A stretch of 64,000 nt of DNA from Desulfomonile tiedjei DSM 6799. GTDB lineage: Bacteria; Desulfobacterota; Desulfomonilia; Desulfomonilales; Desulfomonilaceae. The stretch covers positions 4,468,001 to 4,532,000 of the forward strand of contig NC_018025.1 in NCBI RefSeq assembly GCF_000266945.1, written 5' to 3'. Shown here piece after piece: positions 1-64,000 of this stretch; position 1 is the stretch's first letter; the number at the start of each line of letters is the position of its first letter. The notes under the pieces are model-generated. The model was not told where the DNA came from, ran no database searches, and worked only from the letters and a program-made list of their open reading frames with translations. The translations under genes were made by a program, and so were the position numbers.

Positions 1-148
1 GTTCTGCGGACAAAGCATCGCCCTGGATCACAGTCGAGCCCGAAATATCGCTGTAGGCCCAGCTAACCGTGACGGTGGCTGCAGTTATTAGTGTTAGCGA
101 CAGAACACATAGACAAACCAATAGCTTCAAGGGCTTTACTATCACCAT
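1..148 (-). CDS. partial exported protein, function unknown
   Basis: Only the first 49 codons are in the window; the gene runs off the left edge. The minus strand has an ATG at 148 preceded six bases upstream by a strong AGGAGG. The N-terminus has a basic start (MVIVKPLK) followed by a hydrophobic stretch LLVCLCVLSLTLITAA and a plausible signal peptidase region ending near SWAYS, so the product is probably exported. Nothing in the short mature part (SDISGSTVIQGDALSAE) identifies a family. It is transcribed divergently from the gmhB region. Confidence 0.6.
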   Translation of the reverse strand, partial: MVIVKPLKLLVCLCVLSLTLITAATVTVSWAYSDISGSTVIQGDALSAE

Positions 149-480
149 ACCATCCCTCCTTGACTGAATGTCCTGGGATGGTGTCATTATTCAACCGCGA
201 AATTATGTCAAGTGAATTCTGAGAAAAAGTTATACTTTTTTCAGAATAATTCTCTAAAGCCCTGTCTTTTCTAAGACCGAAAATCCGCTAAACGCTAGTC
301 ATATCCTTGAAAAAACGATCAATGTCCCGGTTTTTCGAATTAAAAAGCGCGATGCTGATAAGTAACTTGAAGGAGCCTCTGATTTCACCATCAGGGGGGG
401 CGTGCTTGACCTCGATGCGTCGAAAACGTATCATTGCTGCCGATCTGAAGTCTCAGGCTCCGGGCACCCTCAACAAGAAT
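149..480. promoter_or_regulatory. divergent intergenic region with an AT-rich dyad
   Basis: This gene-free stretch lies between two divergent genes. At about 214-252 it holds an AT-rich imperfect dyad (CTGAGAAAAAG, short loop, CTTTTTTCAG) flanked by GAATT/AATTC. The position between divergent starts suits an operator or shared promoter, but no clear -35/-10 pair was identified. An open frame from a TTG at 307 reads into gmhB, but that N-terminal extension does not resemble the family. Confidence 0.35.
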
Positions 481-1029
481 ATGCCGCGTAAAGCTATTTT
501 CCTCGACCGGGACGGTGTTATTAACCACAAGTTACCGGAAGATCATTACGTTTCTTCTATAGAACAATTCGTTTTCCTGGACGGGGTCGCGGAAGCGCTT
601 CGTCTCTTGCGCGATATGGGGTTCGTTCTCGTAGTGATCACGAATCAGCGGGGAATCGCTCGAAATTTGATGACTGAATCGGATCTCGAAAAAGTGCACA
701 ATCATATGCGTTCAGTATTGGCTCGAAACGGCGTGGTTCTTGATGCTGTGTATCATTGTCCCCATGAAAAGGACGAACTCTGCAATTGTCGAAAACCTCA
801 ACCTGGCATGATCCTGCAGGCTCAACGGGATCTTGGCATCGACCTGAATTTGTCTTACCTGGTGGGGGATTCTCCTTCAGATATGGAAGCGGGAAGCAGA
901 GCCGGAGTTCGCTCGGTGCGGATAACCGATGGGCAGGATGATACTGCTCATGCAGTGTTCAAGGATTTATTGGATTTTGCCCGTGATCTGGCAAACCGTC
1001 AAAATACCGTCCAGGATGTGACCGTTTGA
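481..1029 (+). CDS. gmhB: D-glycero-beta-D-manno-heptose 1,7-bisphosphate 7-phosphatase
   Basis: HAD-superfamily phosphatase of 182 residues, the usual GmhB length. It removes the 7-phosphate of heptose bisphosphate on the route to ADP-heptose for LPS core. Visible motifs are the N-terminal catalytic FLDRDGVIN (DxD nucleophile and acid), ITNQRGIAR (HAD motif II), the zinc-binding segment CPHEKDELCNCRKP with its Cys-x-His and Cys-x-Cys ligands, and the C-terminal VGDSPSDMEAG (motif IV). I chose the ATG at 481 because the conserved domain starts five residues later, although the ribosome binding site is weak. Histidinol-phosphatase relatives share the fold, but the zinc loop and length favour GmhB. 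No other heptose gene is adjacent. Confidence 0.87.
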   Translation: MPRKAIFLDRDGVINHKLPEDHYVSSIEQFVFLDGVAEALRLLRDMGFVLVVITNQRGIARNLMTESDLEKVHNHMRSVLARNGVVLDAVYHCPHEKDELCNCRKPQPGMILQAQRDLGIDLNLSYLVGDSPSDMEAGSRAGVRSVRITDGQDDTAHAVFKDLLDFARDLANRQNTVQDVTV

Positions 1030-1068
1030 CCCCTTGCCAATAGGAAGAAAGCGTCAGGAGATAAATAT

Positions 1069-1839
1069 ATGAGTAATGTTCAGGGCTGGCCTCCTCTGGA
1101 CGCGAATGCCCGCTTGTCTGTAGAAAGCGAGTTTTGCTTTGGGTGCGGACCGCACGTTCCCTGTTTTACCGAGTGCTGCGGAAAACTGGAACTGCTGCTT
1201 ACTCCTTATGATGTACTGCGGTTGAAGAATCGGCTGCAGCTCACATCAGAGGAGTTCCTGGACCGGTACACCGTCATGCGGTGGCGCACTGCTCACGGAT
1301 TTCCCGAAGTCCTCATGGAAATGGACTGTGCTTCGGGGAAACGATGTCCTTTTGTTACCCCCACGGGCTGTTCCGTGTACGAAGACAGGCCTGGAGCGTG
1401 CAGGATTTATCCGCTCGGGCGGGCTTCCACATCTCATGTTATGGATGGATCTCACAGGGAATTCTATTTTACCGTACGCGAGGATCATTGCAGAGGCTTT
1501 GAAGAAAAGAAATCATGGAAAGTCTCCGAGTGGCTGAGCGACCAGGGGATGGAAGATTATAACCGAATCAACGATCTCCTCATGGAATTGTACGTAATGC
1601 GGAATCGCGGCAAATCCGTTGAATTCAGCCCCCAGCATCTCCAGATGTTCGTCATGTCCTGTTACAATTTGGAGAAATTTCGGCAATTCGTATTCAAGAG
1701 TCGATTTCTGGATAAATTCGAGCTTGATCCTGAGATGGTGGCCGAGATCGAAGCAGACGATACCAAATTGCTCGAATTTGCGTTTCTCTGGCTGAAATTC
1801 GCTTTGTTTCGGGAACCGGTTCTGAAGCCGAAGTCATAA
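1069..1839 (+). CDS. YkgJ-like cysteine-cluster protein
   Basis: This 256-residue cytoplasmic protein has the Cys pattern of the YkgJ/UPF0153 group, thought to bind zinc or an Fe-S centre: FCFGCGPHVPCFTECC near residues 22-38, CASGKRCPF and GCSVYEDRPGACRIYP near residues 87-115. The phrase YEDRPGACRIYPLGR is characteristic of the group. The C-terminal 120 residues are acidic and helical without a motif I recognise. AGGAGA lies about nine bases upstream of the ATG. It follows gmhB by 39 bases and is probably co-transcribed. The biochemical role of the family is not established. Confidence 0.75.
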   Translation: MSNVQGWPPLDANARLSVESEFCFGCGPHVPCFTECCGKLELLLTPYDVLRLKNRLQLTSEEFLDRYTVMRWRTAHGFPEVLMEMDCASGKRCPFVTPTGCSVYEDRPGACRIYPLGRASTSHVMDGSHREFYFTVREDHCRGFEEKKSWKVSEWLSDQGMEDYNRINDLLMELYVMRNRGKSVEFSPQHLQMFVMSCYNLEKFRQFVFKSRFLDKFELDPEMVAEIEADDTKLLEFAFLWLKFALFREPVLKPKS

Positions 1840-2248
1840 CCTTGCTGTATATGCGAGAGAACCAGATAGCGTAGGACGGTGGTGAGCAAAGTGAACCGCT
1901 CATTGTGGTCGAAGAACGTCCGAATGGGTGTTATTGCGAGCGAAGCGAAGCAATCCCCTGAAGGTGCAGGCATAAGTCAGAAGATTGCCGCGTCGCTTCG
2001 CTCCTCGCAATGACAATCGTTAGATTTGTTGCTGAATGGTAGGTTCTAACGCTGTTCGTGAACGTTTCCGGCAAATGCGGGTCGGCAGAGACGCCGACCC
2101 CTACCAGGAAAGTTGGAAGTAGTCTGACCTTATTTCTTGACGCCTATGCTTTGGCCCCCGTTCATAAAAGGGGGAATATTCCACCAAGTTAATGCCTGTG
2201 GGGGGTGCCACTGACCTGGGAACAGGTCAGTGTTCGCATTCCTAAGGA
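1840..2248. repeat. intergenic repeats (REP-like palindrome at 1931-2014)
   Basis: The main element, 1931-2014, begins ATTGCGAGCGAAGCGAAGCA and ends with the near-complement GCGTCGCTTCGCTCCTCGCA, giving a long stem; a second copy lies at 44078-44176. Further on, a GGGTCGGC...GCCGACCC hairpin lies near 2080-2102 and a CCCCCG...CGGGGG-type palindrome near 2154-2175. No gene is visible. Confidence 0.75.
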
Positions 2249-3877
2249 TTAGCGTTTGTATTGTTTCTTCAGTCTATTGATATGGCCGCGTCCCAATCCT
2301 TTCACTTCGCAACCCAGTTGAAAGTATTCCTTTATTTTTTCGTCATCGAGAATTCCGAAACAATCGATCACTGCCAGCGGTCCACCTGCTGCTTTCACCA
2401 CATCTGCGGGAGGGAGATTCAGGAATTGCTTGTGGCGTACCGCAAAAATCACGACATCCGCATCCGCGAGCGCTGTATCAAGATCTGGTTCCATGCGCAT
2501 TTCGGACAATTTCTTCTGGCTTCTGAAAAAACGCCCCCGACTCTTTCCCGGCGTCGGGTACGTTTCCTGGGCCTCGAATTCCCACCAGTGATCCACATAT
2601 GGATCGTAAACACAGATTTCAGCACCCATTTCCACGAGCCGCCGGATTATCACTTCGGAACCGCTGTATCGCGTGTCTCCCACATCCTCTCGATACGATG
2701 CACCGAGGATAGTCACTTTTGAGGCAGCGATGTACTTGCCCATATTTCGCAGCGCGTCTCTGGCCAGTTCCGGGACGTGAAGAGCGCGCGTATCGTTGAT
2801 GTTGATCGCTGCAGGAGTAATCTTGAACAGATCGTCCTCGAATCCGAGGAGATGTTTGTACGCCCACACAGCCAATCCGCCATCTTTGGGGAGGCAATAG
2901 CCGCCGATTCCCGGGCCGGGGAAGATGATATTGGAATGGGTAGGCCTCACTTTAATTGCCTGAATCACTTTTACAAGATCCACTCCATTGCGCTCGGCAA
3001 ACAGGCTCCATTCATTGAGAAACGCAAGAATGCTGGCGCGAAAGCTGTTCTCGACTATTTTGGCGGTCTCAGATTCAATGGGGCGTTCGAGAACCGTGAG
3101 AGGAAAATTCTTTGTGTCCAGGACTTCAGTGAGGAATTTGATAACCCGTTCCCGCGATTCCGAATTCACTCCGCTGCATACTCTCCAGAAATTTCTTATG
3201 GAAGAAACGTAATCCTTGCCGGGCATGACCCGTTCATAGCTGTGCGCGAGGAGAGGTTCCGAGGTTATTCCCCTCTTCTTGAATGCTTTTTTCACTAATG
3301 GATATGCCACCTGTTCGGTCGTACCCGGAGGAACGGTGGTTTCTATGAGCACCAGGGCATTCGAGGGAATCAGTTCTCCCGTGATCTCAAGAGCCTTTTC
3401 CAGATCTTCCATCTGAACGTACCCGGTGCTCACATTATTCAAGGATTCTTTGATGTAATCGCATTGCACGTCTACAACTACGACATCAGCGAGCGTCAAA
3501 GCCTGGTACGTATACGAAGCAGTAAGCGATTCTTTTTCGACAACACAGCGATGAATGATTTTCTCGACTTCAGGGTCTTCAGCCTTCATGGGAGCAATTC
3601 CTCTCTGGATCAGAGGAATTTTCCAGTAACTCCGGGTGCTGGGTCGTTGCATTCCGATGACGAATTTGCCCGGTTTTCCCGAATCATCCGTAGAGTCCGC
3701 AATAACTGCAGCCATCACAGCTCCGACGAACCCCATGCCCAACACCACGACAATTTCTTGCCCCATCTGCCTGTGCCGGTCAGCTAGGTCCTGGAGTCGT
3801 CTGAATTCTTTTTGGTAATCTTCATCTGTGGGAAGAGGGAATTTCTCTCCCTCGGGACTCACGGAAAAAGTCTGCAT
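2249..3877 (-). CDS. nucleotide-sugar dehydrogenase (UDP-glucose/UDP-ManNAc dehydrogenase family)
   Basis: A 542-residue NAD-dependent oxidoreductase that would oxidise the C6 hydroxyl of a nucleotide sugar to the acid for capsule, O-antigen or exopolysaccharide. The Rossmann motif VVLGMGFVGAVMA is near residue 45. The conserved TTVPPGTTE and the catalytic Cys loop GPGIGGYCLPKD are both present, and the C-terminal UDP-binding domain carries ILGASYREDVGDTRYS. It is about 100 residues longer than the usual 430-450, with a roughly 40-residue N-terminal extension and insertions near FRSQKKLSEM. Start ATG with GAGGAAG upstream. The substrate cannot be assigned; no polysaccharide cluster is adjacent. 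Confidence 0.85.
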   Translation of the reverse strand: MQTFSVSPEGEKFPLPTDEDYQKEFRRLQDLADRHRQMGQEIVVVLGMGFVGAVMAAVIADSTDDSGKPGKFVIGMQRPSTRSYWKIPLIQRGIAPMKAEDPEVEKIIHRCVVEKESLTASYTYQALTLADVVVVDVQCDYIKESLNNVSTGYVQMEDLEKALEITGELIPSNALVLIETTVPPGTTEQVAYPLVKKAFKKRGITSEPLLAHSYERVMPGKDYVSSIRNFWRVCSGVNSESRERVIKFLTEVLDTKNFPLTVLERPIESETAKIVENSFRASILAFLNEWSLFAERNGVDLVKVIQAIKVRPTHSNIIFPGPGIGGYCLPKDGGLAVWAYKHLLGFEDDLFKITPAAININDTRALHVPELARDALRNMGKYIAASKVTILGASYREDVGDTRYSGSEVIIRRLVEMGAEICVYDPYVDHWWEFEAQETYPTPGKSRGRFFRSQKKLSEMRMEPDLDTALADADVVIFAVRHKQFLNLPPADVVKAAGGPLAVIDCFGILDDEKIKEYFQLGCEVKGLGRGHINRLKKQYKR

Positions 3878-4680
3878 AGTGTTCTTCCTCAGGGGGAGGC
3901 CGGACGCGCCTCACATCGAGTCGAGTTTCATCCCGGGCTTCGGGATTCAACCCGACACCTTAAATCCCAAAGGCCGCGTCCGTCAACAGGAAAGGCGCTC
4001 TCTCCGTAAAGCTTCAGTTACATGCGGAATGCGATGAATGCCCCGAAGGGGCAGCCCAATGATAGTCGTGGGTGTCAGAGACTGTCTCAAAATTCTCGAA
4101 TACGCAACACATCGTGCCACTATTATCCATCGGAGTAGGGGCAGACCAATGCGTCTGCCCACATTTGGGCGGACTCGCAGGTCCGCCCCTACAATCAGGC
4201 CGGGAAGACAATGAGGAATTCGTGTTACGATCCGGGTTAAATTTCGATTTTTGAGACAGTTTCGTCAACCCACGGAAACGATGTATCGAGATCTCGTTAT
4301 TGCCGACCCTGGAAGGGTCTCCCCAATTATACTCCTGGAATTGTTGCGTTCTTGGGCGACCCCGCTAGGGTCGTTTGCCAGGGATTGAGGCATCCTGTTC
4401 CACGGGCTGCACCCGTGGCTACTGTTGGTCCGCCCCCTCCGGGGCTTGAGTCCTTTCTTCTCGCCGATCACTGAATGGATACCTCTCTCCTCTAGCGGCA
4501 AGTCGAGAAGAATACTTTCGACAATGCATATATGAACCATGATCCTCATTCCACCGTGTTCAGGGAATAAGGATGCATTGAAGCAACCCGATGTGTGTGC
4601 TATGAAAGGTGTTTTGAGCATTCAGACATGTTCGTCCGATCCGAAAATGAACTGAATGCTATCGGAACAATGGAGGAACC
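3878..4680. other. long gene-free region rich in short palindromes
   Basis: This 803-base space between the dehydrogenase and leuS contains CCCCGAAGGGGC with AGTCGTGGGTG near 4040-4075, one complete 183-bp inverted-repeat element (4078-4260, listed separately), and a second set of small palindromes at about 4290-4450 (ACCCTGGAAGGGTC, ACCCCGCTAGGGTCG, CACGGGCTGCACCCGTG, CCCCTCCGGGG). Short open frames here translate the repeats only. The last 200 bases before leuS are unremarkable. Confidence 0.6.
4078..4260 (+). repeat. R1 dispersed inverted-repeat element, copy 1
   Basis: Starts GAGACTGTCTCAAAATTCTC and ends ATTTCGATTTTTGAGACAGT, so the ends are inverted copies of roughly 15 bases. The interior carries nested palindromes (GTAGGGGCAGACCAATGCG / CGTCTGCCC, and GGCGGACTCGCAGGTCCGCC) and the subterminal pair ATCGTGCCAC / GTTACGAT. 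Related copies lie at 44448-44656 and, inverted, at 62051-62264; a broken copy is at 53467-53752. It has no coding capacity and resembles a non-autonomous miniature element. Confidence 0.75.
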
Positions 4681-7158
4681 ATGGAACGTAAATACAACCC
4701 AGAGGCAATCGAGAAAAAATGGCAGAATTTCTGGGATAAAGAAAAACTCTTTAAAGTGGAGCTCAATTCCTCCAAGGAAAAATACTACCTGCTTGAAATG
4801 TTTCCCTATCCTTCGGGACGCATCCATATGGGGCACGTAAGAAATTATTCCATCGGCGATGTTGTGGCACGTTTCAAGATGATGCAAGGGTTGAACGTCC
4901 TCCACCCCATGGGCTGGGACGCATTCGGTATGCCCGCGGAAAATGCAGCCATAAAGCACGGGTCTCATCCTGCAAAATGGACTATGCAAAACATCGACGA
5001 AATGCGCAGGCAACTGAAACGCATGGGCTTTTCATACGATTGGGACAGGGAAATAGCCACCTGCCACCCTGAATATTATCGATGGGAACAATGGCTGTTC
5101 GCGAGGATGATGGACAGAGGTCTGGTGTACAGAAAGAAATCCATCGTCAATTATTGTGAGCCCTGCCAGACGGTCCTTGCCAACGAGCAAGTGGAAGATG
5201 GGGCATGCTGGCGCTGCGGCACGCCAGTCGTTCATAAAGATCAGGAAGGCTGGTTCTTCAAGATCACCGATTATGCGGCAGAGCTCCTTGAATGGTGTGA
5301 CAAGCTCCCAGGCTGGCCGGAAAAAGTTCTCATTATGCAGCGGAACTGGATCGGTCGGAGTGAAGGAGCCAAAATTCTGTTTGGAATCGAGAATTCCGAT
5401 GAATCCATAGAAGTATTTACCACAAGGCCGGACACGCTGTACGGCGCCACTTTCATGAGCCTTGCTCCGGAACATCCGCTTGCATTGAGGCTGTCGAAGG
5501 GGACTCCTCAGGAAACCAAGGTGCGGGATTTCGTTCAGAAAGTTCTGCAGCAGGAATGGGAAAATCGCGTGGGCGATCAGGCCGAAAAAGAAGGCGTATT
5601 CACCGGAGCTTACTGCATTAACCCGGTTACCGGCTGGAGGATGCCTATCTACGTTGCCAATTTCGTCCTCTACGAATACGGCACGGGCGCTGTCATGGCG
5701 GTTCCGGCACACGATCAAAGGGATTTCGAATTCGCAAAAAAATACGGCCTGAGAATAGTAGTGGTCATTCAGCCTGAAGGCCAACCCCTCAATGCAGAGA
5801 CCATGACGGAAGCGTACGTGGACCCTGGAGTTCTGGTCAATTCCAACGGCTTTGATGGCACGGAAAATGAGTCTGCAAAGAAAGCGATTTGCGATAAGCT
5901 GGCTTCCGAGAATAAGGGCGGCGCAACAATCAACTACAGGATTCGAGACTGGGGAATTTCCAGGCAAAGATACTGGGGCGCTCCCATTCCGATTATCCAC
6001 TGTCCGAAATGTGGAGCAGTCCCCGTTCCTGATGCAGATTTGCCCGTTGTGCTGCCGGTTGATATAGAGTTTCCCACGAACGGTCGTTCTCCCCTCCCCG
6101 ACCTGGACTGGTGGGTGAATGTGCCCTGCCCCAAGTGCGGTGAACCTGCACGACGTGAAACCGACACCATGGACACGTTTGTGGAATCTTCATGGTACTT
6201 CGACCGGTATGCCTGTCCGAGGTACGACAAGGGAATTATCGACCCGGAAACAAACGAGTACTGGTTGCCTGTAGATCAGTACATCGGGGGGATCGAACAC
6301 GCGATACTCCATCTGCTGTACTCACGGTTCTTCACCAAAGTCCTGAGGGATCTCGGCATCAAAAAGTGGGACGAACCTTTCACGAACCTGCTCACCCAGG
6401 GCATGGTCATTAAAGACGGTGCGAAGATGTCCAAATCCAAGGGCAATGTGGTGGACCCCGAAGAGCTCATCGATAGGTACGGCGCGGATACGGTCAGGCT
6501 GTTCTGCCTGTTTGCCGCTCCGCCGGAGAGGGACCTCGAGTGGACGTCAGAAGGAGTCGAAGGTTCGTACCGGTTCATCGGACGTGTGTGGAATCTCGTC
6601 GCACAACTGGGGAACTACAGAATTCCGAAAACTGCCGCGGAAGACACGGATCGCTCCAGGCAGATCAGACGATTGACCCACAAAACCATCAAGAAGGTCA
6701 CTGACGACATCCAGAATCGTTTTCATTTCAACACTGCGGTTGCTGCGGTAATGGAAATGGCAAACGAGATCGGGAAAACGATGCAGGAAGAAGCCCAGCC
6801 GGCTCCAGCCATTGCCTTGGCTTTACATGAGGCCGTGCGCAGTATGATTATTCTCTTGTCGCCTTTCATCCCCCATGTGTGTGAGGAGCTGTGGGAAGCT
6901 CTCGGAGAAAAGCCCGGAATGGTCCGCATTCCCTGGCCGAGTTACGATCCCGCTTTGCTGGAGCAGAACCAGGTGGTTCTGGTGGTCCAGGTGAATGGGA
7001 AGAAACGGGGAGAAATCGTGGTCTCAGTGGATGCGTCAGAGGAGGAGATCCGTACCACGGCTTTGGAGCAGGAGAATGTGGGAAAATTCCTTGAAGGCAA
7101 GTCCATTCGCAAGACTGTTCTGGTGCCGGGACGCATTCTCAATCTGGTGGTGGGATGA
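4681..7158 (+). CDS. leuS: leucyl-tRNA synthetase
   Basis: A class I aminoacyl-tRNA synthetase of 825 residues that charges tRNA-Leu. The HIGH-type signature is [15 protein letters not shown] at residues 42-56. The CP1 editing domain shows [13 protein letters not shown] and [15 protein letters not shown], and the second signature KMSKSKGN begins at residue 582. Zinc-type Cys pairs (CEPCQ, CPKCG) are present, and the C-terminal anticodon-binding and tail domains are complete. The start ATG follows AATGGAGGAACC, a good ribosome binding site. In many relatives leuS is followed directly by lptE; here two small genes intervene. Confidence 0.98.
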
Positions 7159-7236
7159 TTGCCGACATTTGAGATTTCTCGCAAAAATTTGGATTTCCTT
7201 CAGTCAGTTCGGGAATAATTTGCATGGAGGCGAAAT

Positions 7237-7560
7237 ATGAAGAAAGCTGTGTGGCTTACGTTCGACCTCAGTGTGACCGGCGATTATGAAGGCATGTACA
7301 CATGGCTGGCCAATCATGAGGCCATCGAGTGCGGAGATAATGTTGGATTCATCCAGTACGATTCGTCAGGGGACCTAATTAACGAGCTCAAGAATGACAT
7401 CCGTGAAAATGTTGATATAACCAAGAAAACTCGCGTGTATGTCATATATCGCGATGACGATCAAAAAGTGAAAGGCAGTTTTCTTTTCGGGAAACGGCAG
7501 CAGGCTCCCTGGACCGGTTATGGTTCTGTTCCGGAAGGGGAGGCCGTGGATGAGTTATAG
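7237..7560 (+). CDS. small unknown protein, possible antitoxin partner of PIN protein
   Basis: A 107-residue acidic protein with a strong GGAGG seven bases before the ATG. I do not recognise the family. The predicted order of strands and helices (AVWLTFDL, YEGMYTWLAN, NVGFIQYD, a helix, TRVYVIYRD, KGSFLFGK) would suit a small ferredoxin-like alpha/beta fold, but this is inference. Its stop overlaps the start of the downstream PIN-domain gene by 11 bases, so the two are almost certainly translated together. This is the arrangement of toxin-antitoxin pairs, although no DNA-binding domain is visible. Confidence 0.7.
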   Translation: MKKAVWLTFDLSVTGDYEGMYTWLANHEAIECGDNVGFIQYDSSGDLINELKNDIRENVDITKKTRVYVIYRDDDQKVKGSFLFGKRQQAPWTGYGSVPEGEAVDEL

Positions 7561-7984
7561 AATCGGTCGAACGGCTCTTGTAGACACCGGATTTTGGATA
7601 TCCCTTCTGGATAAACGTGATCCGCACTATACCGAGGCGCAACCGAAAGCCGAAAGACTCTTTCGTTTCCACTGCATTTTTCCGTGGCCCATCTTGTACG
7701 AGACCTTGCGAACGCGTTACGTGCGACGACCACTGGCTGTGCGAAAGTTCGAGTCTTTTTTGAAACGTCCCGGAGCGACACTCCTCGATGACACAAAGTA
7801 CAGAGACGAGGCTCTGACCGTGACTCTGGAAGACGAGTTGCGCGGTGGTCGAGGTCTTAGCTTGGTGGACAACGTCTTGCGCATGATTATCGAGGATCCC
7901 GCCGTCAGGGTGGACTGCATTTTCACTTTCAACACGGGTGATTTTGTCGACGTTTGCACGAAGCATCGAGTAGAAATGATTTAG
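7550..7984 (+). CDS. PIN-domain protein (putative VapC-like ribonuclease)
   Basis: A 144-residue protein starting at the ATG at 7550, inside the end of the upstream gene. The PIN-type acidic residues are in the expected order: Asp in LVDTGFWISLLDKRDPHY, Glu in PILYETLRTRY, Asp in LSLVDNVLRMI and Asp in FTFNTGDFVDV. PIN enzymes are Mg-dependent RNases, commonly the toxin of VapBC-like pairs. The partner upstream is not a recognisable VapB. The pair sits between leuS and lptE, which suggests insertion into an otherwise conserved neighbourhood. The assignment rests on motif order only. Confidence 0.68.
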   Translation: MSYRIGRTALVDTGFWISLLDKRDPHYTEAQPKAERLFRFHCIFPWPILYETLRTRYVRRPLAVRKFESFLKRPGATLLDDTKYRDEALTVTLEDELRGGRGLSLVDNVLRMIIEDPAVRVDCIFTFNTGDFVDVCTKHRVEMI

Positions 7985-8062
7985 GTGGGACGCTTTTTTG
8001 TGTGTGGATCAAACATTGTCCCGTCCGGAGCCGTGCCCTTATTCACTGAAAGTCAGCACATA

Positions 8063-8608
8063 ATGCTTCCAGCCCGTCCGCTGTCCCCATATCGCAGATT
8101 AGCAGCATTAATCGTGCTGGGCGGGACTATGCTCGTAATGGCTTCCTGCGGGTACCGCTTCAGTGGAGCTCTGGAAGAATCAAAGTTTCCTTCTGACGTG
8201 AAGACCTGTGTGGTCGAGAGCGCAAAAAACCAGACGACGGTGACGGGAATTGAGACTGAACTCACCAACGATCTTCGGAATGAGTTCGCTCTCGGAACCC
8301 GACTCACTCTTGTGAGGGATGGGGGTGACGCAATCTTCAAAACCGTTATTCATTCGTATGAAGATACTCCTTCCATGTACCGGGCCGACGGAAAAGAACT
8401 TACCCGGTCCGGCGTGTTGCGGGTACTTTGCGTTCTCGAGCGATCGGATTCAAAAAAGGTCCTGTGGAAAAAGGACATCTTCGCATCCAGCACGTATGAT
8501 GTCACCGATACTATTGCCGGTACTCTTTCCAATCGACGTCGAGCGATATCCCGGATAATCAAGGATCTCGTACCCAGAATTCATCGATCGATGTACGATA
8601 ATTTTTGA
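8063..8608 (+). CDS. lptE: LPS-assembly lipoprotein LptE-like
   Basis: A 181-residue predicted outer-membrane lipoprotein, partner of LptD in inserting LPS into the outer leaflet. The N-terminus has a basic stretch, a hydrophobic run (LAALIVLGGTMLVMA) and a Cys in MASCGYRFSG. CGYRFSG just after the lipid-attachment Cys is typical of LptE. Further family-like features are the KTCVVESAKNQTTVTGIE segment and the C-terminal ISRIIKDLVPRIHRSMYDNF. The open frame extends upstream to a GTG at 7985, but the ATG at 8063 gives a normal signal peptide. Location downstream of leuS fits the usual leuS-lptE order. The next usual neighbour, holA, is absent. Confidence 0.8.
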   Translation: MLPARPLSPYRRLAALIVLGGTMLVMASCGYRFSGALEESKFPSDVKTCVVESAKNQTTVTGIETELTNDLRNEFALGTRLTLVRDGGDAIFKTVIHSYEDTPSMYRADGKELTRSGVLRVLCVLERSDSKKVLWKKDIFASSTYDVTDTIAGTLSNRRRAISRIIKDLVPRIHRSMYDNF

Positions 8609-8770
8609 ATCCCACACAGCAGCAAGGTGTCTCGTTTCAATGAGCGTTGTTTAGTGTCGAGTTTTTTTGTCGAAGGGAAAACAAGAGTCTTCAAAATTAG
8701 GATTGCTTTCCCTGTGATTCTGGCCTAGGAATTCTGGTGTCTCCAAAGAATTTGCGGGTGGAAATATAGA

Positions 8771-10438
8771 TTGCCGAGTCGCAGTACAGGATTACTGCTA
8801 TTTTCACTTTGTGCAGCGTTGATGGTTTACGTCATGGGCCATTGGACTGCCATCATCGACCCGTACGTGATCAATGACGATGTGAGGCAGCAGCTCTATT
8901 GGATGCAGAAATGGTCGGATGAGGGAATGTTCAAAGATGACATCCTGACCGACTATGCCCGATATTACGTCCCCTGGGGTGTGAAGGCCGTCTACAGGTT
9001 CGGCGCTCTGTTCATGAACCCTGTCCAGTTCTCCAAGGTAGTGACCGGCATCCTCTTTGTTATCACTGCGGGTTTCATCTTTGGATTGGGGCAGCAATTC
9101 AAGAACGACTTGACCGGAGTGGTTGCTGTCTGTTTTTACTTCTTTTTCACGGGCTTTCTCCGCAAGATCTCCGGTGGCTTGTCGCAAAGCTTCGGATTTC
9201 CGCTGTTAACAGCGTATCTGTTCTTCCTGGCCAGAGGGAATCTTTTTCTTTCGGCTCTGGTAATTATGGTGGCTTCTGTTCTCAACCCGTACATCTTTCT
9301 CCTCTGTCTGACCACCCACATCCTGTATATCGTCGTTCAGTACGGCCCGGCACTCCTTGAGAAGCAGCATGCCTCGCTCCCCCCGGAAGATACTTCCGGA
9401 ATCAAACCTATTCAACTACAACCATTGAGAAAATTACTCCTCATGCATATGCCGATACTCATCGGAATAGGCATGATGGCTCTTAGATACATTTTCCTGA
9501 AGCCCGAAGGTATAGGCGATCTGGTCTCATGGGCTCAAATGCTGAATCACGTTGAATATACCGCAGCCGGACGTTACCCGATAATTCCGGTACGTCCGAT
9601 TCTCTATGAAATCGGCATGCCCTGGTTCCATTTGTTCCCTTTTGCCGAATGTGGACCCGTTGCCGGCTGGAGCGGAGTTGCCATTATATGCGTGTTGGCG
9701 GTGTTCGGATGGATACGAAATGGTTTTTCCTTTGACATGACAGGATTCCGGGTGTTCGGCTATTTGTTCCCGGCATCGCTTTTCATGTGGTGCCTTTCAT
9801 ATCTGCTCATGTTGAAACTCTTTCTCCCCGAACGATACGTAGAGTTCTCCCTAACTATTTTTTTCTGTTTATTCAGTGCCGTAAGTGTCCTGGCTGCTAT
9901 GGAGGGAATGGGCCTGAGACGAATCATATTCCCGTGGTTGATCGTTTGCGCAGTCATTGGAGGTGGATTTCGGAGCTATCAGATAGGTGTATACGATTAT
10001 TCGGATCAGAAGAACTTGTACGAGTTTCTCAAGACTACCCCTCAGTCTTCTCTCATTGCGGGGAATCCCGAGGTGATGGACACAATTCCGACCTTTGCCT
10101 GCAGAAAGGCTTTCGTCACGTACGAGTTGTCGCACACCTGGATTGACAAGTACTGGAGCATTATCAAGAAGCGGACATTCGATTTCTTCAAAGCATATTA
10201 CGCTGAAGATCCTGAAGAGATACGAAAGTTCGTCCGATATTATGGCGTCGACTACATTGTAGTAAGACAACGGGACTTCGATCGGACTAATCTTGAAAAA
10301 GGAACTGTCTATTTCGAACCCTTTGGCAGTTGGATTAAAGAATTAACAAAAGATCGAACGCATTTTGCTCTATTCGATTCCAAAGAGTTTCCTGTAGTGT
10401 TCACAGGGAACGGTGTCTTCGTTGTAAAGACAAGATGA
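8771..10438 (+). CDS. polytopic membrane protein, possible GT-C-type glycosyltransferase
   Basis: A 555-residue protein starting at TTG with GGGTGG upstream. It has about ten to twelve hydrophobic segments, for example LLLFSLCAALMVYVM, FVITAGFIFGLG, TGVVAVCFYFFFTGFL, SALVIMVASVLNPYIFLLCL and LLLMHMPILIGIGMMALRY, followed by a soluble C-terminal region of about 140 residues. The acidic first loop (IIDPYVINDDVRQQLYWM) after membrane segment 1 resembles the loop of GT-C glycosyltransferases and dolichyl-phosphate-mannose-type enzymes, but no decisive motif is present. It is monocistronic between lptE and mdh. The function remains open. Confidence 0.65.
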   Translation: MPSRSTGLLLFSLCAALMVYVMGHWTAIIDPYVINDDVRQQLYWMQKWSDEGMFKDDILTDYARYYVPWGVKAVYRFGALFMNPVQFSKVVTGILFVITAGFIFGLGQQFKNDLTGVVAVCFYFFFTGFLRKISGGLSQSFGFPLLTAYLFFLARGNLFLSALVIMVASVLNPYIFLLCLTTHILYIVVQYGPALLEKQHASLPPEDTSGIKPIQLQPLRKLLLMHMPILIGIGMMALRYIFLKPEGIGDLVSWAQMLNHVEYTAAGRYPIIPVRPILYEIGMPWFHLFPFAECGPVAGWSGVAIICVLAVFGWIRNGFSFDMTGFRVFGYLFPASLFMWCLSYLLMLKLFLPERYVEFSLTIFFCLFSAVSVLAAMEGMGLRRIIFPWLIVCAVIGGGFRSYQIGVYDYSDQKNLYEFLKTTPQSSLIAGNPEVMDTIPTFACRKAFVTYELSHTWIDKYWSIIKKRTFDFFKAYYAEDPEEIRKFVRYYGVDYIVVRQRDFDRTNLEKGTVYFEPFGSWIKELTKDRTHFALFDSKEFPVVFTGNGVFVVKTR

Positions 10439-10667
10439 CGCTATCATCTGTGTTGAATGCATCGGATTGTACATCTTTCTGTAAATCGAAATTGAGAGAC
10501 TCCGGTTTGCATTGACACTGTTCACCCAGGGAGCATAATGAGTGCCTTGCACTGATTCCTTTATGCCGCAACAGCGCAGGTCTACGCCAATTTCAGGTGG
10601 TTTGTCCAAGTGAATTGGAGAGGCTTGCATTGATATCAATCATTAGAGTCAATTGGAGGGCCGCTAC

Positions 10668-11603
10668 ATGGGTAAGAAGAAAATCACAGTGGTTGGATCG
10701 GGAAACGTTGGTGCGTCCGTGGCAGCGTATGCTTCGGCGCAGGAACTCGGCGATATTGTGCTCCTTGATGTTATCGAAGGTATGCCCCAGGGAAAAGGTC
10801 TCGATATGTGGGAAGCAACTCCGGTTCTCGGAGTGGACACCCGCGTCCTCGGTACAAATCAGTACGAAATGACTGAAGGTAGTGACGTCATCATCGTTAC
10901 GGCCGGCATTGCACGGAAACCGGGCATGAGCCGCGACGATCTCCTGGCCACCAATGTGAGAATCGTAGCTGAGGTGGCGGAAAAGGCATCGAAATTTTCT
11001 CCTGACGCGATCATGATCATTGTGTCCAATCCACTTGATGCGATGGTGTATACCGCATGGAAGAAGTCGGGCTATGACCCCGCGCGGATTCTCGGTATGG
11101 CCGGTGTACTCGACACTGCCCGTTTCAGAAGCTTCCTTGCCGAAGAAATCGGAGTTTCGGTGGAAGACATACACGCTCTCGTCCTGGGCGGCCATGGTGA
11201 CACCATGGTTCCCCTCACCAGATATTGCTTCGTTGGCGGCATCCCTATCACCAATTTTATCTCCGAGGGCAGACTGGCAGAAATAGTCCAGAGGACGCGT
11301 CAAGGCGGGGCCGAAATCGTCAACCTGCTCAAGACAGGAAGTGCATTCTATGCTCCTGCCGCCTCTTCCGTTGAAATGGCAAAATCGATCCTGCGGGACA
11401 AGAAACGTCTCCTGCCCGTAGCTGCGTACCTCAATGGCGAATACGGGGAAAAAGGCATATTCGTGGGAGTACCCGCGATACTCGGCACATCGGGAGTGGA
11501 AAAGGTAATCGAAATAGAACTACTCCCCGAAGAGCAGGAAGCATTCGACAAATCCGTCGAAGCCGTAAAGGGTCTCGTAAAAGAGGTGGACGCCCTTCTC
11601 TAA
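10668..11603 (+). CDS. mdh: malate dehydrogenase (NAD), LDH-like type
   Basis: A 311-residue protein that interconverts malate and oxaloacetate. Motifs are the Rossmann GSGNVGASVA at residues 10-19, the acidic LLDV after the second strand (NAD preference), the substrate loop ARKPGMSRDDL whose Arg after Ala marks malate over lactate specificity, VSNPLDAMVY, and the catalytic LGGHGDTMVPL with its His. Length suits the LDH-like MDH family common in Desulfobacterota. The frame can start at a TTG at 10653, but TTGGAGGG then serves as the ribosome binding site of the ATG at 10668. A terminator follows. Confidence 0.95.
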   Translation: MGKKKITVVGSGNVGASVAAYASAQELGDIVLLDVIEGMPQGKGLDMWEATPVLGVDTRVLGTNQYEMTEGSDVIIVTAGIARKPGMSRDDLLATNVRIVAEVAEKASKFSPDAIMIIVSNPLDAMVYTAWKKSGYDPARILGMAGVLDTARFRSFLAEEIGVSVEDIHALVLGGHGDTMVPLTRYCFVGGIPITNFISEGRLAEIVQRTRQGGAEIVNLLKTGSAFYAPAASSVEMAKSILRDKKRLLPVAAYLNGEYGEKGIFVGVPAILGTSGVEKVIEIELLPEEQEAFDKSVEAVKGLVKEVDALL

Positions 11604-11694
11604 GCGTTCGATACGGATAATTCTACCATCTGCAAGAAATTGGCATCGATGTTGCAACTTGAATAAGTCAACAACGACTCCTTAACCATACCCT

Positions 11695-11728
11695 CAGCCC
11701 TCCTTGCATTAGGCGGGCTATTTTTTTG
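11695..11728 (+). terminator. rho-independent terminator after mdh
   Basis: The stem AGCCC / GGGCT, extended by TCC/GG with bulges, is followed by a run of seven T at 11721-11727. It lies 92 bases after the mdh stop. Confidence 0.75.
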
Positions 11729-12045
11729 TCCGCACTGTCGGCGGGAATCCCGGCCTTAGCGGAAAAGTAACAGGGCCGCGCATAGTCTTTTGTGGAGAAT
11801 GACTTGTGAGCAAGACGCGCGCGATATTTTCACGGTTCATAGAATTTCGCGCGAAAATTTTTCCTTTTGTCAGGATGACCGGGAAACTTTTTCACAATCG
11901 ATTTGGCCCTACTGTTGACGATCTATCGTATCCATTCCATGATGGTCCAGAATACTCGAAGCTATGCCAATTCGTATTCAAAATCTCCCCATTCCCCATA
12001 GGCGTTAAAATAAGAATGGAGACATATCAAAATCAATGGGTTAGA

Positions 12046-12197
12046 AAAATCCCCCCTCGCCCCCCTTTACCAAAGGGGGGAGCAGAAGTTGGCTTTCCGC
12101 CCCCTTTTCTAAAGGGGGTTAGGGGGATTTTGGTAAATCAAGCACGTTATTTTAACGCCTATGCCCCCATTCTCCCCTTTAATAAAAGGGGGTTAGG
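12046..12197. repeat. C5/G5 palindromic repeats before miaB
   Basis: Three inverted units of the type CCCCCTTTACCAAAGGGGG, CCCCCTTTTCTAAAGGGGG and CCCCTTTAATAAAAGGGGG occur in tandem. The remaining part of the 11604-12206 gap holds the mdh terminator and a fragment TATGCCAATTCGTATTCAAA near 11966 resembling the end of the R3-type elements. A 134-codon open frame spanning this (11806-12210) reads PPLPKGG/PPFLKG, the usual translation artefact of such palindromes. Confidence 0.75.
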
Positions 12198-12206
12198 TGA
12201 AATCAC

Positions 12207-13532
12207 GTGACTCGCAGAACGTACTATATAGAAACATACGGTTGCCAGATGAACGAGCATGACTCGGAAAAGATGGCCGCAATGCTCGATAAGCTCGGAA
12301 TGTCCGCCGCTTCAGCCCCGGATACGGCCGAGGTGCTCATCATTAACACCTGCTCGATCAGAGAAAAAGCCGAACACAAAGTGTACAGTGCGCTTGGTAA
12401 ATTCAAATCTCTCAAGACGAGAAAACCTGACACTGCAATCATTGTTGCAGGGTGCGTCGCACAACAGGAGAAGAACAAGCTTCTCAAGAAAGTCCCTCAT
12501 CTGGACGCGGTACTAGGCACTCACCACATTTCCGAACTTCCGCGAATTCTGGATAAAATCAGAGCGAAAAAATCCCGGATCACCAGCACGGATTTCGTTG
12601 AAGATGTACAGTCACTTCATATGGTTGCACCGCTCAAAGGCGCGAATCCGGTGTGCTCGTTTGTCACTATCATGCAGGGGTGCTCGAATTTCTGCACGTA
12701 CTGCGTCGTTCCATTCACTCGAGGGCCCGAGCAAAGTCGACATATGGACGAAATTCTTGAAGAAGTTACCCGACTTGCGGGCACGGGAATCCGAGAGATC
12801 ACGCTTCTCGGACAAAATGTGAACGCGTACGGCAAAGATCTGGCTCGTGGTTACGCATTCGCGGATTTGCTCAGGCACCTCGACGGAATACCCGGTCTGG
12901 CGAGAATTCGATTCACCACTTCTCACCCCAGAGATTTCGACGATTCCATCATCGCGGCAATGACAAATCTGGAAACCGTTTGCGAACACATACATCTTCC
13001 TCTGCAGAGCGGCTCTGATAGTGTTTTGTCGGCAATGCACAGAGGATATTCTTTTGCCGAATATCTGGCTAAAGTAGACAGTCTGCGCGATTCCATCCCA
13101 CACGTGGCAATTACGACGGATATGATCGTGGGGTTTCCCGGTGAAACCGAGGCAGATTTCATGAAAACTCTGGAAGCTTTGGAAAGGATCCGTTTCGATC
13201 AAATATTTTCGTTCAAGTACTCTGCCAGGCCTTCTACTGCAGCTCAATCCATGCCCGACCATATTCCCGAATCGGTGAAAATCGAGCGGCTGTCACGCGT
13301 CCATGAGCTTCAGGACCAAATCACGGAGCAATATCACCGATCCGCTGAAGGATCTGTCGAAGAGATTCTCGCAGAAGGCATTCGTCCCCAATCGTCCCAG
13401 GTGTTCGGCCGAACCCGTACGAACAAAATTGTCAATCTGGAAGACCCGGATTTGATCTGCCCGGGAGAACTGGTACGCGTACGCATCACTGAAGGGCTGA
13501 AACACTCGCTAAGAGCAGTCCGCGCGGTTTGA
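12207..13532 (+). CDS. miaB: tRNA-2-methylthio-N6-isopentenyladenosine-37 synthase
   Basis: Radical-SAM methylthiotransferase of 441 residues that converts i6A37 to ms2i6A37 in tRNAs reading UNN codons. The N-terminal UPF0004 domain shows YIETYGCQMNEHDSEKM and supplies three Cys (YGCQMN, NTCSIREKAE, VAGCVAQQ) for the auxiliary cluster. The radical-SAM motif is CSNFCTYCVVP. LLGQNVNAYG and HLPLQSGSDSVL are MiaB-type signatures, and a C-terminal TRAM domain ends the protein. The start is GTG. A second methylthiotransferase of the MtaB type is encoded at 62442-63758; the two are distinguished by the N-terminal sequence. Confidence 0.96.
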   Translation: MTRRTYYIETYGCQMNEHDSEKMAAMLDKLGMSAASAPDTAEVLIINTCSIREKAEHKVYSALGKFKSLKTRKPDTAIIVAGCVAQQEKNKLLKKVPHLDAVLGTHHISELPRILDKIRAKKSRITSTDFVEDVQSLHMVAPLKGANPVCSFVTIMQGCSNFCTYCVVPFTRGPEQSRHMDEILEEVTRLAGTGIREITLLGQNVNAYGKDLARGYAFADLLRHLDGIPGLARIRFTTSHPRDFDDSIIAAMTNLETVCEHIHLPLQSGSDSVLSAMHRGYSFAEYLAKVDSLRDSIPHVAITTDMIVGFPGETEADFMKTLEALERIRFDQIFSFKYSARPSTAAQSMPDHIPESVKIERLSRVHELQDQITEQYHRSAEGSVEEILAEGIRPQSSQVFGRTRTNKIVNLEDPDLICPGELVRVRITEGLKHSLRAVRAV

Positions 13533-13559
13533 TGAACCTTTCTTGTACATGCTGAGACG

Positions 13560-13770
13560 TGCCGCCCGAAGCCCCAGCGGGGCGATCCAAATGGTAGCCA
13601 TGGGTGCAACCCATGGAAAGAATTATAGCATGACCAATAAGTGAGGCCCCTGGTAGGGCATAGGCGCTAAAATAAGAATCCGGCGTAGGATGTGATGAGC
13701 GAAGCGAATTGCATCGGTCGCGAAAGACCTCGACTGATGCGGTTCCCGCTGGTCACCGCATACGCTGGCT
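13560..13770. repeat. two short palindromic repeats (R2 copy 1 at 13681-13770)
   Basis: At 13560-13620 lie CCCCAGCGGGG and CCATGGGTGCAACCCATGG. At 13681-13770 is the R2 element: GGCGTAGGATGTGATGAGCG at the left, GCATCGGTCGCGAAAGACC / CGACTGATGC in the middle, and a right end GGTCACCGCATACGCTGGC. Other R2 copies lie at 42198-42278 (inverted) and 53552-53642. Confidence 0.75.
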
Positions 13771-13783
13771 CTTTAGAGACATT

Positions 13784-15298
13784 TTACCTTGTCACGTGCG
13801 CATGAGAGGGAAATGGCGTATCCAGAATGGCCCGCATGATTCGCTCTCCGTAATCGATAAAATGCTGTACCTTACTATTCCCGTTCACAATTATGGCAAA
13901 AGTCAGCGGCTTTCCATCCGGTGAAACTGCATATCCCGCAAGTGCATTTACTCCTCGCAAATTTCCTGTTTTAGCCCTGAGTCGCCTCTTCAATTTCGCG
14001 TCGGTAAATTTTTCCTTCAGCGTACCGTCTACCCCGGCGACCCCGAAAGAAGCCATGAATTCCGCATTGTACGTGAAATCGCGGGCAGCGGTCTGCAAAA
14101 CCTTCACCAGTGCAGCAGCGGAGATTCGATTATTGCGGGATAATCCGCTGGCTTCACTCAAGGTAAAGGAGGATTCAGGAATACCACAGGAAAGCAAGTG
14201 GTCTCTGATGACCGCAAGCCCTTTTTCTCTGGTGCCGGGCACCCCGTTCACCTGGGCCCCCAGTGTCAGATTGATCTGTTCCGCCATGAAATTGTTGCTG
14301 AATTTGTTAAGTCCATAGACGATCGCGGATAAGGGCCGTGAATTCGTATGCTCCCAGTAGGGTACAGCATTGGTCGGAGCCCTGCCCTGCACTATTTTAC
14401 CCTGAACCCTGATGCCCTCACGGAGGAGAAATTCCCTCAATGCCTCCCCGGCATACAGAGACGGAGACGACACATTCACATACCGATTCTTTATTGGAGC
14501 ATCTTCCCCGATAGTACCCTCCACACGGATGGTTTCTCGATACTTCTGCCCCCCGTTCCTGAAGATCTCTATCTGTGCGGGTTTGTTGCCCTTCACGGTC
14601 TTCACCGCTGATTTTACCTCTGCGTACTCTGAAATTGGATCGAGCGCAACTTCCGCCGGCTCACCTGCGCGAACACCGGGCCTCACGATCACTTTGACGG
14701 AGTTAAAATTCAGGGAAAGAGCGCTGTATGGGGCATGATACGCGCGAATTCCGATTTTCTCGTTTTCATCCAACGGTGGGGCTGGCTCAAAGAACGAATC
14801 ATCCACCGCAATATTGCCTCGCACCTCCTTGAGTCCCCGTTCCCTGAGCTCCCTTGCCAGGACGTACAACTCCTCGGAAACCAGGTACGGATCTCCAAAT
14901 CCCCTCACGTACAAATTCCCCACCGAGCCCCCCCGGGCATTATCGACCGTTACTTCCGTAACGAACACGTAATCGGGTTTCAACACGCTCAGAGCTGTCG
15001 CACTGGTTGCGATCTTCATGGTGGAAGCCGGCACCAGCGGCATGTCCGGATTCTTTTCCATGAGTACGCGGTCCGTATCCGATTCCACCACCTGCAGGGT
15101 TACGGAAAAATCAGCCGGGAGTTCTCTCTTGAGAATTGCTTCGAGCTGACCGTCAAAACGTGTTGCTAAGGCTGTACTGGGACTGAAGAGCAATTGGTAG
15201 AACAAAACCGCCACGACGAACAGCATCCAACCTGCTCTGGTCGGTCTTTTGAAACCCAGATTAACGTATGTGAATAATTTCAGCCTCAGCATCAGCAT
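13784..15298 (-). CDS. dacB: D-alanyl-D-alanine carboxypeptidase/endopeptidase, PBP4 type
   Basis: A 504-residue penicillin-binding protein of the S13 peptidase family, acting in the periplasm on peptidoglycan cross-links. The three active-site motifs are present: STMK in LVPASTMKIATS (Ser nucleophile), the SxN-type SGLSRNNRIS, and KTG in RAKTGNLRGVNALAGY. The large domain inserted between STMK and SxN that marks PBP4-class enzymes is present. An open frame extends 29 codons further to 15385, but GGAGGAGAAGG about seven bases before the ATG at 15298 makes that start likelier. After it come a basic segment and the hydrophobic AGWMLFVVAVLFYQLLF, ending in STALA, so the protein is exported or anchored. 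Confidence 0.9.
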   Translation of the reverse strand: MLMLRLKLFTYVNLGFKRPTRAGWMLFVVAVLFYQLLFSPSTALATRFDGQLEAILKRELPADFSVTLQVVESDTDRVLMEKNPDMPLVPASTMKIATSATALSVLKPDYVFVTEVTVDNARGGSVGNLYVRGFGDPYLVSEELYVLARELRERGLKEVRGNIAVDDSFFEPAPPLDENEKIGIRAYHAPYSALSLNFNSVKVIVRPGVRAGEPAEVALDPISEYAEVKSAVKTVKGNKPAQIEIFRNGGQKYRETIRVEGTIGEDAPIKNRYVNVSSPSLYAGEALREFLLREGIRVQGKIVQGRAPTNAVPYWEHTNSRPLSAIVYGLNKFSNNFMAEQINLTLGAQVNGVPGTREKGLAVIRDHLLSCGIPESSFTLSEASGLSRNNRISAAALVKVLQTAARDFTYNAEFMASFGVAGVDGTLKEKFTDAKLKRRLRAKTGNLRGVNALAGYAVSPDGKPLTFAIIVNGNSKVQHFIDYGERIMRAILDTPFPSHAHVTR

Positions 15299-15597
15299 AT
15301 TGACCTTCTCCTCCGGAATCACGGTTTTTTCGTCGTTGTTGTTAGGAATCCTGTTGTTTGCTGTCCCAAGAGGGGGGCGTTTCATTTCAACAACATAATT
15401 GATGACATAGCGTTATCGCATTCGCAGTACCCTGTCAAGCTTGAGCGCTTTGTTTTGGTTAAAGCCCCCTTGTTCGCGGGGTGGAGCGCGCTGCGCGCCC
15501 TCGAATTATGTATAGCTATTTCAATACGTTCCATCCTAGCATCCACTATATTCTCGTTTTTTTTATCAACCACTGGAAAATTATGTTTATTTTTTTC

Positions 15598-15624
15598 TTG
15601 ACAGTAAAAAGGGGTTCCTATTAA
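15598..15624 (+). promoter_or_regulatory. probable sigma-70 promoter of the outer-membrane protein gene
   Basis: TTGACA at 15598-15603 and TATTAA at 15619-15624 (15-base spacer; shifting to ATTAAA gives 16). The AT-rich upstream context and a 35-base leader to the start codon support it. Confidence 0.45.
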
Positions 15625-15659
15625 AGGGATCTTCAACATTTCGAGCTGGGAGGAAGGGT

Positions 15660-16724
15660 ATGTTGAGAAGAATACCTTCTACGCCGTTGGTATGTCTATG
15701 CATTTTCCTGTCAACCATTTTCATCTCTGCCGCCTGGGCTTCTGCACCTGATGAATCATTAGAGGTCCTTTTGAGACCCAATCAGGTCGGTGGCCCTCCT
15801 TCTCCTGTGGTCCAAAGAACGTCTGCCAAGCCTGCTAAAGTAAGAGCAGTTACCGCTCAGGGCATGGCCGTTTTAGGATGTCCACCCGTGGGAATCACAA
15901 AGGTGAAACAGCCTCTGTGCGCTCCCTATCCCGGAGTATTCGCTCCACCGTGCATTTTGCCGCAGCCGCGTCCACGTCAGTGGGAACTCAGCGTCCAGGC
16001 GTTCTTTGCCAGATCCAAAGGGTCTATTCAGTGGCCCAGGAACAACTGGATGTGGGGCGGTTACAGTGGCTGGCAGCGAGACGTCGATTTGAACGACGAT
16101 CTCCAATTGCCTGCACACAACGTATTCGTAGAGTTCAACGCAAAGTACCAGTTCAGCCCTACCTGGTCCATCAGGTACTCGGTATTAACCGACGAAATCA
16201 ATGGCGGCGGCTGGCCTGCGTGGAACACTTACGGTTTTTGGTTCGGAAACTACTTCTACAGTTATGGGCAGCCCCTCAGTACCAAATGGGAGCATACGTA
16301 TCAGCGAATCGGGCTGGCGTATGATGCAGTGAAAAGCTGTTCCGCAAATGTGAGCATCTTTGCTGGATGGATGCATGCTGACGACAAGATCGGCGTGAAC
16401 TGCTGGTATTGCGGAAATTACACGCAGACTTTCAGCAAATCCATGGATTGCGGGATAGCAGGCATCGAACTGCAGCGCTGCCTGAAAACTGCTGCAAACG
16501 GAGCGACCCTCTCGTGTGACTCCAAAGCTAGTGTCATCTTTCTGGACGATGCAGAAGGATACGACATCCAGGCAGGAGCCAGATACTCCATTCCCTTGAA
16601 CGCAGGACGCTGGGGCTTCGTCAAGGGAGGTTACCGAATCGTGGAGCTCAAGAAAACAGTAAACGAGTACTACTTCAAGAATTCGCTGGAAGGCGGTTAC
16701 GCGGAACTCGGATTCATCTTCTGA
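15660..16724 (+). CDS. probable outer-membrane beta-barrel protein
   Basis: A 354-residue protein with a classical signal peptide (MLRRIPSTPL, then VCLCIFLSTIFISAAWASA). After a Pro-rich linker of about 60 residues, the rest alternates polar and aromatic residues as in a beta barrel and is rich in Trp, Tyr and Gly. It ends GGYAELGFIF, an aromatic C-terminus suited to the BAM complex. Ten Cys residues occur, unusual for a barrel (WYCGNY, MDCGIAG, QRCLKT, LSCDS). AGGAAGG lies just before the ATG. It is flanked by its own promoter and terminator. Substrate and family are not recognised; a MOMP-like or porin-like role is only a guess. Confidence 0.75.
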   Translation: MLRRIPSTPLVCLCIFLSTIFISAAWASAPDESLEVLLRPNQVGGPPSPVVQRTSAKPAKVRAVTAQGMAVLGCPPVGITKVKQPLCAPYPGVFAPPCILPQPRPRQWELSVQAFFARSKGSIQWPRNNWMWGGYSGWQRDVDLNDDLQLPAHNVFVEFNAKYQFSPTWSIRYSVLTDEINGGGWPAWNTYGFWFGNYFYSYGQPLSTKWEHTYQRIGLAYDAVKSCSANVSIFAGWMHADDKIGVNCWYCGNYTQTFSKSMDCGIAGIELQRCLKTAANGATLSCDSKASVIFLDDAEGYDIQAGARYSIPLNAGRWGFVKGGYRIVELKKTVNEYYFKNSLEGGYAELGFIF

Positions 16725-16869
16725 TCTCTCTGGGTTTGTGTCCGGCCGGTGGAAAAGAGGATTACCATCGTCACCTTCGGGGCTTCCCCACTCTCAATTG
16801 CAACGGCCCTGAAGCTATAGGACGGGGGATACGCTAGCACTCTCATTTCACCGGCATTCCTTTTTAGTG

Positions 16870-16927
16870 AGCCCGGCCGTCTGACGGTGTCTCCCAGCTC
16901 GACCCTATCGGTCGGGCTTTTTTTTTC
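16870..16927 (+). terminator. rho-independent terminator after the barrel-protein gene
   Basis: AGCCCGGCCG and CGGTCGGGCT form a ten-base stem with one mismatch around a 29-base loop, followed by nine T at 16918-16926. Confidence 0.75.
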
Positions 16928-17040
16928 GATTATATCCTCGGTTCAGTCGAGAGTCGGTTGGAGATTCCGGTAATCATCATTGTCAGTCCGACGGGTCGTG
17001 TGGTATGGGATGAGCTAATGGCCTTATCGATACGTAGCTA

Positions 17041-17181
17041 TTACCATCTTCGCAGTTATGAAGGTAAGACAGCGAAGGCTGGAGTGTCCTGAGCGGAGTG
17101 ATCGGACGACTTTGCGTCGTCTGGAGCGAAGGATACCTCCAGCCTCCCGGATTATAAAAAGAAAAGCGAATCGGCATAATA
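17041..17181 (+). repeat. R3 dispersed element, copy 1
   Basis: An approximately 140-base element bounded by TTACCATCTTCGCAGTTATG on the left and AAAAGCGAATCGGCATAATA on the right, which are imperfect inverted ends. Inside, CTGGAGTGTCCTGAGCGGAG and CGACTTTGCGTCGT/GGAGCGAAGGATACCTCCAG form nested stems. Related copies lie at 26264-26395 (inverted) and 52662-52799. The rest of the 16725-17397 gap holds the terminator and unremarkable sequence. Confidence 0.78.
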
Positions 17182-17397
17182 CTATTCTTTGAGTACATTG
17201 ATCGGCGCAAGACCGTCATCTACGAGCTCGTGGTGAACAACCTTAAATTATGGGATTTTTTGACGGAATCGGGAGCAATGACTTCATCTGAACGATGGTT
17301 ATCCGGAAACTCCTTTCAATAATTGCTCATATTCGGTAATAATAAGGGTTATTCTTTTGAAGCGGGGAAACCTGCGGAAACACCCCCGGAGGATTTG

Positions 17398-19209
17398 ATG
17401 AGTCAATCCGATCGGTCCACGCTCCAGTCAGTGGACGAAAAATCTAATTCCGGACAGCGCGATAGCGTAGATGTCACTTCCACTTCCCGTCCGACCACCC
17501 CGAATTTCGGACGGAGATTGCTGCGATTCTTTTTCCTTTGCCTGTACATAGGGTTTCTTACTGCTATTGTGCTCGGGGCCCTGGCCGCGGTCGAATACTA
17601 TGCTTACCTCAAGATCAAATCTTCTCCCTTGGGAGAAGCGTACAAGGGAAGAGATCTGGATCAGGCGCGTCAAAGTTCGCAAAAAGTAGCTCCTCAGTAC
17701 GGGTATGAGCCGACGCCGGGTTTCGTTGCTGTTCGCAACACGCGCCTGGGCAATTCTTATGAATATATCAATGATGAGAGTTTCAAAGATTTCGACGATG
17801 TCCCTCAGGACAAACCTGCTGACGAATACAGGGTCATCGTTACCGGCGGTTCCGTGGTGTACGGTCGCGGGCCGGTGCCTCCGGCTGATGTAGTCGCGGA
17901 TTTTTACGAAGTGACGTTTCGGTGGACCATTCCCCACGTAATAGAGCAGATCATGAACGCGGATCCCGATATCAAGGCGAAAATCGGCGGAAAAAAGGTC
18001 CGCGTGATAAATGCCGGAGTACCGGGATACGTGTATCAAAACAATCTCATGCGGTACCTGGCCAAGCTGCGTCTTTTCAAGCCTGATCTCGTAATTGCCC
18101 TCGATGGTGCGAATGAAGTCCATACGGTGGCAAGGCCGCTCAAGGACTGGAATTACTTCACCGAAGGCCCTTACTATGAAGTCATCACGGATGTCATGGA
18201 TATGGGCTCCAAAGGTCTCGTGAATTATGTGACTCTGTGGCTCAAACGAAATACGTATCTCTTTACCTGGCTCGCAATGAAAGAGGGTGAAGGCCCCGGA
18301 ATTCTCATGGAGAATAGAGGATTTTCGGCTCATCCACAGGATGCAACCCCAGAGATGATCGAGTATCGGAACCGCAATATTCGCCAGGTCGCAGACGTCA
18401 TGGCCATATACCATTCCACGCTTCAGTCTGACAAAGTGCCCCATGTGTTTGCGCTGCAACCGATGTTTCGCAACTGCAAAAAGAAACGCACTCCCATGGA
18501 GGAGAAAATAGAACAGGTTACCGGCATGCAGAAGATCGGCTTCTACGATGCTGCAGAAACCTACGACGTATTCGTAGATAGCATGAAGAAGCGTGGCAAT
18601 GAGGTAGGCTTTGAAGTCGCTGACCTCACCGGGATTTACGACAACGTCAGTGAATGGGTCTTCACCGATTGGTGCCATCTTACCAACGGGGCTAATTACA
18701 TTCTAGCCAAAGAACTGGTGAACCGGGTGAAGACAACCGTGCTTGGACTTCCCCTGAATCCCGATGACGCATTGAAAAATCCATCGGATTCCTATTTCAA
18801 GGATTATGCGAGAACCGCCACTATTCTGGTGAACGACCGCCCCGCAGATCGCGGTCTGCAGATCCTCAAGGGATACCCGGGGTCCGAGGTCCTGGAAGTC
18901 TCGCCCGGTGGCGGATCCGCGGCAGTCGTCATGGACATAGGAGAAACAGCGCCGCTGTCCAGGATGAGAATTGTCTGGGGCGATGAAAAATCTGTACCCA
19001 AACAGTGGGCTATGGAAATCTCCAGTGATGGAAAACAGTGGGAACCATGGATGAAGGCCACAGATACGGTAACGGATAATTACGATCAATGGCCGGGATA
19101 CGAACATTACGCGAATCGTGAAAGCCAGGCTAGATACATCAGGTACAGTCAATCCGGCGACGATGCAGCCAAGCCGATCCGATTAAGACAGCTCAGTGTT
19201 TTCCGGTAA
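17398..19209 (+). CDS. membrane-anchored SGNH/GDSL hydrolase with C-terminal discoidin-like domain
   Basis: A 603-residue protein. After a 50-residue polar N-terminus comes one membrane segment (FFFLCLYIGFLTAIVLGALAAV, near residues 55-75). An SGNH hydrolase fold follows with block I VIVTGGSVVYGRG (Ser nucleophile), block III DGANE (Asn) and block V DWCHLT (Asp and His). The last 100 residues (VVMDIGETAPLSRMRIVWGD, YKxEISSDGKQWEPW-like) resemble an F5/8-type discoidin carbohydrate-binding domain. The open frame begins at 17323, but CGGAGG precedes the ATG at 17398. Likely role: an extracytoplasmic esterase or deacetylase acting on a surface polysaccharide. No polysaccharide cluster is adjacent. 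Confidence 0.75.
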   Translation: MSQSDRSTLQSVDEKSNSGQRDSVDVTSTSRPTTPNFGRRLLRFFFLCLYIGFLTAIVLGALAAVEYYAYLKIKSSPLGEAYKGRDLDQARQSSQKVAPQYGYEPTPGFVAVRNTRLGNSYEYINDESFKDFDDVPQDKPADEYRVIVTGGSVVYGRGPVPPADVVADFYEVTFRWTIPHVIEQIMNADPDIKAKIGGKKVRVINAGVPGYVYQNNLMRYLAKLRLFKPDLVIALDGANEVHTVARPLKDWNYFTEGPYYEVITDVMDMGSKGLVNYVTLWLKRNTYLFTWLAMKEGEGPGILMENRGFSAHPQDATPEMIEYRNRNIRQVADVMAIYHSTLQSDKVPHVFALQPMFRNCKKKRTPMEEKIEQVTGMQKIGFYDAAETYDVFVDSMKKRGNEVGFEVADLTGIYDNVSEWVFTDWCHLTNGANYILAKELVNRVKTTVLGLPLNPDDALKNPSDSYFKDYARTATILVNDRPADRGLQILKGYPGSEVLEVSPGGGSAAVVMDIGETAPLSRMRIVWGDEKSVPKQWAMEISSDGKQWEPWMKATDTVTDNYDQWPGYEHYANRESQARYIRYSQSGDDAAKPIRLRQLSVFR

Positions 19210-19244
19210 TCCGGAAAAAAATGATTTTTTTTGAGCGAAAATAT

Positions 19245-19273
19245 TTGTCAAGCCGGGTTGAGTGGAGTATAAA
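19245..19273 (+). promoter_or_regulatory. sigma-70 promoter of the rpmI-rplT-pheST cluster
   Basis: TTGTCA at 19245-19250, a 17-base spacer, and TATAAA at 19268-19273, about 60 bases before the rpmI start. The leader between them contains GCTGCGGCCCGACGGGGTCG, which could fold; L20 is known to repress its own operon in other bacteria, but no definite binding structure was identified here. Confidence 0.7.
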
Positions 19274-19334
19274 TAAAAGTTTAATATTGTATGCTGCGGC
19301 CCGACGGGGTCGATTCCAAGAATGGAGTTCCAGT

Positions 19335-19532
19335 ATGCCGAAAATCAAGAGCAACCGCGGGGCCGCCAAGAGGTTCACGATTCTCAAGAGTGGTAAAGTC
19401 AAGCGAAAGAAAGCTTACCACAGCCATATTTTGACGAGCAAATCGACAAAGCAGAAAAGAAATCTGAGAGGCGCCGGGTACATTGACGACACGAATCTAA
19501 AGCAGATTCACCGACTTCTGCCCTACGGATAG
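19335..19532 (+). CDS. rpmI: 50S ribosomal protein L35
   Basis: A 65-residue, very basic ribosomal protein. It starts MPKIKSNRGAAKRF and contains KSGKVKRKKAYHSHIL and STKQKRNLRG, all typical of bL35. The ATG at 19335 is preceded by TGGAG. It heads the rpmI-rplT pair with its own promoter. In most bacteria infC, and often thrS, lies immediately upstream; here the upstream gene is the SGNH hydrolase, so infC must be elsewhere. Confidence 0.96.
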   Translation: MPKIKSNRGAAKRFTILKSGKVKRKKAYHSHILTSKSTKQKRNLRGAGYIDDTNLKQIHRLLPYG

Positions 19533-19586
19533 AAAATACTCTCTCGCCGATTAAGATGCGGCGGTTTTACCGAGAAGGAGCCAAGA

Positions 19587-19946
19587 ATGCCGAGAGCACG
19601 CAGTTCGCCCGCCAGTAGGGCTAGACGTAAAAAGATTATGAAGGCAGCGAAAGGATACTTTGGCGGCCGTAGCAGAACCCTGAAACAGGCCAAAGAGACC
19701 GTTGAACGCGCCTGGTGTTACGCATATCGCGATCGAAGACAGAGAAAACGCGATTTTCGCCGACTCTGGATCATCAGAATCAGCGCCGGGGTCAGACAGA
19801 ACGGCCTCTCATACAATCGTTTCATCGAAGGCCTGAAGAAAGCGCAAGTAGCTCTGGACAGAAAAGTGCTCGCGGACCTCGCAGTGATGGAGCCCGCGGC
19901 TTTTTCCGCGATAGTTCAGCAGGCCAAAGCAGCGCTGGAAGTTTAG
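19587..19946 (+). CDS. rplT: 50S ribosomal protein L20
   Basis: A 119-residue basic ribosomal protein bL20, needed early in large-subunit assembly and often an autoregulator of its operon. Recognisable segments are the N-terminal arginine-rich extension ([20 protein letters not shown]), [35 protein letters not shown] and [22 protein letters not shown] precedes the ATG. It lies 54 bases after rpmI and is separated from pheS by a 609-base region holding two long hairpin elements. Confidence 0.97.
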
Positions 19947-20003
19947 GGACTCCGTTTTCCTGGAGCGGATCTAATACGCATTCGCAATCAAAGAGATAAC
20001 ATC

Positions 20004-20162
20004 TGGGAAACCCTTCTTGTAAGAAGTGTTTCCCAGGCCCTTCCCAAGAACTTTTAATATTCGCCTAAGCATAGAGTTTTTCAATAGAAAAACTCTATGC
20101 TTAGGCGAGTGCTAAAAGTTTTTTGGAGGGGACGGGAACCTTTTTTACAAAAAAGGTTCCCG
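20004..20162 (+). other. composite hairpin element 1 between rplT and pheS
   Basis: Three stems follow each other. Stem A (20004-20035) pairs TGGGAAAC and CTTCTT with AAGAAG and GTTTCCCA around a two-base loop. Stem B (20062-20107) is a perfect 20-base-pair stem starting CGCCTAAGCATAGAG with a six-base loop, enclosed by AACTTTTA / TAAAAGTT and by CCCTTCCCAAG / TTTTGGAGGGG. Stem C (20133-20162) is a perfect 14-base-pair stem, CGGGAACCTTTTTT / AAAAAAGGTTCCCG. A second element with the same layout but different stem-B sequence lies at 20405-20537. Stem C, rich in T, could terminate transcription in either direction. Confidence 0.8.
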
Positions 20163-20404
20163 GGATATTACTGCTTTGAAAGCGAATTGGTATTAAACAT
20201 CCGCAGCAGCCATCCGCTTCGGGAGACAAATTCCTGCGGACGAACAGCGGTCTTTTTTGGCCGCTTTTTTTGTGGCTTATTGCCGGCGTCTTTGTGCAAG
20301 ATTATTACTGTGCCTCTGAAACCGTATCATACCGATTGGTAATCGAAGAAGGAATGTTCAGGTCCCGCTGAAGCGAGATCTTAACATAGTTTTACGGGAT
20401 CGAA

Positions 20405-20537
20405 CCTCTTCCGAAGAACTTGTAGCATTCGTCTGAGTTGTTGTTTTTTCAGTCGAAAAAACAACAACTCAGACGAAGTGTTGAAAGTTCTTTGGAGGGG
20501 TTTGGGGAGACTCTTTTACAAAAAAGGCTCCCCAAAT
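20405..20537 (+). other. composite hairpin element 2, just upstream of pheS
   Basis: The layout matches element 1. An outer stem CCTCTTCCGAAGAACTT / AAGTTCTTTGGAGGGG encloses a perfect 23-base-pair stem (20428-20450 with 20455-20477, arm beginning TTCGTCTGAGTTG, loop AGTC), then a terminal hairpin TTTGGGGAG...CTCCCCAAA (20501-20537) with T/A-rich core. The inner stem differs in sequence from element 1 but keeps perfect pairing. The element ends 18 bases before the pheS start codon, so it will lie in the pheS leader of any read-through transcript. Between the two elements (20163-20404) I see no gene. Confidence 0.8.
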
Positions 20538-20555
20538 CTTACGATGAGAGGGATC

Positions 20556-21572
20556 ATGAAACAACAACTCGAAAACCTCAGGTCCAAAGCCGCGGAACTC
20601 ATATCCGACACAAAGGATCAACGGATACTCTCGGAAATCCGTACTCGCCTGCTTGGCCGGAAGGGTGAACTGACGAGCATACTTCGCAGCCTGAAAGATC
20701 TGGCTCCCGATGAACGAGGCCAGGTGGGGCAGCTTGCGAACAAAATCAAAGCGGAGCTCGAAACCCTTTTCGATCGTGCAGAGACTGCGCTTCAACAAAA
20801 GGCGGAAAGCGCCAAGCTGGCGACGGAATTCGTGGACATAACTCTGCCTGGGCGACGATTCATCCCAGGCAGAACTCATATACTCAACAGGGTCGCAGAC
20901 GAGCTTATCGAAGTATTTGCAGGGCTCGGTTTCCAATTGGCGGAAGGTCCGGAAGTCGAGCTGGACTACTACAATTTCGAGGCGCTGAATATTCCTCGGG
21001 ATCATCCCGCGAGAGATATGCAGGACACCTTTTATTTTTCCGATAATGTTGTCCTCAGAACTCACACTTCTCCCGTTCAGATCCGGACCATGGAAAAACA
21101 GAAACCTCCGGTACGGGTCATCTGCCCGGGAAAAGTGTACAGAAGAGATGCTGATATCACGCATTCGCCCATGTTCATGCAGATTGAAGGACTTTGGGTG
21201 GACAAAGGCATATCCCTGTCCGATCTCAAGGGAGTCCTCACGGAATTCGTGCATGTGTACTTCGGAAAGGGAATCGGGCTGCGTTTCAGGCCCAGCTTCT
21301 TCCCGTTTACCGAACCGTCTGCAGAAGTGGACATTCAGTGCGTGATTTGCGGCGGCAGCGGTTGCAGAACCTGTTCACAAACAGGGTGGCTCGAAATACT
21401 CGGTTCGGGAATGGTGGACCCGGAGCTCTACAAGTTCGTCAATTACGATGCTGACATATATACCGGTTTTGCGTTCGGGATGGGTATCGAAAGAGTTGCC
21501 ATGTTGAAGTATGGCATTCCTGACATCAGGACGTTCTACGACAACGACATGCGCTTTCTTACCCAATTCTGA
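20556..21572 (+). CDS. pheS: phenylalanyl-tRNA synthetase alpha subunit
   Basis: A 338-residue class II synthetase catalytic subunit. An N-terminal coiled-coil arm for tRNA is followed by the catalytic core: motif 2 in CPGKVYRRDADITHSPMFMQ, QIEGLWVDKGI, RPSFFPFTEPSAEVDI, and the C-terminal motif 3 GFAFGMGIERVAMLKYGI. The frame runs back to a GTG at 20478 through the hairpin element, but GAGAGGG precedes the ATG at 20556, which gives the usual N-terminus. pheT follows after 11 bases. The long hairpin directly upstream may affect its expression. Confidence 0.97.
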   Translation: MKQQLENLRSKAAELISDTKDQRILSEIRTRLLGRKGELTSILRSLKDLAPDERGQVGQLANKIKAELETLFDRAETALQQKAESAKLATEFVDITLPGRRFIPGRTHILNRVADELIEVFAGLGFQLAEGPEVELDYYNFEALNIPRDHPARDMQDTFYFSDNVVLRTHTSPVQIRTMEKQKPPVRVICPGKVYRRDADITHSPMFMQIEGLWVDKGISLSDLKGVLTEFVHVYFGKGIGLRFRPSFFPFTEPSAEVDIQCVICGGSGCRTCSQTGWLEILGSGMVDPELYKFVNYDADIYTGFAFGMGIERVAMLKYGIPDIRTFYDNDMRFLTQF

Positions 21573-21583
21573 GGAGGATTCCC

Positions 21584-23983
21584 ATGCTGGTCAGTTTCAA
21601 ATGGCTTAAAGAATTCGTTGATTTCGATCTCTCCCCTGAACGGATCGCAGACCTGTTGACAATGGGAGGAATCGAAGTAGAAGGCATTAAACCGGTCGGG
21701 CAAGGACTGGAAGGAATCCTCACTGCGCGGATCGTCCATATTGAGAAGCATCCTCATGCCGACAAACTGAGCCTTGCTGATATCGAGCTCGGGCAAAAAA
21801 CAGTGCGGGTCGTCTGTGGCGCTCCCAATATTGCAGTGGACCAGACGGTTCCCTATGCAGGGCCAGGCGTAGTGCTTCCTTCAGGCCTGGAGATTGTGGA
21901 ACGCGAGATCAAGGGCGTATCGTCGCCGGGAATGCTCTGCTCCGAAAAAGAACTTGGATTGGGCGAGGATGCATCCGGTATTCTGGTATTCGATGGGGAA
22001 GTTTCCTCAGGTGTGCCTTTGCCCCAAGCGTTTCCGTACATCGAAGATTGCATACTCGAAACGTCCGTAACCCCCAACAGGGGAGACTGTCTCTCCATCC
22101 TCGGCACTGCACGTGAAGTGGCCGCTCTTTTGGGGGTCCCGTGGAGAATACCCGAATTCGATCTTGATGAGAGTTCAGTCCCGATCGGAACGAAGGCGTC
22201 CATCGAGGTGCCGGACACTGATCTGTGCCCCAGATACGTCGCCCGTCTCATAGAGGGGATCAAGATAGGGCCCTCACCTTTTGAGGTGCGTTTAAGACTG
22301 GCGCGTTCCGGAGTCAGGGCGATTTCCAATGTTGTGGATGCTACGAACCTGATCCTTTTGGAGTGCGGTCAACCTCTCCATGCATTTGATTTTTCTCTTC
22401 TCGAAGACGGGAAGATCGTGGTCAAGCGCTGCGACCCGGGTGAAACGTTTACTACCCTGGACGGAGCGGAGCGCAAGCTGCCGGAAAATGCACTCATGAT
22501 CAGGGACGGTAAAAGGTCTGTTGCTCTTGCCGGTATCATGGGAGGGTTGAATTCGGAGATCAACGACACGACGTCCACCGTATTGATCGAGAGTGCGTGT
22601 TTCGAGCGGTTCGGAATCAGAAGGACTGCCAAAGCGCTCGGCATGTCCACGGAAGCTTCCTACCGGTTCGAGCGCGGCATCGATCCCGATGGCACGCTCT
22701 GGGCGGCGCATCGGGTTACCCACCTCATTCAGAAGCTTGCAGGCGGGACAGTTCTGTCCGGCTATCTCGATGTTTATCCGGTACCGATCTCCAGGCCGCC
22801 GGTCTGCGTAGGAGTTGCGAAGACCAACAGCCTGCTCGGAACCGACCTGGATGGGATCAGTATGGCCGATTACCTGAAACGTCTCGGAATCGGCATAGAG
22901 AATGCCACTGAAGAGTCACTCACAGCTCTTCCGCCATCCTGGAGATGGGATCTGGAACGTGAAGTCGACATGGCGGAAGAAGTGGCTAGGGTATTCGGTT
23001 TTCAGAATATCCCGCTCACTCTTGCGGCTACTCAGTCTTCCGCGGACCTGACCCGTGAGAACCATCGAAAGATACAGACTACCAAGTCTTTGATGAATGC
23101 TTCGGGCTACTCCGAGGTGATCACGATGTCTTTTGTGTCACGGCAAGCGGGCACCGAGTTTGTTCAGGATTCCAGTAGTGAACTTGCTCTTATTAACCCT
23201 CTCACGGAAGATGCCGTGGTCATGAGGACCAGTCTCATTCCGGGTCTCTTGTCAGTCGCGAAGCGAAACATCAATTTCAGATGGGAAGACTTGAAAATCT
23301 ATGAGTGCGGCAAGACTTTTACTTCCGTCCCGGGCCGTGAGCTTCCCCGAGAAGACCTGAGGCTCGCGGGTCTCGCAACAGGGTCCCGGTATCCCGACCT
23401 GTGGAACATGCCCCGGAACGAGACCGTCGATTTCTATGACGTGAAAGGCGCGCTGGAAAACCTTCTCGACGGACTGTCCGTGCACGACGTTCAGTTTACT
23501 CCTTCCAAGGTGAGTTTTATGCATCCGGGGAAGTCCGCGGACCTCATGTTAGATGGTTGTAACATAGGCTATGTAGGTGAATTATCACCAATAAAGGCAC
23601 GTGAGCACGGATTTGAGATAGGAATCTACATGTTTGAGATTCTGCTGGAGCCTCTGTTTGTTCAAATGCGCAAGGAAAGGCTTTTCACTCCGCTCCCTCG
23701 CTACCCTTTTATAGAGAGGGATTTATCATTCATCGTTGAAGAAAAAGTTTCAGGGGATGTCATTAAGCGCTTGATTTCACGTTTGGGCCATGATATCATT
23801 GCTTCCGTCGTCTTATTTGATTTGTATAAAGGAGAATCGATCCCTGAGGGGTATCAGAGCATGGCCTTCCGGGTAAGGTACCAGTCTGAGGATCGAACTC
23901 TGACCGATGAGGATGTCCAGGAGGTACATTCTCGCATTGCAGACGCTCTCAAGAATGAGGTGGGAGCAGCAATGAGGGAATGA
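21584..23983 (+). CDS. pheT: phenylalanyl-tRNA synthetase beta subunit
   Basis: A complete 799-residue beta subunit. The N-terminal EMAP-like tRNA-binding domain (HPHADKLSLADIELG, VVCGAPNI) is followed by the B3/4 editing region (TPNRGDCLSILGTAREVAALL), the B5 domain (RPPVCVGVAKTNSLLGTDL), the catalytic-like core (LINPLTEDAVVMRTSLIPGLL) and a C-terminal anticodon-binding ferredoxin-fold domain (RYPFIERDLSFIVEE). GAGGAGG lies before the ATG. With PheS it forms the heterotetrameric enzyme. Co-transcribed with pheS. Confidence 0.97.
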   Translation: MLVSFKWLKEFVDFDLSPERIADLLTMGGIEVEGIKPVGQGLEGILTARIVHIEKHPHADKLSLADIELGQKTVRVVCGAPNIAVDQTVPYAGPGVVLPSGLEIVEREIKGVSSPGMLCSEKELGLGEDASGILVFDGEVSSGVPLPQAFPYIEDCILETSVTPNRGDCLSILGTAREVAALLGVPWRIPEFDLDESSVPIGTKASIEVPDTDLCPRYVARLIEGIKIGPSPFEVRLRLARSGVRAISNVVDATNLILLECGQPLHAFDFSLLEDGKIVVKRCDPGETFTTLDGAERKLPENALMIRDGKRSVALAGIMGGLNSEINDTTSTVLIESACFERFGIRRTAKALGMSTEASYRFERGIDPDGTLWAAHRVTHLIQKLAGGTVLSGYLDVYPVPISRPPVCVGVAKTNSLLGTDLDGISMADYLKRLGIGIENATEESLTALPPSWRWDLEREVDMAEEVARVFGFQNIPLTLAATQSSADLTRENHRKIQTTKSLMNASGYSEVITMSFVSRQAGTEFVQDSSSELALINPLTEDAVVMRTSLIPGLLSVAKRNINFRWEDLKIYECGKTFTSVPGRELPREDLRLAGLATGSRYPDLWNMPRNETVDFYDVKGALENLLDGLSVHDVQFTPSKVSFMHPGKSADLMLDGCNIGYVGELSPIKAREHGFEIGIYMFEILLEPLFVQMRKERLFTPLPRYPFIERDLSFIVEEKVSGDVIKRLISRLGHDIIASVVLFDLYKGESIPEGYQSMAFRVRYQSEDRTLTDEDVQEVHSRIADALKNEVGAAMRE

Positions 23984-24089
23984 CACATCAGGCTGCCACG
24001 TTGAAAGTTAGGCGTCAATATGGCAACCGGCGAAGCCTCGGATTGGAATCCAGTCGGATAGGATTCTCATTTTGAGGGGTGGTCGAATT

Positions 24090-24518
24090 ATGACTGTCGC
24101 GATTCCCGAGAAGCAGTATTTTAAGATTGGCGAAGTCAGTGAAATTTTGGATGTTGAGCCGTATGTCCTGAGGTATTGGGAGTCTGAATTCAAGATCCTG
24201 AAGCCGACAAGGACTCGTGCCAGGCAGCGCCTGTATCACAAGAAAGATCTCGAGCTGCTCATGGAGATCAAGCATCTGCTCTATGATGAGAAATTCACCA
24301 TAGCCGGTGCTAAAAAACGGCTCCAAGAAATGAAGAAGCAGACATCAGCCGAAAAGAAAGCCAAGAAGCCTGCCAAAGCAATAAAAACCAAGGATGAATC
24401 CGACAATTCCGAGGCGAAGAACGACAACTCGCCTTCAATGGAACATTCGGATTACAGAGAGATTCTCATTGAGATCAAGAAGGAACTCAAGGAACTCAGA
24501 TCGATTTTGGAAGGCTAG
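24090..24518 (+). CDS. MerR-family transcriptional regulator
   Basis: A 142-residue protein. Residues 8-75 form a MerR-type winged helix-turn-helix: YFKIGEVSEILDVEPYVLRYWESEF, then RQRLYHKKDLELLMEIKHLL. The middle is Lys/Ala-rich and probably disordered (KKAKKPAKAIKTKDE), and the last 25 residues (YREILIEIKKELKELRSILEG) form a coiled coil for dimerisation. It lacks the Cys of metal-sensing MerR proteins. The ATG at 24090 follows GAGGGGTGG. A MerR-type gene behind pheT is common in Desulfobacterota, occupying the place of ihfA in Enterobacteria. Target unknown. Confidence 0.88.
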   Translation: MTVAIPEKQYFKIGEVSEILDVEPYVLRYWESEFKILKPTRTRARQRLYHKKDLELLMEIKHLLYDEKFTIAGAKKRLQEMKKQTSAEKKAKKPAKAIKTKDESDNSEAKNDNSPSMEHSDYREILIEIKKELKELRSILEG

Positions 24519-25119
24519 GCTGGTCACGACGGCACAAGAAGCGTCTTCTTTTCAGCCAATCGGACGAGAGGATTGTGCGGAGCACGATCCTTTTCTCGTC
24601 TAACCAACCGGGCTGAAATCTCGGCTGTCTTGCATTCCCATCACAGAAAGAGCTCTGTTCCCGATAATCTGCACGGAATTTCAGATCTTGCTCGACCAAT
24701 AACCTTCAATCGGCGAGACGAAGTCTCTATACCAGTTGCCCCAAATTAATGACCGATTGAAGGTTAGGAATGTTGGTGGGCGCCGTGCCTCCGCGCCGGC
24801 ACATCTTCAACATGATCAATGATATCAACATAATGGACCGGCAGGGACGCCGGTCCCCACCTGTAGCTTCTGTTGGAGCATGGGACAATGTCAGAATTTT
24901 CAGCAGGCGCTATACTCACGTTCTTCCTGATCGTTAGTTCGCTTTCTCTCTTCTCTGATCTGCAATCACCATTTTCATTGACCCGATCCGTCCTGGTTCG
25001 ATCATACTTGCATGAACCCGAGGTTTTCTATTGCTCCGAGCTTTCTGCTGCCTTATAGTGGGAATAATTGGTTCCAGCATTTGTTCTTAGCCAACCATTA
25101 CAAAAAAAGGAGGCCCCCT
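24519..25119. other. gene-free region with three inverted-repeat structures
   Basis: At 24550-24618, TTTCAGCC and GGCTGAAA enclose a long hairpin (GACGAGA...TCTCGTC with GATTGTGC / GCACGATC, loop GGA). At 24702-24769, TAACCTTCAATCGG and CCGATTGAAGGTTA form an inverted pair around 40 bases. At 24774-24862, GCCGTGCCTCCGCGCCGGCA and GGACCGGCAGGGACGCCGG belong to the dispersed E family. The remaining part leads into the zinc-ribbon gene and shows nothing definite. Confidence 0.65.
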
Positions 25120-25308
25120 ATGAGCACACCTACTCACTGTCCAGGTTTTGAAGCTCACAAGAACCTTTCTTCCTTTATGTGCAAATGTCCCAATTGCGGT
25201 AAAGAAAAAGAGATCTTCTCCGATGAATTCGAGAAATCTCATGTGTGCTCCGGCTGCAAACAGCCGATCGATTTTTCCAAATGCACACTGGAAGCTGGAA
25301 CAAAGTAG
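25120..25308 (+). CDS. small zinc-ribbon protein
   Basis: A 62-residue protein starting at the ATG at 25120, with AAAGGAGG six bases upstream. Two Cys pairs, CPNCGKEKEIF and HVCSGCKQPID, form an apparent zinc ribbon; two extra Cys (HCPGF, FMCKC) flank it. No catalytic domain is present. Longer upstream starts in the frame lack such a ribosome binding site. A hairpin follows. Function unknown; a protein-protein or nucleic-acid contact role is possible but not shown. Confidence 0.7.
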   Translation: MSTPTHCPGFEAHKNLSSFMCKCPNCGKEKEIFSDEFEKSHVCSGCKQPIDFSKCTLEAGTK

Positions 25309-25334
25309 CTTTTCTCTCCTTGTCACTCGATCCA

Positions 25335-25356
25335 GCCGCGAACAATTTCTCGCGGC
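25335..25356 (+). terminator. possible terminator hairpin after zinc-ribbon gene
   Basis: GCCGCGA and TCGCGGC form a perfect seven-base-pair stem with an eight-base loop. Only a weak T-rich tail (GGATTTCTTA) follows, so termination is uncertain. Confidence 0.45.
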
Positions 25357-25655
25357 GGATTTCTTACTCAAACATTCACATTCTTGCTGTAGCCAAGGCA
25401 ATTATACGATTTTGCATTCAAGATGCGCATTGATCTGACTGCGCAGATCAGTGGCACCCAAAAATAAGACCTGTCTTGATCGCAAGTTTGTATCAGTCCG
25501 TCAAATCGTTCGCTACCATCCCAAAAGGTGCGATAAAGTTTTGCATTTACAATGTGAATCGTCGAGGGAGTCTTTGTAACAACTTCTTCCGAGAATTTTA
25601 CTTATAGCTGTTATCGAAAGTCTTGACGGAATCCAATGCCTGCAATGGGAAGAAT

Positions 25656-25735
25656 CAGTAGCGCCGGCGTCCCTGCCGGCGATAACTTATTGCTTTGTTT
25701 GGTGAATTGTTCGCCGGCACGGAGGCCGGCGCTAC
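25656..25735. repeat. E-family inverted repeat
   Basis: TAGCGCCGGCGTCCCTGCCGG at the left and CCGGCACGGAGGCCGGCGCTA at the right form a long imperfect stem around about 40 AT-rich bases. Relatives lie at 24774-24862, 26429-26514 and 62266-62338. The rest of 25357-25755 shows no gene. Confidence 0.75.
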
Positions 25736-25755
25736 CAATTGCTGGGAACTGCTCT

Positions 25756-26217
25756 TCACAATCCGTGATTACTTTCGAGAATCGGTATAGCCTCGTCCCA
25801 CTTATAATCAATGATTTCGGTCAACACCCCGTTCAGTTTTTTAGGATGTATGAATGAGAACTCGCAGTCGCGAAACGGACGTGCAATCTCGCCATGAGAA
25901 TCCGGTATGAACGGATAGCCTTTGCCCTGGAGATCTTTGACAGCTTCACGTGTATTATCCACATTGAAGCTTATGAGCATTATGCCCTCCCCTCGTTTTT
26001 CGATGAACCTGGCAACCTCACCATCGGGGGTTGTTGATTCCATAAGTTCAAAGCCTACTTCTCCGACCAAATAACGAGCCACTCTGATTTTTTCCAGTTC
26101 ATCCACATAGGCGTCGTCAGGCTTATCTTTGCCCAAAAATGGTTCCCACACCTTGCGAGCCTCTTCCAGATTCTTCACTGCTATGCAGATGTGGTCGATT
26201 TTGTTGATTTTCATCAT
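25756..26217 (-). CDS. mce: methylmalonyl-CoA epimerase (VOC superfamily)
   Basis: A 153-residue metal-dependent epimerase that interconverts (R)- and (S)-methylmalonyl-CoA in propionate metabolism. The family signature IDHICIAVKNLEEARKVW carries the first metal His, and a second half repeat with FNVDNTREAVKDLQGKGY and the Glu near VLTEIID completes the glyoxalase-like fold. The N-terminus MKINKIDHI is typical. GAGGAGG five bases before ATG at 26217 fixes the start; 14 further upstream codons are unlikely. No mutase subunit is adjacent, so the assignment rests on sequence; another VOC lyase is possible. Confidence 0.8.
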   Translation of the reverse strand: MMKINKIDHICIAVKNLEEARKVWEPFLGKDKPDDAYVDELEKIRVARYLVGEVGFELMESTTPDGEVARFIEKRGEGIMLISFNVDNTREAVKDLQGKGYPFIPDSHGEIARPFRDCEFSFIHPKKLNGVLTEIIDYKWDEAIPILESNHGL

Positions 26218-26263
26218 TACCTCCTCAGTCGTATGACCGGCACAATGATCCGGCATCACATGT

Positions 26264-26395
26264 CATGCCAATTCGCTTTTCTTTTTGTAATCTGGGAGAC
26301 TGGAAGTATCCTTCGCTCCGGACGACGCAAAGCCGTCTAATCACTCCGCTCAGGACACTCCAGTCTTTCGCTGTCTTGTAGCAAAATGTATAAAA
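26264..26395 (-). repeat. R3 dispersed element, copy 2 (inverted)
   Basis: ATGCCAATTCGCTTTTCTTT at the left end, then ACTGGAAGTATCCTTCGCTC, CGGACGACGCAAAGCCGTCT and CACTCCGCTCAGGACACTCC. This is the reverse complement of the elements at 17041 and 52662. The right end (TAGCAAAATGTATAA) is degraded. Confidence 0.75.
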
Positions 26396-26428
26396 CAGTG
26401 CCCAATTACGAAAAGCACTTCTCGGCAT

Positions 26429-26514
26429 TGGTAGGTGCCGTGCCTCCGTGCCGGCACATTTTTCAAATACAAATCAACCAGTTCGGGCCGGCAGGGACGC
26501 CGGACCCTACTAAG
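26429..26514. repeat. E-family inverted repeat
   Basis: TAGGTGCCGTGCCTCCGTGC with CCGGCACA on the left; GGGCCGGCAGGGACGCCGGA on the right. An AT-rich spacer separates the arms. Confidence 0.72.
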
Positions 26515-26572
26515 GCTGGTGGCGGTTGACCTCCGTGCAGGCCAAATTAGGGTTCATGAAGGCGAATCCGTA

Positions 26573-27907
26573 TCAGGATTCGATTATCTCTTTCACAATT
26601 CGGAGAAAGGTCTCTCCCCGGTGGTATTCATTCTGAAACATACCGAATGATGCACATCCCGGGGAAAGAAGAATCACGTCTCCGGCCCGAGCTTCCGACA
26701 TTAGGCCGTACACCGCTGACTTCAGATTCTGAAAGGGGCCCAGGAGCTTTGCAGCGCCCCCTGAATCTTCAATGCCGCGGCTGAGCTTCTCCGTTCCGTT
26801 TCCTTCCAGCAGAGCTATCCTGTGAGCGCGGGATGCTGCTTCCGCGGCAAAAGCGCTCAGGTCCAATTTTTTGTCCGAACCGCCTGCAATCAGGAATATT
26901 CGTCTTCCTTCCATGGAGCGCAAAGCAGCACAACCTGCTACAGGAGTGGTGCTCGTGGAATCGTTGACGAACGAGACACCGTTTTTTTCCGCAACCCACT
27001 GGAGCCGGTGTTCGACTCCGCCAAATTCCTCAACAGTCCTTCGAATGACGCCCTCTTCGATCCCCAGATTGCGGCACAGAACAGCGGCAGCCGCTATGTT
27101 CTGACGGTTGTGCGTACCAGGTAATCGAACCGCCCATTCGCGAGGCACATCTTCTACTCTGAAAAATTTCACGCCCGCAGGAGCTTCCTTCGCGAGCGCG
27201 ACTGTCTCGTCCTGGTCTCCATTGAATGCACAGAAATCATCGTTCTTCTGATAAGCGTACACTGCTTTCTTATCCTGGATGTAATCGTGCATACCAGCGT
27301 ATCGGTTCAGGTGATCCGGATATACATTCGTGAAAACCGACGCAGACGGAGACAGTGCAGCATCGTGGAATCCCTGGAGCTGCCAACTGGAAAGCTCCAG
27401 CACCACCATGTCATCAGGAGTGGCATGCTCGAGAAGCGGGAGCGTAGCCTGCCCGAGAATATTCCCTGCAAGGTGAGCCTTTCTTCCTGCTTGGGAGAGA
27501 ATCTTGTGGATCAACGTGGTGGTTGTCGTTTTGCCCCGGGTCCCGGTTATACCCACCACTTTGCCCTTGAAATGCTTACAAAAAAGGCTTTCATCCATCT
27601 CTACGGGAATATTGTGCTCTTCAGCTATCTTCAGAAAACGAGATGAGCGCGGAACATCGGCATTGCGAAGGACCATATCAGTATCGATAAAGTCCTCTTC
27701 CACGTGAGTTCCCAGATGAAGGGTGACAGGCAGTCCCTTGAGCCTGTCCACCGATGGGGCGAGCTGATCGGCTGTCTTGAGGTCCGTGACGGTAACGTGC
27801 GCACCGCATTGAATCAAGAAAAGAGTATCGTTCAGGCCCCGACCCAGGAGGCCGAGTCCCATGACCGTGATCCTTTTACCATGAAAAAACGAGCGAGCAT
27901 TGAACAC
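26573..27907 (-). CDS. murD: UDP-N-acetylmuramoyl-alanine--glutamate ligase (MurD-like)
   Basis: A Mur ligase of 444 residues that adds glutamate to UDP-MurNAc-L-Ala in peptidoglycan synthesis. Features are an N-terminal Rossmann-like UDP-binding domain (ITVMGLGLLGRGLNDTLFL), the ATP loop VVGITGTRGKTTTTTLIHKIL, ELSSWQLQGF, VFTNVYPDHLNRY, LPGTHNRQNIAAAA, and the C-terminal LLSPGCASFGMFQNEYHRGETF that marks MurD. The segment usually read NDSKATN is NDSTSTTP here, so the conserved Lys is replaced. It starts with GTG at 27907. It is isolated from any division and cell-wall cluster and lies 33 bases after a Ser/Thr kinase gene on the same strand, perhaps in one operon. Confidence 0.82.
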   Translation of the reverse strand: MFNARSFFHGKRITVMGLGLLGRGLNDTLFLIQCGAHVTVTDLKTADQLAPSVDRLKGLPVTLHLGTHVEEDFIDTDMVLRNADVPRSSRFLKIAEEHNIPVEMDESLFCKHFKGKVVGITGTRGKTTTTTLIHKILSQAGRKAHLAGNILGQATLPLLEHATPDDMVVLELSSWQLQGFHDAALSPSASVFTNVYPDHLNRYAGMHDYIQDKKAVYAYQKNDDFCAFNGDQDETVALAKEAPAGVKFFRVEDVPREWAVRLPGTHNRQNIAAAAVLCRNLGIEEGVIRRTVEEFGGVEHRLQWVAEKNGVSFVNDSTSTTPVAGCAALRSMEGRRIFLIAGGSDKKLDLSAFAAEAASRAHRIALLEGNGTEKLSRGIEDSGGAAKLLGPFQNLKSAVYGLMSEARAGDVILLSPGCASFGMFQNEYHRGETFLRIVKEIIES

Positions 27908-27940
27908 TGGTGAGCATCCTGTTCGAGAAGAGTAGATTAT

Positions 27941-29437
27941 TCAAGGCAAGTCGAGGGGAAGATATTCCTGGGTCTCCTCATCATCGGATATGGTTTTGGT
28001 GACAATCTTTTCCTTGACCATTAGAGGTTCGGGATATTTGGCAGGAATTACGCCGCAACGCGGGCAGATTTCAATGGGCGCTTTGTTGTTGAATCCGCAT
28101 AATGGACACACCAGAGGTAGGGCGGCACTTCGCCCTTTTCCGTCGGTAAGCTGCATGAGCTCGCCATCCAGTGATATCACCAGCGAAGCTATATTCCTGA
28201 GAACAATGTGCAACATCTTGAGTTGCAGGAGCGGGTCCAACTCCTTGAAAAGAAGTGCGTTTATCTGAAGCAGTTTGCAATCTCCCTGTGCGACGACTCC
28301 TGCAGATCGCTGCTGTCTGGCAAAAGCACCTACTTCTCCGAAAACCGCTCCAGGCAAGAATCCGGTAAGTATCCTGGACTGCTTGACGACTTTCACATTG
28401 CCTTCCAGGAGCACGAAGAAGTTGGAGTCAGTCTCATTTTCCCGAATGATGTATTGTCCCGCATGGCAGGTGACGAACTCGCCTACTTTCACCAGCTCGC
28501 TGATTTCTTCTTCGGAAAAGAGAGAAAACAACTCGAATTTCTTCAAGTTCTCCACAAGTTCGTCATCGGGGGATATGAGGGTATGAATCCCCGCCTTCAA
28601 ACAGGCCGCAAGGTCATCGGCCAGGTCTTTGGCTCTCGGGTACCGTTTGTTCGGATTCTTTTCAAGACATTTGGAGACGATGCGATCCAACTGCTCGGGT
28701 ATTTCAGGGTTGATCCTGCCCGGTGGTGGTGGCACTTCGGTGCAGATCTTGGATAAAGTGGATTCCGAATCGATCCCTTTGAAAGGAGACTGCCTGGTCA
28801 AAAGCTCGAAAAGCACCACTCCAAGTTGGTAAATATCGACGCGATGATCCTGTTCCCTTCTCAGAACCTGTTCCGGAGCCATAAACCGTGACGAGCCGAC
28901 AACAGCGTGACGACGATGTCCTTTCAGATGCTTCCGGAATCTGGCTATACCGAAATCCGTTATCTTGGGAATTCCCTGTGCGGACATAATAATGTTTTCC
29001 GGCTTGATGTCGCGATGAACCACTCCTTTGGAATGTGCGTAATCCAAAGCCAGAGCAAGTTCGTAGATGATCTCTACGGATTTTTTCATGCTGAAGGGTG
29101 ATGTGCGCTGGTGCTCAAGTACGGTCCTTCCGTACACAAATTCCATCACCATGTAGAACAGGTCGCCTTTTTTCCCAACGTCGTAAATGACCACAATATT
29201 CGGATGCAGGAGTGCTCCGGCAGTCTGCGTCTCCAGGAAAAAATCCCTCATCAATTTTTCTTTGGTGGTTTCCGAGCCGGGCGTGGACATGATCGTGAAC
29301 ACTTTTATAGCCACCGGTCTCCGGATGATCTTATCGTTGGCAAGGTACACCCTCCCCATACCGCCCTCGCCTATCAGCCGGATAATGTCGTATCGTTTTA
29401 TTCTTTTCAGTTTGGTGGCATCCGGTTCCGAAGTCAT
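27941..29437 (-). CDS. Ser/Thr protein kinase with cyclic-nucleotide-binding domain and zinc ribbon
   Basis: A 498-residue cytoplasmic Hanks-type kinase. The Gly loop is IGEGGMGRVY at residues 22-31, the ATP Lys is K45 in VAIKVF, the catalytic loop HRDIKPEN starts at residue 141, and DFGIAR and APEQ follow, so all catalytic motifs are intact. Residues about 300-425 form a cyclic-nucleotide-binding-like domain (AGQYIIRENETDSNFFVLLEG, AVFGEVGAF). The C-terminus carries a zinc ribbon (CPLCGFNNKAPIEICPRCG). No membrane segment is present, unlike PknB-type kinases. The domain order suggests kinase control by a bound nucleotide, but the ligand is unknown; the usual phosphate-binding Arg is not obvious. 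Followed by murD. Confidence 0.87.
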   Translation of the reverse strand: MTSEPDATKLKRIKRYDIIRLIGEGGMGRVYLANDKIIRRPVAIKVFTIMSTPGSETTKEKLMRDFFLETQTAGALLHPNIVVIYDVGKKGDLFYMVMEFVYGRTVLEHQRTSPFSMKKSVEIIYELALALDYAHSKGVVHRDIKPENIIMSAQGIPKITDFGIARFRKHLKGHRRHAVVGSSRFMAPEQVLRREQDHRVDIYQLGVVLFELLTRQSPFKGIDSESTLSKICTEVPPPPGRINPEIPEQLDRIVSKCLEKNPNKRYPRAKDLADDLAACLKAGIHTLISPDDELVENLKKFELFSLFSEEEISELVKVGEFVTCHAGQYIIRENETDSNFFVLLEGNVKVVKQSRILTGFLPGAVFGEVGAFARQQRSAGVVAQGDCKLLQINALLFKELDPLLQLKMLHIVLRNIASLVISLDGELMQLTDGKGRSAALPLVCPLCGFNNKAPIEICPRCGVIPAKYPEPLMVKEKIVTKTISDDEETQEYLPLDLP

Positions 29438-29459
29438 ATGGCCGGGACAATCCTCTCAC

Positions 29460-29547
29460 ACCAATTTGCATTCAAAATCCCCCCATTTTACCCTTTGATA
29501 AAGGCAGGTTAGAGGGGATTTTCGTTTAACTTTGAAAGCAAATTGGT
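29460..29547. repeat. 88-base miniature inverted-repeat element
   Basis: ACCAATTTGCATTCAAAATC at one end and CTTTGAAAGCAAATTGGT at the other are inverted terminal copies. The interior has CCCCCC/GGGG palindromic runs. The same terminal motif (TACCAATTCGC and variants) ends the R3 elements and the element at 56901-57067. Confidence 0.72.
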
Positions 29548-29581
29548 ATCACACCGTATTGTATCCAAGCGATCCAGAAAA

Positions 29582-30358
29582 TTACGAAACTTTCGACAGA
29601 ATGAGCGGACCGTTATCCGTTACTGCAATGGAATGCTCGAAATGAGCAGAAAGTTTTCCGTCCGCGGTTACTGCCGTCCATTCATCCTGCAAAAGCTTTA
29701 TTCTCCAGGTACCTTGATTCACCATGGGTTCGAGAGCCAGGACCATGCCTTCCTGGAGTCGCGGATTCCAGCCGGGCCCTCGATAATTGGGTATCTGAGG
29801 GGGTTCATGCATTTTCCGGCCTATTCCATGTCCCACGAAATCCCGCACCACAGAGAATCCATGCGATTCTACATACTCCTGAATGGCACCGGAAATGTCC
29901 ATCAGTCTGTTTCCGGTTATTGCCATGCTGATTCCTTCGTACAGCGACTGCTCTGTCACTTCCAACAGTTTCTTCGCTTGTGGGGAAATCTCTCCCACAG
30001 CGAAGGTCTTTGCCGCGTCTCCGACAAAACCTTTGAACACTACGCCGACATCGATTCCCACGATATCTCCTTCTTCGAGAACCCGAGGCCCGGGGATACC
30101 GTGCACAATTTCTTCATTCACCGATGAACATATTGCAGCAGGGTAAGGCGTCTGATTCCGCATGCGATACCCCTTGAATGCCGCAACAGCCTTTGCTTGC
30201 TCGATCATCTTGGTTGCAATATCATCAAGTTCCCCAGTAGTAGTGCCGGGACGTATCGCCTCTCCAATAGCCTGGAGAATCTCTGCAACGATGCGATTCG
30301 GTTCCCGCATCGTTTCGACTTCCTTGCGTGTTTTCAAAATTATCATACCAGATTTCAT
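29582..30358 (-). CDS. map: methionine aminopeptidase, type I
   Basis: A 258-residue metallopeptidase that removes the initiator Met. The five metal ligands are visible: Asp in GIDVGVVFKGF, Asp in GDAAKTF, His in FVGHGIGRKMHE, Glu in ALEPMV and Glu in HFEHSIAV. SSVNEEIVHGIPG is the usual lead-in. The start could be the ATG at 30358 or MIILK at 30346; homologues usually begin with a segment like MIILKTRKEVETMREP, so four extra residues are possible. In many bacteria map follows secY; here it stands alone. Confidence 0.95.
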   Translation of the reverse strand: MKSGMIILKTRKEVETMREPNRIVAEILQAIGEAIRPGTTTGELDDIATKMIEQAKAVAAFKGYRMRNQTPYPAAICSSVNEEIVHGIPGPRVLEEGDIVGIDVGVVFKGFVGDAAKTFAVGEISPQAKKLLEVTEQSLYEGISMAITGNRLMDISGAIQEYVESHGFSVVRDFVGHGIGRKMHEPPQIPNYRGPGWNPRLQEGMVLALEPMVNQGTWRIKLLQDEWTAVTADGKLSAHFEHSIAVTDNGPLILSKVS

Positions 30359-30534
30359 CGCTCTGCCATTCAGTACATGTTTCGTGCAAGCATATCAGAA
30401 TTTTTCCATCACGTAACTAGAACCCGTTCCGATTTTCGGCTCGAAGAGTCTCATCGCTGCCGATGAGTAAAGACTTCTCACTGGCAGTCCCGATTACTTA
30501 AAGGTAATCACTGCCATACCGCAATGAACCATGC

Positions 30535-30678
30535 CTATTCGTCTATAAATGGCAGCCGGGTTTCCAATTCCTGTATTCTGCGGATGAACTCTCTGATGGC
30601 AGCTTCCACTTCTTCCGACATCAAATGGATATCCTCATCCTGAGATGTCTCTCTCTGCATTTCGGTTGCTTCTTCCAT
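30535..30678 (-). CDS. possible 47-residue acidic protein
   Basis: The minus strand has an ATG at 30678 and a 47-codon frame ending in TAG at 30535. The product (MEEATEMQRETSQDEDIHLM, then an EVEAAIREFIRRIQELE helix) is acidic and helical with a heptad-like pattern and no low-complexity repeat, which is more gene-like than random. There is no convincing ribosome binding site. A hairpin (GGCAGT...ACTGCC, about 30482-30518) follows. Function unknown. Confidence 0.35.
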   Translation of the reverse strand: MEEATEMQRETSQDEDIHLMSEEVEAAIREFIRRIQELETRLPFIDE

Positions 30679-30967
30679 AGCTGTGACCACTTCTTAGATT
30701 GTTTATCAACCAATAACTGTATCATTGCGTATTATTACACAAAACCTTATCTTATTCAACCCTTATTCGTAACCCATTGAGGTATCAGTGAAAAGTAATC
30801 TCACTTTTCAATGGGCCGACAGGACGAATGTCTTCTATTCAGAGTCCCCTGCGGAACAAATTATTGCAGCAGTTAAGCACCCTAGGACGAAACCTTTTTT
30901 CGGTCGAAAATTCGACCCGATTCTTTGTTCATAATAGAGAAAATAGTGAAATCATTCTGAATCGGAA

Positions 30968-30996
30968 TTGACAACCGGTCCTCAATAGGCGATTAT
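30968..30996 (+). promoter_or_regulatory. probable sigma-70 promoter of the qmo operon
   Basis: TTGACA at 30968-30973, 17-base spacer, GATTAT at 30991-30996. It would create a leader of about 185 bases before qmoA, containing a hairpin CCTGACC / GGTCAGG near 31067-31102. The rest of 30359-31186 holds the possible small gene and AT-rich sequence. Confidence 0.6.
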
Positions 30997-31186
30997 GATG
31001 CGGTTAGCCTCAAAACGATTGCCGTTACTGCATTCGTGTTCCAATTAAAGAATTACTGTAACAAGCCCCTGACCGGCCGCTTAATCTCACTTTCGGGTCA
31101 GGAGCCGCACTCTTGCTGGAGGAGACTCTTGCGATCATTTCTTTGGCTGAAGCAAACACACCTGAGTAGTTAACGGAGGTAAATCC

Positions 31187-32443
31187 ATGGGTGATGGAGA
31201 GCGAAAAATTCTGGTCGTAGGTGGCGGGATAAGCGGAATGACCGCAGCTATCGAAGCCGCCGAAACCGGAGCGGAAGTAGTTCTTGTAGAGAAAAACCCG
31301 TATCTCGGCGGCCGCGTGGCTCAGCTTAATCAATATTTTCCCAAGCTGTGCCCCCCTTCTTGCGGACTGGAGATCAATTTCAGGCGCATTAAACAGAATG
31401 CGAACATTACGTTTCACACCCTTGCAGAAGTGCAGTCGATTTCCGGAGGACCGGGAAATTACGAAGTGACGGTCGCAATTCAGCCGCGGTATGTAAACGA
31501 CAACTGCACAGCATGTGGAAAATGTGCTGAAGTCTGTGAAACCGAAGTGCCGAACGGTTTGAACTATGACATGGATAATGTGAAAGCCGCACGTTTGCCC
31601 CATGCAATGGCATTTCCGTTCAAGTACATGATTGCTCCTGAAATCATCGGCACGGATGAAGCAACGAAATGCGCAGAAGCATGTCCTTATGGTGCAGTTG
31701 ACCTTACCATGCAGCCGACCACGCTGACTTACAACGTTGGAGCGGTAGTATGGGCCACCGGCTGGGATCCGTACAACGCTGCTAACGTGGATTACCTCGG
31801 TTTCGGAAGTATCCCCAATGTCATCACCAGCGTTATGTTCGAACGTCTAGTGTCTCCCGGCGGTCCCACAGGCGGCAAACTCCTGAGGCCTTCTGATGGG
31901 AAAGAAGTAAAGAGCGTTGCTTTTGTGCAGTGCGCAGGTTCACGAGATGAGAACCATCTGAAATACTGTTCCGGCGTTTGCTGTCTGGCCTCCTTGAAAC
32001 AAGCCACGTATCTCCGGGAACGAGTATCTGACGGAAATGCATTCATCTACTATATAGACGTCCGAGCGATGGGAAAATACGAGGATTTCTATCTCAAGGT
32101 CAAACAGGATGAAAATATCGTCCTGACCAAAAGCAAAATAGCCCGCATTACTCCGGACCCAGAAACAGGCGGAGTCATTGTGGAAGGCGAAGACATCGGG
32201 CGTGGAGCAATGGTGAAGCAGAAGGTGGATCTCGCGGTCCTGGCTGTGGGCATGGTCCCTGGTACAGCCTCCGTGAAGCCCTCCCTCGAGATGGAATACG
32301 ATGATTTCGGATTCGTCACCGCATCCGGCTCTTCGGGAATAATACCCGCAGGGTGTGTGAAAGCGCCCATGGAGGTGGCTGCTTCCCTGCAGGACGCGAC
32401 AGCGGCGGCTCTTAAAGCGCTACAGTGCAGCATGGGGAGGTAA
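31187..32443 (+). CDS. qmoA: QmoA-type flavoprotein (HdrA-like)
   Basis: A 418-residue FAD protein of the Qmo complex, which in sulfate reducers links the menaquinone pool to APS reductase. It starts with the FAD-binding VVGGGISGMTAAIEAAE (Gly12-Gly17) and EKNPYLGGRVAQL. The HdrA-like CPPSCGLEINFRR and a CX2CX2CX3C cluster, C107-C117 (CTACGKCAEVC), follow; CAEACPYGA and AFVQCAGSRDENHLKYCSGVCC are the typical C-terminal features. GGAGG precedes the ATG. Length matches QmoA, shorter than methanogen HdrA. qmoB starts directly after the stop. aprBA and sat, the usual neighbours, are not in the window. Confidence 0.9.
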   Translation: MGDGERKILVVGGGISGMTAAIEAAETGAEVVLVEKNPYLGGRVAQLNQYFPKLCPPSCGLEINFRRIKQNANITFHTLAEVQSISGGPGNYEVTVAIQPRYVNDNCTACGKCAEVCETEVPNGLNYDMDNVKAARLPHAMAFPFKYMIAPEIIGTDEATKCAEACPYGAVDLTMQPTTLTYNVGAVVWATGWDPYNAANVDYLGFGSIPNVITSVMFERLVSPGGPTGGKLLRPSDGKEVKSVAFVQCAGSRDENHLKYCSGVCCLASLKQATYLRERVSDGNAFIYYIDVRAMGKYEDFYLKVKQDENIVLTKSKIARITPDPETGGVIVEGEDIGRGAMVKQKVDLAVLAVGMVPGTASVKPSLEMEYDDFGFVTASGSSGIIPAGCVKAPMEVAASLQDATAAALKALQCSMGR

Positions 32444-34588
32444 ATGTTTATGGATCAGAAAATCGGTGTTTATATTTGCTCTGGCTGCAATATTGGAGAA
32501 TCCATAGACGTGGACGCCCTCTCCTCAGTGGCCAACGAATTTTCCATAGCGAAATGCGAATCCAATCCTGCGCTGTGCGGCGAGGAAGGACTCGCTCTCA
32601 TAAAGAAGGATGTTGAATCCGGAGAAGTGAACAGCGTTCTTATCGCTGCGTGTTCAGGCCGAGTCAAAACCGACGTCTTCTCCTTCGATCCCATGACCAC
32701 TATTCTCGAAAGAGTGAATATTCGGGAACACGTTGCATGGTGTCAGCCCGCAGGCGCAGAAGATACCCAGATGATGGCTGAAGACTACATGCGCATGGGC
32801 ATCACCAAGGTTGAGAAGACCACGCTGCCGAAACCCTATATCGAGGAAACGGACAAAACCATTCTGGTCATCGGCGGCGGTGTGAGTGGCATGCAGGCAG
32901 CGCTCGAGGCGGCTCGGGCAGGCTATCAGGTAAAACTCGTCGAAAAGGAACCGGAACTCGGCGGAAAGATGAGCACCTGGTACAAAAATACACCTCTTGG
33001 CGCACCCTACCAGGATCTTTCTGAAATTACCGTTCAGCAAACCATAGATAGTGTCAAAGCGAATTCCAATATATCGGTGTTCACCGGCACCACCACAGAG
33101 AAGATCAGCGGCGCTCCCGGAATGTTCGACGTCACGCTGAGCAACGGCGCAGGCACTCAGAGAATCGGGTCAATCGTGCTGGCGGCAGGATGGAAGCCGT
33201 ACGATCCTTCAAAGCTGGAGCACCTCGCATACGGCAAATTCCCGGATGTGATCACAAGCGTGCAGATGGAAGAAATGGCCAAGAACGGCAAGATCACCTG
33301 TCCGTCTGACGGTTCGGAGCCTTCGGTAGTAGCGTTTGTGCAGTGTGCCGGTTCACGCGACGAAAATCACCTTCCTTACTGCAGTGCAGTTTGCTGCAGG
33401 GTGTCACTCAAACAGGCGGAGTACGTAAAAGAGCAGAATGAAGAGAACAAAGTCATCGTTTTCTACAAAGATATGCGTACTCCCGAACAGCATGAAGAGT
33501 TCTATCGAAAGGTCCAGAAAGACGGTGTGGTATTTGTCAAGACCGACACCGCCAATATTGCCATAGCAGAAGGATCGGAACGGAAGCTCAGTATAGAAGC
33601 GACGGACGAGTTGCTGAACGAGCCTGTCATGATGGAGGCCGATCTTATCGTTTTGGCGACAGGAATGCAGCCTGCCGTATTGGACGATCCGATTCTCAAT
33701 CTGGAATATCGCCAGGGTCCGGCATTACCGGATCTCAAATACGGTTTTCCGGATTCCCATTTTGTTTGCTTCCCCTATGAGACCCGCCGAACCGGCATTT
33801 ATACCGCAGGCTGCGTAAGGCAGCCCATGACTGCCACCCGCTCTGCAAATGACGGCGCTGGTGCAGCTCTGAAAGCTATTCAGTGCGTAGAAATGGTGTC
33901 CCAGGGCAAAGCCGTGCATCCGAGAGCCGGGGATTTGTCCTATCCGGAGCTGTTCATTCAGCGATGTACCCAGTGCAAACGTTGCACTGAGGAATGCCCG
34001 TTCGGCATGTACAACGAAGACGTCAAAGGGACTCCTCTGCCGCATCCTACCCGATGCCGAAGATGCGGAATCTGCATGGGGTCATGTCCGGAACGCATTA
34101 TCTCCTTCAACAACTACTCCGTGGATATGATCGGCTCCATGATCAAATCCATAAACGTGCCCGACGAGTACGACGAGAAACCCCGAGTGATAGGGCTCAT
34201 TTGCGAGAACGACGCGTATCCTGCGCTGGACATGGTTGGAATCAACAAGCTTCAGTATCCGCCCTGGGTTCGCTTCATTCCGGTCAGGTGTCTGGGATCC
34301 GTGAACCTCGTATGGATCGCAGATGCGCTCTCGAAAGGAATTGACGGTATCGTCCTGTTCGGATGCCGATATGGTGATGATTACCAGTGCCATTTCATCC
34401 AGGGCAGTGAGCTTGCGAACACCAGAATGAGCAAAATCAAGGAAACCTTGGACCGGCTGGTGCTGGAATCCGATCGCATCAGGTTCGAGCAGATCGCCAT
34501 TGATGATTACGGCAAGATACCGACTATTCTGGAAGAGTTCGCAGCCAAGCTGGAGGAACTTGGGCCGAATCCGTACAAAGGATTCTGA
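32444..34588 (+). CDS. qmoB: QmoB-type iron-sulfur flavoprotein with MvhD-like domain
   Basis: A 714-residue protein, second subunit of Qmo. After a short N-terminal CSGCNIG segment and an HdrA-like region comes an FAD domain (VIGGGVSGMQAALEA near residue 142). Two ferredoxin-type motifs, CTQCKRCTEECP and CRRCGICMGSCP, lie near residues 507-550. The C-terminal 130 residues resemble MvhD, with FGCRYGDDYQCHF and other Cys. GGGGAGG at the end of qmoA serves it; the ATG at 32444 touches the qmoA stop, but an ATG at 32450 has better spacing. Membrane segments are absent. Confidence 0.9.
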   Translation: MFMDQKIGVYICSGCNIGESIDVDALSSVANEFSIAKCESNPALCGEEGLALIKKDVESGEVNSVLIAACSGRVKTDVFSFDPMTTILERVNIREHVAWCQPAGAEDTQMMAEDYMRMGITKVEKTTLPKPYIEETDKTILVIGGGVSGMQAALEAARAGYQVKLVEKEPELGGKMSTWYKNTPLGAPYQDLSEITVQQTIDSVKANSNISVFTGTTTEKISGAPGMFDVTLSNGAGTQRIGSIVLAAGWKPYDPSKLEHLAYGKFPDVITSVQMEEMAKNGKITCPSDGSEPSVVAFVQCAGSRDENHLPYCSAVCCRVSLKQAEYVKEQNEENKVIVFYKDMRTPEQHEEFYRKVQKDGVVFVKTDTANIAIAEGSERKLSIEATDELLNEPVMMEADLIVLATGMQPAVLDDPILNLEYRQGPALPDLKYGFPDSHFVCFPYETRRTGIYTAGCVRQPMTATRSANDGAGAALKAIQCVEMVSQGKAVHPRAGDLSYPELFIQRCTQCKRCTEECPFGMYNEDVKGTPLPHPTRCRRCGICMGSCPERIISFNNYSVDMIGSMIKSINVPDEYDEKPRVIGLICENDAYPALDMVGINKLQYPPWVRFIPVRCLGSVNLVWIADALSKGIDGIVLFGCRYGDDYQCHFIQGSELANTRMSKIKETLDRLVLESDRIRFEQIAIDDYGKIPTILEEFAAKLEELGPNPYKGF

Positions 34589-34722
34589 GCGGCAATTCGA
34601 GCGAGTAACCACGGCCGTTACGGCTTAAAAATACCGAGGCGGCGGGCTTTTGCCGGACAGAGGGAAATTAGATCCCCAGTTCCGGTCACCCCTCCGCCAC
34701 GAGTTCCAATCAGGAAAACAGA

Positions 34723-35883
34723 ATGGAAACACGAGTACCTTTTCTTGAAGTGAGCGATGCGATTGTGGCATCCGGAGCGGACACTCTGTACTGGTGCATG
34801 CAATGCGGTCTGTGCACCGGCACGTGTCCATATCGTCTTGTGCCGGGCGAGGCTTCGGAGCAGTTCAATATACGGTGGGTTCAGCGACTCGGACAGCTCG
34901 GTCTCGAAGGATTCGAATCCGAAAATTGTCTGTTCGCCTGTACCACCTGCAGGGCGTGCATGGATCGTTGCCCTCGTGGCGTTGACATTATCGGTAACGT
35001 GAGGGGCATGCGTGGTATGCTGGCCGAGGTCGGCACGATTCCGCCAAGCCTGAAGCCCATTGCAGGAAGCCTCCATTCTCAGGGGAATCCCTGGTCAGGC
35101 GATCGCGGCAAACGTATCGATTGGACGAAGGACATCGATGTCCCGACCTTTTCTGAAGGCACCGAGTATTTCCTGTCGGTATGTTGCACCTCCTGCTACG
35201 ACATGCGCAGCCAGAAGATCGCCAAGTCGGTTGCCAAAGCGCTCACCGCTGCAGGGATAAGTTTCGGCATCATCGGGAACGAAGAGAGCTGCTGCGGAGA
35301 ATCCATCCGTAAGATCGGCGATGAAGCGCTTTTCCAGAAGCTCGCACAGTCAAACATCGAGCTGTACAACAGCAAGGGCGTGAAGAAGATCATCGTTACT
35401 TCCCCGCATTGCCTGTACACGTTCAAGAACGAGTATCCCGAGCTTGGCGGAGAGTATGAAGTGTATCATTACACAGAAATACTTGCTCAGGCGCTTGCAG
35501 GCGGGAAGCTGAAGCTCCAGGGAGACGCAGCCGGAACCGTGGCCATGCACGATCCATGTTATCTTGGCCGTCACAGTGAAGTGTACGACCCGCCTAGGCA
35601 GTTGATCGAGGCGGTTCCCGGTGCAGAGCTGAAAGAGCTTTCCAGAAACAAGAAAGATAGCGTGTGCTGCGGCGGTGGGGGCGGCCGAGTGTGGATGGAA
35701 ACCAAAGCGGGCGAACGGTTCGCGGAACTCCGTATTCAAGATGCGGTTGATTCAGGCGCGAACACTCTGGTGACCTCCTGCCCGTACTGCATCACCATGC
35801 TGGAAGATTCCTGTAATGTTATGGGCAAAACCGATCAGCTCCGCGTGATCGATCTTTCCGAACTCATAGCCGAAAAATTGTAA
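34723..35883 (+). CDS. HdrC-HdrB-like (HdrD-type) iron-sulfur fusion protein
   Basis: A 386-residue soluble protein in the place where qmoC would stand. The N-terminal HdrC-like part has two [4Fe-4S] motifs, C25-C35 (CMQCGLCTGTCP) and C73-C83 (CTTCRACMDRCP). The HdrB-like part has two Cys-rich CCG domains: CCTSCYDM with EESCCGES and PHCLYTF, then HDPCYLGRHSEVYDPPRQL with CCGGGGGRVWME and SCPYC. No membrane helix or haem-b domain is present, whereas QmoC has one. It lies 134 bases after qmoB on the same strand, with only a weak AGGAAA ribosome binding site. It could accept electrons from QmoAB and use a thiol/disulfide or another partner. GlpC-like alternatives are less likely. Confidence 0.85.
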   Translation: METRVPFLEVSDAIVASGADTLYWCMQCGLCTGTCPYRLVPGEASEQFNIRWVQRLGQLGLEGFESENCLFACTTCRACMDRCPRGVDIIGNVRGMRGMLAEVGTIPPSLKPIAGSLHSQGNPWSGDRGKRIDWTKDIDVPTFSEGTEYFLSVCCTSCYDMRSQKIAKSVAKALTAAGISFGIIGNEESCCGESIRKIGDEALFQKLAQSNIELYNSKGVKKIIVTSPHCLYTFKNEYPELGGEYEVYHYTEILAQALAGGKLKLQGDAAGTVAMHDPCYLGRHSEVYDPPRQLIEAVPGAELKELSRNKKDSVCCGGGGGRVWMETKAGERFAELRIQDAVDSGANTLVTSCPYCITMLEDSCNVMGKTDQLRVIDLSELIAEKL

Positions 35884-35903
35884 GTCTAATCTCTTATTGG
35901 ATG

Positions 35904-35935
35904 CCGGGAAGTCTCTCGTTGCGGAGATTTCCCGG
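35904..35935 (+). terminator. hairpin after the hdr-like gene
   Basis: CCGGGAAGTCTC pairs with GGAGATTTCCCGG, 20 bases after the stop. The tail (GTTACCATTAAAATTCTACC) is not a real T run, so it may be a weak or Rho-assisted terminator. Confidence 0.55.
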
Positions 35936-36138
35936 GTTACCATTAAAATTCTACCTTTTACGTTTGCTTCTAAACAATTTTTGTTCTTCGAATATTGTAT
36001 TTAATTGGTCATACTGTACTTTTGTTCAATGTTAAAATGTGACGATCGCGCTCTCAATGCTTTGTTTCTCAATAAATGTAACCATTTACTGAAGAACCGA
36101 TCAGAAAAATAGACCGGACCCGGAGCCAATTTTTTTTC

Positions 36139-36602
36139 TTGACATCGAATTGCACCTCACTTACTGTCCATTAAACGGTTCAGTATTGATGTCTCCCAGA
36201 TTATGTCATGCGAGACATAAGCCCTTAATTGGCAATATATGCGGAGACATCTGCTGCCGGTTGTATGTGTTTGTGATTTGTTATGAGAGGCCGCCCTGGA
36301 TGGGTTGCCTACCGATTCTCCTACATCAGTATTCGCGTCACGAATAAAGGGATAGTCGACCGATTTTCCCAGTAGGTCGAGTATTGCCATCAATTATGCG
36401 AGGACCGCTCTTCTGACAGCCATGCATAATTTTTGGTGCTACTTCGTGAACACATACTGTGTAGATTCAATTACGCGTTCTTAACCAAATCAAAGCTTGC
36501 TGCAATTGCCGGTGCTAGATGTAATTCGAACTGTACCAGTAACAACAATGTACTTACGTCTACAGTTCCATTCGTGCGGAGCAATCCGAGTGGAGTAAAA
36601 AA
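36139..36602 (+). promoter_or_regulatory. possible structured leader of the PilY1-like operon
   Basis: A promoter-like TTGACA at 36139-36144 and TACTGT at 36162-36167 (17-base spacer) lie about 440 bases upstream of the next gene. Downstream, GATGTCTCC (36188-36196) can pair with GAGACAT (36212-36218) or with GGAGACATC (36243-36251), mutually exclusive hairpins. A further hairpin, TATTCG / CGAATA, lies near 36331-36347. No riboswitch family I know fits. The preceding 35936-36138 is AT-rich with nothing definite. Confidence 0.4.
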
Positions 36603-37055
36603 ATGAACGGAATAAGGGCGCTGCAAAGCATCTCTTTTGCCCGGATCTGGGTTTTCGTTGTTCTTCTCCTTTGCGTAACTGCAAGCACGTTAACAGCAGC
36701 AACCCCGGACCGGAACAATACCCCGGACTCAGGCTACAATTCGACACAAACTCCGCAGGACTCAGCCGCAGCCTCGCTGCTCGAGGCCGCTCTGACGCTT
36801 CTGTTGAAGCACGGGTACTCTATCGAGGGCCCCGTCCAGGTGAGCAAGGTTGGACCTTCTTCCCTCACAATCTTCACAGGAAAAGCACAGAACGTGGAGA
36901 TCCTTCTCGCCGAAAAAAGAGTGACAATCAAGAATTCCGAAAACAAAGACATGACTTTGAGCGAAATTAAACAATTTTCCAAAGTTTACATCTGCCGCAA
37001 AGGCGATGAAGTGGTCATTCTCGTGCTCCCGAACAAGGAGAGTAGAAATGCTTAA
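36603..37055 (+). CDS. small exported protein upstream of PilY1-like gene
   Basis: A 150-residue protein with a signal peptide (ARIWVFVVLLLCVTASTLTAA), then a Ser/Thr/Asn-rich linker, then a compact domain of about 90 residues (LLEAALTLLLKHGYSIEGPVQV, TIFTGKAQNVEILLAEKRVTI, VYICRKGDEVVILVLP). I do not recognise the family. GGAG lies before the ATG. Its stop codon overlaps the start of the PilY1-like gene by eight bases, so the two are translationally coupled. It could be a chaperone or accessory of that large protein, by position only. Confidence 0.75.
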   Translation: MNGIRALQSISFARIWVFVVLLLCVTASTLTAATPDRNNTPDSGYNSTQTPQDSAAASLLEAALTLLLKHGYSIEGPVQVSKVGPSSLTIFTGKAQNVEILLAEKRVTIKNSENKDMTLSEIKQFSKVYICRKGDEVVILVLPNKESRNA

Positions 37056-40000
37056 AGCGGCCTATCTTAGAGTGAAGCTCTTCCTGTCACTGGCGACAGC
37101 AGCATGCCTCATCATGGGAGGCGTTCAGAGCGATTCCTGGGCGAAGTATTCTTCCTGCAATGTCCCTCCGGTGGTTGGGGCTAATCCGAAGCCGAACGTC
37201 ATGATTGTTATGGACTATTCCGGGAGTATGCAATTTCCCGCGTATTACGATGATGCGTACCAGAATAGTTATTATAGTAATGGTGTCGCAAACTGCTATT
37301 ACGTCGACTCTGATGACGAACCTCGCGTTCTTAAGACATACGCTCCGTCGACGTCGTACTACGGACTCTTCGAATCGGATAAATATTACGTGTACGAGAC
37401 CGATGCATCGGCAAGCACTGAATATTTTCGGTTGGCCAATCCTCAGCCGGTGAATCAATACGCTTTTTCTGCCGAATCCCAGGACGGTGGCTCAGGCACC
37501 ATATGGTTCACAGCCGCCGGGCACAATTTTCAGGTGAACGATCTCGTCGCCTTTTACGACCTGACAAGTCACAAGAGTCTCAATGGGAATGCCTACACTG
37601 TGACCCAGGTCAGTGGTTCTCGCTTCAAAATTGCCCGACCCTGGAACGGCAAAGCTGATAAGGCAGTGGGATATGCAATCAAACGAATTTACGGGACATT
37701 GGCTCCAGGATCCACCACGGGCGTCAGCGGAAATATTCTCAATTTCGTGAACACTTCGCGAACCGATGCTGCACTCAAGGCGCTTATTGGCGGACGATCC
37801 GTATGCGACAATGACTATTGTTACTTGACGGGCCAGGGTGCACGGAGAAAATTCGGCGACACTGGAGATCTGAAGGCTGATTTTTACATAAGGCCGGCCG
37901 GAATAGTGAATACAAGCGGAGCCACGACCAATGCCGCGTATCCGGATAACTATAGTACCGGCACCTACTATAAAGATAGCGGCGATAACGACCGCGATCT
38001 CATAATGTCAATAACCGGCCAATACTCGGGATCGACGGCTGCGGGTAGCCGGTACGGGGACAGGTATTTTGAGGAATGGACATTCACGTTAACGAAGAAA
38101 ACCAAAGTGATAATGAGTCTTGATGGATCGTGGCCGGGATATGATTATTTGTCCATATATTCGCAGCCTCTTTATAATAATGGAACCGGAGACACATACA
38201 GGGTTGCGTCGAATAGCGGCAATACGGCCAGGATATCCTCGACCCTGAACGCGGGCACCTATTACGTCCGTGCTTCGTACAATGACAATTCCACCAGTAC
38301 CTCTTACAAGAAACCTTACACAATTAAATCCAACGTCCATTTGACTGCCTTTCAACTATCCGGATTCCAGCATCTTGGGGCGATGGGCAGCAAAATAGAA
38401 GCCATTCCATGGGCACGCGTGCGGGTGAGGCTGGAACCGGAAGGCACAATCAAAGACACCCGAAAAGGCGTTATTCAGCAGTCCTTTTCCCGGGTAAGGC
38501 TTGGATTCATGTACTACAAAGGAGTAAACGGTCACGAGGGAAAGATTCTTGTCGGGTGCGACAACGAGAGTATGGACAGACTGATCAAAGCACTCGAAGG
38601 AGTCGGGTCCGGTGACGGACTCGATTTCACCCAGGTTTATCCTTATTATGGGACGCCTACGGGAGAAGCAATGCGGGAAGCGTACGACTATTTCAGGCAG
38701 GCCAACTCGGGCGGGGAGAGCAATAGTACGTTCATTGCACCCAAAACCGCTAAGGACCCGTATTATGGAGCCGTTACAGGGTCCAATGCGATTCCGATAC
38801 CCTGTAGGAAGAGTTTCGTTTTGCTCATCTCGGACGGTGAATGGAATGGATCGTTGGAACCGGTTTTCCCAACGAAACAGATGCATACTGAAGATCTTCG
38901 AACTGCTTCGGAATTCGCTGGTAAACAGAATGCCGATGTATATTCCGTGTTCGCCTTTTCGCAAAGTGTGCAGGGCTACAATTCGATGAAAACCATAGCC
39001 ATGTTCGGCGGGTTCACCGACATTCCGAAAACAGCAGGATGCCCCACACCCGATCCCACGGCCGGTTATCCGTACCCGGTAACCTATGTATCAAATTACT
39101 TTGACAGTAAGACTGATTTACCGTGGCCCGTAGCGAACTGTAACCCTTCGGGAACATATAATGAATGTTACTGCAAGGAATGGGATACCGTTTGGGACAG
39201 AGATGAAGACGGTACCACAGAGCAGAAAGGATTGCCGGACAACTACTTTGAAGCGGACGACGGAAGAAAACTGGAAGAAGCTTTACTAAAGATCCTGGAA
39301 GGCGTTGCAGCAAGAACAGGGGCGGCAAGCGCAGTCGCCACCGTTTCGCAGGAAGTCCGTACCTCGGATATCATCGTACGCGGGGTTTTCGAAGCCGAAG
39401 ATCCTCGAGAGGGTAGATCCGGATCCTATCTTTGGAAAGGACATCTCGAGGCATATTTTCCTTTCGCAGTTGACGACAAAGAGGTCTACGATTTTGAAAT
39501 ACCGGCAAACCAGGGAAAATTGTGTACCGAGATCAATTCGTTAAACTGCTGGGACGGCGGCCAGATACTTGCCTCCAATGTTCCGGTGGACTCCGCGGGC
39601 AGGAACATCTTCACGTGGGATCCTGTGGCAAAAAAACAAAAACTGTTTGACACCACAAACATCACGAAAGATGACCTCTACGGTGCTCAAAGCGGCAGCT
39701 ATACGGATGCCCAAAGGCTGGCCCTGATTAACTGGGTAAGAGGGGAATCTCAGGACCTGCTACGAGATCGCGAAGGATGGAAACTGGGCGATATTGTGTA
39801 TTCCACTCCCGTGATTGTAGGACCGCCTAGGCTCGGTGATGTTTCCCGGCGCGATCCGCACGTGAACAAATTTCTTCAGTACAGAGATAAACAATCAAAG
39901 CGGCCGAAAGTGGTCTACGTTGGTGGAAATGATGGAATGCTCCACGCGTTTCTCATGTCTACAACTGAGGATGGGCTCAACTGGAAGGTGAGAAGGAGTG

Positions 40001-42099
40001 AGGATGGGCAAATCGGAAAAGAGATTTGGGCCTACATTCCAAGCAATCTTCTGACCGAATTAAAAGAACTTGCAGCTCCGACCTACGGCTCCACAGGATG
40101 CAAACACAGAACCATGGTGGACCTCTCAGCGAGATCCTGGGAAGTGTACATGAAATCCGAGAAGTATTGCAGCGCCTCGGAAAAAGACGACAATGACCGG
40201 TGCTGGCGAACGGTAATCGTTGGCGGAGAGCGAGGCGGAGGCGATCTATACTTTGGTATAGATATCACCGATCCGTTTGATCCGCATGTGCTGTGGGAAT
40301 ATTCGATTCTTAAGAACCGTGTGGTTGTGGAGGCCGCAGCTTCGGGAACCGACCCAAATTGTGTCCAGCAATGTAGGAGTAATTGTCAAAACACGTGCCT
40401 TACCGAATATAACACCTGTTACGATGCTTGCCGGGACTGGGGTTGGTCCAAGAAGTACTGCCGCAATCTCTGTACTCCTGAGCAGACGACATGCCAGACC
40501 ACGTGTGAAGCTGGATGTGATGCAAAATGTACACTCCCTCCAGGGGACTTCAAATGCTACGTGCCATTTCGTGACGCTTACGAGAGCATAAAACTGCTTC
40601 CCATGTCCTGGTCACAGCCCTATTTGGGACAAGTCAAAATTCCGCCTTCTGTAAAATTCTACGTGGGCGACCCAAATCCTGTCACTGGAGGTGGTCAACC
40701 TTCCAATTATGTCCAGTTCACCACCGGTACGGATAAGGATAACGACAAAAGAGCCGTAGTATTCATGGGTGGAGGAATTCACATTTTTGACAAGACATTT
40801 GCTACGGAGCCGACAACGATACCTGGACCCGGGACTCCCCCTACCCAGATTTCGATGGATCGTTTCAAACTCGCCCTCTTCTGGCCCTTCCTCCTCATGA
40901 TGGACATTGAAACCGGCCAAAACCTGTTTGAGTATGTGTGGCCTGTAGTGCTGAACAAGAACATCAACAATTTCAACGTAAAGACTGCCGGATCAAATAC
41001 GATTCCTTATGCAATGTCGGATCCCCTCTGCCTCGACATTTGGGATCAGGAAAATGACACTGTCGGAGATGACGGCTACATAGACCGAATATACGTCGGG
41101 GATATGAACGGTTACCTGTACGGAATAAAGTTTAATCTCGACGATCGTTTCCCGAATGCTACCACCACAAACTCGAATTTCGGGATGCAAGTGGAAATCT
41201 GGCCTACAAAGCCCATTTCGGGTGACGACCTGGGCACAGACGATTACCGATCCGGATTGCAGCCGATTACAGTATCACCGGTGGCAAGTATGGAACCAAT
41301 TGACACGTCGACTATGCCGGCTCTCCGAGTAATCTTCGGAACCGGAAAGTACGACGATGTCATGGAAGCTGATTCCGACAAACAGGATACTGCGAGGATG
41401 ACATTGTACAACTTGAGAGATCCTATTATAACAACAAGCGGAGGAGTGACGTACGGCCTTCCGGTCATTGATCCGACAAACTCTCATCAGGTGTACGATT
41501 CGACTCACACGACAAACTTCAGGGTGCAATTCATCCCGAGGTGCGGTTTGCCCAACAACATCGTCTCTTTCAACAACAACTGCAATTGGATGAAAAACGC
41601 AACAGATGCGGATTGCTGTCAGAGTTCGTGCAGTTCGCCGTGTTACAAGTGTATATACGATTTGAGACACCCATGCACAACTAGCATGAATAACTGTATT
41701 TTCCCGACCGACTCGGTCACCGATAAACCGGGAGAAAGAATCATCGGTAAACCGTTGCTTGCAGGCGGAACAGTGTTCTTTACAACATACACTCCGCCTC
41801 ACGATGCGTGCGGGTTCACAGGTAAAGGTATACTCTACGCCTTCAACTATATGTGTGAGGCGATGGAGGGCAATCCGTTCGATACCCTGGATACGGTTGC
41901 CGTGCCCGGGCCGGGAGGTGTAGATAATCCCGCCGGCTATGTGGCGGGTGAGCCTGTTACCGGGGTTCCTAGTAGGCCGGTTCTCGATTCCAGAGGTGAG
42001 AACGTGATCGTGCAAATGAGTGACGGCACACTAAAGAGGTACAAAGTCGATCTCGGTGACAACAAGCCGCTCCAGTTCAGAGGTTGGCGCGCGAGGTAA
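37048..42099 (+). CDS. PilY1-like adhesin with VWA region and Cys-rich inserts
   Basis: A 1683-residue exported protein with signal peptide (VKLFLSLATAACLIMGG). Residues 50-62 hold a MIDAS-like DYSGSM starting a von Willebrand A-type region that continues to about residue 760, with inserted segments; SFVLLISDGEWNG is another VWA strand. A calcium-loop-like DRDEDG lies near residue 716. The C-terminal part, from about residue 900, is a PilY1 beta-propeller (GDIVYSTPVIVG, VVYVGGNDGMLHAF, YVGDMNGYLYG). Two Cys-rich inserts, near residues 1103-1170 and 1510-1550, are unusual. PilY1 proteins act with type IV pili in adhesion, pilus retraction and sensing. No minor pilin genes are adjacent. AAGGAG precedes the ATG at 37048; an ATG at 37006 lies inside the previous gene. 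Confidence 0.88.
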   Translation: MLKAAYLRVKLFLSLATAACLIMGGVQSDSWAKYSSCNVPPVVGANPKPNVMIVMDYSGSMQFPAYYDDAYQNSYYSNGVANCYYVDSDDEPRVLKTYAPSTSYYGLFESDKYYVYETDASASTEYFRLANPQPVNQYAFSAESQDGGSGTIWFTAAGHNFQVNDLVAFYDLTSHKSLNGNAYTVTQVSGSRFKIARPWNGKADKAVGYAIKRIYGTLAPGSTTGVSGNILNFVNTSRTDAALKALIGGRSVCDNDYCYLTGQGARRKFGDTGDLKADFYIRPAGIVNTSGATTNAAYPDNYSTGTYYKDSGDNDRDLIMSITGQYSGSTAAGSRYGDRYFEEWTFTLTKKTKVIMSLDGSWPGYDYLSIYSQPLYNNGTGDTYRVASNSGNTARISSTLNAGTYYVRASYNDNSTSTSYKKPYTIKSNVHLTAFQLSGFQHLGAMGSKIEAIPWARVRVRLEPEGTIKDTRKGVIQQSFSRVRLGFMYYKGVNGHEGKILVGCDNESMDRLIKALEGVGSGDGLDFTQVYPYYGTPTGEAMREAYDYFRQANSGGESNSTFIAPKTAKDPYYGAVTGSNAIPIPCRKSFVLLISDGEWNGSLEPVFPTKQMHTEDLRTASEFAGKQNADVYSVFAFSQSVQGYNSMKTIAMFGGFTDIPKTAGCPTPDPTAGYPYPVTYVSNYFDSKTDLPWPVANCNPSGTYNECYCKEWDTVWDRDEDGTTEQKGLPDNYFEADDGRKLEEALLKILEGVAARTGAASAVATVSQEVRTSDIIVRGVFEAEDPREGRSGSYLWKGHLEAYFPFAVDDKEVYDFEIPANQGKLCTEINSLNCWDGGQILASNVPVDSAGRNIFTWDPVAKKQKLFDTTNITKDDLYGAQSGSYTDAQRLALINWVRGESQDLLRDREGWKLGDIVYSTPVIVGPPRLGDVSRRDPHVNKFLQYRDKQSKRPKVVYVGGNDGMLHAFLMSTTEDGLNWKVRRSEDGQIGKEIWAYIPSNLLTELKELAAPTYGSTGCKHRTMVDLSARSWEVYMKSEKYCSASEKDDNDRCWRTVIVGGERGGGDLYFGIDITDPFDPHVLWEYSILKNRVVVEAAASGTDPNCVQQCRSNCQNTCLTEYNTCYDACRDWGWSKKYCRNLCTPEQTTCQTTCEAGCDAKCTLPPGDFKCYVPFRDAYESIKLLPMSWSQPYLGQVKIPPSVKFYVGDPNPVTGGGQPSNYVQFTTGTDKDNDKRAVVFMGGGIHIFDKTFATEPTTIPGPGTPPTQISMDRFKLALFWPFLLMMDIETGQNLFEYVWPVVLNKNINNFNVKTAGSNTIPYAMSDPLCLDIWDQENDTVGDDGYIDRIYVGDMNGYLYGIKFNLDDRFPNATTTNSNFGMQVEIWPTKPISGDDLGTDDYRSGLQPITVSPVASMEPIDTSTMPALRVIFGTGKYDDVMEADSDKQDTARMTLYNLRDPIITTSGGVTYGLPVIDPTNSHQVYDSTHTTNFRVQFIPRCGLPNNIVSFNNNCNWMKNATDADCCQSSCSSPCYKCIYDLRHPCTTSMNNCIFPTDSVTDKPGERIIGKPLLAGGTVFFTTYTPPHDACGFTGKGILYAFNYMCEAMEGNPFDTLDTVAVPGPGGVDNPAGYVAGEPVTGVPSRPVLDSRGENVIVQMSDGTLKRYKVDLGDNKPLQFRGWRAR

Positions 42100-42141
42100 G
42101 ATCGGGCCTCTGCCCGGACCCTTCGTGGCTTCCTTTTGCCA

Positions 42142-42175
42142 GGGGAGTAATCTCAGGATGACTCCCCATTTTTTT
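42142..42175 (+). terminator. rho-independent terminator after PilY1-like gene
   Basis: GGGGAGT and ACTCCCC form a perfect seven-base-pair stem with a 12-base loop, followed by A and seven T. It lies 43 bases past the stop. Confidence 0.88.
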
Positions 42176-42197
42176 GTCTCTATCTCAAGGACCAAGA

Positions 42198-42278
42198 CAG
42201 CCGGCGTAGGAAGGGGTGACAAGCGAGAACCGCATCAGTCGAATGTTTTCGCGACAGATGCGTTTCACCTGCCCCCAC
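42198..42278 (-). repeat. R2 element, copy 2 (inverted, degenerate)
   Basis: AGCCGGCGTAGGAAGGGGTG, GCGAGAACCGCATCAGTCGA and GCGACAGATGCG match the reverse complement of the R2 elements at 13681 and 53552, with several changes. Confidence 0.7.
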
Positions 42279-42358
42279 TAATATCTTATTGAAGCGAGGG
42301 GCAAACGTCAGAATTGCCAGCAATCGCTCCAGTACAGCTTCGACAAGAATCCGATCCC

Positions 42359-43207
42359 CTAGAGAAGCTGGCGTACAAAATTCGGCAGTGCCAGAGCCGC
42401 GCGATGAACGTCCGCGTTATAGTATCGTAGATCTTTTGTCGAAACTCCCGTGTCACGAGGCAGGCTCGTCAAGATGTCTATGGATTCCGAACAGAATGTG
42501 AAGGACCACATTCCTCCCGGATATGAAGGAATCACAGTAAGATACGGATTAGCCTTGTCCTCTCCGAAAACGTTCCGCAATTTCTTCACGGACTCGGAAA
42601 ATACGTCAGCCATGAAAAGGGGGCTTTCGGTCTGGAGCACCGCTGCACCCGTTTTTTTCAGGCTTCTCTTTATGTTCTCGTAGAAGGGAATCTCATACAG
42701 GGTAACCCCGGGGCCGACCGGATCGGTGGAGTCCACCAACACGAGGTCAAATTCCTCGTTGAAGCGGCTTATGAATGCCGCACCATCCTCATTGAGCACT
42801 TCCACACGCGGATCGTTCAATCCTGCTGATAACGCGGGGAAATACTCTTTGCACGAGGACACCACCAGAGGATCTATTTCACACAGAATGACTGATTCTA
42901 CGGAAGGATATTTCACTATTTCGGTTACTGCTCCCGCGTCCCCTCCACCGATGATCACGACTTTTCGAGCATTGCCGATCAAGGACATCGCGGGATGAAC
43001 CAGCATTTCATGATAGATGAACGTGTCCTTTTCCGTGACCATAAAGCAGCCGTTCAGAATGAGCACTCTGCCCATAATGTCGGTCTCGAAAATCTCGACC
43101 CGTTGGAATTCACTCGTCTTGTCGAACAGCTTTCGGGAGTAACGGACCGAGAATGCTGTCGCGTCATTGTAAGCTTCGGTAAACCAATTCTTTTCATTTA
43201 GGGACAT
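42359..43207 (-). CDS. speE: spermidine synthase (polyamine aminopropyltransferase)
   Basis: A 282-residue enzyme that transfers aminopropyl from decarboxylated SAM to putrescine or agmatine. Motifs are the N-terminal beta domain (VEIFETDIMGRVLILNG), the SAM-binding VVIIGGGDAGAVTEI (usually GGGDGG; here Gly replaced by Ala), LVDSTDPVGPG with the catalytic Asp, and LQTESPLFM. The start at 43207 overlaps the end of the arginine decarboxylase gene by ten bases, so both are co-translated. speD and speB are not in the window. Confidence 0.93.
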   Translation of the reverse strand: MSLNEKNWFTEAYNDATAFSVRYSRKLFDKTSEFQRVEIFETDIMGRVLILNGCFMVTEKDTFIYHEMLVHPAMSLIGNARKVVIIGGGDAGAVTEIVKYPSVESVILCEIDPLVVSSCKEYFPALSAGLNDPRVEVLNEDGAAFISRFNEEFDLVLVDSTDPVGPGVTLYEIPFYENIKRSLKKTGAAVLQTESPLFMADVFSESVKKLRNVFGEDKANPYLTVIPSYPGGMWSFTFCSESIDILTSLPRDTGVSTKDLRYYNADVHRAALALPNFVRQLL

Positions 43208-43668
43208 AGCACCACCGCCGCGAAGACAGCACCCACGCGCTTGACTGTGTGAGTGGCCGATATGCTTTTGATCTCTCGAATTTTGAGACCGCGGATTACT
43301 TCCATTCCTTCACGGACCATTTCCCTGCAGGCCTCTTCACAAATCGTAGCATCACCGAATCGGGAGCATTCCATGATCAATCCTGCACTGGTCGGGTCCT
43401 CCGGTATGCCTACAGCAACAGACGCGGATATTACCGCTCCGGGTTCGTATGCTACCAGCTCGCCATATGCGAGGGGGACCATCGATCCTTGCAGCAACAG
43501 GTAGGGTTCGATTTCTTCCGCTGCAGGTGGAAGAATGCTGCTCAACTTGATCAGATTCGTATTGCCGACTTTGGCGTCGAGCAGAGCGGCATCAAATGCA
43601 TTGAGTCCAGTGGTCGCATCTCCTGCGCCGGATGTTAGAAAGAAATGTCTGGGAAGCGGGCCGAACAT
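43198..43668 (-). CDS. pdaD: pyruvoyl-dependent arginine decarboxylase
   Basis: A 156-residue proenzyme that decarboxylates arginine to agmatine. The self-cleavage segment is KLSSILPPAAEE; the Ser-Ser pair is where chain cleavage generates the pyruvoyl group. TSGAGDATTGLNAFDAAL at the N-terminus and YGELVAYEPGAVISASVAVGI in the middle fit the PdaD family. AGGAGG eight bases upstream supports the ATG at 43668 over one at 43695. Overlaps speE. Agmatine must then be converted to putrescine by enzymes elsewhere, or be aminopropylated directly as in Thermus. Confidence 0.9.
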   Translation of the reverse strand: MFGPLPRHFFLTSGAGDATTGLNAFDAALLDAKVGNTNLIKLSSILPPAAEEIEPYLLLQGSMVPLAYGELVAYEPGAVISASVAVGIPEDPTSAGLIMECSRFGDATICEEACREMVREGMEVIRGLKIREIKSISATHTVKRVGAVFAAVVLCP

Positions 43669-44077
43669 TGAATAAACCTCCTGAAATAGAAACACGGGTA
43701 TATATACTCATTGCCAGGCATTCTTGTACACATTCTCAAAACCCCATTGAGCAGACTACTGCCTGCATTCGAAATCATCATGGGGATAATCGGACATCAC
43801 GCCGGACGCTTGTATACGCACCGCAGATCGGAATGGAATTCTGGAATTTAGATCCGGAGCATTCCCCCAGTCAACATTCCGGTGTACGGTGCGAACCGTG
43901 TAAGCGGAAGGTACAGGAAAAAAGTTGAGATCGCAATTCCTGACGTGTCAACCACAACTTTTTTTGGGGTGTAAGGCTTCAGTCTCGGGCGGTGGTTTGA
44001 GAGTATTTTGTCTGAGCAGGGAGGATGCCGTTGAGCGAAGCGAACCGCATCGTTGATGCCAGAGCGTTTGAATGTCT

Positions 44078-44176
44078 GTCATTGCGAGCGAAGCGAAACA
44101 ATCCGCTGAAGGTGCAGGCAAGTATCAGGAGATTGTCCCACGAGACGCGGGATCGCTCCGCTTCTCGCGATGACAT
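44078..44176 (+). repeat. REP-like palindrome, copy 2
   Basis: TCATTGCGAGCGAAGCGAAA at the left and CGGGATCGCTCCGCTTCTCG at the right pair over the length of the element; GCTGAAGGTGCAGGCA in the middle is shared with the copy at 1931-2014. Confidence 0.75.
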
Positions 44177-44447
44177 GTCTCCTAACGTCGCACCTCCGTG
44201 GGTAATTGAAGGAACACTTCACCAGCGCCAACCATTCAGTTAAGCATGGGGAGAGGTTTCTTCAGCCTCGAAGGGGCTGCCCAACAGTAGCCGTGGGTGC
44301 AAACCCACGGAAGCGGAACGGCATATCCTTTGTCTTCATGACCCTGAAAGGGTCCACCAATGACATTTGGGAATCATTGCCTGTTGGTCGACCCTTTCAG
44401 GGTCGTTGAACCATGCTTATGGACATCGCGCTGTCCACGGGTTGACG

Positions 44448-44656
44448 AAAGTGTCTCAAAATTCTCGAATGTAGAACAAATCGTGCCACTATTTCCCATC
44501 TGAGTAGGGGCAGGTCTCGTGCCTGCCCTCCCGCAATGACCGGCACGGAGGCCGATCACTACCGGGCACCCACGAGGGCGCCCCTGCAATCAGGCCGGGA
44601 AGATGATGAGAATTTCGTGCCACGATCTGGGATAAATTTCGACTTTTGAGACAGTT
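44448..44656 (+). repeat. R1 dispersed inverted-repeat element, copy 2
   Basis: Begins AAAGTGTCTCAAAATTCTCG, ends AAATTTCGACTTTTGAGACA. Subterminal ATCGTGCCAC / GTGCCACGAT are kept. The interior carries GTAGGGGCAGGTCTCGTGCC and CGGCACGGAGGCCG / CGGGCACCCACGAGG in place of the module seen in copy 1. Confidence 0.75.
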
Positions 44657-44901
44657 TCTGACACCCGTGGCTACTATTGGGCCGCCCTTCCAGGGCGCAG
44701 AATCCCTAGTGCCCGCTCGTAACTGAACGATTACTTTGGGGGTAAACCTTTAGTTATTCAGGGAAGACAGACTCTCTAGATTGTCATTGCAGGGAGTGGA
44801 GACACCGAACAAGTCTCCGAAGAGTAAAATGATAATAGGGCGCATTTCTTAGCCGGGCATGTCACCATGCTCAGGAAACGCAGCCATGTGTTTTGGGGGG
44901 A

Positions 44902-46179
44902 CTATTTCCCGGACGCGTCTCTTTCGCACTGCTGGATGATTTCTCCCTTGATCTGTTCAAGTTCGTCTCGTATTGCCTCTCGGCTTCCGTGAATGAACAT
45001 TTCTGCTTTTGCAAGGCGATCCTGCAAAACCTGAATCTTCGGGAGCATAAAGAACATTCCAAAACCAGCCAATCCTACCAAGAGAATGAGGTTGAAAATT
45101 TGAATGATCCATATCCAGACGGAGGTTCTCGCCTCGGCTCTTGGACCGGAAGAGCTGGTTCGCACAGGGGGAGGAGGTTCGGTCGACTCTCCACGGGTCT
45201 GAGTCGCTGTCGCCGGTCGACTGGTTTGTTCCACAGCGGATGAATCCACAGGAGCAGATGGTGTTTGTTGAGCAGCAGGGCGGAGGTCTGCAGCGATCTT
45301 GATGGGCACTTTGTTGACGTCTCGAACGCGGCCCCCCTGGTACACTTTAATGGTGATCTCTTTTCCATCGAGTCTCGCGTATTCGTTCGCTGTGGGTTCG
45401 GGAATCAGCACGATGAAGATGCCGGAATCCGCTGCCACATTGAACTTGTCCCAGTTTTCTCGCGGAATCTTCGTCTGTTCGGGTTTTCTGATAATCTGAA
45501 AATACAGGAGACCCTTTTCCGGAAGCTCAACGCCGAGAACCTGATCCAGACCCGAGCGGTTGTCTACATTAAGGATCTCGCCTTTCTTGAAATTATTCTC
45601 GTTGAATACGATGACACTCTTATCAATGTTAAGGGAAACATCCCTGCCTGTGCCCATATTCACGGTTCTGGACTTTTCAGCGACTGATTCGGAGGAAACG
45701 AGAGGCTGATCGTCAAGGCTCATCGAGAAAAAATCGCTCACCGGCTTGTCACCGAACAGGCTTCGAGTCGTCGTCTTATCAACGAGTTTAAAACCGGTAG
45801 ATTTTATAATTGAATCCTGAAAGACCCGAGTCTCGGGATTATATAGAGGACCTGCAAAGCGGACCGGTTTGGTCGGTTGATTGTTGGAATCGATCCATTC
45901 CAGCTCGATAAGCCCCACGTTTCGAATGAGGTTCCTGTTATTGGGGTTGAGCGTAAGGCTAAACGATTTGAACCTCTCCTGGGGGTCCACTTTCTTGACA
46001 AGGACTTCCTTGTTCTTGATGGTCACCGTGACCTTCGGAACGAAATTTCCTTGAGCGTCACGCAGGCCGTATGTCTCCCCGGCGGCATACAGAGGAACCA
46101 AGAACAGACCGAAAACGGCGAGTATAATCACAAAATGGGTCTTGAGACCGTACAAATATCGGATGGGTTTTTCGCTCAT
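44902..46179 (-). CDS. unknown exported or membrane-anchored protein with C-terminal coiled coil
   Basis: A 425-residue protein not matching any family I know. The N-terminus has a hydrophobic signal-like segment (FVIILAVFGLFLVPLYAAG). Then follow about 270 residues rich in beta-type sequence (VPKVTVTIKNKEVLVKKV, YFQIIRKPEQTKIP, EITIKVYQGG), a Pro/Thr/Ser linker (about residues 300-345), one membrane segment (WIWIIQIFNLILLVGLAGFGMFF) and a cytoplasmic coiled coil (LQDRLAKAEMFI, IRDELEQIKGEIIQQ). The layout suggests a periplasmic domain tethered to the inner membrane. It is monocistronic and divergent from the aminotransferase gene. Confidence 0.7.
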   Translation of the reverse strand: MSEKPIRYLYGLKTHFVIILAVFGLFLVPLYAAGETYGLRDAQGNFVPKVTVTIKNKEVLVKKVDPQERFKSFSLTLNPNNRNLIRNVGLIELEWIDSNNQPTKPVRFAGPLYNPETRVFQDSIIKSTGFKLVDKTTTRSLFGDKPVSDFFSMSLDDQPLVSSESVAEKSRTVNMGTGRDVSLNIDKSVIVFNENNFKKGEILNVDNRSGLDQVLGVELPEKGLLYFQIIRKPEQTKIPRENWDKFNVAADSGIFIVLIPEPTANEYARLDGKEITIKVYQGGRVRDVNKVPIKIAADLRPAAQQTPSAPVDSSAVEQTSRPATATQTRGESTEPPPPVRTSSSGPRAEARTSVWIWIIQIFNLILLVGLAGFGMFFMLPKIQVLQDRLAKAEMFIHGSREAIRDELEQIKGEIIQQCERDASGK

Positions 46180-46345
46180 TATCTCTGCAAAAAAGTGAAA
46201 TCTGCCCGGAAAATAATGATTTTTCCTAGACTTGCGGTATTTTACCAGCGAAACACAGGAAAATCAATCAATAAGTTTGAAGCAACGCCAGTGTTTTAAA
46301 TATAATGTGTCTCCATGCAAATCAAACCAGAGAGGGAGAGCCTCA

Positions 46346-47539
46346 ATGAATCCGAATAACCGCCCGATTTCCGAAAGATCCGCAACCATACCGCCATTCC
46401 TTGTCATGGATGTTTTAGAACGGGCTATGGAGATGGATGGAAATATCATACATCTGGAAGTGGGAGAGCCCGATTTCGATACCCCGCCCAATATCATTGA
46501 AGCCGGAATTGCCGCACTGCGCGCCGGAAAAACACATTACACATCCAGCGTTGGAATTCCGCAGCTTCGTCAGGCAGTGGCTCATCATTACGGACGCACG
46601 TACAACGTTGAGGTCGACCCGGCAGATGTGATCGTAACGTCCGGGTCGTCGCCTGCGATATTTCTCGCACTTGCAGCGCTGCTCGATCCGGGATCCGAAA
46701 TCATCCTTCCAGACCCTCACTATGCTTGTTATCCGAATTTCATCCGCTTTCTCGGAGGAGTCCCCGTCTTTGTTCCCGCTGCGCCGGAAGAGGGATTTCA
46801 GATGAAGCCGGAGGATGTTGCACGGGCAATCACGAACAAGACTCGGGCGATTCTCATCAATTCGCCCTCCAACCCGTGCGGAACTTTGATGAATCCCGAC
46901 AGAATGAAGAAGCTCGCGGACCTGAACGTTCCGATACTCTCGGATGAGATTTATCACGGCCTCGTGTACGAGGACACGGAGCATTCCATACTGGAATTTA
47001 CGAGGAACGCCTTTGTTGTCAACGGGTTCTCCAAATTGTACGCGATGACGGGCTGGCGTCTCGGGTACCTGATCGCCTTACCGGAGTACTTGCGGCCCAT
47101 ACAAAAGATGAGCCAAAACCTCTTCATAAGTGCTGCGGACTTTGTGCAATGGGCCGGAGTGGAAGCTCTGAACAATACTTCCGAGGAAATCGGAAAGATG
47201 AAAGAAATCTTCAATCAGCGAAGACTGGCCATGATTTCGCGCCTGAAAAGCATGGGATTCGACATAAAAGTGGACCCTACTGCGGCTTTTTACGTACTCG
47301 CAGATGCACGACGTTTTGCGGCAGACTCCTACACCTTCGCCTTTGAAATACTCGAGGATGCAGGAGTGGGAGTAGCTCCGGGAATAGACTTCGGCGAAAA
47401 TGCAGAAGGATTCATCCGCTTCTCCTATACAAACTCATTGGAAAACATCCGGACAGGGCTGGACAGAATCGAGCTGTACCTGAAACAACGCTTCGGCCCC
47501 ACAACACGGGAAAGAGTTCCCGCCGCAGGTCAACCGTGA
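46346..47539 (+). CDS. class I/II pyridoxal-phosphate aminotransferase
   Basis: A 397-residue fold-type I aminotransferase. Motifs are VGEPDFDTPPNI, the YTSSVGIPQLRQAVA substrate region, INSPSNPCGTLM, LSDEIYHGLVY, the PLP Lys in NGFSKLYAMTGWRLGY, and the C-terminal Arg in FIRFSYTNSLENI. It belongs to the broad aspartate/aromatic group; the exact substrate cannot be set from sequence. The frame starts at 46232, but the ATG at 46346 follows AGAGGGAGAG. Its last bases overlap rsmE (GTGA), so both are co-translated. Confidence 0.88.
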   Translation: MNPNNRPISERSATIPPFLVMDVLERAMEMDGNIIHLEVGEPDFDTPPNIIEAGIAALRAGKTHYTSSVGIPQLRQAVAHHYGRTYNVEVDPADVIVTSGSSPAIFLALAALLDPGSEIILPDPHYACYPNFIRFLGGVPVFVPAAPEEGFQMKPEDVARAITNKTRAILINSPSNPCGTLMNPDRMKKLADLNVPILSDEIYHGLVYEDTEHSILEFTRNAFVVNGFSKLYAMTGWRLGYLIALPEYLRPIQKMSQNLFISAADFVQWAGVEALNNTSEEIGKMKEIFNQRRLAMISRLKSMGFDIKVDPTAAFYVLADARRFAADSYTFAFEILEDAGVGVAPGIDFGENAEGFIRFSYTNSLENIRTGLDRIELYLKQRFGPTTRERVPAAGQP

Positions 47540-48279
47540 AGATAATCAGAGTTTTTGTCTCTCCCAACGAGATTGGTGGATCAATCGTCTCTTTTTCCGA
47601 GAAGAATTCGAAGTACCTGAAAAACGTTCTCCGCATGAAAACGGGTGATGAGGTGAAGGTCTTTGACGGAACTCGGGAGTATGCGGTCAGATTGACGACA
47701 CTCCATCGCAACTCCGTGAGCGGAATAATATGCGACACCCAGTGCGTCGAGTGCGATCGACCGGATATTACCCTCGCTTTCGGCTGCATCAGGCCCGGTC
47801 CTATGCAAGAAATTCTGAGGCACTGCACAGAGCTGGGAGTGTCACGTTTCGTTCCCCTCCTGACCGCCCATTGCAGCAGAAAACCTTCCGAGAAAAAAGA
47901 GCGGTGGGAATCGACCGTTTCAGGAGCTTCGGCTCAGTCCGGGAGAAGTACCGCGCCCGCTGTTACGGAACCGGTTCTTCTCAAAATATTTCTCGATTCA
48001 TTGCAGGGGAACGACACGCGTCTTCTCCTGTCCACCAGTGCAGATGCCGCTCCATTCTGGAGCATTATGGATGACCCGCTGGAAAGGATTACCCTACTCA
48101 CAGGACCCGAAGGTGGATTTCAACCGATGGAGGAGGATCTTGCCACACAAAAGGGCTTTCGCTCGGTGAGTTTGGGTAGTGGAATCCTCCGGGCGGAAAC
48201 AGCGGCGATTGTTGCTGTTGGAGCTGTTGTGCTGAGACGCGAGTTCATGAGGAAGTCCTGCGGGCCGATCGTATCTTAA
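47536..48279 (+). CDS. rsmE: 16S rRNA m3U1498 methyltransferase
   Basis: A 247-residue SPOUT-class RNA methyltransferase that modifies U1498 of 16S rRNA. The N-terminal PUA-like domain (KIIRVFVSPNEIGG, LKNVLRMKTGDEVKVFDG) is followed by the SPOUT core: RHCTELGVSRFVPLLTAHC, LLTGPEGGFQPMEED, VSLGSGILRAETAAIVAVG, the knot motif. GTG start overlapping the aminotransferase stop by four bases. The link to the aminotransferase is probably only translational. Nearly all residues expected for activity are visible. Confidence 0.93.
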   Translation: MKIIRVFVSPNEIGGSIVSFSEKNSKYLKNVLRMKTGDEVKVFDGTREYAVRLTTLHRNSVSGIICDTQCVECDRPDITLAFGCIRPGPMQEILRHCTELGVSRFVPLLTAHCSRKPSEKKERWESTVSGASAQSGRSTAPAVTEPVLLKIFLDSLQGNDTRLLLSTSADAAPFWSIMDDPLERITLLTGPEGGFQPMEEDLATQKGFRSVSLGSGILRAETAAIVAVGAVVLRREFMRKSCGPIVS

Positions 48280-48471
48280 TTCTCTTGAGAATTTAAATAC
48301 ATACATCCTGCTGATCTGTTGATTGACGCTGCCTCGCGATCATGGTAAATTTTCCCTTAGTTTTGATCCGGCCGATTCTCTCAAGAGAACGACTATAGCA
48401 AAGGTGGGAACACCCAGAGACTGTAGTCGAGCACGTACGGCCGAGCAGGAAGCTCATCATAGAGGTTGCGG

Positions 48472-49812
48472 ATGGCGACAATCGACATGAACGACTTGAA
48501 CTCAACGGAAGACTTGCCGTCTGAGGAACAAGAGAGCTTTCTTCCTGCTTTCCCTTGCCGGAAAGCGATACTCCACGCGCTCCCTGAAATGATTCCCACA
48601 CCTGATCTCGGGAAAAAAGATTTTATATCATGGGTGGACTCTACCTTGGAGAACCCGGATGAAATCTGGGAGAACCAGGGATTGTTGGATAATCGTTTTT
48701 TTCATTATGTGAGCTACCTGGAAACACGAGGAACTGTCCCGGCTTTTGCCGTGGAAATCTGCACGGTGGAAGACCCTGAGACCACCGAGTTTTGCCTGCT
48801 TTTGAAACAATCGGATCTGAATGAGATTCGAAACGGCAAGAACGTCTACTGCATGGCCAAGGAATGGGAGCGGGAGAAATTTGTCCGGGAGATGAACGAT
48901 CGCGCCCTTACCAAATATGACGAAGAGAGTCTGGATGAGGCTCGAGAGTTGATAGATACGGCAATTCGTTTAAGCGGAAACGGGAGCGCGTACCTGTTCA
49001 ATAATCGCGGCCTTATTTCATGGAAAATGGGCAAGATAGCCCAAGCGAAGAAGGATTTTATCGAATCGATCAAACTCGATGAAGGCAACGGTGATCCGTA
49101 CTTCAACATAGGTTTGATCTACTTTGACGAATCGGACTACCCGCGTGCCCTCTATTATTTGCTGAGAGCAGTGGAAATAAACCCGGTGGATAGCCAGTTT
49201 TTGACGGAATTGGCGCATCTGTACCTGGAAATGGGTCGTGAAGAAGAGGCAATGCGCCTGTTTCAGGAAGCCTTCAAAAGCAATCCCAGCGACCCGCAGG
49301 TGGATTTTCATCTCGGCTATTATTTTCTCTACAAGAAGCACGAGCCTCGATGCGCCGTGAAGCATTTTGACAATGGGCTGCAAAAAGATCCTCACGACCA
49401 GTTTGCACTTGCAGATCTGGCCGTGGCACACTGGATACTTGGGAATCATAAGAAATCGCTGAAAATTCATAAAATACTGTGCAAGCATAATAGACTGATG
49501 CCCTATGCAATGAGCCGCCTCGTCTATTTGAATATGGAAATGGGAGATTACGAGGCAGCGCTGAATTACTATCAGGAAGCCCTGAGCCAAAATGAGCCTT
49601 TTGAGCCGGAATGGTTGCATTACAACGCCGCGTTGGTGTATGCAAAGACAGGCCGCCCCAGGCAAGCTCTGGACACTTTAAATCTTGCAGTGCGAGCCGG
49701 AGGGGAAGCAGTGGTGGAAAGAGCCATGTCGGAAAAGGCGCTTCAGGATCTTAAGCGTATTCCGGATTTTAAGAAAATTATCCGGCTCACTTCCAAACGC
49801 AAGAACAGATAA
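48472..49812 (+). CDS. TPR-repeat protein
   Basis: A 446-residue soluble protein. Residues 1-135 form an unassigned N-terminal domain (LPEMIPTPDLGKKDFISWVD, FAVEICTVEDPETTEFCLL). From about residue 140 there are some eight tetratricopeptide repeats, for example AYLFNNRGLISWKMGKIAQA, PYFNIGLIYFDESDYPRALY, FLTELAHLYLEMGREEEAMR and WLHYNAALVYAKTGRPRQAL. AGAGG precedes the ATG at 48472. It is followed after 205 bases by a protein kinase gene on the same strand, and may supply a scaffold for it. No signal peptide. Confidence 0.85.
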   Translation: MATIDMNDLNSTEDLPSEEQESFLPAFPCRKAILHALPEMIPTPDLGKKDFISWVDSTLENPDEIWENQGLLDNRFFHYVSYLETRGTVPAFAVEICTVEDPETTEFCLLLKQSDLNEIRNGKNVYCMAKEWEREKFVREMNDRALTKYDEESLDEARELIDTAIRLSGNGSAYLFNNRGLISWKMGKIAQAKKDFIESIKLDEGNGDPYFNIGLIYFDESDYPRALYYLLRAVEINPVDSQFLTELAHLYLEMGREEEAMRLFQEAFKSNPSDPQVDFHLGYYFLYKKHEPRCAVKHFDNGLQKDPHDQFALADLAVAHWILGNHKKSLKIHKILCKHNRLMPYAMSRLVYLNMEMGDYEAALNYYQEALSQNEPFEPEWLHYNAALVYAKTGRPRQALDTLNLAVRAGGEAVVERAMSEKALQDLKRIPDFKKIIRLTSKRKNR

Positions 49813-50017
49813 GCTGTAGAGCGGCGACACCGGATTATTGACAGAGAGAGAGGCACTTAAAGGACTTGTCGATTCCTGTGACAGGCGGGGAATCCTTCAT
49901 ACAGTCTTTTATCGGATACCGATTTCCTGATGAGCCTCACCGCAATGTCAGGTTCTACGGAGAGTTACCGGTATCCGGCTGAGCCCCAACGAATAAAACA
50001 CGAAGGACGCGCCAGCA

Positions 50018-52207
50018 ATGGAGCGGGACTCACAGTCCCTTAGGGAAGATCTCTACCGGGTGATTCAGCACTATGCCGACTTGGCTGCACTTGCCAAGAA
50101 GGGTGAGATCAACCCTCTCGGCCAAATCGGAAAAATACTTAAAAATACAGCTCCTTATCTTCTCCTCGTCATAAAAGACTATCTTCCTCAGCTAGAACGC
50201 CACGAAATCACCTTCTATGAAATGCTGTTCCAGATAATAAGTGAGGCACAGCGATTTCCGGATCAACAGGTTCTTCTCGACAGTCGCAATGAAATCCAGA
50301 AAGCAGAACATGCGGGCCGCATTTTTCTGTACGCTGTAAAGTGGCTGGACGCGCAATCGAATCTGAGGCCCTCACTCCAAGACATCGATGTCATGGCTCA
50401 GAAGCTTCAAGGGCTGAACGACAAGTACAAGAAGCGGTATTGCTTCATCGACGAAGAAACGACGACGCTCATTCCCTGCTTTTTTCTACGAGAGGAGACC
50501 GAATCTCACGAGAACAGCCTCGGGCGCCTGGCCGATTTGGTACGTCGCGCCATTCTGGAACTGCATCATTTGATGATCGATCACGAACCGGAGCGAAAAT
50601 CGTTTCTTTCCATTTTCCGGACTACCAATCATGCGCGCGAAGAAGCGGAAAACGATTTGGTGCAGCTTGCGTGGTTTCTCTTCCGTTGTGGTTTCCCTGT
50701 CAATCGCATAGCCACCGGTTACTATAAGGACGCCTTATCTAATTTCCTGAATGAAAGAATATTGATTCACCTTGCAAAGACTGCGAAAAGCCTGGATACC
50801 ATCCAGGGAATTTCCAACCATTTGTGGCTCACATGCTTAATGGAATTTAGCACGTTCTTTGAAATTGCTAACGATTATGTTGATCTGAATGATGCCAAAG
50901 AAGTCAATAAGCATATTAAGATAATAAAAGGAAGGAATCGGCGTGGAGGAAACCTCCTGGAGAGAATAATCGAATTGCTCCAAATATACGCTGATCATCC
51001 CAATGGCAAGCTTCCTGCCAGCTTTCTCCTCTACCGCTATTACGCATCGTTCGGAGACTATCACGGGGATCGCAGATTAGACGACCGAACCCGTGCCCTC
51101 AAGGCAGTGGAATTGTACAAACCCCTGCTCGATCGTTCGGAAATCGAGAAAAAGGCTGCAGAAGGACTCCAGGAATCGGGTAAATGCTTCAGTTCCAAGA
51201 CCCAGGACGAAATGGCAGGACTTTTCAAGTTGATTATGGATTCTCTCGAGAATCCTGCATCGATAAAAGGCAAGAAAGTCAAAGTCCTCGGTGACATATC
51301 CTCAGGTGCCATGGGTTCGGTGAGTGTCGGAATTTACCGAAATCAAATCGTAGCACTTAAGCGAGTTCGCTCACAGATCTCGTCCGCTCTGGGGGATCCG
51401 GAGGCACTCCTGGATTATGAATCCAAGATACATGCGCGGGTCCAATTGCCGGAACCGCATGCCTGCGTAGTCGATTATTACGGTCTTATCGAACAAGACA
51501 ATGAAAAGATCATGGTAAACGGCTACCATCCGAACGACAATCTCACGCAACTCGTCGAAAGGAATTGGCTGGAAAAGTACAAGCCACCATTTAATGTGGA
51601 AAGCAAACTGAACCTTGCAGTCCTGGAAATCATCGTGAATCAGCTTTTGGATTGCCTGCGTTTTTTCAGACTCAAGGGGGTTGTCCATCGGGATCTGAAG
51701 ACGGACAATATCTTGTACATGGTAGACGAAAATGAACGTCTGAATCGGATCAAAGTCATTGATTTCGGAGTGGCTTTGGCTATCGGACCGGGAGCAATAG
51801 AAGACCTGTTCAGAGGAAAAGTGGTTGGAACGTTTGCCTATATGGCCCCGGAGCAGGCAAAAGGCAAGAGCGTCTTTCAGTCCGATCTCTATAGTGTCGG
51901 CGCAATATTTACGGTGCTCCTAACAGGGAAACTTCCCATGGTGTTTCCCAAGACAAAGACCCGTCAGGATTTGGTGCGACAGATTCTTAGGATAGAAAAA
52001 GAGCCTCGCCCGAGACTCACCGAGTTAAATCCGTTCTTGAAGAAGAACACGACCTTGGAGCATATTGCCGCCACCGTGGAGAGCATGCTGGATCTCGATC
52101 CCATGAGAAGACCGAACCTTGAAGAAGTGCAAGAGGCATTCGACGGAGTCTTCCAGCACATAGGACAGGAAAAGCATACACTCAGCATTTATTATCATCG
52201 CGGATGA
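50018..52207 (+). CDS. Ser/Thr protein kinase with large unassigned N-terminal region
   Basis: A 729-residue protein. The first 420 residues are mostly helical, without any motif known to me, and include LRRAILELHHLM-type and FFEIANDYVDLND segments. The C-terminal third is a Hanks-type kinase: the Gly loop ISSGAMGSVSVG (residue about 428), VALKRV with ATP Lys, VVHRDLKTDNILY near residue 555, VIDFGVAL, and MAPEQAKGKS. All catalytic residues look intact. No membrane segment exists. The kinase at the C-terminus with an N-terminal regulatory region is the reverse of PknB. The stop overlaps the next small gene's upstream ATG. Substrate unknown. Confidence 0.86.
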   Translation: MERDSQSLREDLYRVIQHYADLAALAKKGEINPLGQIGKILKNTAPYLLLVIKDYLPQLERHEITFYEMLFQIISEAQRFPDQQVLLDSRNEIQKAEHAGRIFLYAVKWLDAQSNLRPSLQDIDVMAQKLQGLNDKYKKRYCFIDEETTTLIPCFFLREETESHENSLGRLADLVRRAILELHHLMIDHEPERKSFLSIFRTTNHAREEAENDLVQLAWFLFRCGFPVNRIATGYYKDALSNFLNERILIHLAKTAKSLDTIQGISNHLWLTCLMEFSTFFEIANDYVDLNDAKEVNKHIKIIKGRNRRGGNLLERIIELLQIYADHPNGKLPASFLLYRYYASFGDYHGDRRLDDRTRALKAVELYKPLLDRSEIEKKAAEGLQESGKCFSSKTQDEMAGLFKLIMDSLENPASIKGKKVKVLGDISSGAMGSVSVGIYRNQIVALKRVRSQISSALGDPEALLDYESKIHARVQLPEPHACVVDYYGLIEQDNEKIMVNGYHPNDNLTQLVERNWLEKYKPPFNVESKLNLAVLEIIVNQLLDCLRFFRLKGVVHRDLKTDNILYMVDENERLNRIKVIDFGVALAIGPGAIEDLFRGKVVGTFAYMAPEQAKGKSVFQSDLYSVGAIFTVLLTGKLPMVFPKTKTRQDLVRQILRIEKEPRPRLTELNPFLKKNTTLEHIAATVESMLDLDPMRRPNLEEVQEAFDGVFQHIGQEKHTLSIYYHRG

Positions 52208-52239
52208 TCTGCACTGTCTTCCGCGAAGTGAGCGCTCTC

Positions 52240-52554
52240 ATGAAATTTGTACGAATATGCTGTCTCATGCTCCTACTAACGAGCGTTGTGGCGGGAACTG
52301 CTGAATTCTCGGAGGCTTCACCCGCGTGCTCGGATTTGATCGAAACCATTCGACAAGTGAATTATCGAAATCTCGGATTACAGTATCTTCTGGCGTACTA
52401 CACGGAAATTGGGTCCTGCTCTATGCCGGATGGAGAAGCATACTGCTTCGAATGTGAGACCGATCTCATAAGAACTCAACTGCTCGTAATGAAACCATTC
52501 TTCGGAAATACCCTTTCCTGGACCGAAACTGCTTGCCCTTGCCCTACCCAATAG
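52240..52554 (+). CDS. small exported Cys-containing protein
   Basis: A 104-residue protein with a signal peptide (MKFVRICCLMLLLTSVVAG, cleavage near FSEASPA). The mature part has six Cys (PACSDL, GSCSMPDG, YCFECETD, ACPCPTQ) in a short domain, so disulfides or a metal site are likely. An ATG at 52204 overlaps the kinase stop (ATGA) and would add 12 residues before the signal peptide. Either way it belongs to the kinase operon. Family not recognised. Confidence 0.65.
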   Translation: MKFVRICCLMLLLTSVVAGTAEFSEASPACSDLIETIRQVNYRNLGLQYLLAYYTEIGSCSMPDGEAYCFECETDLIRTQLLVMKPFFGNTLSWTETACPCPTQ

Positions 52555-52661
52555 AAGAAATAAGACTAGGAAAAACACTTCCTTACGGACTTGCGGTCAA
52601 GAAAGTTCTTTCTGGAGCGGAAGCACTTCACCTGCCCTGGAGGTCAGTGCGGTAAGCATCT

Positions 52662-52799
52662 TGTACCATTTCGCAATTATGCGTATAAGATGGCGAAGGC
52701 TGAGGTGTTCTGAGCGGAGTGATTAGACGGCCTTGCGTCGTCCGGAGCGAAGGATACCTCAAGCCTGCCAGATTACAAAAACAAAAGCGAATCGGTATT
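52662..52799 (+). repeat. R3 dispersed element, copy 3
   Basis: GTACCATTTCGCAATTATGC at the left, TGAGCGGAGTGATTAGACGG and CCTTGCGTCGTCCGGAGCGA inside, AAAAGCGAATCGGTATT at the right. The ends are imperfect inverted copies. The remaining 52800-53097 has a partial E/R1-type module (TGGGTGCCCGGTAACGACCG, GACCGGCCTCCGTGCCGGTC) and no convincing gene. Confidence 0.75.
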
Positions 52800-53097
52800 G
52801 AATGCCAAACGGTATTATGCCCCTTGTGGGTGCCCGGTAACGACCGGCCTCCGTGCCGGTCATTCCGGGAACGGCAGGCAAGAGACCTGACCCTACAGTG
52901 GTTTCCGCAATGCCAGGACCGGGAATCTCAATTTATAGCGGAAGTTCCCTGCGATGAAGGCTGCTCTGATGGGGTCACGACAAGCGGGGCTCCATGTTTA
53001 CATTCAACACGGATCAATTCGATTGAAGACAGTTGATCCAGTCCTTTCCTGTAGACTCCTCGGGATACGGCCAACAGCTTCAGGATCTTACCTCGAT

Positions 53098-53442
53098 TTA
53101 TCTCTCTTCACGGTTAATTATCGTATAAGCCTTGTTCAACTCTCTTTGCACCTTTTTCAAAGACTTATACAGTGCGTCCAAATCCTTTGATTCAGACGTT
53201 ACTGCTTGAGCGAATTCCAAGCTGGTTTTCGCTAAACCAAAAGCAGCCCCATAAATCAATGGATAATTTGAACCTGCTTTTAAATGCTTAGCTTTTTCAT
53301 ACAGGTCATTGATTTCGGGTCCCCAATCTTTGAGCACATGAGACTTGGATTGCCTTGATGAGGGCTGAGGTTCAAGGCTTTCTATGACTGGGAGAATTGC
53401 GAGCTCTTGCTTAACCTTAGCATTCCAATCTCTTCGTCCCAT
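53098..53442 (-). CDS. hypothetical protein, uncertain start
   Basis: The open frame extends to 53580, but its first part reads through dispersed repeats, so the true start is probably the ATG at 53442 (MGRRDWNAKVKQELAILPVI) giving 114 residues. The C-terminal half is helical and charged (INDLYEKAKHLKAGSNYP, DALYKSLKKVQRELNKAYTI). No family recognised, and there is no good ribosome binding site. It may be a gene whose 5' part was displaced by repeat insertion. Confidence 0.45.
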   Translation of the reverse strand: MGRRDWNAKVKQELAILPVIESLEPQPSSRQSKSHVLKDWGPEINDLYEKAKHLKAGSNYPLIYGAAFGLAKTSLEFAQAVTSESKDLDALYKSLKKVQRELNKAYTIINREER

Positions 53443-53466
53443 AGGGATGAAAGAAAATAGCCCGGC

Positions 53467-53752
53467 GATTGAAAAACTGTCGCGGAATTCAAAAAATCGG
53501 AAAAATCGTGCTACTATGGCACGGTTTCGCGCCATCTGAATTCCCAGCTCATGTAGGATGAGATGAGCGAAGCGAGTCACATCGGTCGAGAAAGACCTCG
53601 ACTGATGCGGTTCTCACTGGTCACAGCATCCTACGCTGGCTGTAGGGGCGGACCAGAGCGTCCGCCCCAATAAGGGCAGACGCATTGGTCTGCCCCTACC
53701 CGGATGGAGAATCGTGGCACGATTTCGTTGCTCCAAACAGTTTTGCGACAGG
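53467..53752. repeat. R1 element interrupted by R2 copy 3
   Basis: R1-like ends occur at 53471-53550 (AAACTGTCGCGGAATTC, ATCGTGCTAC) and 53640-53752 (GTAGGGGCGGACCAGAGCG, TCGTGGCACGA, AAACAGTTTTGCGACAGG). Between them, 53552-53642, lies an intact R2 (GATGAGCGAAGCGAGTCACA, GGTCGAGAAAGACC, GGTCACAGCATCCTACGCTG). This looks like R2 placed inside R1. The remaining 53753-53962 shows no gene. Confidence 0.6.
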
Positions 53753-53962
53753 TTCTTGATCGCCGGGAAAGCCAATCAAACATATAGCGCAGTCCTGCGG
53801 GGACGATTGCCAGGTTGGTTGTCCTATAGGAATCAGTCGTTCCTCAGGGACTCAAAATCGCGATGAATGCTCGTCAACCGGCGATAAATCACCGGCCTAT
53901 TATCAGACTGTTCCTCCGGAACAAAAAGGAATATCTTGCTGATGTTATTAAATAATCCATAG

Positions 53963-55945
53963 CTACCCGGCGAGGGTTTCTTTTTCGATTTCTTCGAGCT
54001 GCTGGTGCAGTTCTTCCCAGCGGGCCTCCAGACCTTTTATCTCTTTTGAAAGAGCAGGGTCTTCTTCCAAGAGGGGTCGGATCTTTTCTTTCTTTTCATA
54101 AATGGTCGGATCGGCAAGAAGCGTTTCTATTTCACGTTTTCGTGTTTCCTTTTTCTCCAGCGTCTTTTCTATGCGTTGAATCTCTTGTTTGATTGGAGCT
54201 TGCTTTCTGAACAGGGCGATTCTGGCCTGTGCGTCTCGCCTTCGCTTATCCTTTCGGGATTCCTTCTGGTCGGAATCCTCTTGCTGGATGGGATCCGGTG
54301 CAGGTTTCGGCGATTCCGGGATGAAATCCTCTTCTGCGGCCATGAGTTTTTTCTTGTATTGATAATCTTCATAGTTGCCGATGAAGTACTCGGCAGACCC
54401 CTTCTCTATTTCAAGTATTCCCGTACAAATCGCATTCATGAGTCGCCGATCGTGGGTGATCAGTATCAGCGTGCCATCGAACTTCGACAGCCCTTGTTCG
54501 AGAATTTCGCACGAAGAAATATCGAGGTGATTCGTAGGCTCGTCCATGAGCAACAGGTTCGGAGGAGAAAGCAGTATTCGGGTTAGCGCTAGTCGGCTTT
54601 TCTCCCCGCCCGAGAGCACTTTGACCTTCTTGTACACGTCATCGCCGGAAAACAGGAATGCTCCCAATAAATTCCTGACTTCCTGCTCGGTGATCCCCGG
54701 AGAGGCTGAATAGGCTTCTTCAAGAACAGTTCTCTCAGAAGTCAGTGCTTCGGACTGATGCTGCGCGAAATAACCAGGTTTGACATTGTGGCCGTATTTG
54801 ACGATTCCGTCGTCATGAGAGATGACACCTGCAGCGATCTTCATGAGCGTAGATTTTCCTGCACCATTCGGGCCCACAAGGCCGATTCGATCGCCTCGTT
54901 CAATATTGATGCTGAACCCGTCGTAGACCGTCTTTTCTCCGTAGCGCTTTACCAGGTCGGATATCTCCAGGACCCTCCGGCCTGACGGAGGCGGCTGAGG
55001 AAAGGTGAACTTGAGGGTTCTTGCCTGGGCAGGGGGTTCAACGGTCTCGAGTTTTTCCAGCATTTTCACACGGCTCTGAACACGGCTTGCCGTGCGTGCC
55101 TTGACGCGATTCTGATCGATAAACTTTTGAATACGCTTTATCTTTTCCTGCTGATTTTTGTACGCGGCGACAATCACGTCTTCTTGCATAGCTCTGGTAC
55201 GCTCGTACTGGTCATAATTGCCGGTATATACGGACACTTTGCCTCTATCGACTTCCACGATCCGCGTAACCAATCGGTTGAGAAATGCGCGGTCATGAGA
55301 AACCAGAACCAGGGCGCCTTTGAAATTACTGAGATATTCTTCCACCCAGAGAAGACTCTCTAAATCCAGGTGGTTGGTGGGCTCGTCGAGGAGCAGAATG
55401 TCCGGCTCTGAAAGCAGGATTTTCGCCAGAGCGACTCTCATTCTCCAACCGCCTGAAAATTCGCTCCACCGGCGGTTTACATCGGCCGGATCAAACCCCA
55501 ATCCTGCCAAAACCTTATGTGCCCGGGCTTCCAGCGTATAACCTCCAAAGCTCTCGAAAGCATGCTGGAGCTTACCGTGCTCCTCAATAAGCGCATCTGC
55601 ATTGCTGCTGTCTTCCGAAAGGCGGGACATCTGACGCTCGAGTTCCCTGAGGCGGTCGCGAATCTGCTTTACCTCATCGGAAACATTCATCACTTCCTGG
55701 AGAATCGGGCCGTCATTACCTTTTATAAGTTCCTGATGGAGGATTCCCATTCTGATACGTTTTTCTATGGAGACTTCGCCTTCATCCGGTAGAAGGGTGC
55801 CTTCCATCATGCCGAGAATTGTGGATTTTCCCGCACCATTGGGACCGACTATTCCCGTGCGATCGCCGCGATGAATGCTCAAGCTCACTTCCCGAAACAG
55901 GGGTTTGCCATGAAAAAATTTTGCTACATTGCTTAGGAAAATCAA
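53963..55945 (-). CDS. ABC-F family ATPase (Uup/YheS-like)
   Basis: A 660-residue soluble protein with two ABC domains and no membrane domain. Domain 1: GPNGAGKST (residues 34-42), FSGGWRMR, LLLDEPTNHLD. Domain 2: GPNGAGKST, LSGGEKSRLAL, LLMDEPTNHLD. The interdomain linker (QEKIKRIQKFIDQNRVKA) and a long charged C-terminal coiled coil (IQRIEKTLEKKETRKREIE) are typical of ABC-F proteins that act on stalled or translating ribosomes. Start is TTG with AGGAG upstream. The exact subgroup is undecided; YheS or Uup-like because of the C-terminal coil. It could also be a resistance factor, but context does not suggest one. Confidence 0.93.
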   Translation of the reverse strand: MIFLSNVAKFFHGKPLFREVSLSIHRGDRTGIVGPNGAGKSTILGMMEGTLLPDEGEVSIEKRIRMGILHQELIKGNDGPILQEVMNVSDEVKQIRDRLRELERQMSRLSEDSSNADALIEEHGKLQHAFESFGGYTLEARAHKVLAGLGFDPADVNRRWSEFSGGWRMRVALAKILLSEPDILLLDEPTNHLDLESLLWVEEYLSNFKGALVLVSHDRAFLNRLVTRIVEVDRGKVSVYTGNYDQYERTRAMQEDVIVAAYKNQQEKIKRIQKFIDQNRVKARTASRVQSRVKMLEKLETVEPPAQARTLKFTFPQPPPSGRRVLEISDLVKRYGEKTVYDGFSINIERGDRIGLVGPNGAGKSTLMKIAAGVISHDDGIVKYGHNVKPGYFAQHQSEALTSERTVLEEAYSASPGITEQEVRNLLGAFLFSGDDVYKKVKVLSGGEKSRLALTRILLSPPNLLLMDEPTNHLDISSCEILEQGLSKFDGTLILITHDRRLMNAICTGILEIEKGSAEYFIGNYEDYQYKKKLMAAEEDFIPESPKPAPDPIQQEDSDQKESRKDKRRRDAQARIALFRKQAPIKQEIQRIEKTLEKKETRKREIETLLADPTIYEKKEKIRPLLEEDPALSKEIKGLEARWEELHQQLEEIEKETLAG

Positions 55946-56085
55946 TACAGTAACTCCTGGAGCGCTAGGCTGTTTTTCCGACCGATTATAGCGCGTTCCG
56001 CTCTCCCTCCCAAGTCCCCCGAACTGCCATTGGTTTGTGGAAAAGACCGGAAAAGAGTATAATCCCTTCTTATGATTCAGTCTTG

Positions 56086-56901
56086 ATGCAAAATCAAATC
56101 AACATAATACGCCTGGTTTGTTCAGGAATGATACCCAACGATCGGACCTTCAAAACATTAACGCGCCTGGTTGGAAAAGCAATAGGCGATTTCAACCTGA
56201 TTGAAGATCAGGATCGAGTATTGGTGGCGCTCTCAGGGGGAAAGGATTCATGGTCCCTCCTGTACGCGTTGTCGCACTTGCAGCGCAAGGCACCTATCAA
56301 ATACGAATTGGCAGCCATTACCATTCATCCCGGGCGGGATGCTTTCGACGTCACACGAATCCAAGAACAACTGGCTAGAAGCGGAATACTGTACAATGTG
56401 GTGCAAGGGCATATCATAGACATCGTCAACGAGAACCTGAGTGCGGGGACAAACCCGTGCTCGTTTTGTTCGCGGTTGCGACGCGGTATGCTTTACAGTT
56501 ATGCGGCGAGAGAAGGCTGGAACAAGATCGCTCTGGGGCATCATCGTGATGATTTTGTCGAAACATTGTTACTCAATTTGTTCTTCAACGGCACGGTAAA
56601 AGGGATGAGCCCGAAGCTCCTCGCTGATGATTGCCAGAACACCGTGATACGACCCCTGGTATATGTGAAGGAAGATATGACCGGAGCATGCGCGGCTCGC
56701 CTGGGTGTTCCCATACTGGGGTGCTCCTGCACGTACCAGGGAATGAGCGGATCTCGCAGACACTGGGTCAAATCGCTGCTTCGTGAAATAGAAAAAGAAG
56801 TTCCAAGCGCCAAATCGAGCATGCTTTCGGCAATGGGGAGAGTACATCCACGGCATCTATTCCCGCTGCAAAAAAGCAATGAATGGCAGGAACTCGACTG
56901 A
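56086..56901 (+). CDS. ttcA: tRNA 2-thiocytidine biosynthesis protein
   Basis: An ATP-dependent PP-loop enzyme, 271 residues from the ATG at 56086, that thiolates C32 of some tRNAs. Motifs are RVLVALSGGKDSWSLL (PP-loop), CSFCSRLRRGMLY (Cys pair for the Fe-S site), GHHRDDFVETLLLNLFFNG, and GCSCTYQG with another Cys. LTRLVGKAIGDFNLIEDQDR is the usual lead-in. A TTG at 56035 and an ATG at 56128 are alternative starts, and none has a strong ribosome binding site. Divergent from the ABC-F gene. TtcA versus a related TtuA-like enzyme is settled by the single CxxC and the length. Confidence 0.88.
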   Translation: MQNQINIIRLVCSGMIPNDRTFKTLTRLVGKAIGDFNLIEDQDRVLVALSGGKDSWSLLYALSHLQRKAPIKYELAAITIHPGRDAFDVTRIQEQLARSGILYNVVQGHIIDIVNENLSAGTNPCSFCSRLRRGMLYSYAAREGWNKIALGHHRDDFVETLLLNLFFNGTVKGMSPKLLADDCQNTVIRPLVYVKEDMTGACAARLGVPILGCSCTYQGMSGSRRHWVKSLLREIEKEVPSAKSSMLSAMGRVHPRHLFPLQKSNEWQELD

Positions 56902-57067
56902 TACCAATGTGCTTTCATAGAGGAAATATTGAGACACCTGTTATTTGCCGGTCTCGGCAAATCTCCTTCGCTACGAACAGCATCGCCTGACTTCGCTTCG
57001 GAGGCATGCCGGGACCGGATTTGCTCCCACCGGTGGCGGGATTACTTATTTGAACGCACATTGGCAT
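56901..57067. repeat. miniature inverted-repeat element between ttcA and ribE
   Basis: ATACCAATGTGCTTTCA at the left and TTGAACGCACATTGGCAT at the right are inverted ends. Inside, TTTGCCGGTCTCGGCAAA, TGACTTCGCTTCGGAGGCA and GACCGG / CCGGTG palindromes occur. The ends match the TACCAATTCGC type of the R3 family and 29460-29547. No FMN riboswitch was found before ribE. Confidence 0.68.
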
Positions 57068-57271
57068 GACCCGTCGTTCTGTTCACAGGATGCAATCTGA
57101 AATTGGAAATCATGTCTTTTGTACGAAATTTGGAACGGTACTGTCAGAAGTTGAGTTTTGAAACGATTTAGAGAACAGCACCCTCTGCCTCTTCCCTGGT
57201 GAGTCGCGAAAGTGTATGCTTGGAAGATTCGAATCGCCCCCATGGGCACTTTAGAGCAAGGCTTTGCCAGA

Positions 57272-57913
57272 ATGTTTACCGGAATAATTGAAGCCATAGG
57301 AGAAGTGAAATCGATCGAACCGGGCCGAGGGTTTGTACGGATTCGTATATGCTCTAACCTCGATCTCTCCGATGTGAAAGAAGGGGATTCGATTTCCGTA
57401 AATGGCGCATGCCTCACTGCCACCAGGATCGAACCCGGTCGCAGCGAATTTTCTGCAGACGTTTCCCCCGAAACCTTGGGGGTGACTACGCTTTCTTCCC
57501 TCAAGTCCGGCGCAGTTGTGAACCTGGAAAAGGCTTTGCGTTTCGATTCTCGACTCGGAGGACACCTTGTCGCCGGCCATGTGGATTGCGTAGGAAGACT
57601 CGTGGAGAAAAAGGCTGCCGGTGAAGGATGGCTCCTGGGGTTCGAGGTAGATTCCGGAAGGTACCTGGTGCCGAAAGGCAGCGTTGCAGTGGACGGAGTG
57701 AGTTTGACCGTGAATCGGGTCCAGGACAGGCGATTCTGGGTCATGATCATTCCTCATACTTCGGGTCTCACAGGGTTGACCGACAAAAAGATCGGTGCTA
57801 CCGTCAATATTGAATATGACCTTATCGGAAAATACATTGAAAAATTCATTTCAGCCCGAGGAGATTCCTCCGGCGTCAACGAGACTATACTCAAAGAACA
57901 TGGTTTTATCTGA
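57272..57913 (+). CDS. ribE: riboflavin synthase alpha chain
   Basis: A 213-residue enzyme that dismutates two 6,7-dimethyl-8-ribityllumazines to riboflavin. It has the invariant N-terminus MFTGIIEAIGEV and two lumazine-binding barrel repeats, shown by GDSISVNGACLTATRIE, HLVAGHVDCVGRL and GSVAVDGVSLTVNRV. The frame opens 60 bases upstream, but the family N-terminus fixes the start at 57272. Followed after 14 bases by ribBA, an operon with ribH and nusB. Confidence 0.96.
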   Translation: MFTGIIEAIGEVKSIEPGRGFVRIRICSNLDLSDVKEGDSISVNGACLTATRIEPGRSEFSADVSPETLGVTTLSSLKSGAVVNLEKALRFDSRLGGHLVAGHVDCVGRLVEKKAAGEGWLLGFEVDSGRYLVPKGSVAVDGVSLTVNRVQDRRFWVMIIPHTSGLTGLTDKKIGATVNIEYDLIGKYIEKFISARGDSSGVNETILKEHGFI

Positions 57914-57927
57914 AGGAGGAGCCTTTC

Positions 57928-59139
57928 ATGGGCGTGCTGGTCGGAACAGAAGAAGCAATTGAAGAGATAAAAAAAGGGCGGATGGTCATTCTCATCGATG
58001 ATGAAGATCGTGAGAATGAGGGCGACCTCACGATGGCTGCGGAAAAAATTACCCCCGAAGCAGTCAATTTCATGACAAAATACGGGCGTGGTTTGCTTTG
58101 CCTTTCTATGACTCCTGACAAAATTGAATCTCTCGAATTACCGATGATGGTAAGTAACAATCAGTCCCGTTACGGAACGGCATTCACCATATCGATAGAA
58201 GCCACGAGAGGCGTCACAACCGGTATTTCCGCTCACGATCGTGCAGTCACTATCCTCAGCGCAGTGGACGAAGACGCCACCCCCAAAGATATTATCTCGC
58301 CGGGCCACATATTTCCTCTGAGAGCACGGCGGGGAGGCGTTCTTGTCCGAGCAGGGCAGACTGAAGGAAGCGTGGATTTGGCTCGATTGGCAGGATGCAT
58401 TCCTGCAGGTGTGATCTGCGAGGTAATGAACGAGGACGGCACCATGGCACGTCTCCCTGACCTGATCACCATCGCGGAACACCACGGGATCAAGATCTGC
58501 ACAATCAAGGATTTGATTCAGTATCGTATGCGCAATGAAAGGCTTGTTCGACGGGGCGCTGAGACAATTCTTCCCACCGAGGCCGGTGGCGACTTCCGCC
58601 TCATCGTGTACGAGAATGATGTTGACAAGCTCAACCACGTCGCATTGGTCAAAGGGGAAATCAATCCCGACGAAGCGGTCCTTGTGCGCGTGCATTCAGA
58701 ATGCTTGACCGGCGATGTTTTCGGCTCAAGACGTTGTGATTGCGGTCCTCAGCTTGAGACTGCAATACGCATGGTGGAAGACGAGGGAAAAGGGGTCATC
58801 CTGTACATGCAGCAGGAAGGCCGAGGAATAGGGCTTCTCAACAAAATTAAGGCATATGCTCTTCAGGATCAGGGATGCGATACCGTGGAAGCCAACCTGA
58901 GGCTCGGATTCAAACCCGATCTCAGAGATTATGGCATTGGCGCTCAAATGCTTGCAGATCTAGGGGTCCGCAAAATGCGGCTCATGACCAACAACCCCAC
59001 CAAAATAGTGGGGCTGGAAGGCTATGGTCTGGAAGTAGTAGAACAGGTTCCTATCTTTGTGGAACCGTGCTCTACGAATCTGCGGTACCTGAGAACCAAG
59101 AAAGAGAAAATGGGGCATCTTTACGAGCTGAAGCTCTAG
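57928..59139 (+). CDS. ribBA: bifunctional DHBP synthase / GTP cyclohydrolase II
   Basis: A 403-residue fusion that makes both riboflavin precursors. The N-terminal RibB domain carries the acidic metal-binding DDEDRENEGDL, LSMTPDKIESLELP and GHIFPLRARRGGVLVRAGQTE. The C-terminal RibA domain carries the zinc Cys set GDVFGSRRCDCGPQL, MQQEGRGIGLLNKIKAYALQ and MTNNPTKIVGLEGYGL. Both active-site sets look intact. GGAGGAG precedes the ATG. It lies between ribE and ribH; a 203-base spacer with hairpins separates ribH. Confidence 0.97.
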   Translation: MGVLVGTEEAIEEIKKGRMVILIDDEDRENEGDLTMAAEKITPEAVNFMTKYGRGLLCLSMTPDKIESLELPMMVSNNQSRYGTAFTISIEATRGVTTGISAHDRAVTILSAVDEDATPKDIISPGHIFPLRARRGGVLVRAGQTEGSVDLARLAGCIPAGVICEVMNEDGTMARLPDLITIAEHHGIKICTIKDLIQYRMRNERLVRRGAETILPTEAGGDFRLIVYENDVDKLNHVALVKGEINPDEAVLVRVHSECLTGDVFGSRRCDCGPQLETAIRMVEDEGKGVILYMQQEGRGIGLLNKIKAYALQDQGCDTVEANLRLGFKPDLRDYGIGAQMLADLGVRKMRLMTNNPTKIVGLEGYGLEVVEQVPIFVEPCSTNLRYLRTKKEKMGHLYELKL

Positions 59140-59161
59140 TGCTCCGAGCATATATGTGTAA

Positions 59162-59188
59162 CCCGGGAGAGAAGCAACGCTCTCCCGG
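59162..59188 (+). other. strong hairpin in ribBA-ribH spacer
   Basis: CCGGGAGAG and CTCTCCCGG are perfect nine-base-pair arms with an eight-base loop. No T run follows, so it is not a standard terminator; a second weaker hairpin (CCCGGATCTCC / GGAGAGG...TCGGG) lies at about 59257-59292. They may process or attenuate the transcript before ribH. Confidence 0.55.
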
Positions 59189-59342
59189 CGAATTATCGTT
59201 CCTCCTTTTTCGGGAGTTCTGCTAAAGAAAATACGCCGCGTGAGGCTTGTCGGCAGCCCGGATCTCCCCTCCTGGAGAGGCTATTTCGGGCCCCCTTAAG
59301 TGATCATTGTCCTTGCCGGTTCGTTTTATGTACGGAGGTTTC

Positions 59343-59807
59343 ATGAGCAAGACCCTGGAAGGCGGCTTTAATGCTGCCGGACTCAAGGCCGCCTTGGTGG
59401 CCAGCAGGTTTAACGATTTCATTGTATCCAGATTGATTTCCGGCGCCATGGATGCTCTGGTACGTCATGGAGCATCGGAAAACGATGTAACGATTGTTCG
59501 TGTACCCGGTGCTTTCGAGATTCCCCAGACCGTTTCCGCCGCCGTGCGATCCGGGAAGTACGATATGGTGATAGCATTGGGTGCGGTGATTCGCGGCTCA
59601 ACGCCCCATTTTGATTACATAGCCGCGGAAGTCGCCAAGGGCGTTGCCCACATCTCTCTGGAAGCCGGAATCGCAGTGAGCTTCGGAGTGCTGACAACGG
59701 ATACTCTCGAGCAGGCAATAGAAAGAGCCGGTTCGAAAGCGGGCAATAAGGGAGCGGAAGCTGCCATGTCTGCAATAGAAATGGCTAATCTTCTCAAACA
59801 AATATAA
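59343..59807 (+). CDS. ribH: 6,7-dimethyl-8-ribityllumazine synthase
   Basis: A 154-residue enzyme, usually forming a 60-mer or pentamer, that joins ribityl-aminopyrimidine with dihydroxybutanone phosphate. Motifs are [50 protein letters not shown], where His is the catalytic base, and [22 protein letters not shown] lies before the ATG at 59343. nusB follows after 27 bases, the usual ribH-nusB order. Confidence 0.96.
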
Positions 59808-59834
59808 TTGCGATCGGACTGACGTTCCTATCCA

Positions 59835-60329
59835 GTGCCTTCCAGACGTAAAACCAGAGAATTTGTGCTGCAAGTCTTATTCGCAGCGGATGCCAGAAAC
59901 CAGGACCCCATAGAAGTCCTGGATTTCTTGGAGACCCATTTTTCATCTCACGAAGATGAAGAACTGAAGATGCATCGCGTTGCCAAGGAATTTGCCCGCG
60001 AACTGATCGGTGCGGTATCACGGGACAAAACCGTCATTGATGAACTGATCTCCAAGCTTTCTCACAATTGGAAGCTCTATCGAATCAACCGGGTGGACAG
60101 AAATATTCTGCGCATGGCGATTGCCGAGATGACAAATTTTCCTTTGATCCCCGGTCGCGTCATATTGAATGAAGCGATTGAAATCGGGAAGAAATTCGGC
60201 GCCGACAATTCTCCTGCATTCATCAACGGAATTCTCGATCGTATTCATATGCTTGAACCACGCCCCACATCTGCATCGGAATTGCAGAGATCTCTCACAG
60301 AGCTTGACCAAACTGAGTCAACAGATTAG
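59835..60329 (+). CDS. nusB: transcription antitermination factor NusB
   Basis: A 164-residue all-helical RNA-binding protein that works with NusE in rRNA antitermination. The frame starts at GTG (59835), with the typical SRRKTREFVLQVLFAAD beginning. The middle shows INRVDRNILRMAIAEM and the C-terminal LNEAIEIGKKFGADNSPAFINGILDRI, the family signature. The last 20 residues are extra. It follows ribH closely in one operon. Confidence 0.95.
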   Translation: MPSRRKTREFVLQVLFAADARNQDPIEVLDFLETHFSSHEDEELKMHRVAKEFARELIGAVSRDKTVIDELISKLSHNWKLYRINRVDRNILRMAIAEMTNFPLIPGRVILNEAIEIGKKFGADNSPAFINGILDRIHMLEPRPTSASELQRSLTELDQTESTD

Positions 60330-60386
60330 AATCAGTATAATTAATAAGACTTGAATCTGACGGTCCGTTGCGGTACGAGAACAACG

Positions 60387-61943
60387 ATGATCATAACACG
60401 AAAACTCGGCTTCTTATGCCCTGTTTCCCGAGCATTCCGGGCTTCAGACCATGGGTACTTCTGTTTTCTCGTCGTAATTCTCGTGCTGATGTTCGGTTGT
60501 TCCGTCGTTTTCGGAGCCCCTCCTCAAAAACCTCAACCTCAGCGGAACAATCAGGAAGAAGCAGTAGCTCCTCCGGGAACTATCGGGGATTCGGGTTATG
60601 TGGTGCCTATTCCGGAGATCAAGATGCGAAGCATCACCGGGGGGCCTCCTCGAAAGACTCCTCCTCCCGAGCTTCCGGCTGCTCCTGAATCGAGTGAACC
60701 GGCGCGTCGCGAAAAGCAGATCGAAGCCCCTGCTCCCGAGGGTCCGGTCGCTGTCCCTCCTGCCGAGAAATTAACACCGCCCAAGGAGCCTGTCACACGT
60801 GAGAAACCGGCAGAAACGGCTGCTCCTCCAAAACCGCAACCGCCTGTCGAGCAACAACGCGATCCTGTGCACATTCCTGAAAGCCCTCAATCGGCACCTG
60901 CCGGACCGGTTGAATCACCGTCAACGTCGCCGGAGACGACACGACTGCCTTTTGAACCTTCGGTTCGTCAACCTCGGGAGTCCGGCCCGGTAAAAATGCC
61001 TCGTGAGGTGCCACAGACCGAGCAACGTCAGGAAGAGAAGGAATTGGACGACGAGGCCCCGCCCATATCGACACCCCAGGCTCCTGAAGAAATCATGACA
61101 GCTCCGGCACCGAAGAAAGAGGTCTTGAAAAAGAGAACCGAACCTATTCAAGTCCCTGCACTCATGGAAAATAGGCCTGCAAAGAATCCTCTGACCACAA
61201 TCCCCATTGAAAGAATGCGTGTCAAAGAAAGCGATACCGAAAGCGTCATTAGTCTGGATTCACGCAAAGAACCGGAAACTCTTCCCGATCCTGAGCCTGC
61301 CTCAACGGAGCCGGCTCACCCGGAACCCCCAACTACCAAACCGATAGAACAATTGCCGGTCAAACAGCCGGAACCTTCACCGATCAAGCAAACGGAACCA
61401 CCGAAAGAAACCGTTCCCCCGTCACCAGCCGTTCAGCCCGAGGAGCAAAAGGAGATTGTTCCCACGGAGACACTCCCTCAACCTGAGGAGCCTGCCCCTG
61501 CTGTCGGCAAGGAGGAACCCATTCGTTCGCCTCTGGATTCAGATGCGGGCAATGGCCGGGAGGTAAGGGAATACCTGAAGAAGACAGCGCCGATTCTCGA
61601 GGAAGTCTCAATCCTTATGACGAGGGCTCCATCGTTGAGTCTTGCGGATTACGATCCTTCCGATCCCGGAGCCCCTCTGATTCCTCAAGAACTGCTCCTG
61701 AAAATGGACAGCATGAAAAGGGAGCTTCAAATACTTGATTCCAAGACATTTGCAATTATTCCCCCGCCACAGTACACCAAATTTCATGGGTTGATTCGTG
61801 AAGCAATCACTCGCACGCATCAGGCCTGTGATGCCGTATATGCCTACCTCAAGGAGAGTAATCCGGAGAATTTGCAGAAAATTCGAGATTCTCTGGGAAA
61901 AGCACGCGAACTCATCCAGCGCACACGCACGCCGGAGAATTGA
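60387..61943 (+). CDS. exported Pro-rich protein of unknown function
   Basis: A 518-residue protein from the ATG at 60387. It has a basic N-terminus, a hydrophobic segment (FCFLVVILVLMFGC), and possibly a lipid-attachment Cys (LMFGCSVVFG). The middle 330 residues are Pro-, Glu- and Thr-rich with low complexity (PPKPQPPVEQQ, PEPASTEPAHPEPPT), probably an extended linker crossing the periplasm. The last 130 residues are a folded helical domain (VREYLKKTAPILEEVSILM, HGLIREAITRTHQACDAVY) with no family I know. No TonB-type C-terminus. Confidence 0.68.
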   Translation: MIITRKLGFLCPVSRAFRASDHGYFCFLVVILVLMFGCSVVFGAPPQKPQPQRNNQEEAVAPPGTIGDSGYVVPIPEIKMRSITGGPPRKTPPPELPAAPESSEPARREKQIEAPAPEGPVAVPPAEKLTPPKEPVTREKPAETAAPPKPQPPVEQQRDPVHIPESPQSAPAGPVESPSTSPETTRLPFEPSVRQPRESGPVKMPREVPQTEQRQEEKELDDEAPPISTPQAPEEIMTAPAPKKEVLKKRTEPIQVPALMENRPAKNPLTTIPIERMRVKESDTESVISLDSRKEPETLPDPEPASTEPAHPEPPTTKPIEQLPVKQPEPSPIKQTEPPKETVPPSPAVQPEEQKEIVPTETLPQPEEPAPAVGKEEPIRSPLDSDAGNGREVREYLKKTAPILEEVSILMTRAPSLSLADYDPSDPGAPLIPQELLLKMDSMKRELQILDSKTFAIIPPPQYTKFHGLIREAITRTHQACDAVYAYLKESNPENLQKIRDSLGKARELIQRTRTPEN

Positions 61944-62441
61944 TCGCATTTATAACGGCCCTCGCAAGTTTTGGAACTATTGCCAGAATTCTAACGTTTG
62001 TCCCATGCTCCAACACAAGATACTAGTGGGGACCGGCGTCTCAGCGTCTCGAGACCGTCTCAAAAATCAAAATTTGTTCCAGATCGTGGCACGAATTTCT
62101 CATCATCTTCCCGGCCTGATTGTAGGAGCGCCCCTCGTGGGTGCCCGGTAGTGACCGGCCTCAGTGCCGGTCATTCCTGGAAGGGCAGGCACGAGACCTG
62201 CCCCTACGAGGATGGTGGATCGTGGCACGATATGTTGTGTATTCGAGAGTTTTGAGACAGTCTCTCCGTGCTGGCACATATTCAATATAATCAATGATAT
62301 CGATAGAATGTGCCGGCACGGAGGCACGGCACCCACCAATATCTCTCATTTCAATCGGACACTAATTTTGGCGCGTAGAACGATTGCCAGAGCTGATGTC
62401 CGATTGAGGGTAGGAGTATTGGAGATTGCGGAGCATCCTGT
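61944..62441. other. repeat-rich region between Pro-rich gene and mtaB
   Basis: Holds the inverted R1 element (62051-62264), an E-family repeat (62266-62338: GTGCTGGCACATATTC / TGTGCCGGCACGGAGGCACG), and an inverted pair TTTCAATCGGACA / TGTCCGATTGAGGGTA at about 62356-62416, related to 24702-24769. No gene seen. Confidence 0.7.
62051..62264 (-). repeat. R1 dispersed inverted-repeat element, copy 3 (inverted)
   Basis: GAGACCGTCTCAAAAATCAA at the left, TTCGAGAGTTTTGAGACAGT at the right. ATCGTGGCACGA occurs near both ends. The interior carries AGGAGCGCCCCTCGTGGGTG / GGGCAGGCACGAGACCTGCC modules, the reverse complement of those in the copy at 44448. Confidence 0.75.
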
Positions 62442-63758
62442 TCATCCTCCGGAAACGACAGATCCTCGAACTTCAATGCCCGAGATTTCTTCGATCTTCA
62501 CTCTTACAATCCCCTGGACAGCAGTACCGCTCACCTGCACGGGGATGTAATTGTCGGTTCGCATGATGAAATTACCGGTTTCCGCATCAGGAAGCGACTC
62601 AGCTACTGCAGGCCGAATAGTGCCGTCAAATCGCGCATAAAACGAGCATTTCAGATCGTTGGACAGGGAACGGAGTTCTTCGACTCTCCTCAGCGCCTCG
62701 GGTCCCGGGACACGGGGACGAAACTTGGCTGCAGGGGTGCTGGGCCGCGGTGAAAACGGAAATACATGGAGATACGAGGCACCGGATTGTTCAATGAGCG
62801 CCCTGGTCCTCGCGAAAGAAGCGTCATCTTCTCCGGGAAATCCCACCATCACGTCAAGCCCTATGCATGCGTCCGGAACACCTGCAGCAATATTTCGGAA
62901 AAGATCCAGCAGCAGCGCCGTCCGATAAGGCCGTCCCATGCGTTGCAGGATGTAATCGTCACCACTCTGTATGGGAATATGCAGGTGTTTGCATATTCTT
63001 GGATGCCGACTCATAAGCTCGAGCAATCGCGGAGTTATTTCCTGCGGTTCAAGAGAGCTCATTCTGAACCGGGTGTTCTGGCACTCGGACAGAAGATCTT
63101 CAAGCAACTGCTCTAAAGAGATTTGAGGAGTGAGATCACGGCCGTACAGCCCGAGATGTATGCCGGTGAGTACTATTTCCGCATACCCGGCCTCTTCCAG
63201 GGTAACTGCGCGTTCCTGTACCAGGAGCGGCTCCATGCTGCGGGAAGGCCCGCGTGCTGTCGGCACAATGCAATAGGTGCAATGCTGAGAACATCCGTCC
63301 TGGATTTTCAGGAAAGTCCTGGATCGGCCCCGGATGGCGGGCGACCCCAGGTCACCGAATGTGAGGCAATGTGCGGCTCCCTTTTTTACGATGGACGGTT
63401 CGGTGCCGACGATTGAATCCAGGTATTCGGAAAGATGGTCTTTTTCGTACGTTCCCAGCACGGTGGTTCTTGAACCGCGTGCCCCGGAAGCATTTACTTC
63501 TGCAAGACAACCCGTCACAACAAGGTGTGCAGTAGGAAATTCTTCAGCCAGGCGATTCACCGTGCGTCGCGATTTTCCTTCAGCTCTGGCTGTGACACAA
63601 CACGTATTCACCAGGACCAGATCGGGCTCTTTCGCCTCGGAATCTACGCTGTATCCTTTTTGTTCCAGCAGAGCGGTCATAGCTGCCGCCTCGGCCTGGT
63701 TCACTTTGCACCCGAGCACGCGGACTATCGCTGTTTTATTTTTCCTGGAGTTTTCCAT
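62442..63758 (-). CDS. mtaB: tRNA t6A37 methylthiotransferase, MtaB-like
   Basis: A 438-residue radical-SAM methylthiotransferase that would convert t6A37 to ms2t6A37. The N-terminal VRVLGCKVNQAEAAAM, NTCCVTARAEGKSRR and VTGCLAEV supply the auxiliary cluster Cys; VLGCKVNQAE is the MtaB form, unlike the YGCQMNEHDSE of MiaB. The radical-SAM motif is CSQHCTYCIVP, and HLHIPIQSGDDYILQRMGRPY and VMVGFPGEDD follow. A TRAM-type C-terminus ends the protein. The frame extends to a TTG at 63800, but ATG at 63758 with AGAAG upstream gives a normal N-terminus. Confidence 0.9.
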   Translation of the reverse strand: MENSRKNKTAIVRVLGCKVNQAEAAAMTALLEQKGYSVDSEAKEPDLVLVNTCCVTARAEGKSRRTVNRLAEEFPTAHLVVTGCLAEVNASGARGSRTTVLGTYEKDHLSEYLDSIVGTEPSIVKKGAAHCLTFGDLGSPAIRGRSRTFLKIQDGCSQHCTYCIVPTARGPSRSMEPLLVQERAVTLEEAGYAEIVLTGIHLGLYGRDLTPQISLEQLLEDLLSECQNTRFRMSSLEPQEITPRLLELMSRHPRICKHLHIPIQSGDDYILQRMGRPYRTALLLDLFRNIAAGVPDACIGLDVMVGFPGEDDASFARTRALIEQSGASYLHVFPFSPRPSTPAAKFRPRVPGPEALRRVEELRSLSNDLKCSFYARFDGTIRPAVAESLPDAETGNFIMRTDNYIPVQVSGTAVQGIVRVKIEEISGIEVRGSVVSGG

Positions 63759-63847
63759 TTCTTCTGCGTTTTTGACATAGTAAATTATACATGCTATCAA
63801 TCCGTTGAATAGCGGTCAATGGCTCTGATCGTAAGGAGGCGCTCCCC

Positions 63848-64000
63848 TTGAAATATCGCATATTCTTTGTTCTCTTATTGGCCGGCCTTCTGGGATGCTC
63901 TGCGGCAGCAGCTTTGGAAAGCCCGGCAGAAGAAAGTGCACTGCAGCATCCCGACCGTATCTTCGATATGAAAATACCGGAAGGATTCAGTTCGGAGGCT
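63848..64000 (+). CDS. partial lipoprotein, function unknown
   Basis: The first 51 codons of a gene cut by the right edge. TTG start with AAGGAGG eight bases upstream. The N-terminus MKYRIFFVLLLAGLLGCS is a lipoprotein signal with Cys as lipid-attachment residue (LLGC). The mature part begins SAAAALESPAEESALQHPDR and IFDMKIPEGFSSEA. It is divergent from mtaB. Family not recognisable from this fragment. Confidence 0.75.
   Translation, partial: MKYRIFFVLLLAGLLGCSAAAALESPAEESALQHPDRIFDMKIPEGFSSEA

What the first reader, a model, noticed from the sequence alone, without database searches (positions are those of the whole stretch)
40357..40560. CX3C-repeat insert in the PilY1-like protein
Between two propeller strands lies a roughly 70-residue insert with 13 Cys in a repeated C-x3-C register (CVQQCRSNCQNTC, CYDAC, CRNLC, CQTTCEAGCDAKC). 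Twin CX3C patterns form disulfide-linked helical hairpins in other proteins. Such a knot, placed in the lid region of a propeller, is not part of PilY1 as I know it. It may be a redox or metal site on the cell surface, relevant in an anaerobe, or a mechanically locked adhesion tip.
Basis: partly seen in the sequence, partly recalled or inferred. Interest (0 to 1): 0.66.

Follow-up and report, generated by a model that had tools for sequence, protein, structure and literature searches.

The report
Disulfide-stapled helical hairpin in PilY1
A pilus-tip-type surface protein of a sulfate-reducing bacterium carries an extra finger made of two helices that appear to be riveted together by six disulfide bonds; all PilY1 proteins found in its genus have it and none of the more distant relatives examined does, so it is probably a hardened, genus-specific structural or adhesive spike.

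Summary
The 1683-residue PilY1-like protein (window 37048-42099, +) has a Cys-rich insert. Its core is a 12-Cys palindrome at residues 1105-1161 (40360-40530): spacings 4,4,4,7,4,(10),4,7,4,4,4. Random placement never gave this pattern in 200,000 trials. All five PilY1 genes found in the genus (three here, two in the one congener held) keep all 12 Cys. Every one of those Cys columns mixes TGT and TGC, while the other hairpin residues are only 36% identical. AlphaFold2 from the single sequence gives a confident helical hairpin (pLDDT about 84-96). A simple geometric fit satisfies six nested disulfides at once. Profile search finds neurotoxin B-IV, a solved helical hairpin (E 0.0015). Family-level relatives have a shorter Cys-free or 2-Cys loop at that site; 395 genomes of the phylum, plus phages, plasmids and viral contigs, gave no convincing relative. 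The genome encodes DsbA proteins and a VKOR-DsbA fusion, so disulfides can form. Best reading: a fully oxidised disulfide ladder, a rigid spike on the propeller between two blades, for adhesion or mechanical bracing. Redox switching or metal binding is not excluded but has no positive support.

The parts
37048..42099 (+). PilY1-like protein, 1683 aa: signal peptide, N-terminal region with MIDAS-like DYSGSM, C-terminal PilY1 beta-propeller
   Evidence: PF05567 58.9 bits, cut-off 28.1; match to 3HX6
40360..40530 (+). 12-Cys palindromic hairpin core, residues 1105-1161
   Evidence: invariant Cys in five genes; spacing statistics
40354..40437 (+). helix 1 of the hairpin, residues 1103-1130
   Evidence: AlphaFold2 single sequence, pLDDT mostly 84-96
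40438..40449 (+). turn of the hairpin, residues 1131-1134; the segment between Cys 6 and Cys 7 is 4 to 11 residues long in the five genes
40450..40527 (+). helix 2 of the hairpin, residues 1135-1160
   Evidence: AlphaFold2 single sequence
40555..40557 (+). 13th Cys (residue 1170), not part of the hairpin, not conserved
41035..41103 (+). Asp-rich EF-hand-like stretch DIWDQENDTVGDDGYIDRIYVGD (residues 1330-1352), in the region aligned with the PilY1 calcium blade
   Evidence: alignment to 3HX6, conserved Asp in 12 homologues
36603..37055 (+). small secreted protein (150 aa), overlaps the pilY1 start by 8 bases; homologue next to all five genus pilY1 genes and several family-level ones

Best explanation
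The insert is an antiparallel helical hairpin whose two helices are stapled by six nested disulfides (Cys 1-12, 2-11, 3-10, 4-9, 5-8, 6-7). It has almost no hydrophobic core of its own and is held together by cystines. It sits in the loop joining the outer strand of one propeller blade to the inner strand of the next (II to III by alignment), a loop of variable length in relatives, and projects from the propeller as a short stiff spike. Only the Cys are strictly held while other residues and the turn length drift, so it most likely acts as a rigid, protease- and force-resistant scaffold presenting a changeable surface, as an adhesive or bracing element of the extracellular PilY1. Shown: sequence, Cys conservation, selection on Cys codons, confident helix-turn-helix prediction, Dsb machinery in the genome. 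Inferred: closed disulfides, nested pairing, surface location, adhesive or bracing role.
For: All 12 Cys invariant in 3/3 own and 2/2 congener PilY1, with synonymous TGT/TGC changes in every column; non-Cys identity 36% in the hairpin against 71% in the adjoining propeller. AlphaFold2 without alignment: helices 1103-1130 and 1135-1160, 36 residues at pLDDT 90 or more. Two ideal supercoiled antiparallel helices satisfy all six nested pairs at CB-CB 3.5-4.3 A; 0.8% of random mirrored patterns do as well. Profile hits to helical hairpins: 1VIB (E 0.0015) and 1SS3 (E 0.22), seen again structurally. DsbA matches and a VKOR-DsbA fusion ORF. Only 2-5 V/I/L/M/F/W among 53-61 residues. Shorter loops at the same site in relatives.
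Against: No experiment. The fold is from a single sequence; relatives could not be added to the prediction, and the whole propeller failed (pLDDT 32), so the hairpin's position is by sequence alignment only. Structural match scores are low (Foldseek E above 1; VIA Z 4-5), as expected for a two-helix hairpin. One paralogue has an extra residue in helix 2 and another an extra residue before the last Cys, so the ladder is not perfectly regular. CX3C pairs on one helix could also hold a metal.
Confidence: 0.62

Rival explanations
1. Redox or force switch: some of the six disulfides open and close under tension or with redox state, and so signal surface contact, as proposed for Cys152 in the vWA domain of P. 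aeruginosa PilY1.
For: Cys in PilY1 are linked to force sensing in P. aeruginosa (PMC8806160); vanabins, helical multi-disulfide proteins, have some redox-reversible disulfides (PMC9486056). The host lineage is anaerobic (own knowledge of Desulfomonile).
Against: The known Cys is in the other domain; six redundant staples make a poor switch; no CXXC active-site-like motif; no evidence that any one pair evolves differently.
Confidence: 0.13
2. Metal site: the thiols are free and the hairpin binds Cu(I) or another soft metal through CX3C pairs, like a half of a copper storage protein.
For: Csp proteins bind Cu(I) mostly through Cys thiols on helices of a four-helix bundle (PMC7558416); the present pattern also puts Cys pairs one turn apart on helices.
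Against: Two helices, not four; at most one Met or His; no Pfam match to a metal-binding family up to E 10; extracytoplasmic protein in a genome with DsbA and VKOR; palindrome explained by interhelix pairing.
Confidence: 0.1
3. Docking element: the hairpin is the contact site for a fixed partner (minor pilin or the small secreted protein encoded just upstream) rather than an outward spike.
For: The small upstream gene, overlapping by a few bases, accompanies every hairpin-bearing pilY1.
Against: The same partner family accompanies hairpin-less PilY1 in other genera, and the hairpin surface is not conserved.
Confidence: 0.12
4. Unstructured Cys-rich low-complexity insertion without function.
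For: Composition is rich in Cys, Thr, Ser, Asn, Gln; absent from other genera.
Against: Invariant Cys with synonymous codon changes, palindromic spacing, confident helix prediction.
Confidence: 0.03

Closest known systems
PilY1 / PilC pilus-tip adhesins (Pfam PF05567; P. aeruginosa PilY1, 3HX6)
   Same: Propeller domain, Asp-rich calcium-type stretch, N-terminal MIDAS-like motif, high Cys content (41 Cys here; up to a median of 41 in one myxobacterial clade, PMC13190605)
   Different: None of the homologues outside the genus compared here has the 12-Cys helical hairpin; all three copies lie away from minor pilin genes, in a two-gene unit with a small secreted protein
Cerebratulus neurotoxin B-IV (1VIB), helical hairpin
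   Same: Two antiparallel helices with CX3C/x6/CX3C-like spacing; profile E 0.0015; the eight inner Cys correspond, one shifted by a residue
   Different: Free-standing animal peptide; the insert has an extra pair of Cys at each end of the palindrome (12 in all); no evidence of common descent
Ole e 6 (1SS3) and plant alpha-hairpinins
   Same: Cys-stapled helix-turn-helix with CX3C motifs
   Different: Fewer Cys, different spacing, plant peptides
Twin CX3C / CHCH proteins (small Tims, CHCHD family)
   Same: CX3C pairs nested across a helical hairpin
   Different: Two disulfides instead of six; mitochondrial; no sequence match
Vanabin2 (1VFI)
   Same: Helical, many disulfides, Cys a few residues apart
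   Different: Nine disulfides in a bow-shaped protein that binds and reduces vanadium; structural match weak (Z 4.6, rmsd 8.7)
Copper storage proteins (Csp1/Csp3)
   Same: Cys lining helices, one form exported
   Different: Four-helix bundle with free thiols binding Cu(I)

Membership tests
PilY1 (PF05567) | PilY1 beta-propeller profile over the curated cut-off | tested here: met
   58.9 bits, cut-off 28.1; 3HX6 profile E 3e-38 with alignment A3
PilY1 (PF05567) | Calcium-binding EF-hand-like loop in the propeller | tested here: inconclusive
   Asp-rich stretch 1330-1352 at the part aligned with the 3HX6 calcium region, Asp conserved; binding not tested
PilY1 (PF05567) | N-terminal vWA domain with MIDAS | tested here: inconclusive
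   DYSGSM motif in the sequence but no Pfam VWA match up to E 1
PilY1 (PF05567) | Gene next to minor pilin genes (frequent, not universal among PilY1) | tested here: not met
   No prepilin motif found in the window; the genome's five N_methyl hits lie elsewhere
PilY1 (PF05567) | Location at the pilus tip | not testable with these tools
   The genome does encode PilT, a PilQ-like secretin and prepilins
Disulfide-stapled helical hairpin (descriptive class) | Two antiparallel helices with Cys facing each other | tested here: met
   Prediction and geometry; disulfides themselves not observed
Twin CX3C / CHCH family | Match to the family profile | tested here: not met
   No zf-Tim10 or CHCH match up to E 10 for any of five hairpins
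C_tripleX repeat (PF02363) | Score over the curated cut-off | tested here: not met
   14.3 bits, cut-off 22.9
Neurotoxin B-IV type hairpin (1VIB) | Sequence and Cys spacing | tested here: inconclusive
   E 0.0015, 22 bits, driven by Cys spacing; convergence is as likely
Copper storage protein (Csp) | Four-helix bundle of free Cys | tested here: not met
   Two predicted helices only; no Pfam match
Vanabin | 18-Cys fold with nine disulfides | tested here: inconclusive
   12 Cys in the hairpin; weak structural match Z 4.6, rmsd 8.7

The most novel reading that the evidence does not exclude
The hairpin is a new kind of cystine ladder on a pilus-tip protein that works as a graded mechanical or redox fuse: individual staples open under tension or in reducing surroundings and change adhesion or signalling.
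Probability: 0.1. Interest if true: 0.72.

Novelty: new variant of a known kind. Interest (0 to 1): 0.42.

Why it matters
PilY1 proteins are known to vary in Cys number, with disulfide bonds assumed to stabilise them, but a discrete, self-contained Cys module in the propeller has not been described in the papers found. This one is small, regular and genus-specific, and the genus has natural relatives without it at the same loop, so its effect on adhesion, stability or force resistance can be tested by a clean deletion. It also shows a bacterial surface protein arriving at the same stapled helical hairpin seen in animal and plant peptides, with six staples.

Tried and rejected
Origin of the hairpin elsewhere: no match in phages or plasmids by tblastn, none in viral contigs, none convincing in 395 genomes of the phylum or in 42 of the class. 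Three weak phylum hits (E 0.0006-0.006): one is a short secreted protein with CX3C motifs (L074), not a PilY1; for the other two loci no Cys-rich open frame was recovered. Other 4xCX3C DNA matches in the genome whose frames were read lie in oxidoreductase-like N-terminal regions or in short or apparently non-coding ORFs. Whole-propeller prediction failed, pLDDT 32. MscS and light-harvesting matches to the model are generic helix pairs. PHROGs and NCBIfam gave nothing for the hairpin. Relatives from the genome search were not put into structure prediction, as its rule does not list them.

Full report
Observation. The ORF at 37048-42099 (+) encodes a 1683-aa PilY1-like protein (PF05567 58.9 bits against a cut-off of 28.1; best solved relative 3HX6, P. 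aeruginosa PilY1). Twelve form a palindrome in spacing, C-x3-C-x3-C-x3-C-x6-C-x3-C-x9-C-x3-C-x6-C-x3-C-x3-C-x3-C (residues 1105-1161, 40360-40530). In 200,000 random placements of 12 Cys in the same span, neither the full palindrome nor eight spacings of four occurred. The 13th Cys (1170) is outside and not conserved.

Where it sits. By profile alignment to 3HX6 the match ends at the LWE strand immediately before the insert and resumes in the stretch beginning at the Asp-rich calcium-type region. The insert therefore lies in the loop from the outer strand of one blade to the inner strand of the next, one blade before the calcium blade, which is blade IV in P. aeruginosa (PMC11891296); so II to III, inferred. 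Family-level relatives (G004, G008, G009, G011) have a loop of variable length here, Cys-free or with two Cys: the site tolerates insertions.

Distribution. The genome, G000, is probably Desulfomonile tiedjei: this is inferred from its size (6.5 Mb chromosome) and from the only named relative found, Desulfomonile sp. M47. It has exactly three PF05567 proteins, all with the hairpin. The one congener held has two, both with it. A profile of the five hairpins finds nothing else in 18 family, 42 class or 395 phylum genomes that is convincing, nor in phages, plasmids or viral contigs. PilY1 from other phyla could not be searched exhaustively.

Selection. Across the five genes all 12 Cys are invariant. 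Every one of the 12 columns contains both TGT and TGC, so the codons have turned over while the amino acid has not. Non-Cys residues in the hairpin are 36% identical against 71% in the preceding propeller part. The segment between the two halves varies from 4 to 11 residues. This is the signature of a disulfide scaffold with a free surface.

Fold. AlphaFold2 without an alignment gave helices at residues 1103-1130 and 1135-1160; per-ten-residue pLDDT across them is 84-96, falling to 70 at the end of helix 2, and four of five models have similar mean confidence. With ideal helices in a supercoiled antiparallel pair, all six nested Cys pairs reach CB-CB 3.5-4.3 A together; only 0.8% of random mirrored patterns fit as well (a rough model of mine, not a structure). 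The hairpin has only 2-5 large hydrophobic residues, so cystines must provide most of its stability. The five-sequence profile finds the solved helical hairpins 1VIB (E 0.0015) and 1SS3 (E 0.22) in the PDB, and the model also aligns to both, weakly. Such resemblance is driven by Cys spacing and may be convergence.

Redox state. The genome encodes DsbA-family proteins and an ORF with VKOR and DsbA parts, so disulfides can be made outside the cytoplasm even in an anaerobe. At most one Met or His is present in any hairpin. Closed disulfides are thus the default expectation; metal binding or switching would need evidence not available here.

Context. The genome has PilT homologues, a PilQ-like secretin and prepilins, but prepilin genes do not lie near the pilY1 genes. 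Each hairpin-bearing pilY1, and several hairpin-less ones in the family, is preceded by a homologue of the 150-aa secreted protein at 36603-37055, overlapping by a few bases. PilY1 proteins with many Cys are known: myxobacterial clades have median counts from 17 to 41, and disulfide stabilisation has been suggested for them (PMC13190605); a Cys of the vWA domain is needed for surface signalling in P. aeruginosa PA14 (PMC8806160). No description of a stapled helical hairpin in a PilY1 propeller was found in the papers searched.

Verdict. Real, ordered, conserved, genus-specific. Most likely a cystine-stapled helical spike that stiffens or tips the propeller; new variant of a known kind. The more exciting redox, metal or force-fuse readings are open but unsupported.

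Noticed in passing
36603-37055 (+) and homologues upstream of the pilY1 genes in L044-L047, L032, L033, L037, L039: A small secreted protein of unknown family is encoded directly upstream of each of these pilY1-like genes, overlapping by about 8 bases in most genus copies; a conserved two-gene unit without pilins.
   Followed up: partly
41542-41697 (residues 1499-1550): Second Cys cluster near the C-terminus (CCQSSCSSPCYKC and neighbours); several of its Cys are conserved across the family, unlike the hairpin.
   Followed up: no
G000:C1:4585241-4590319, 75 kb from the window's copy: A 67% identical paralogue, the closest in the genome; the third copy (56%) is 2 Mb away.
   Followed up: partly
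L074 (G373): A 145-residue secreted-looking protein of another genome of the phylum with several CX3C pairs, possibly a free-standing stapled helical protein; no family match over cut-off.
   Followed up: no
31187-35883 (+): Heterodisulfide-reductase-like genes (HdrA-type flavoproteins and an HdrB/C-like protein, by eye) lie directly upstream of the pilY1 unit.
   Followed up: no
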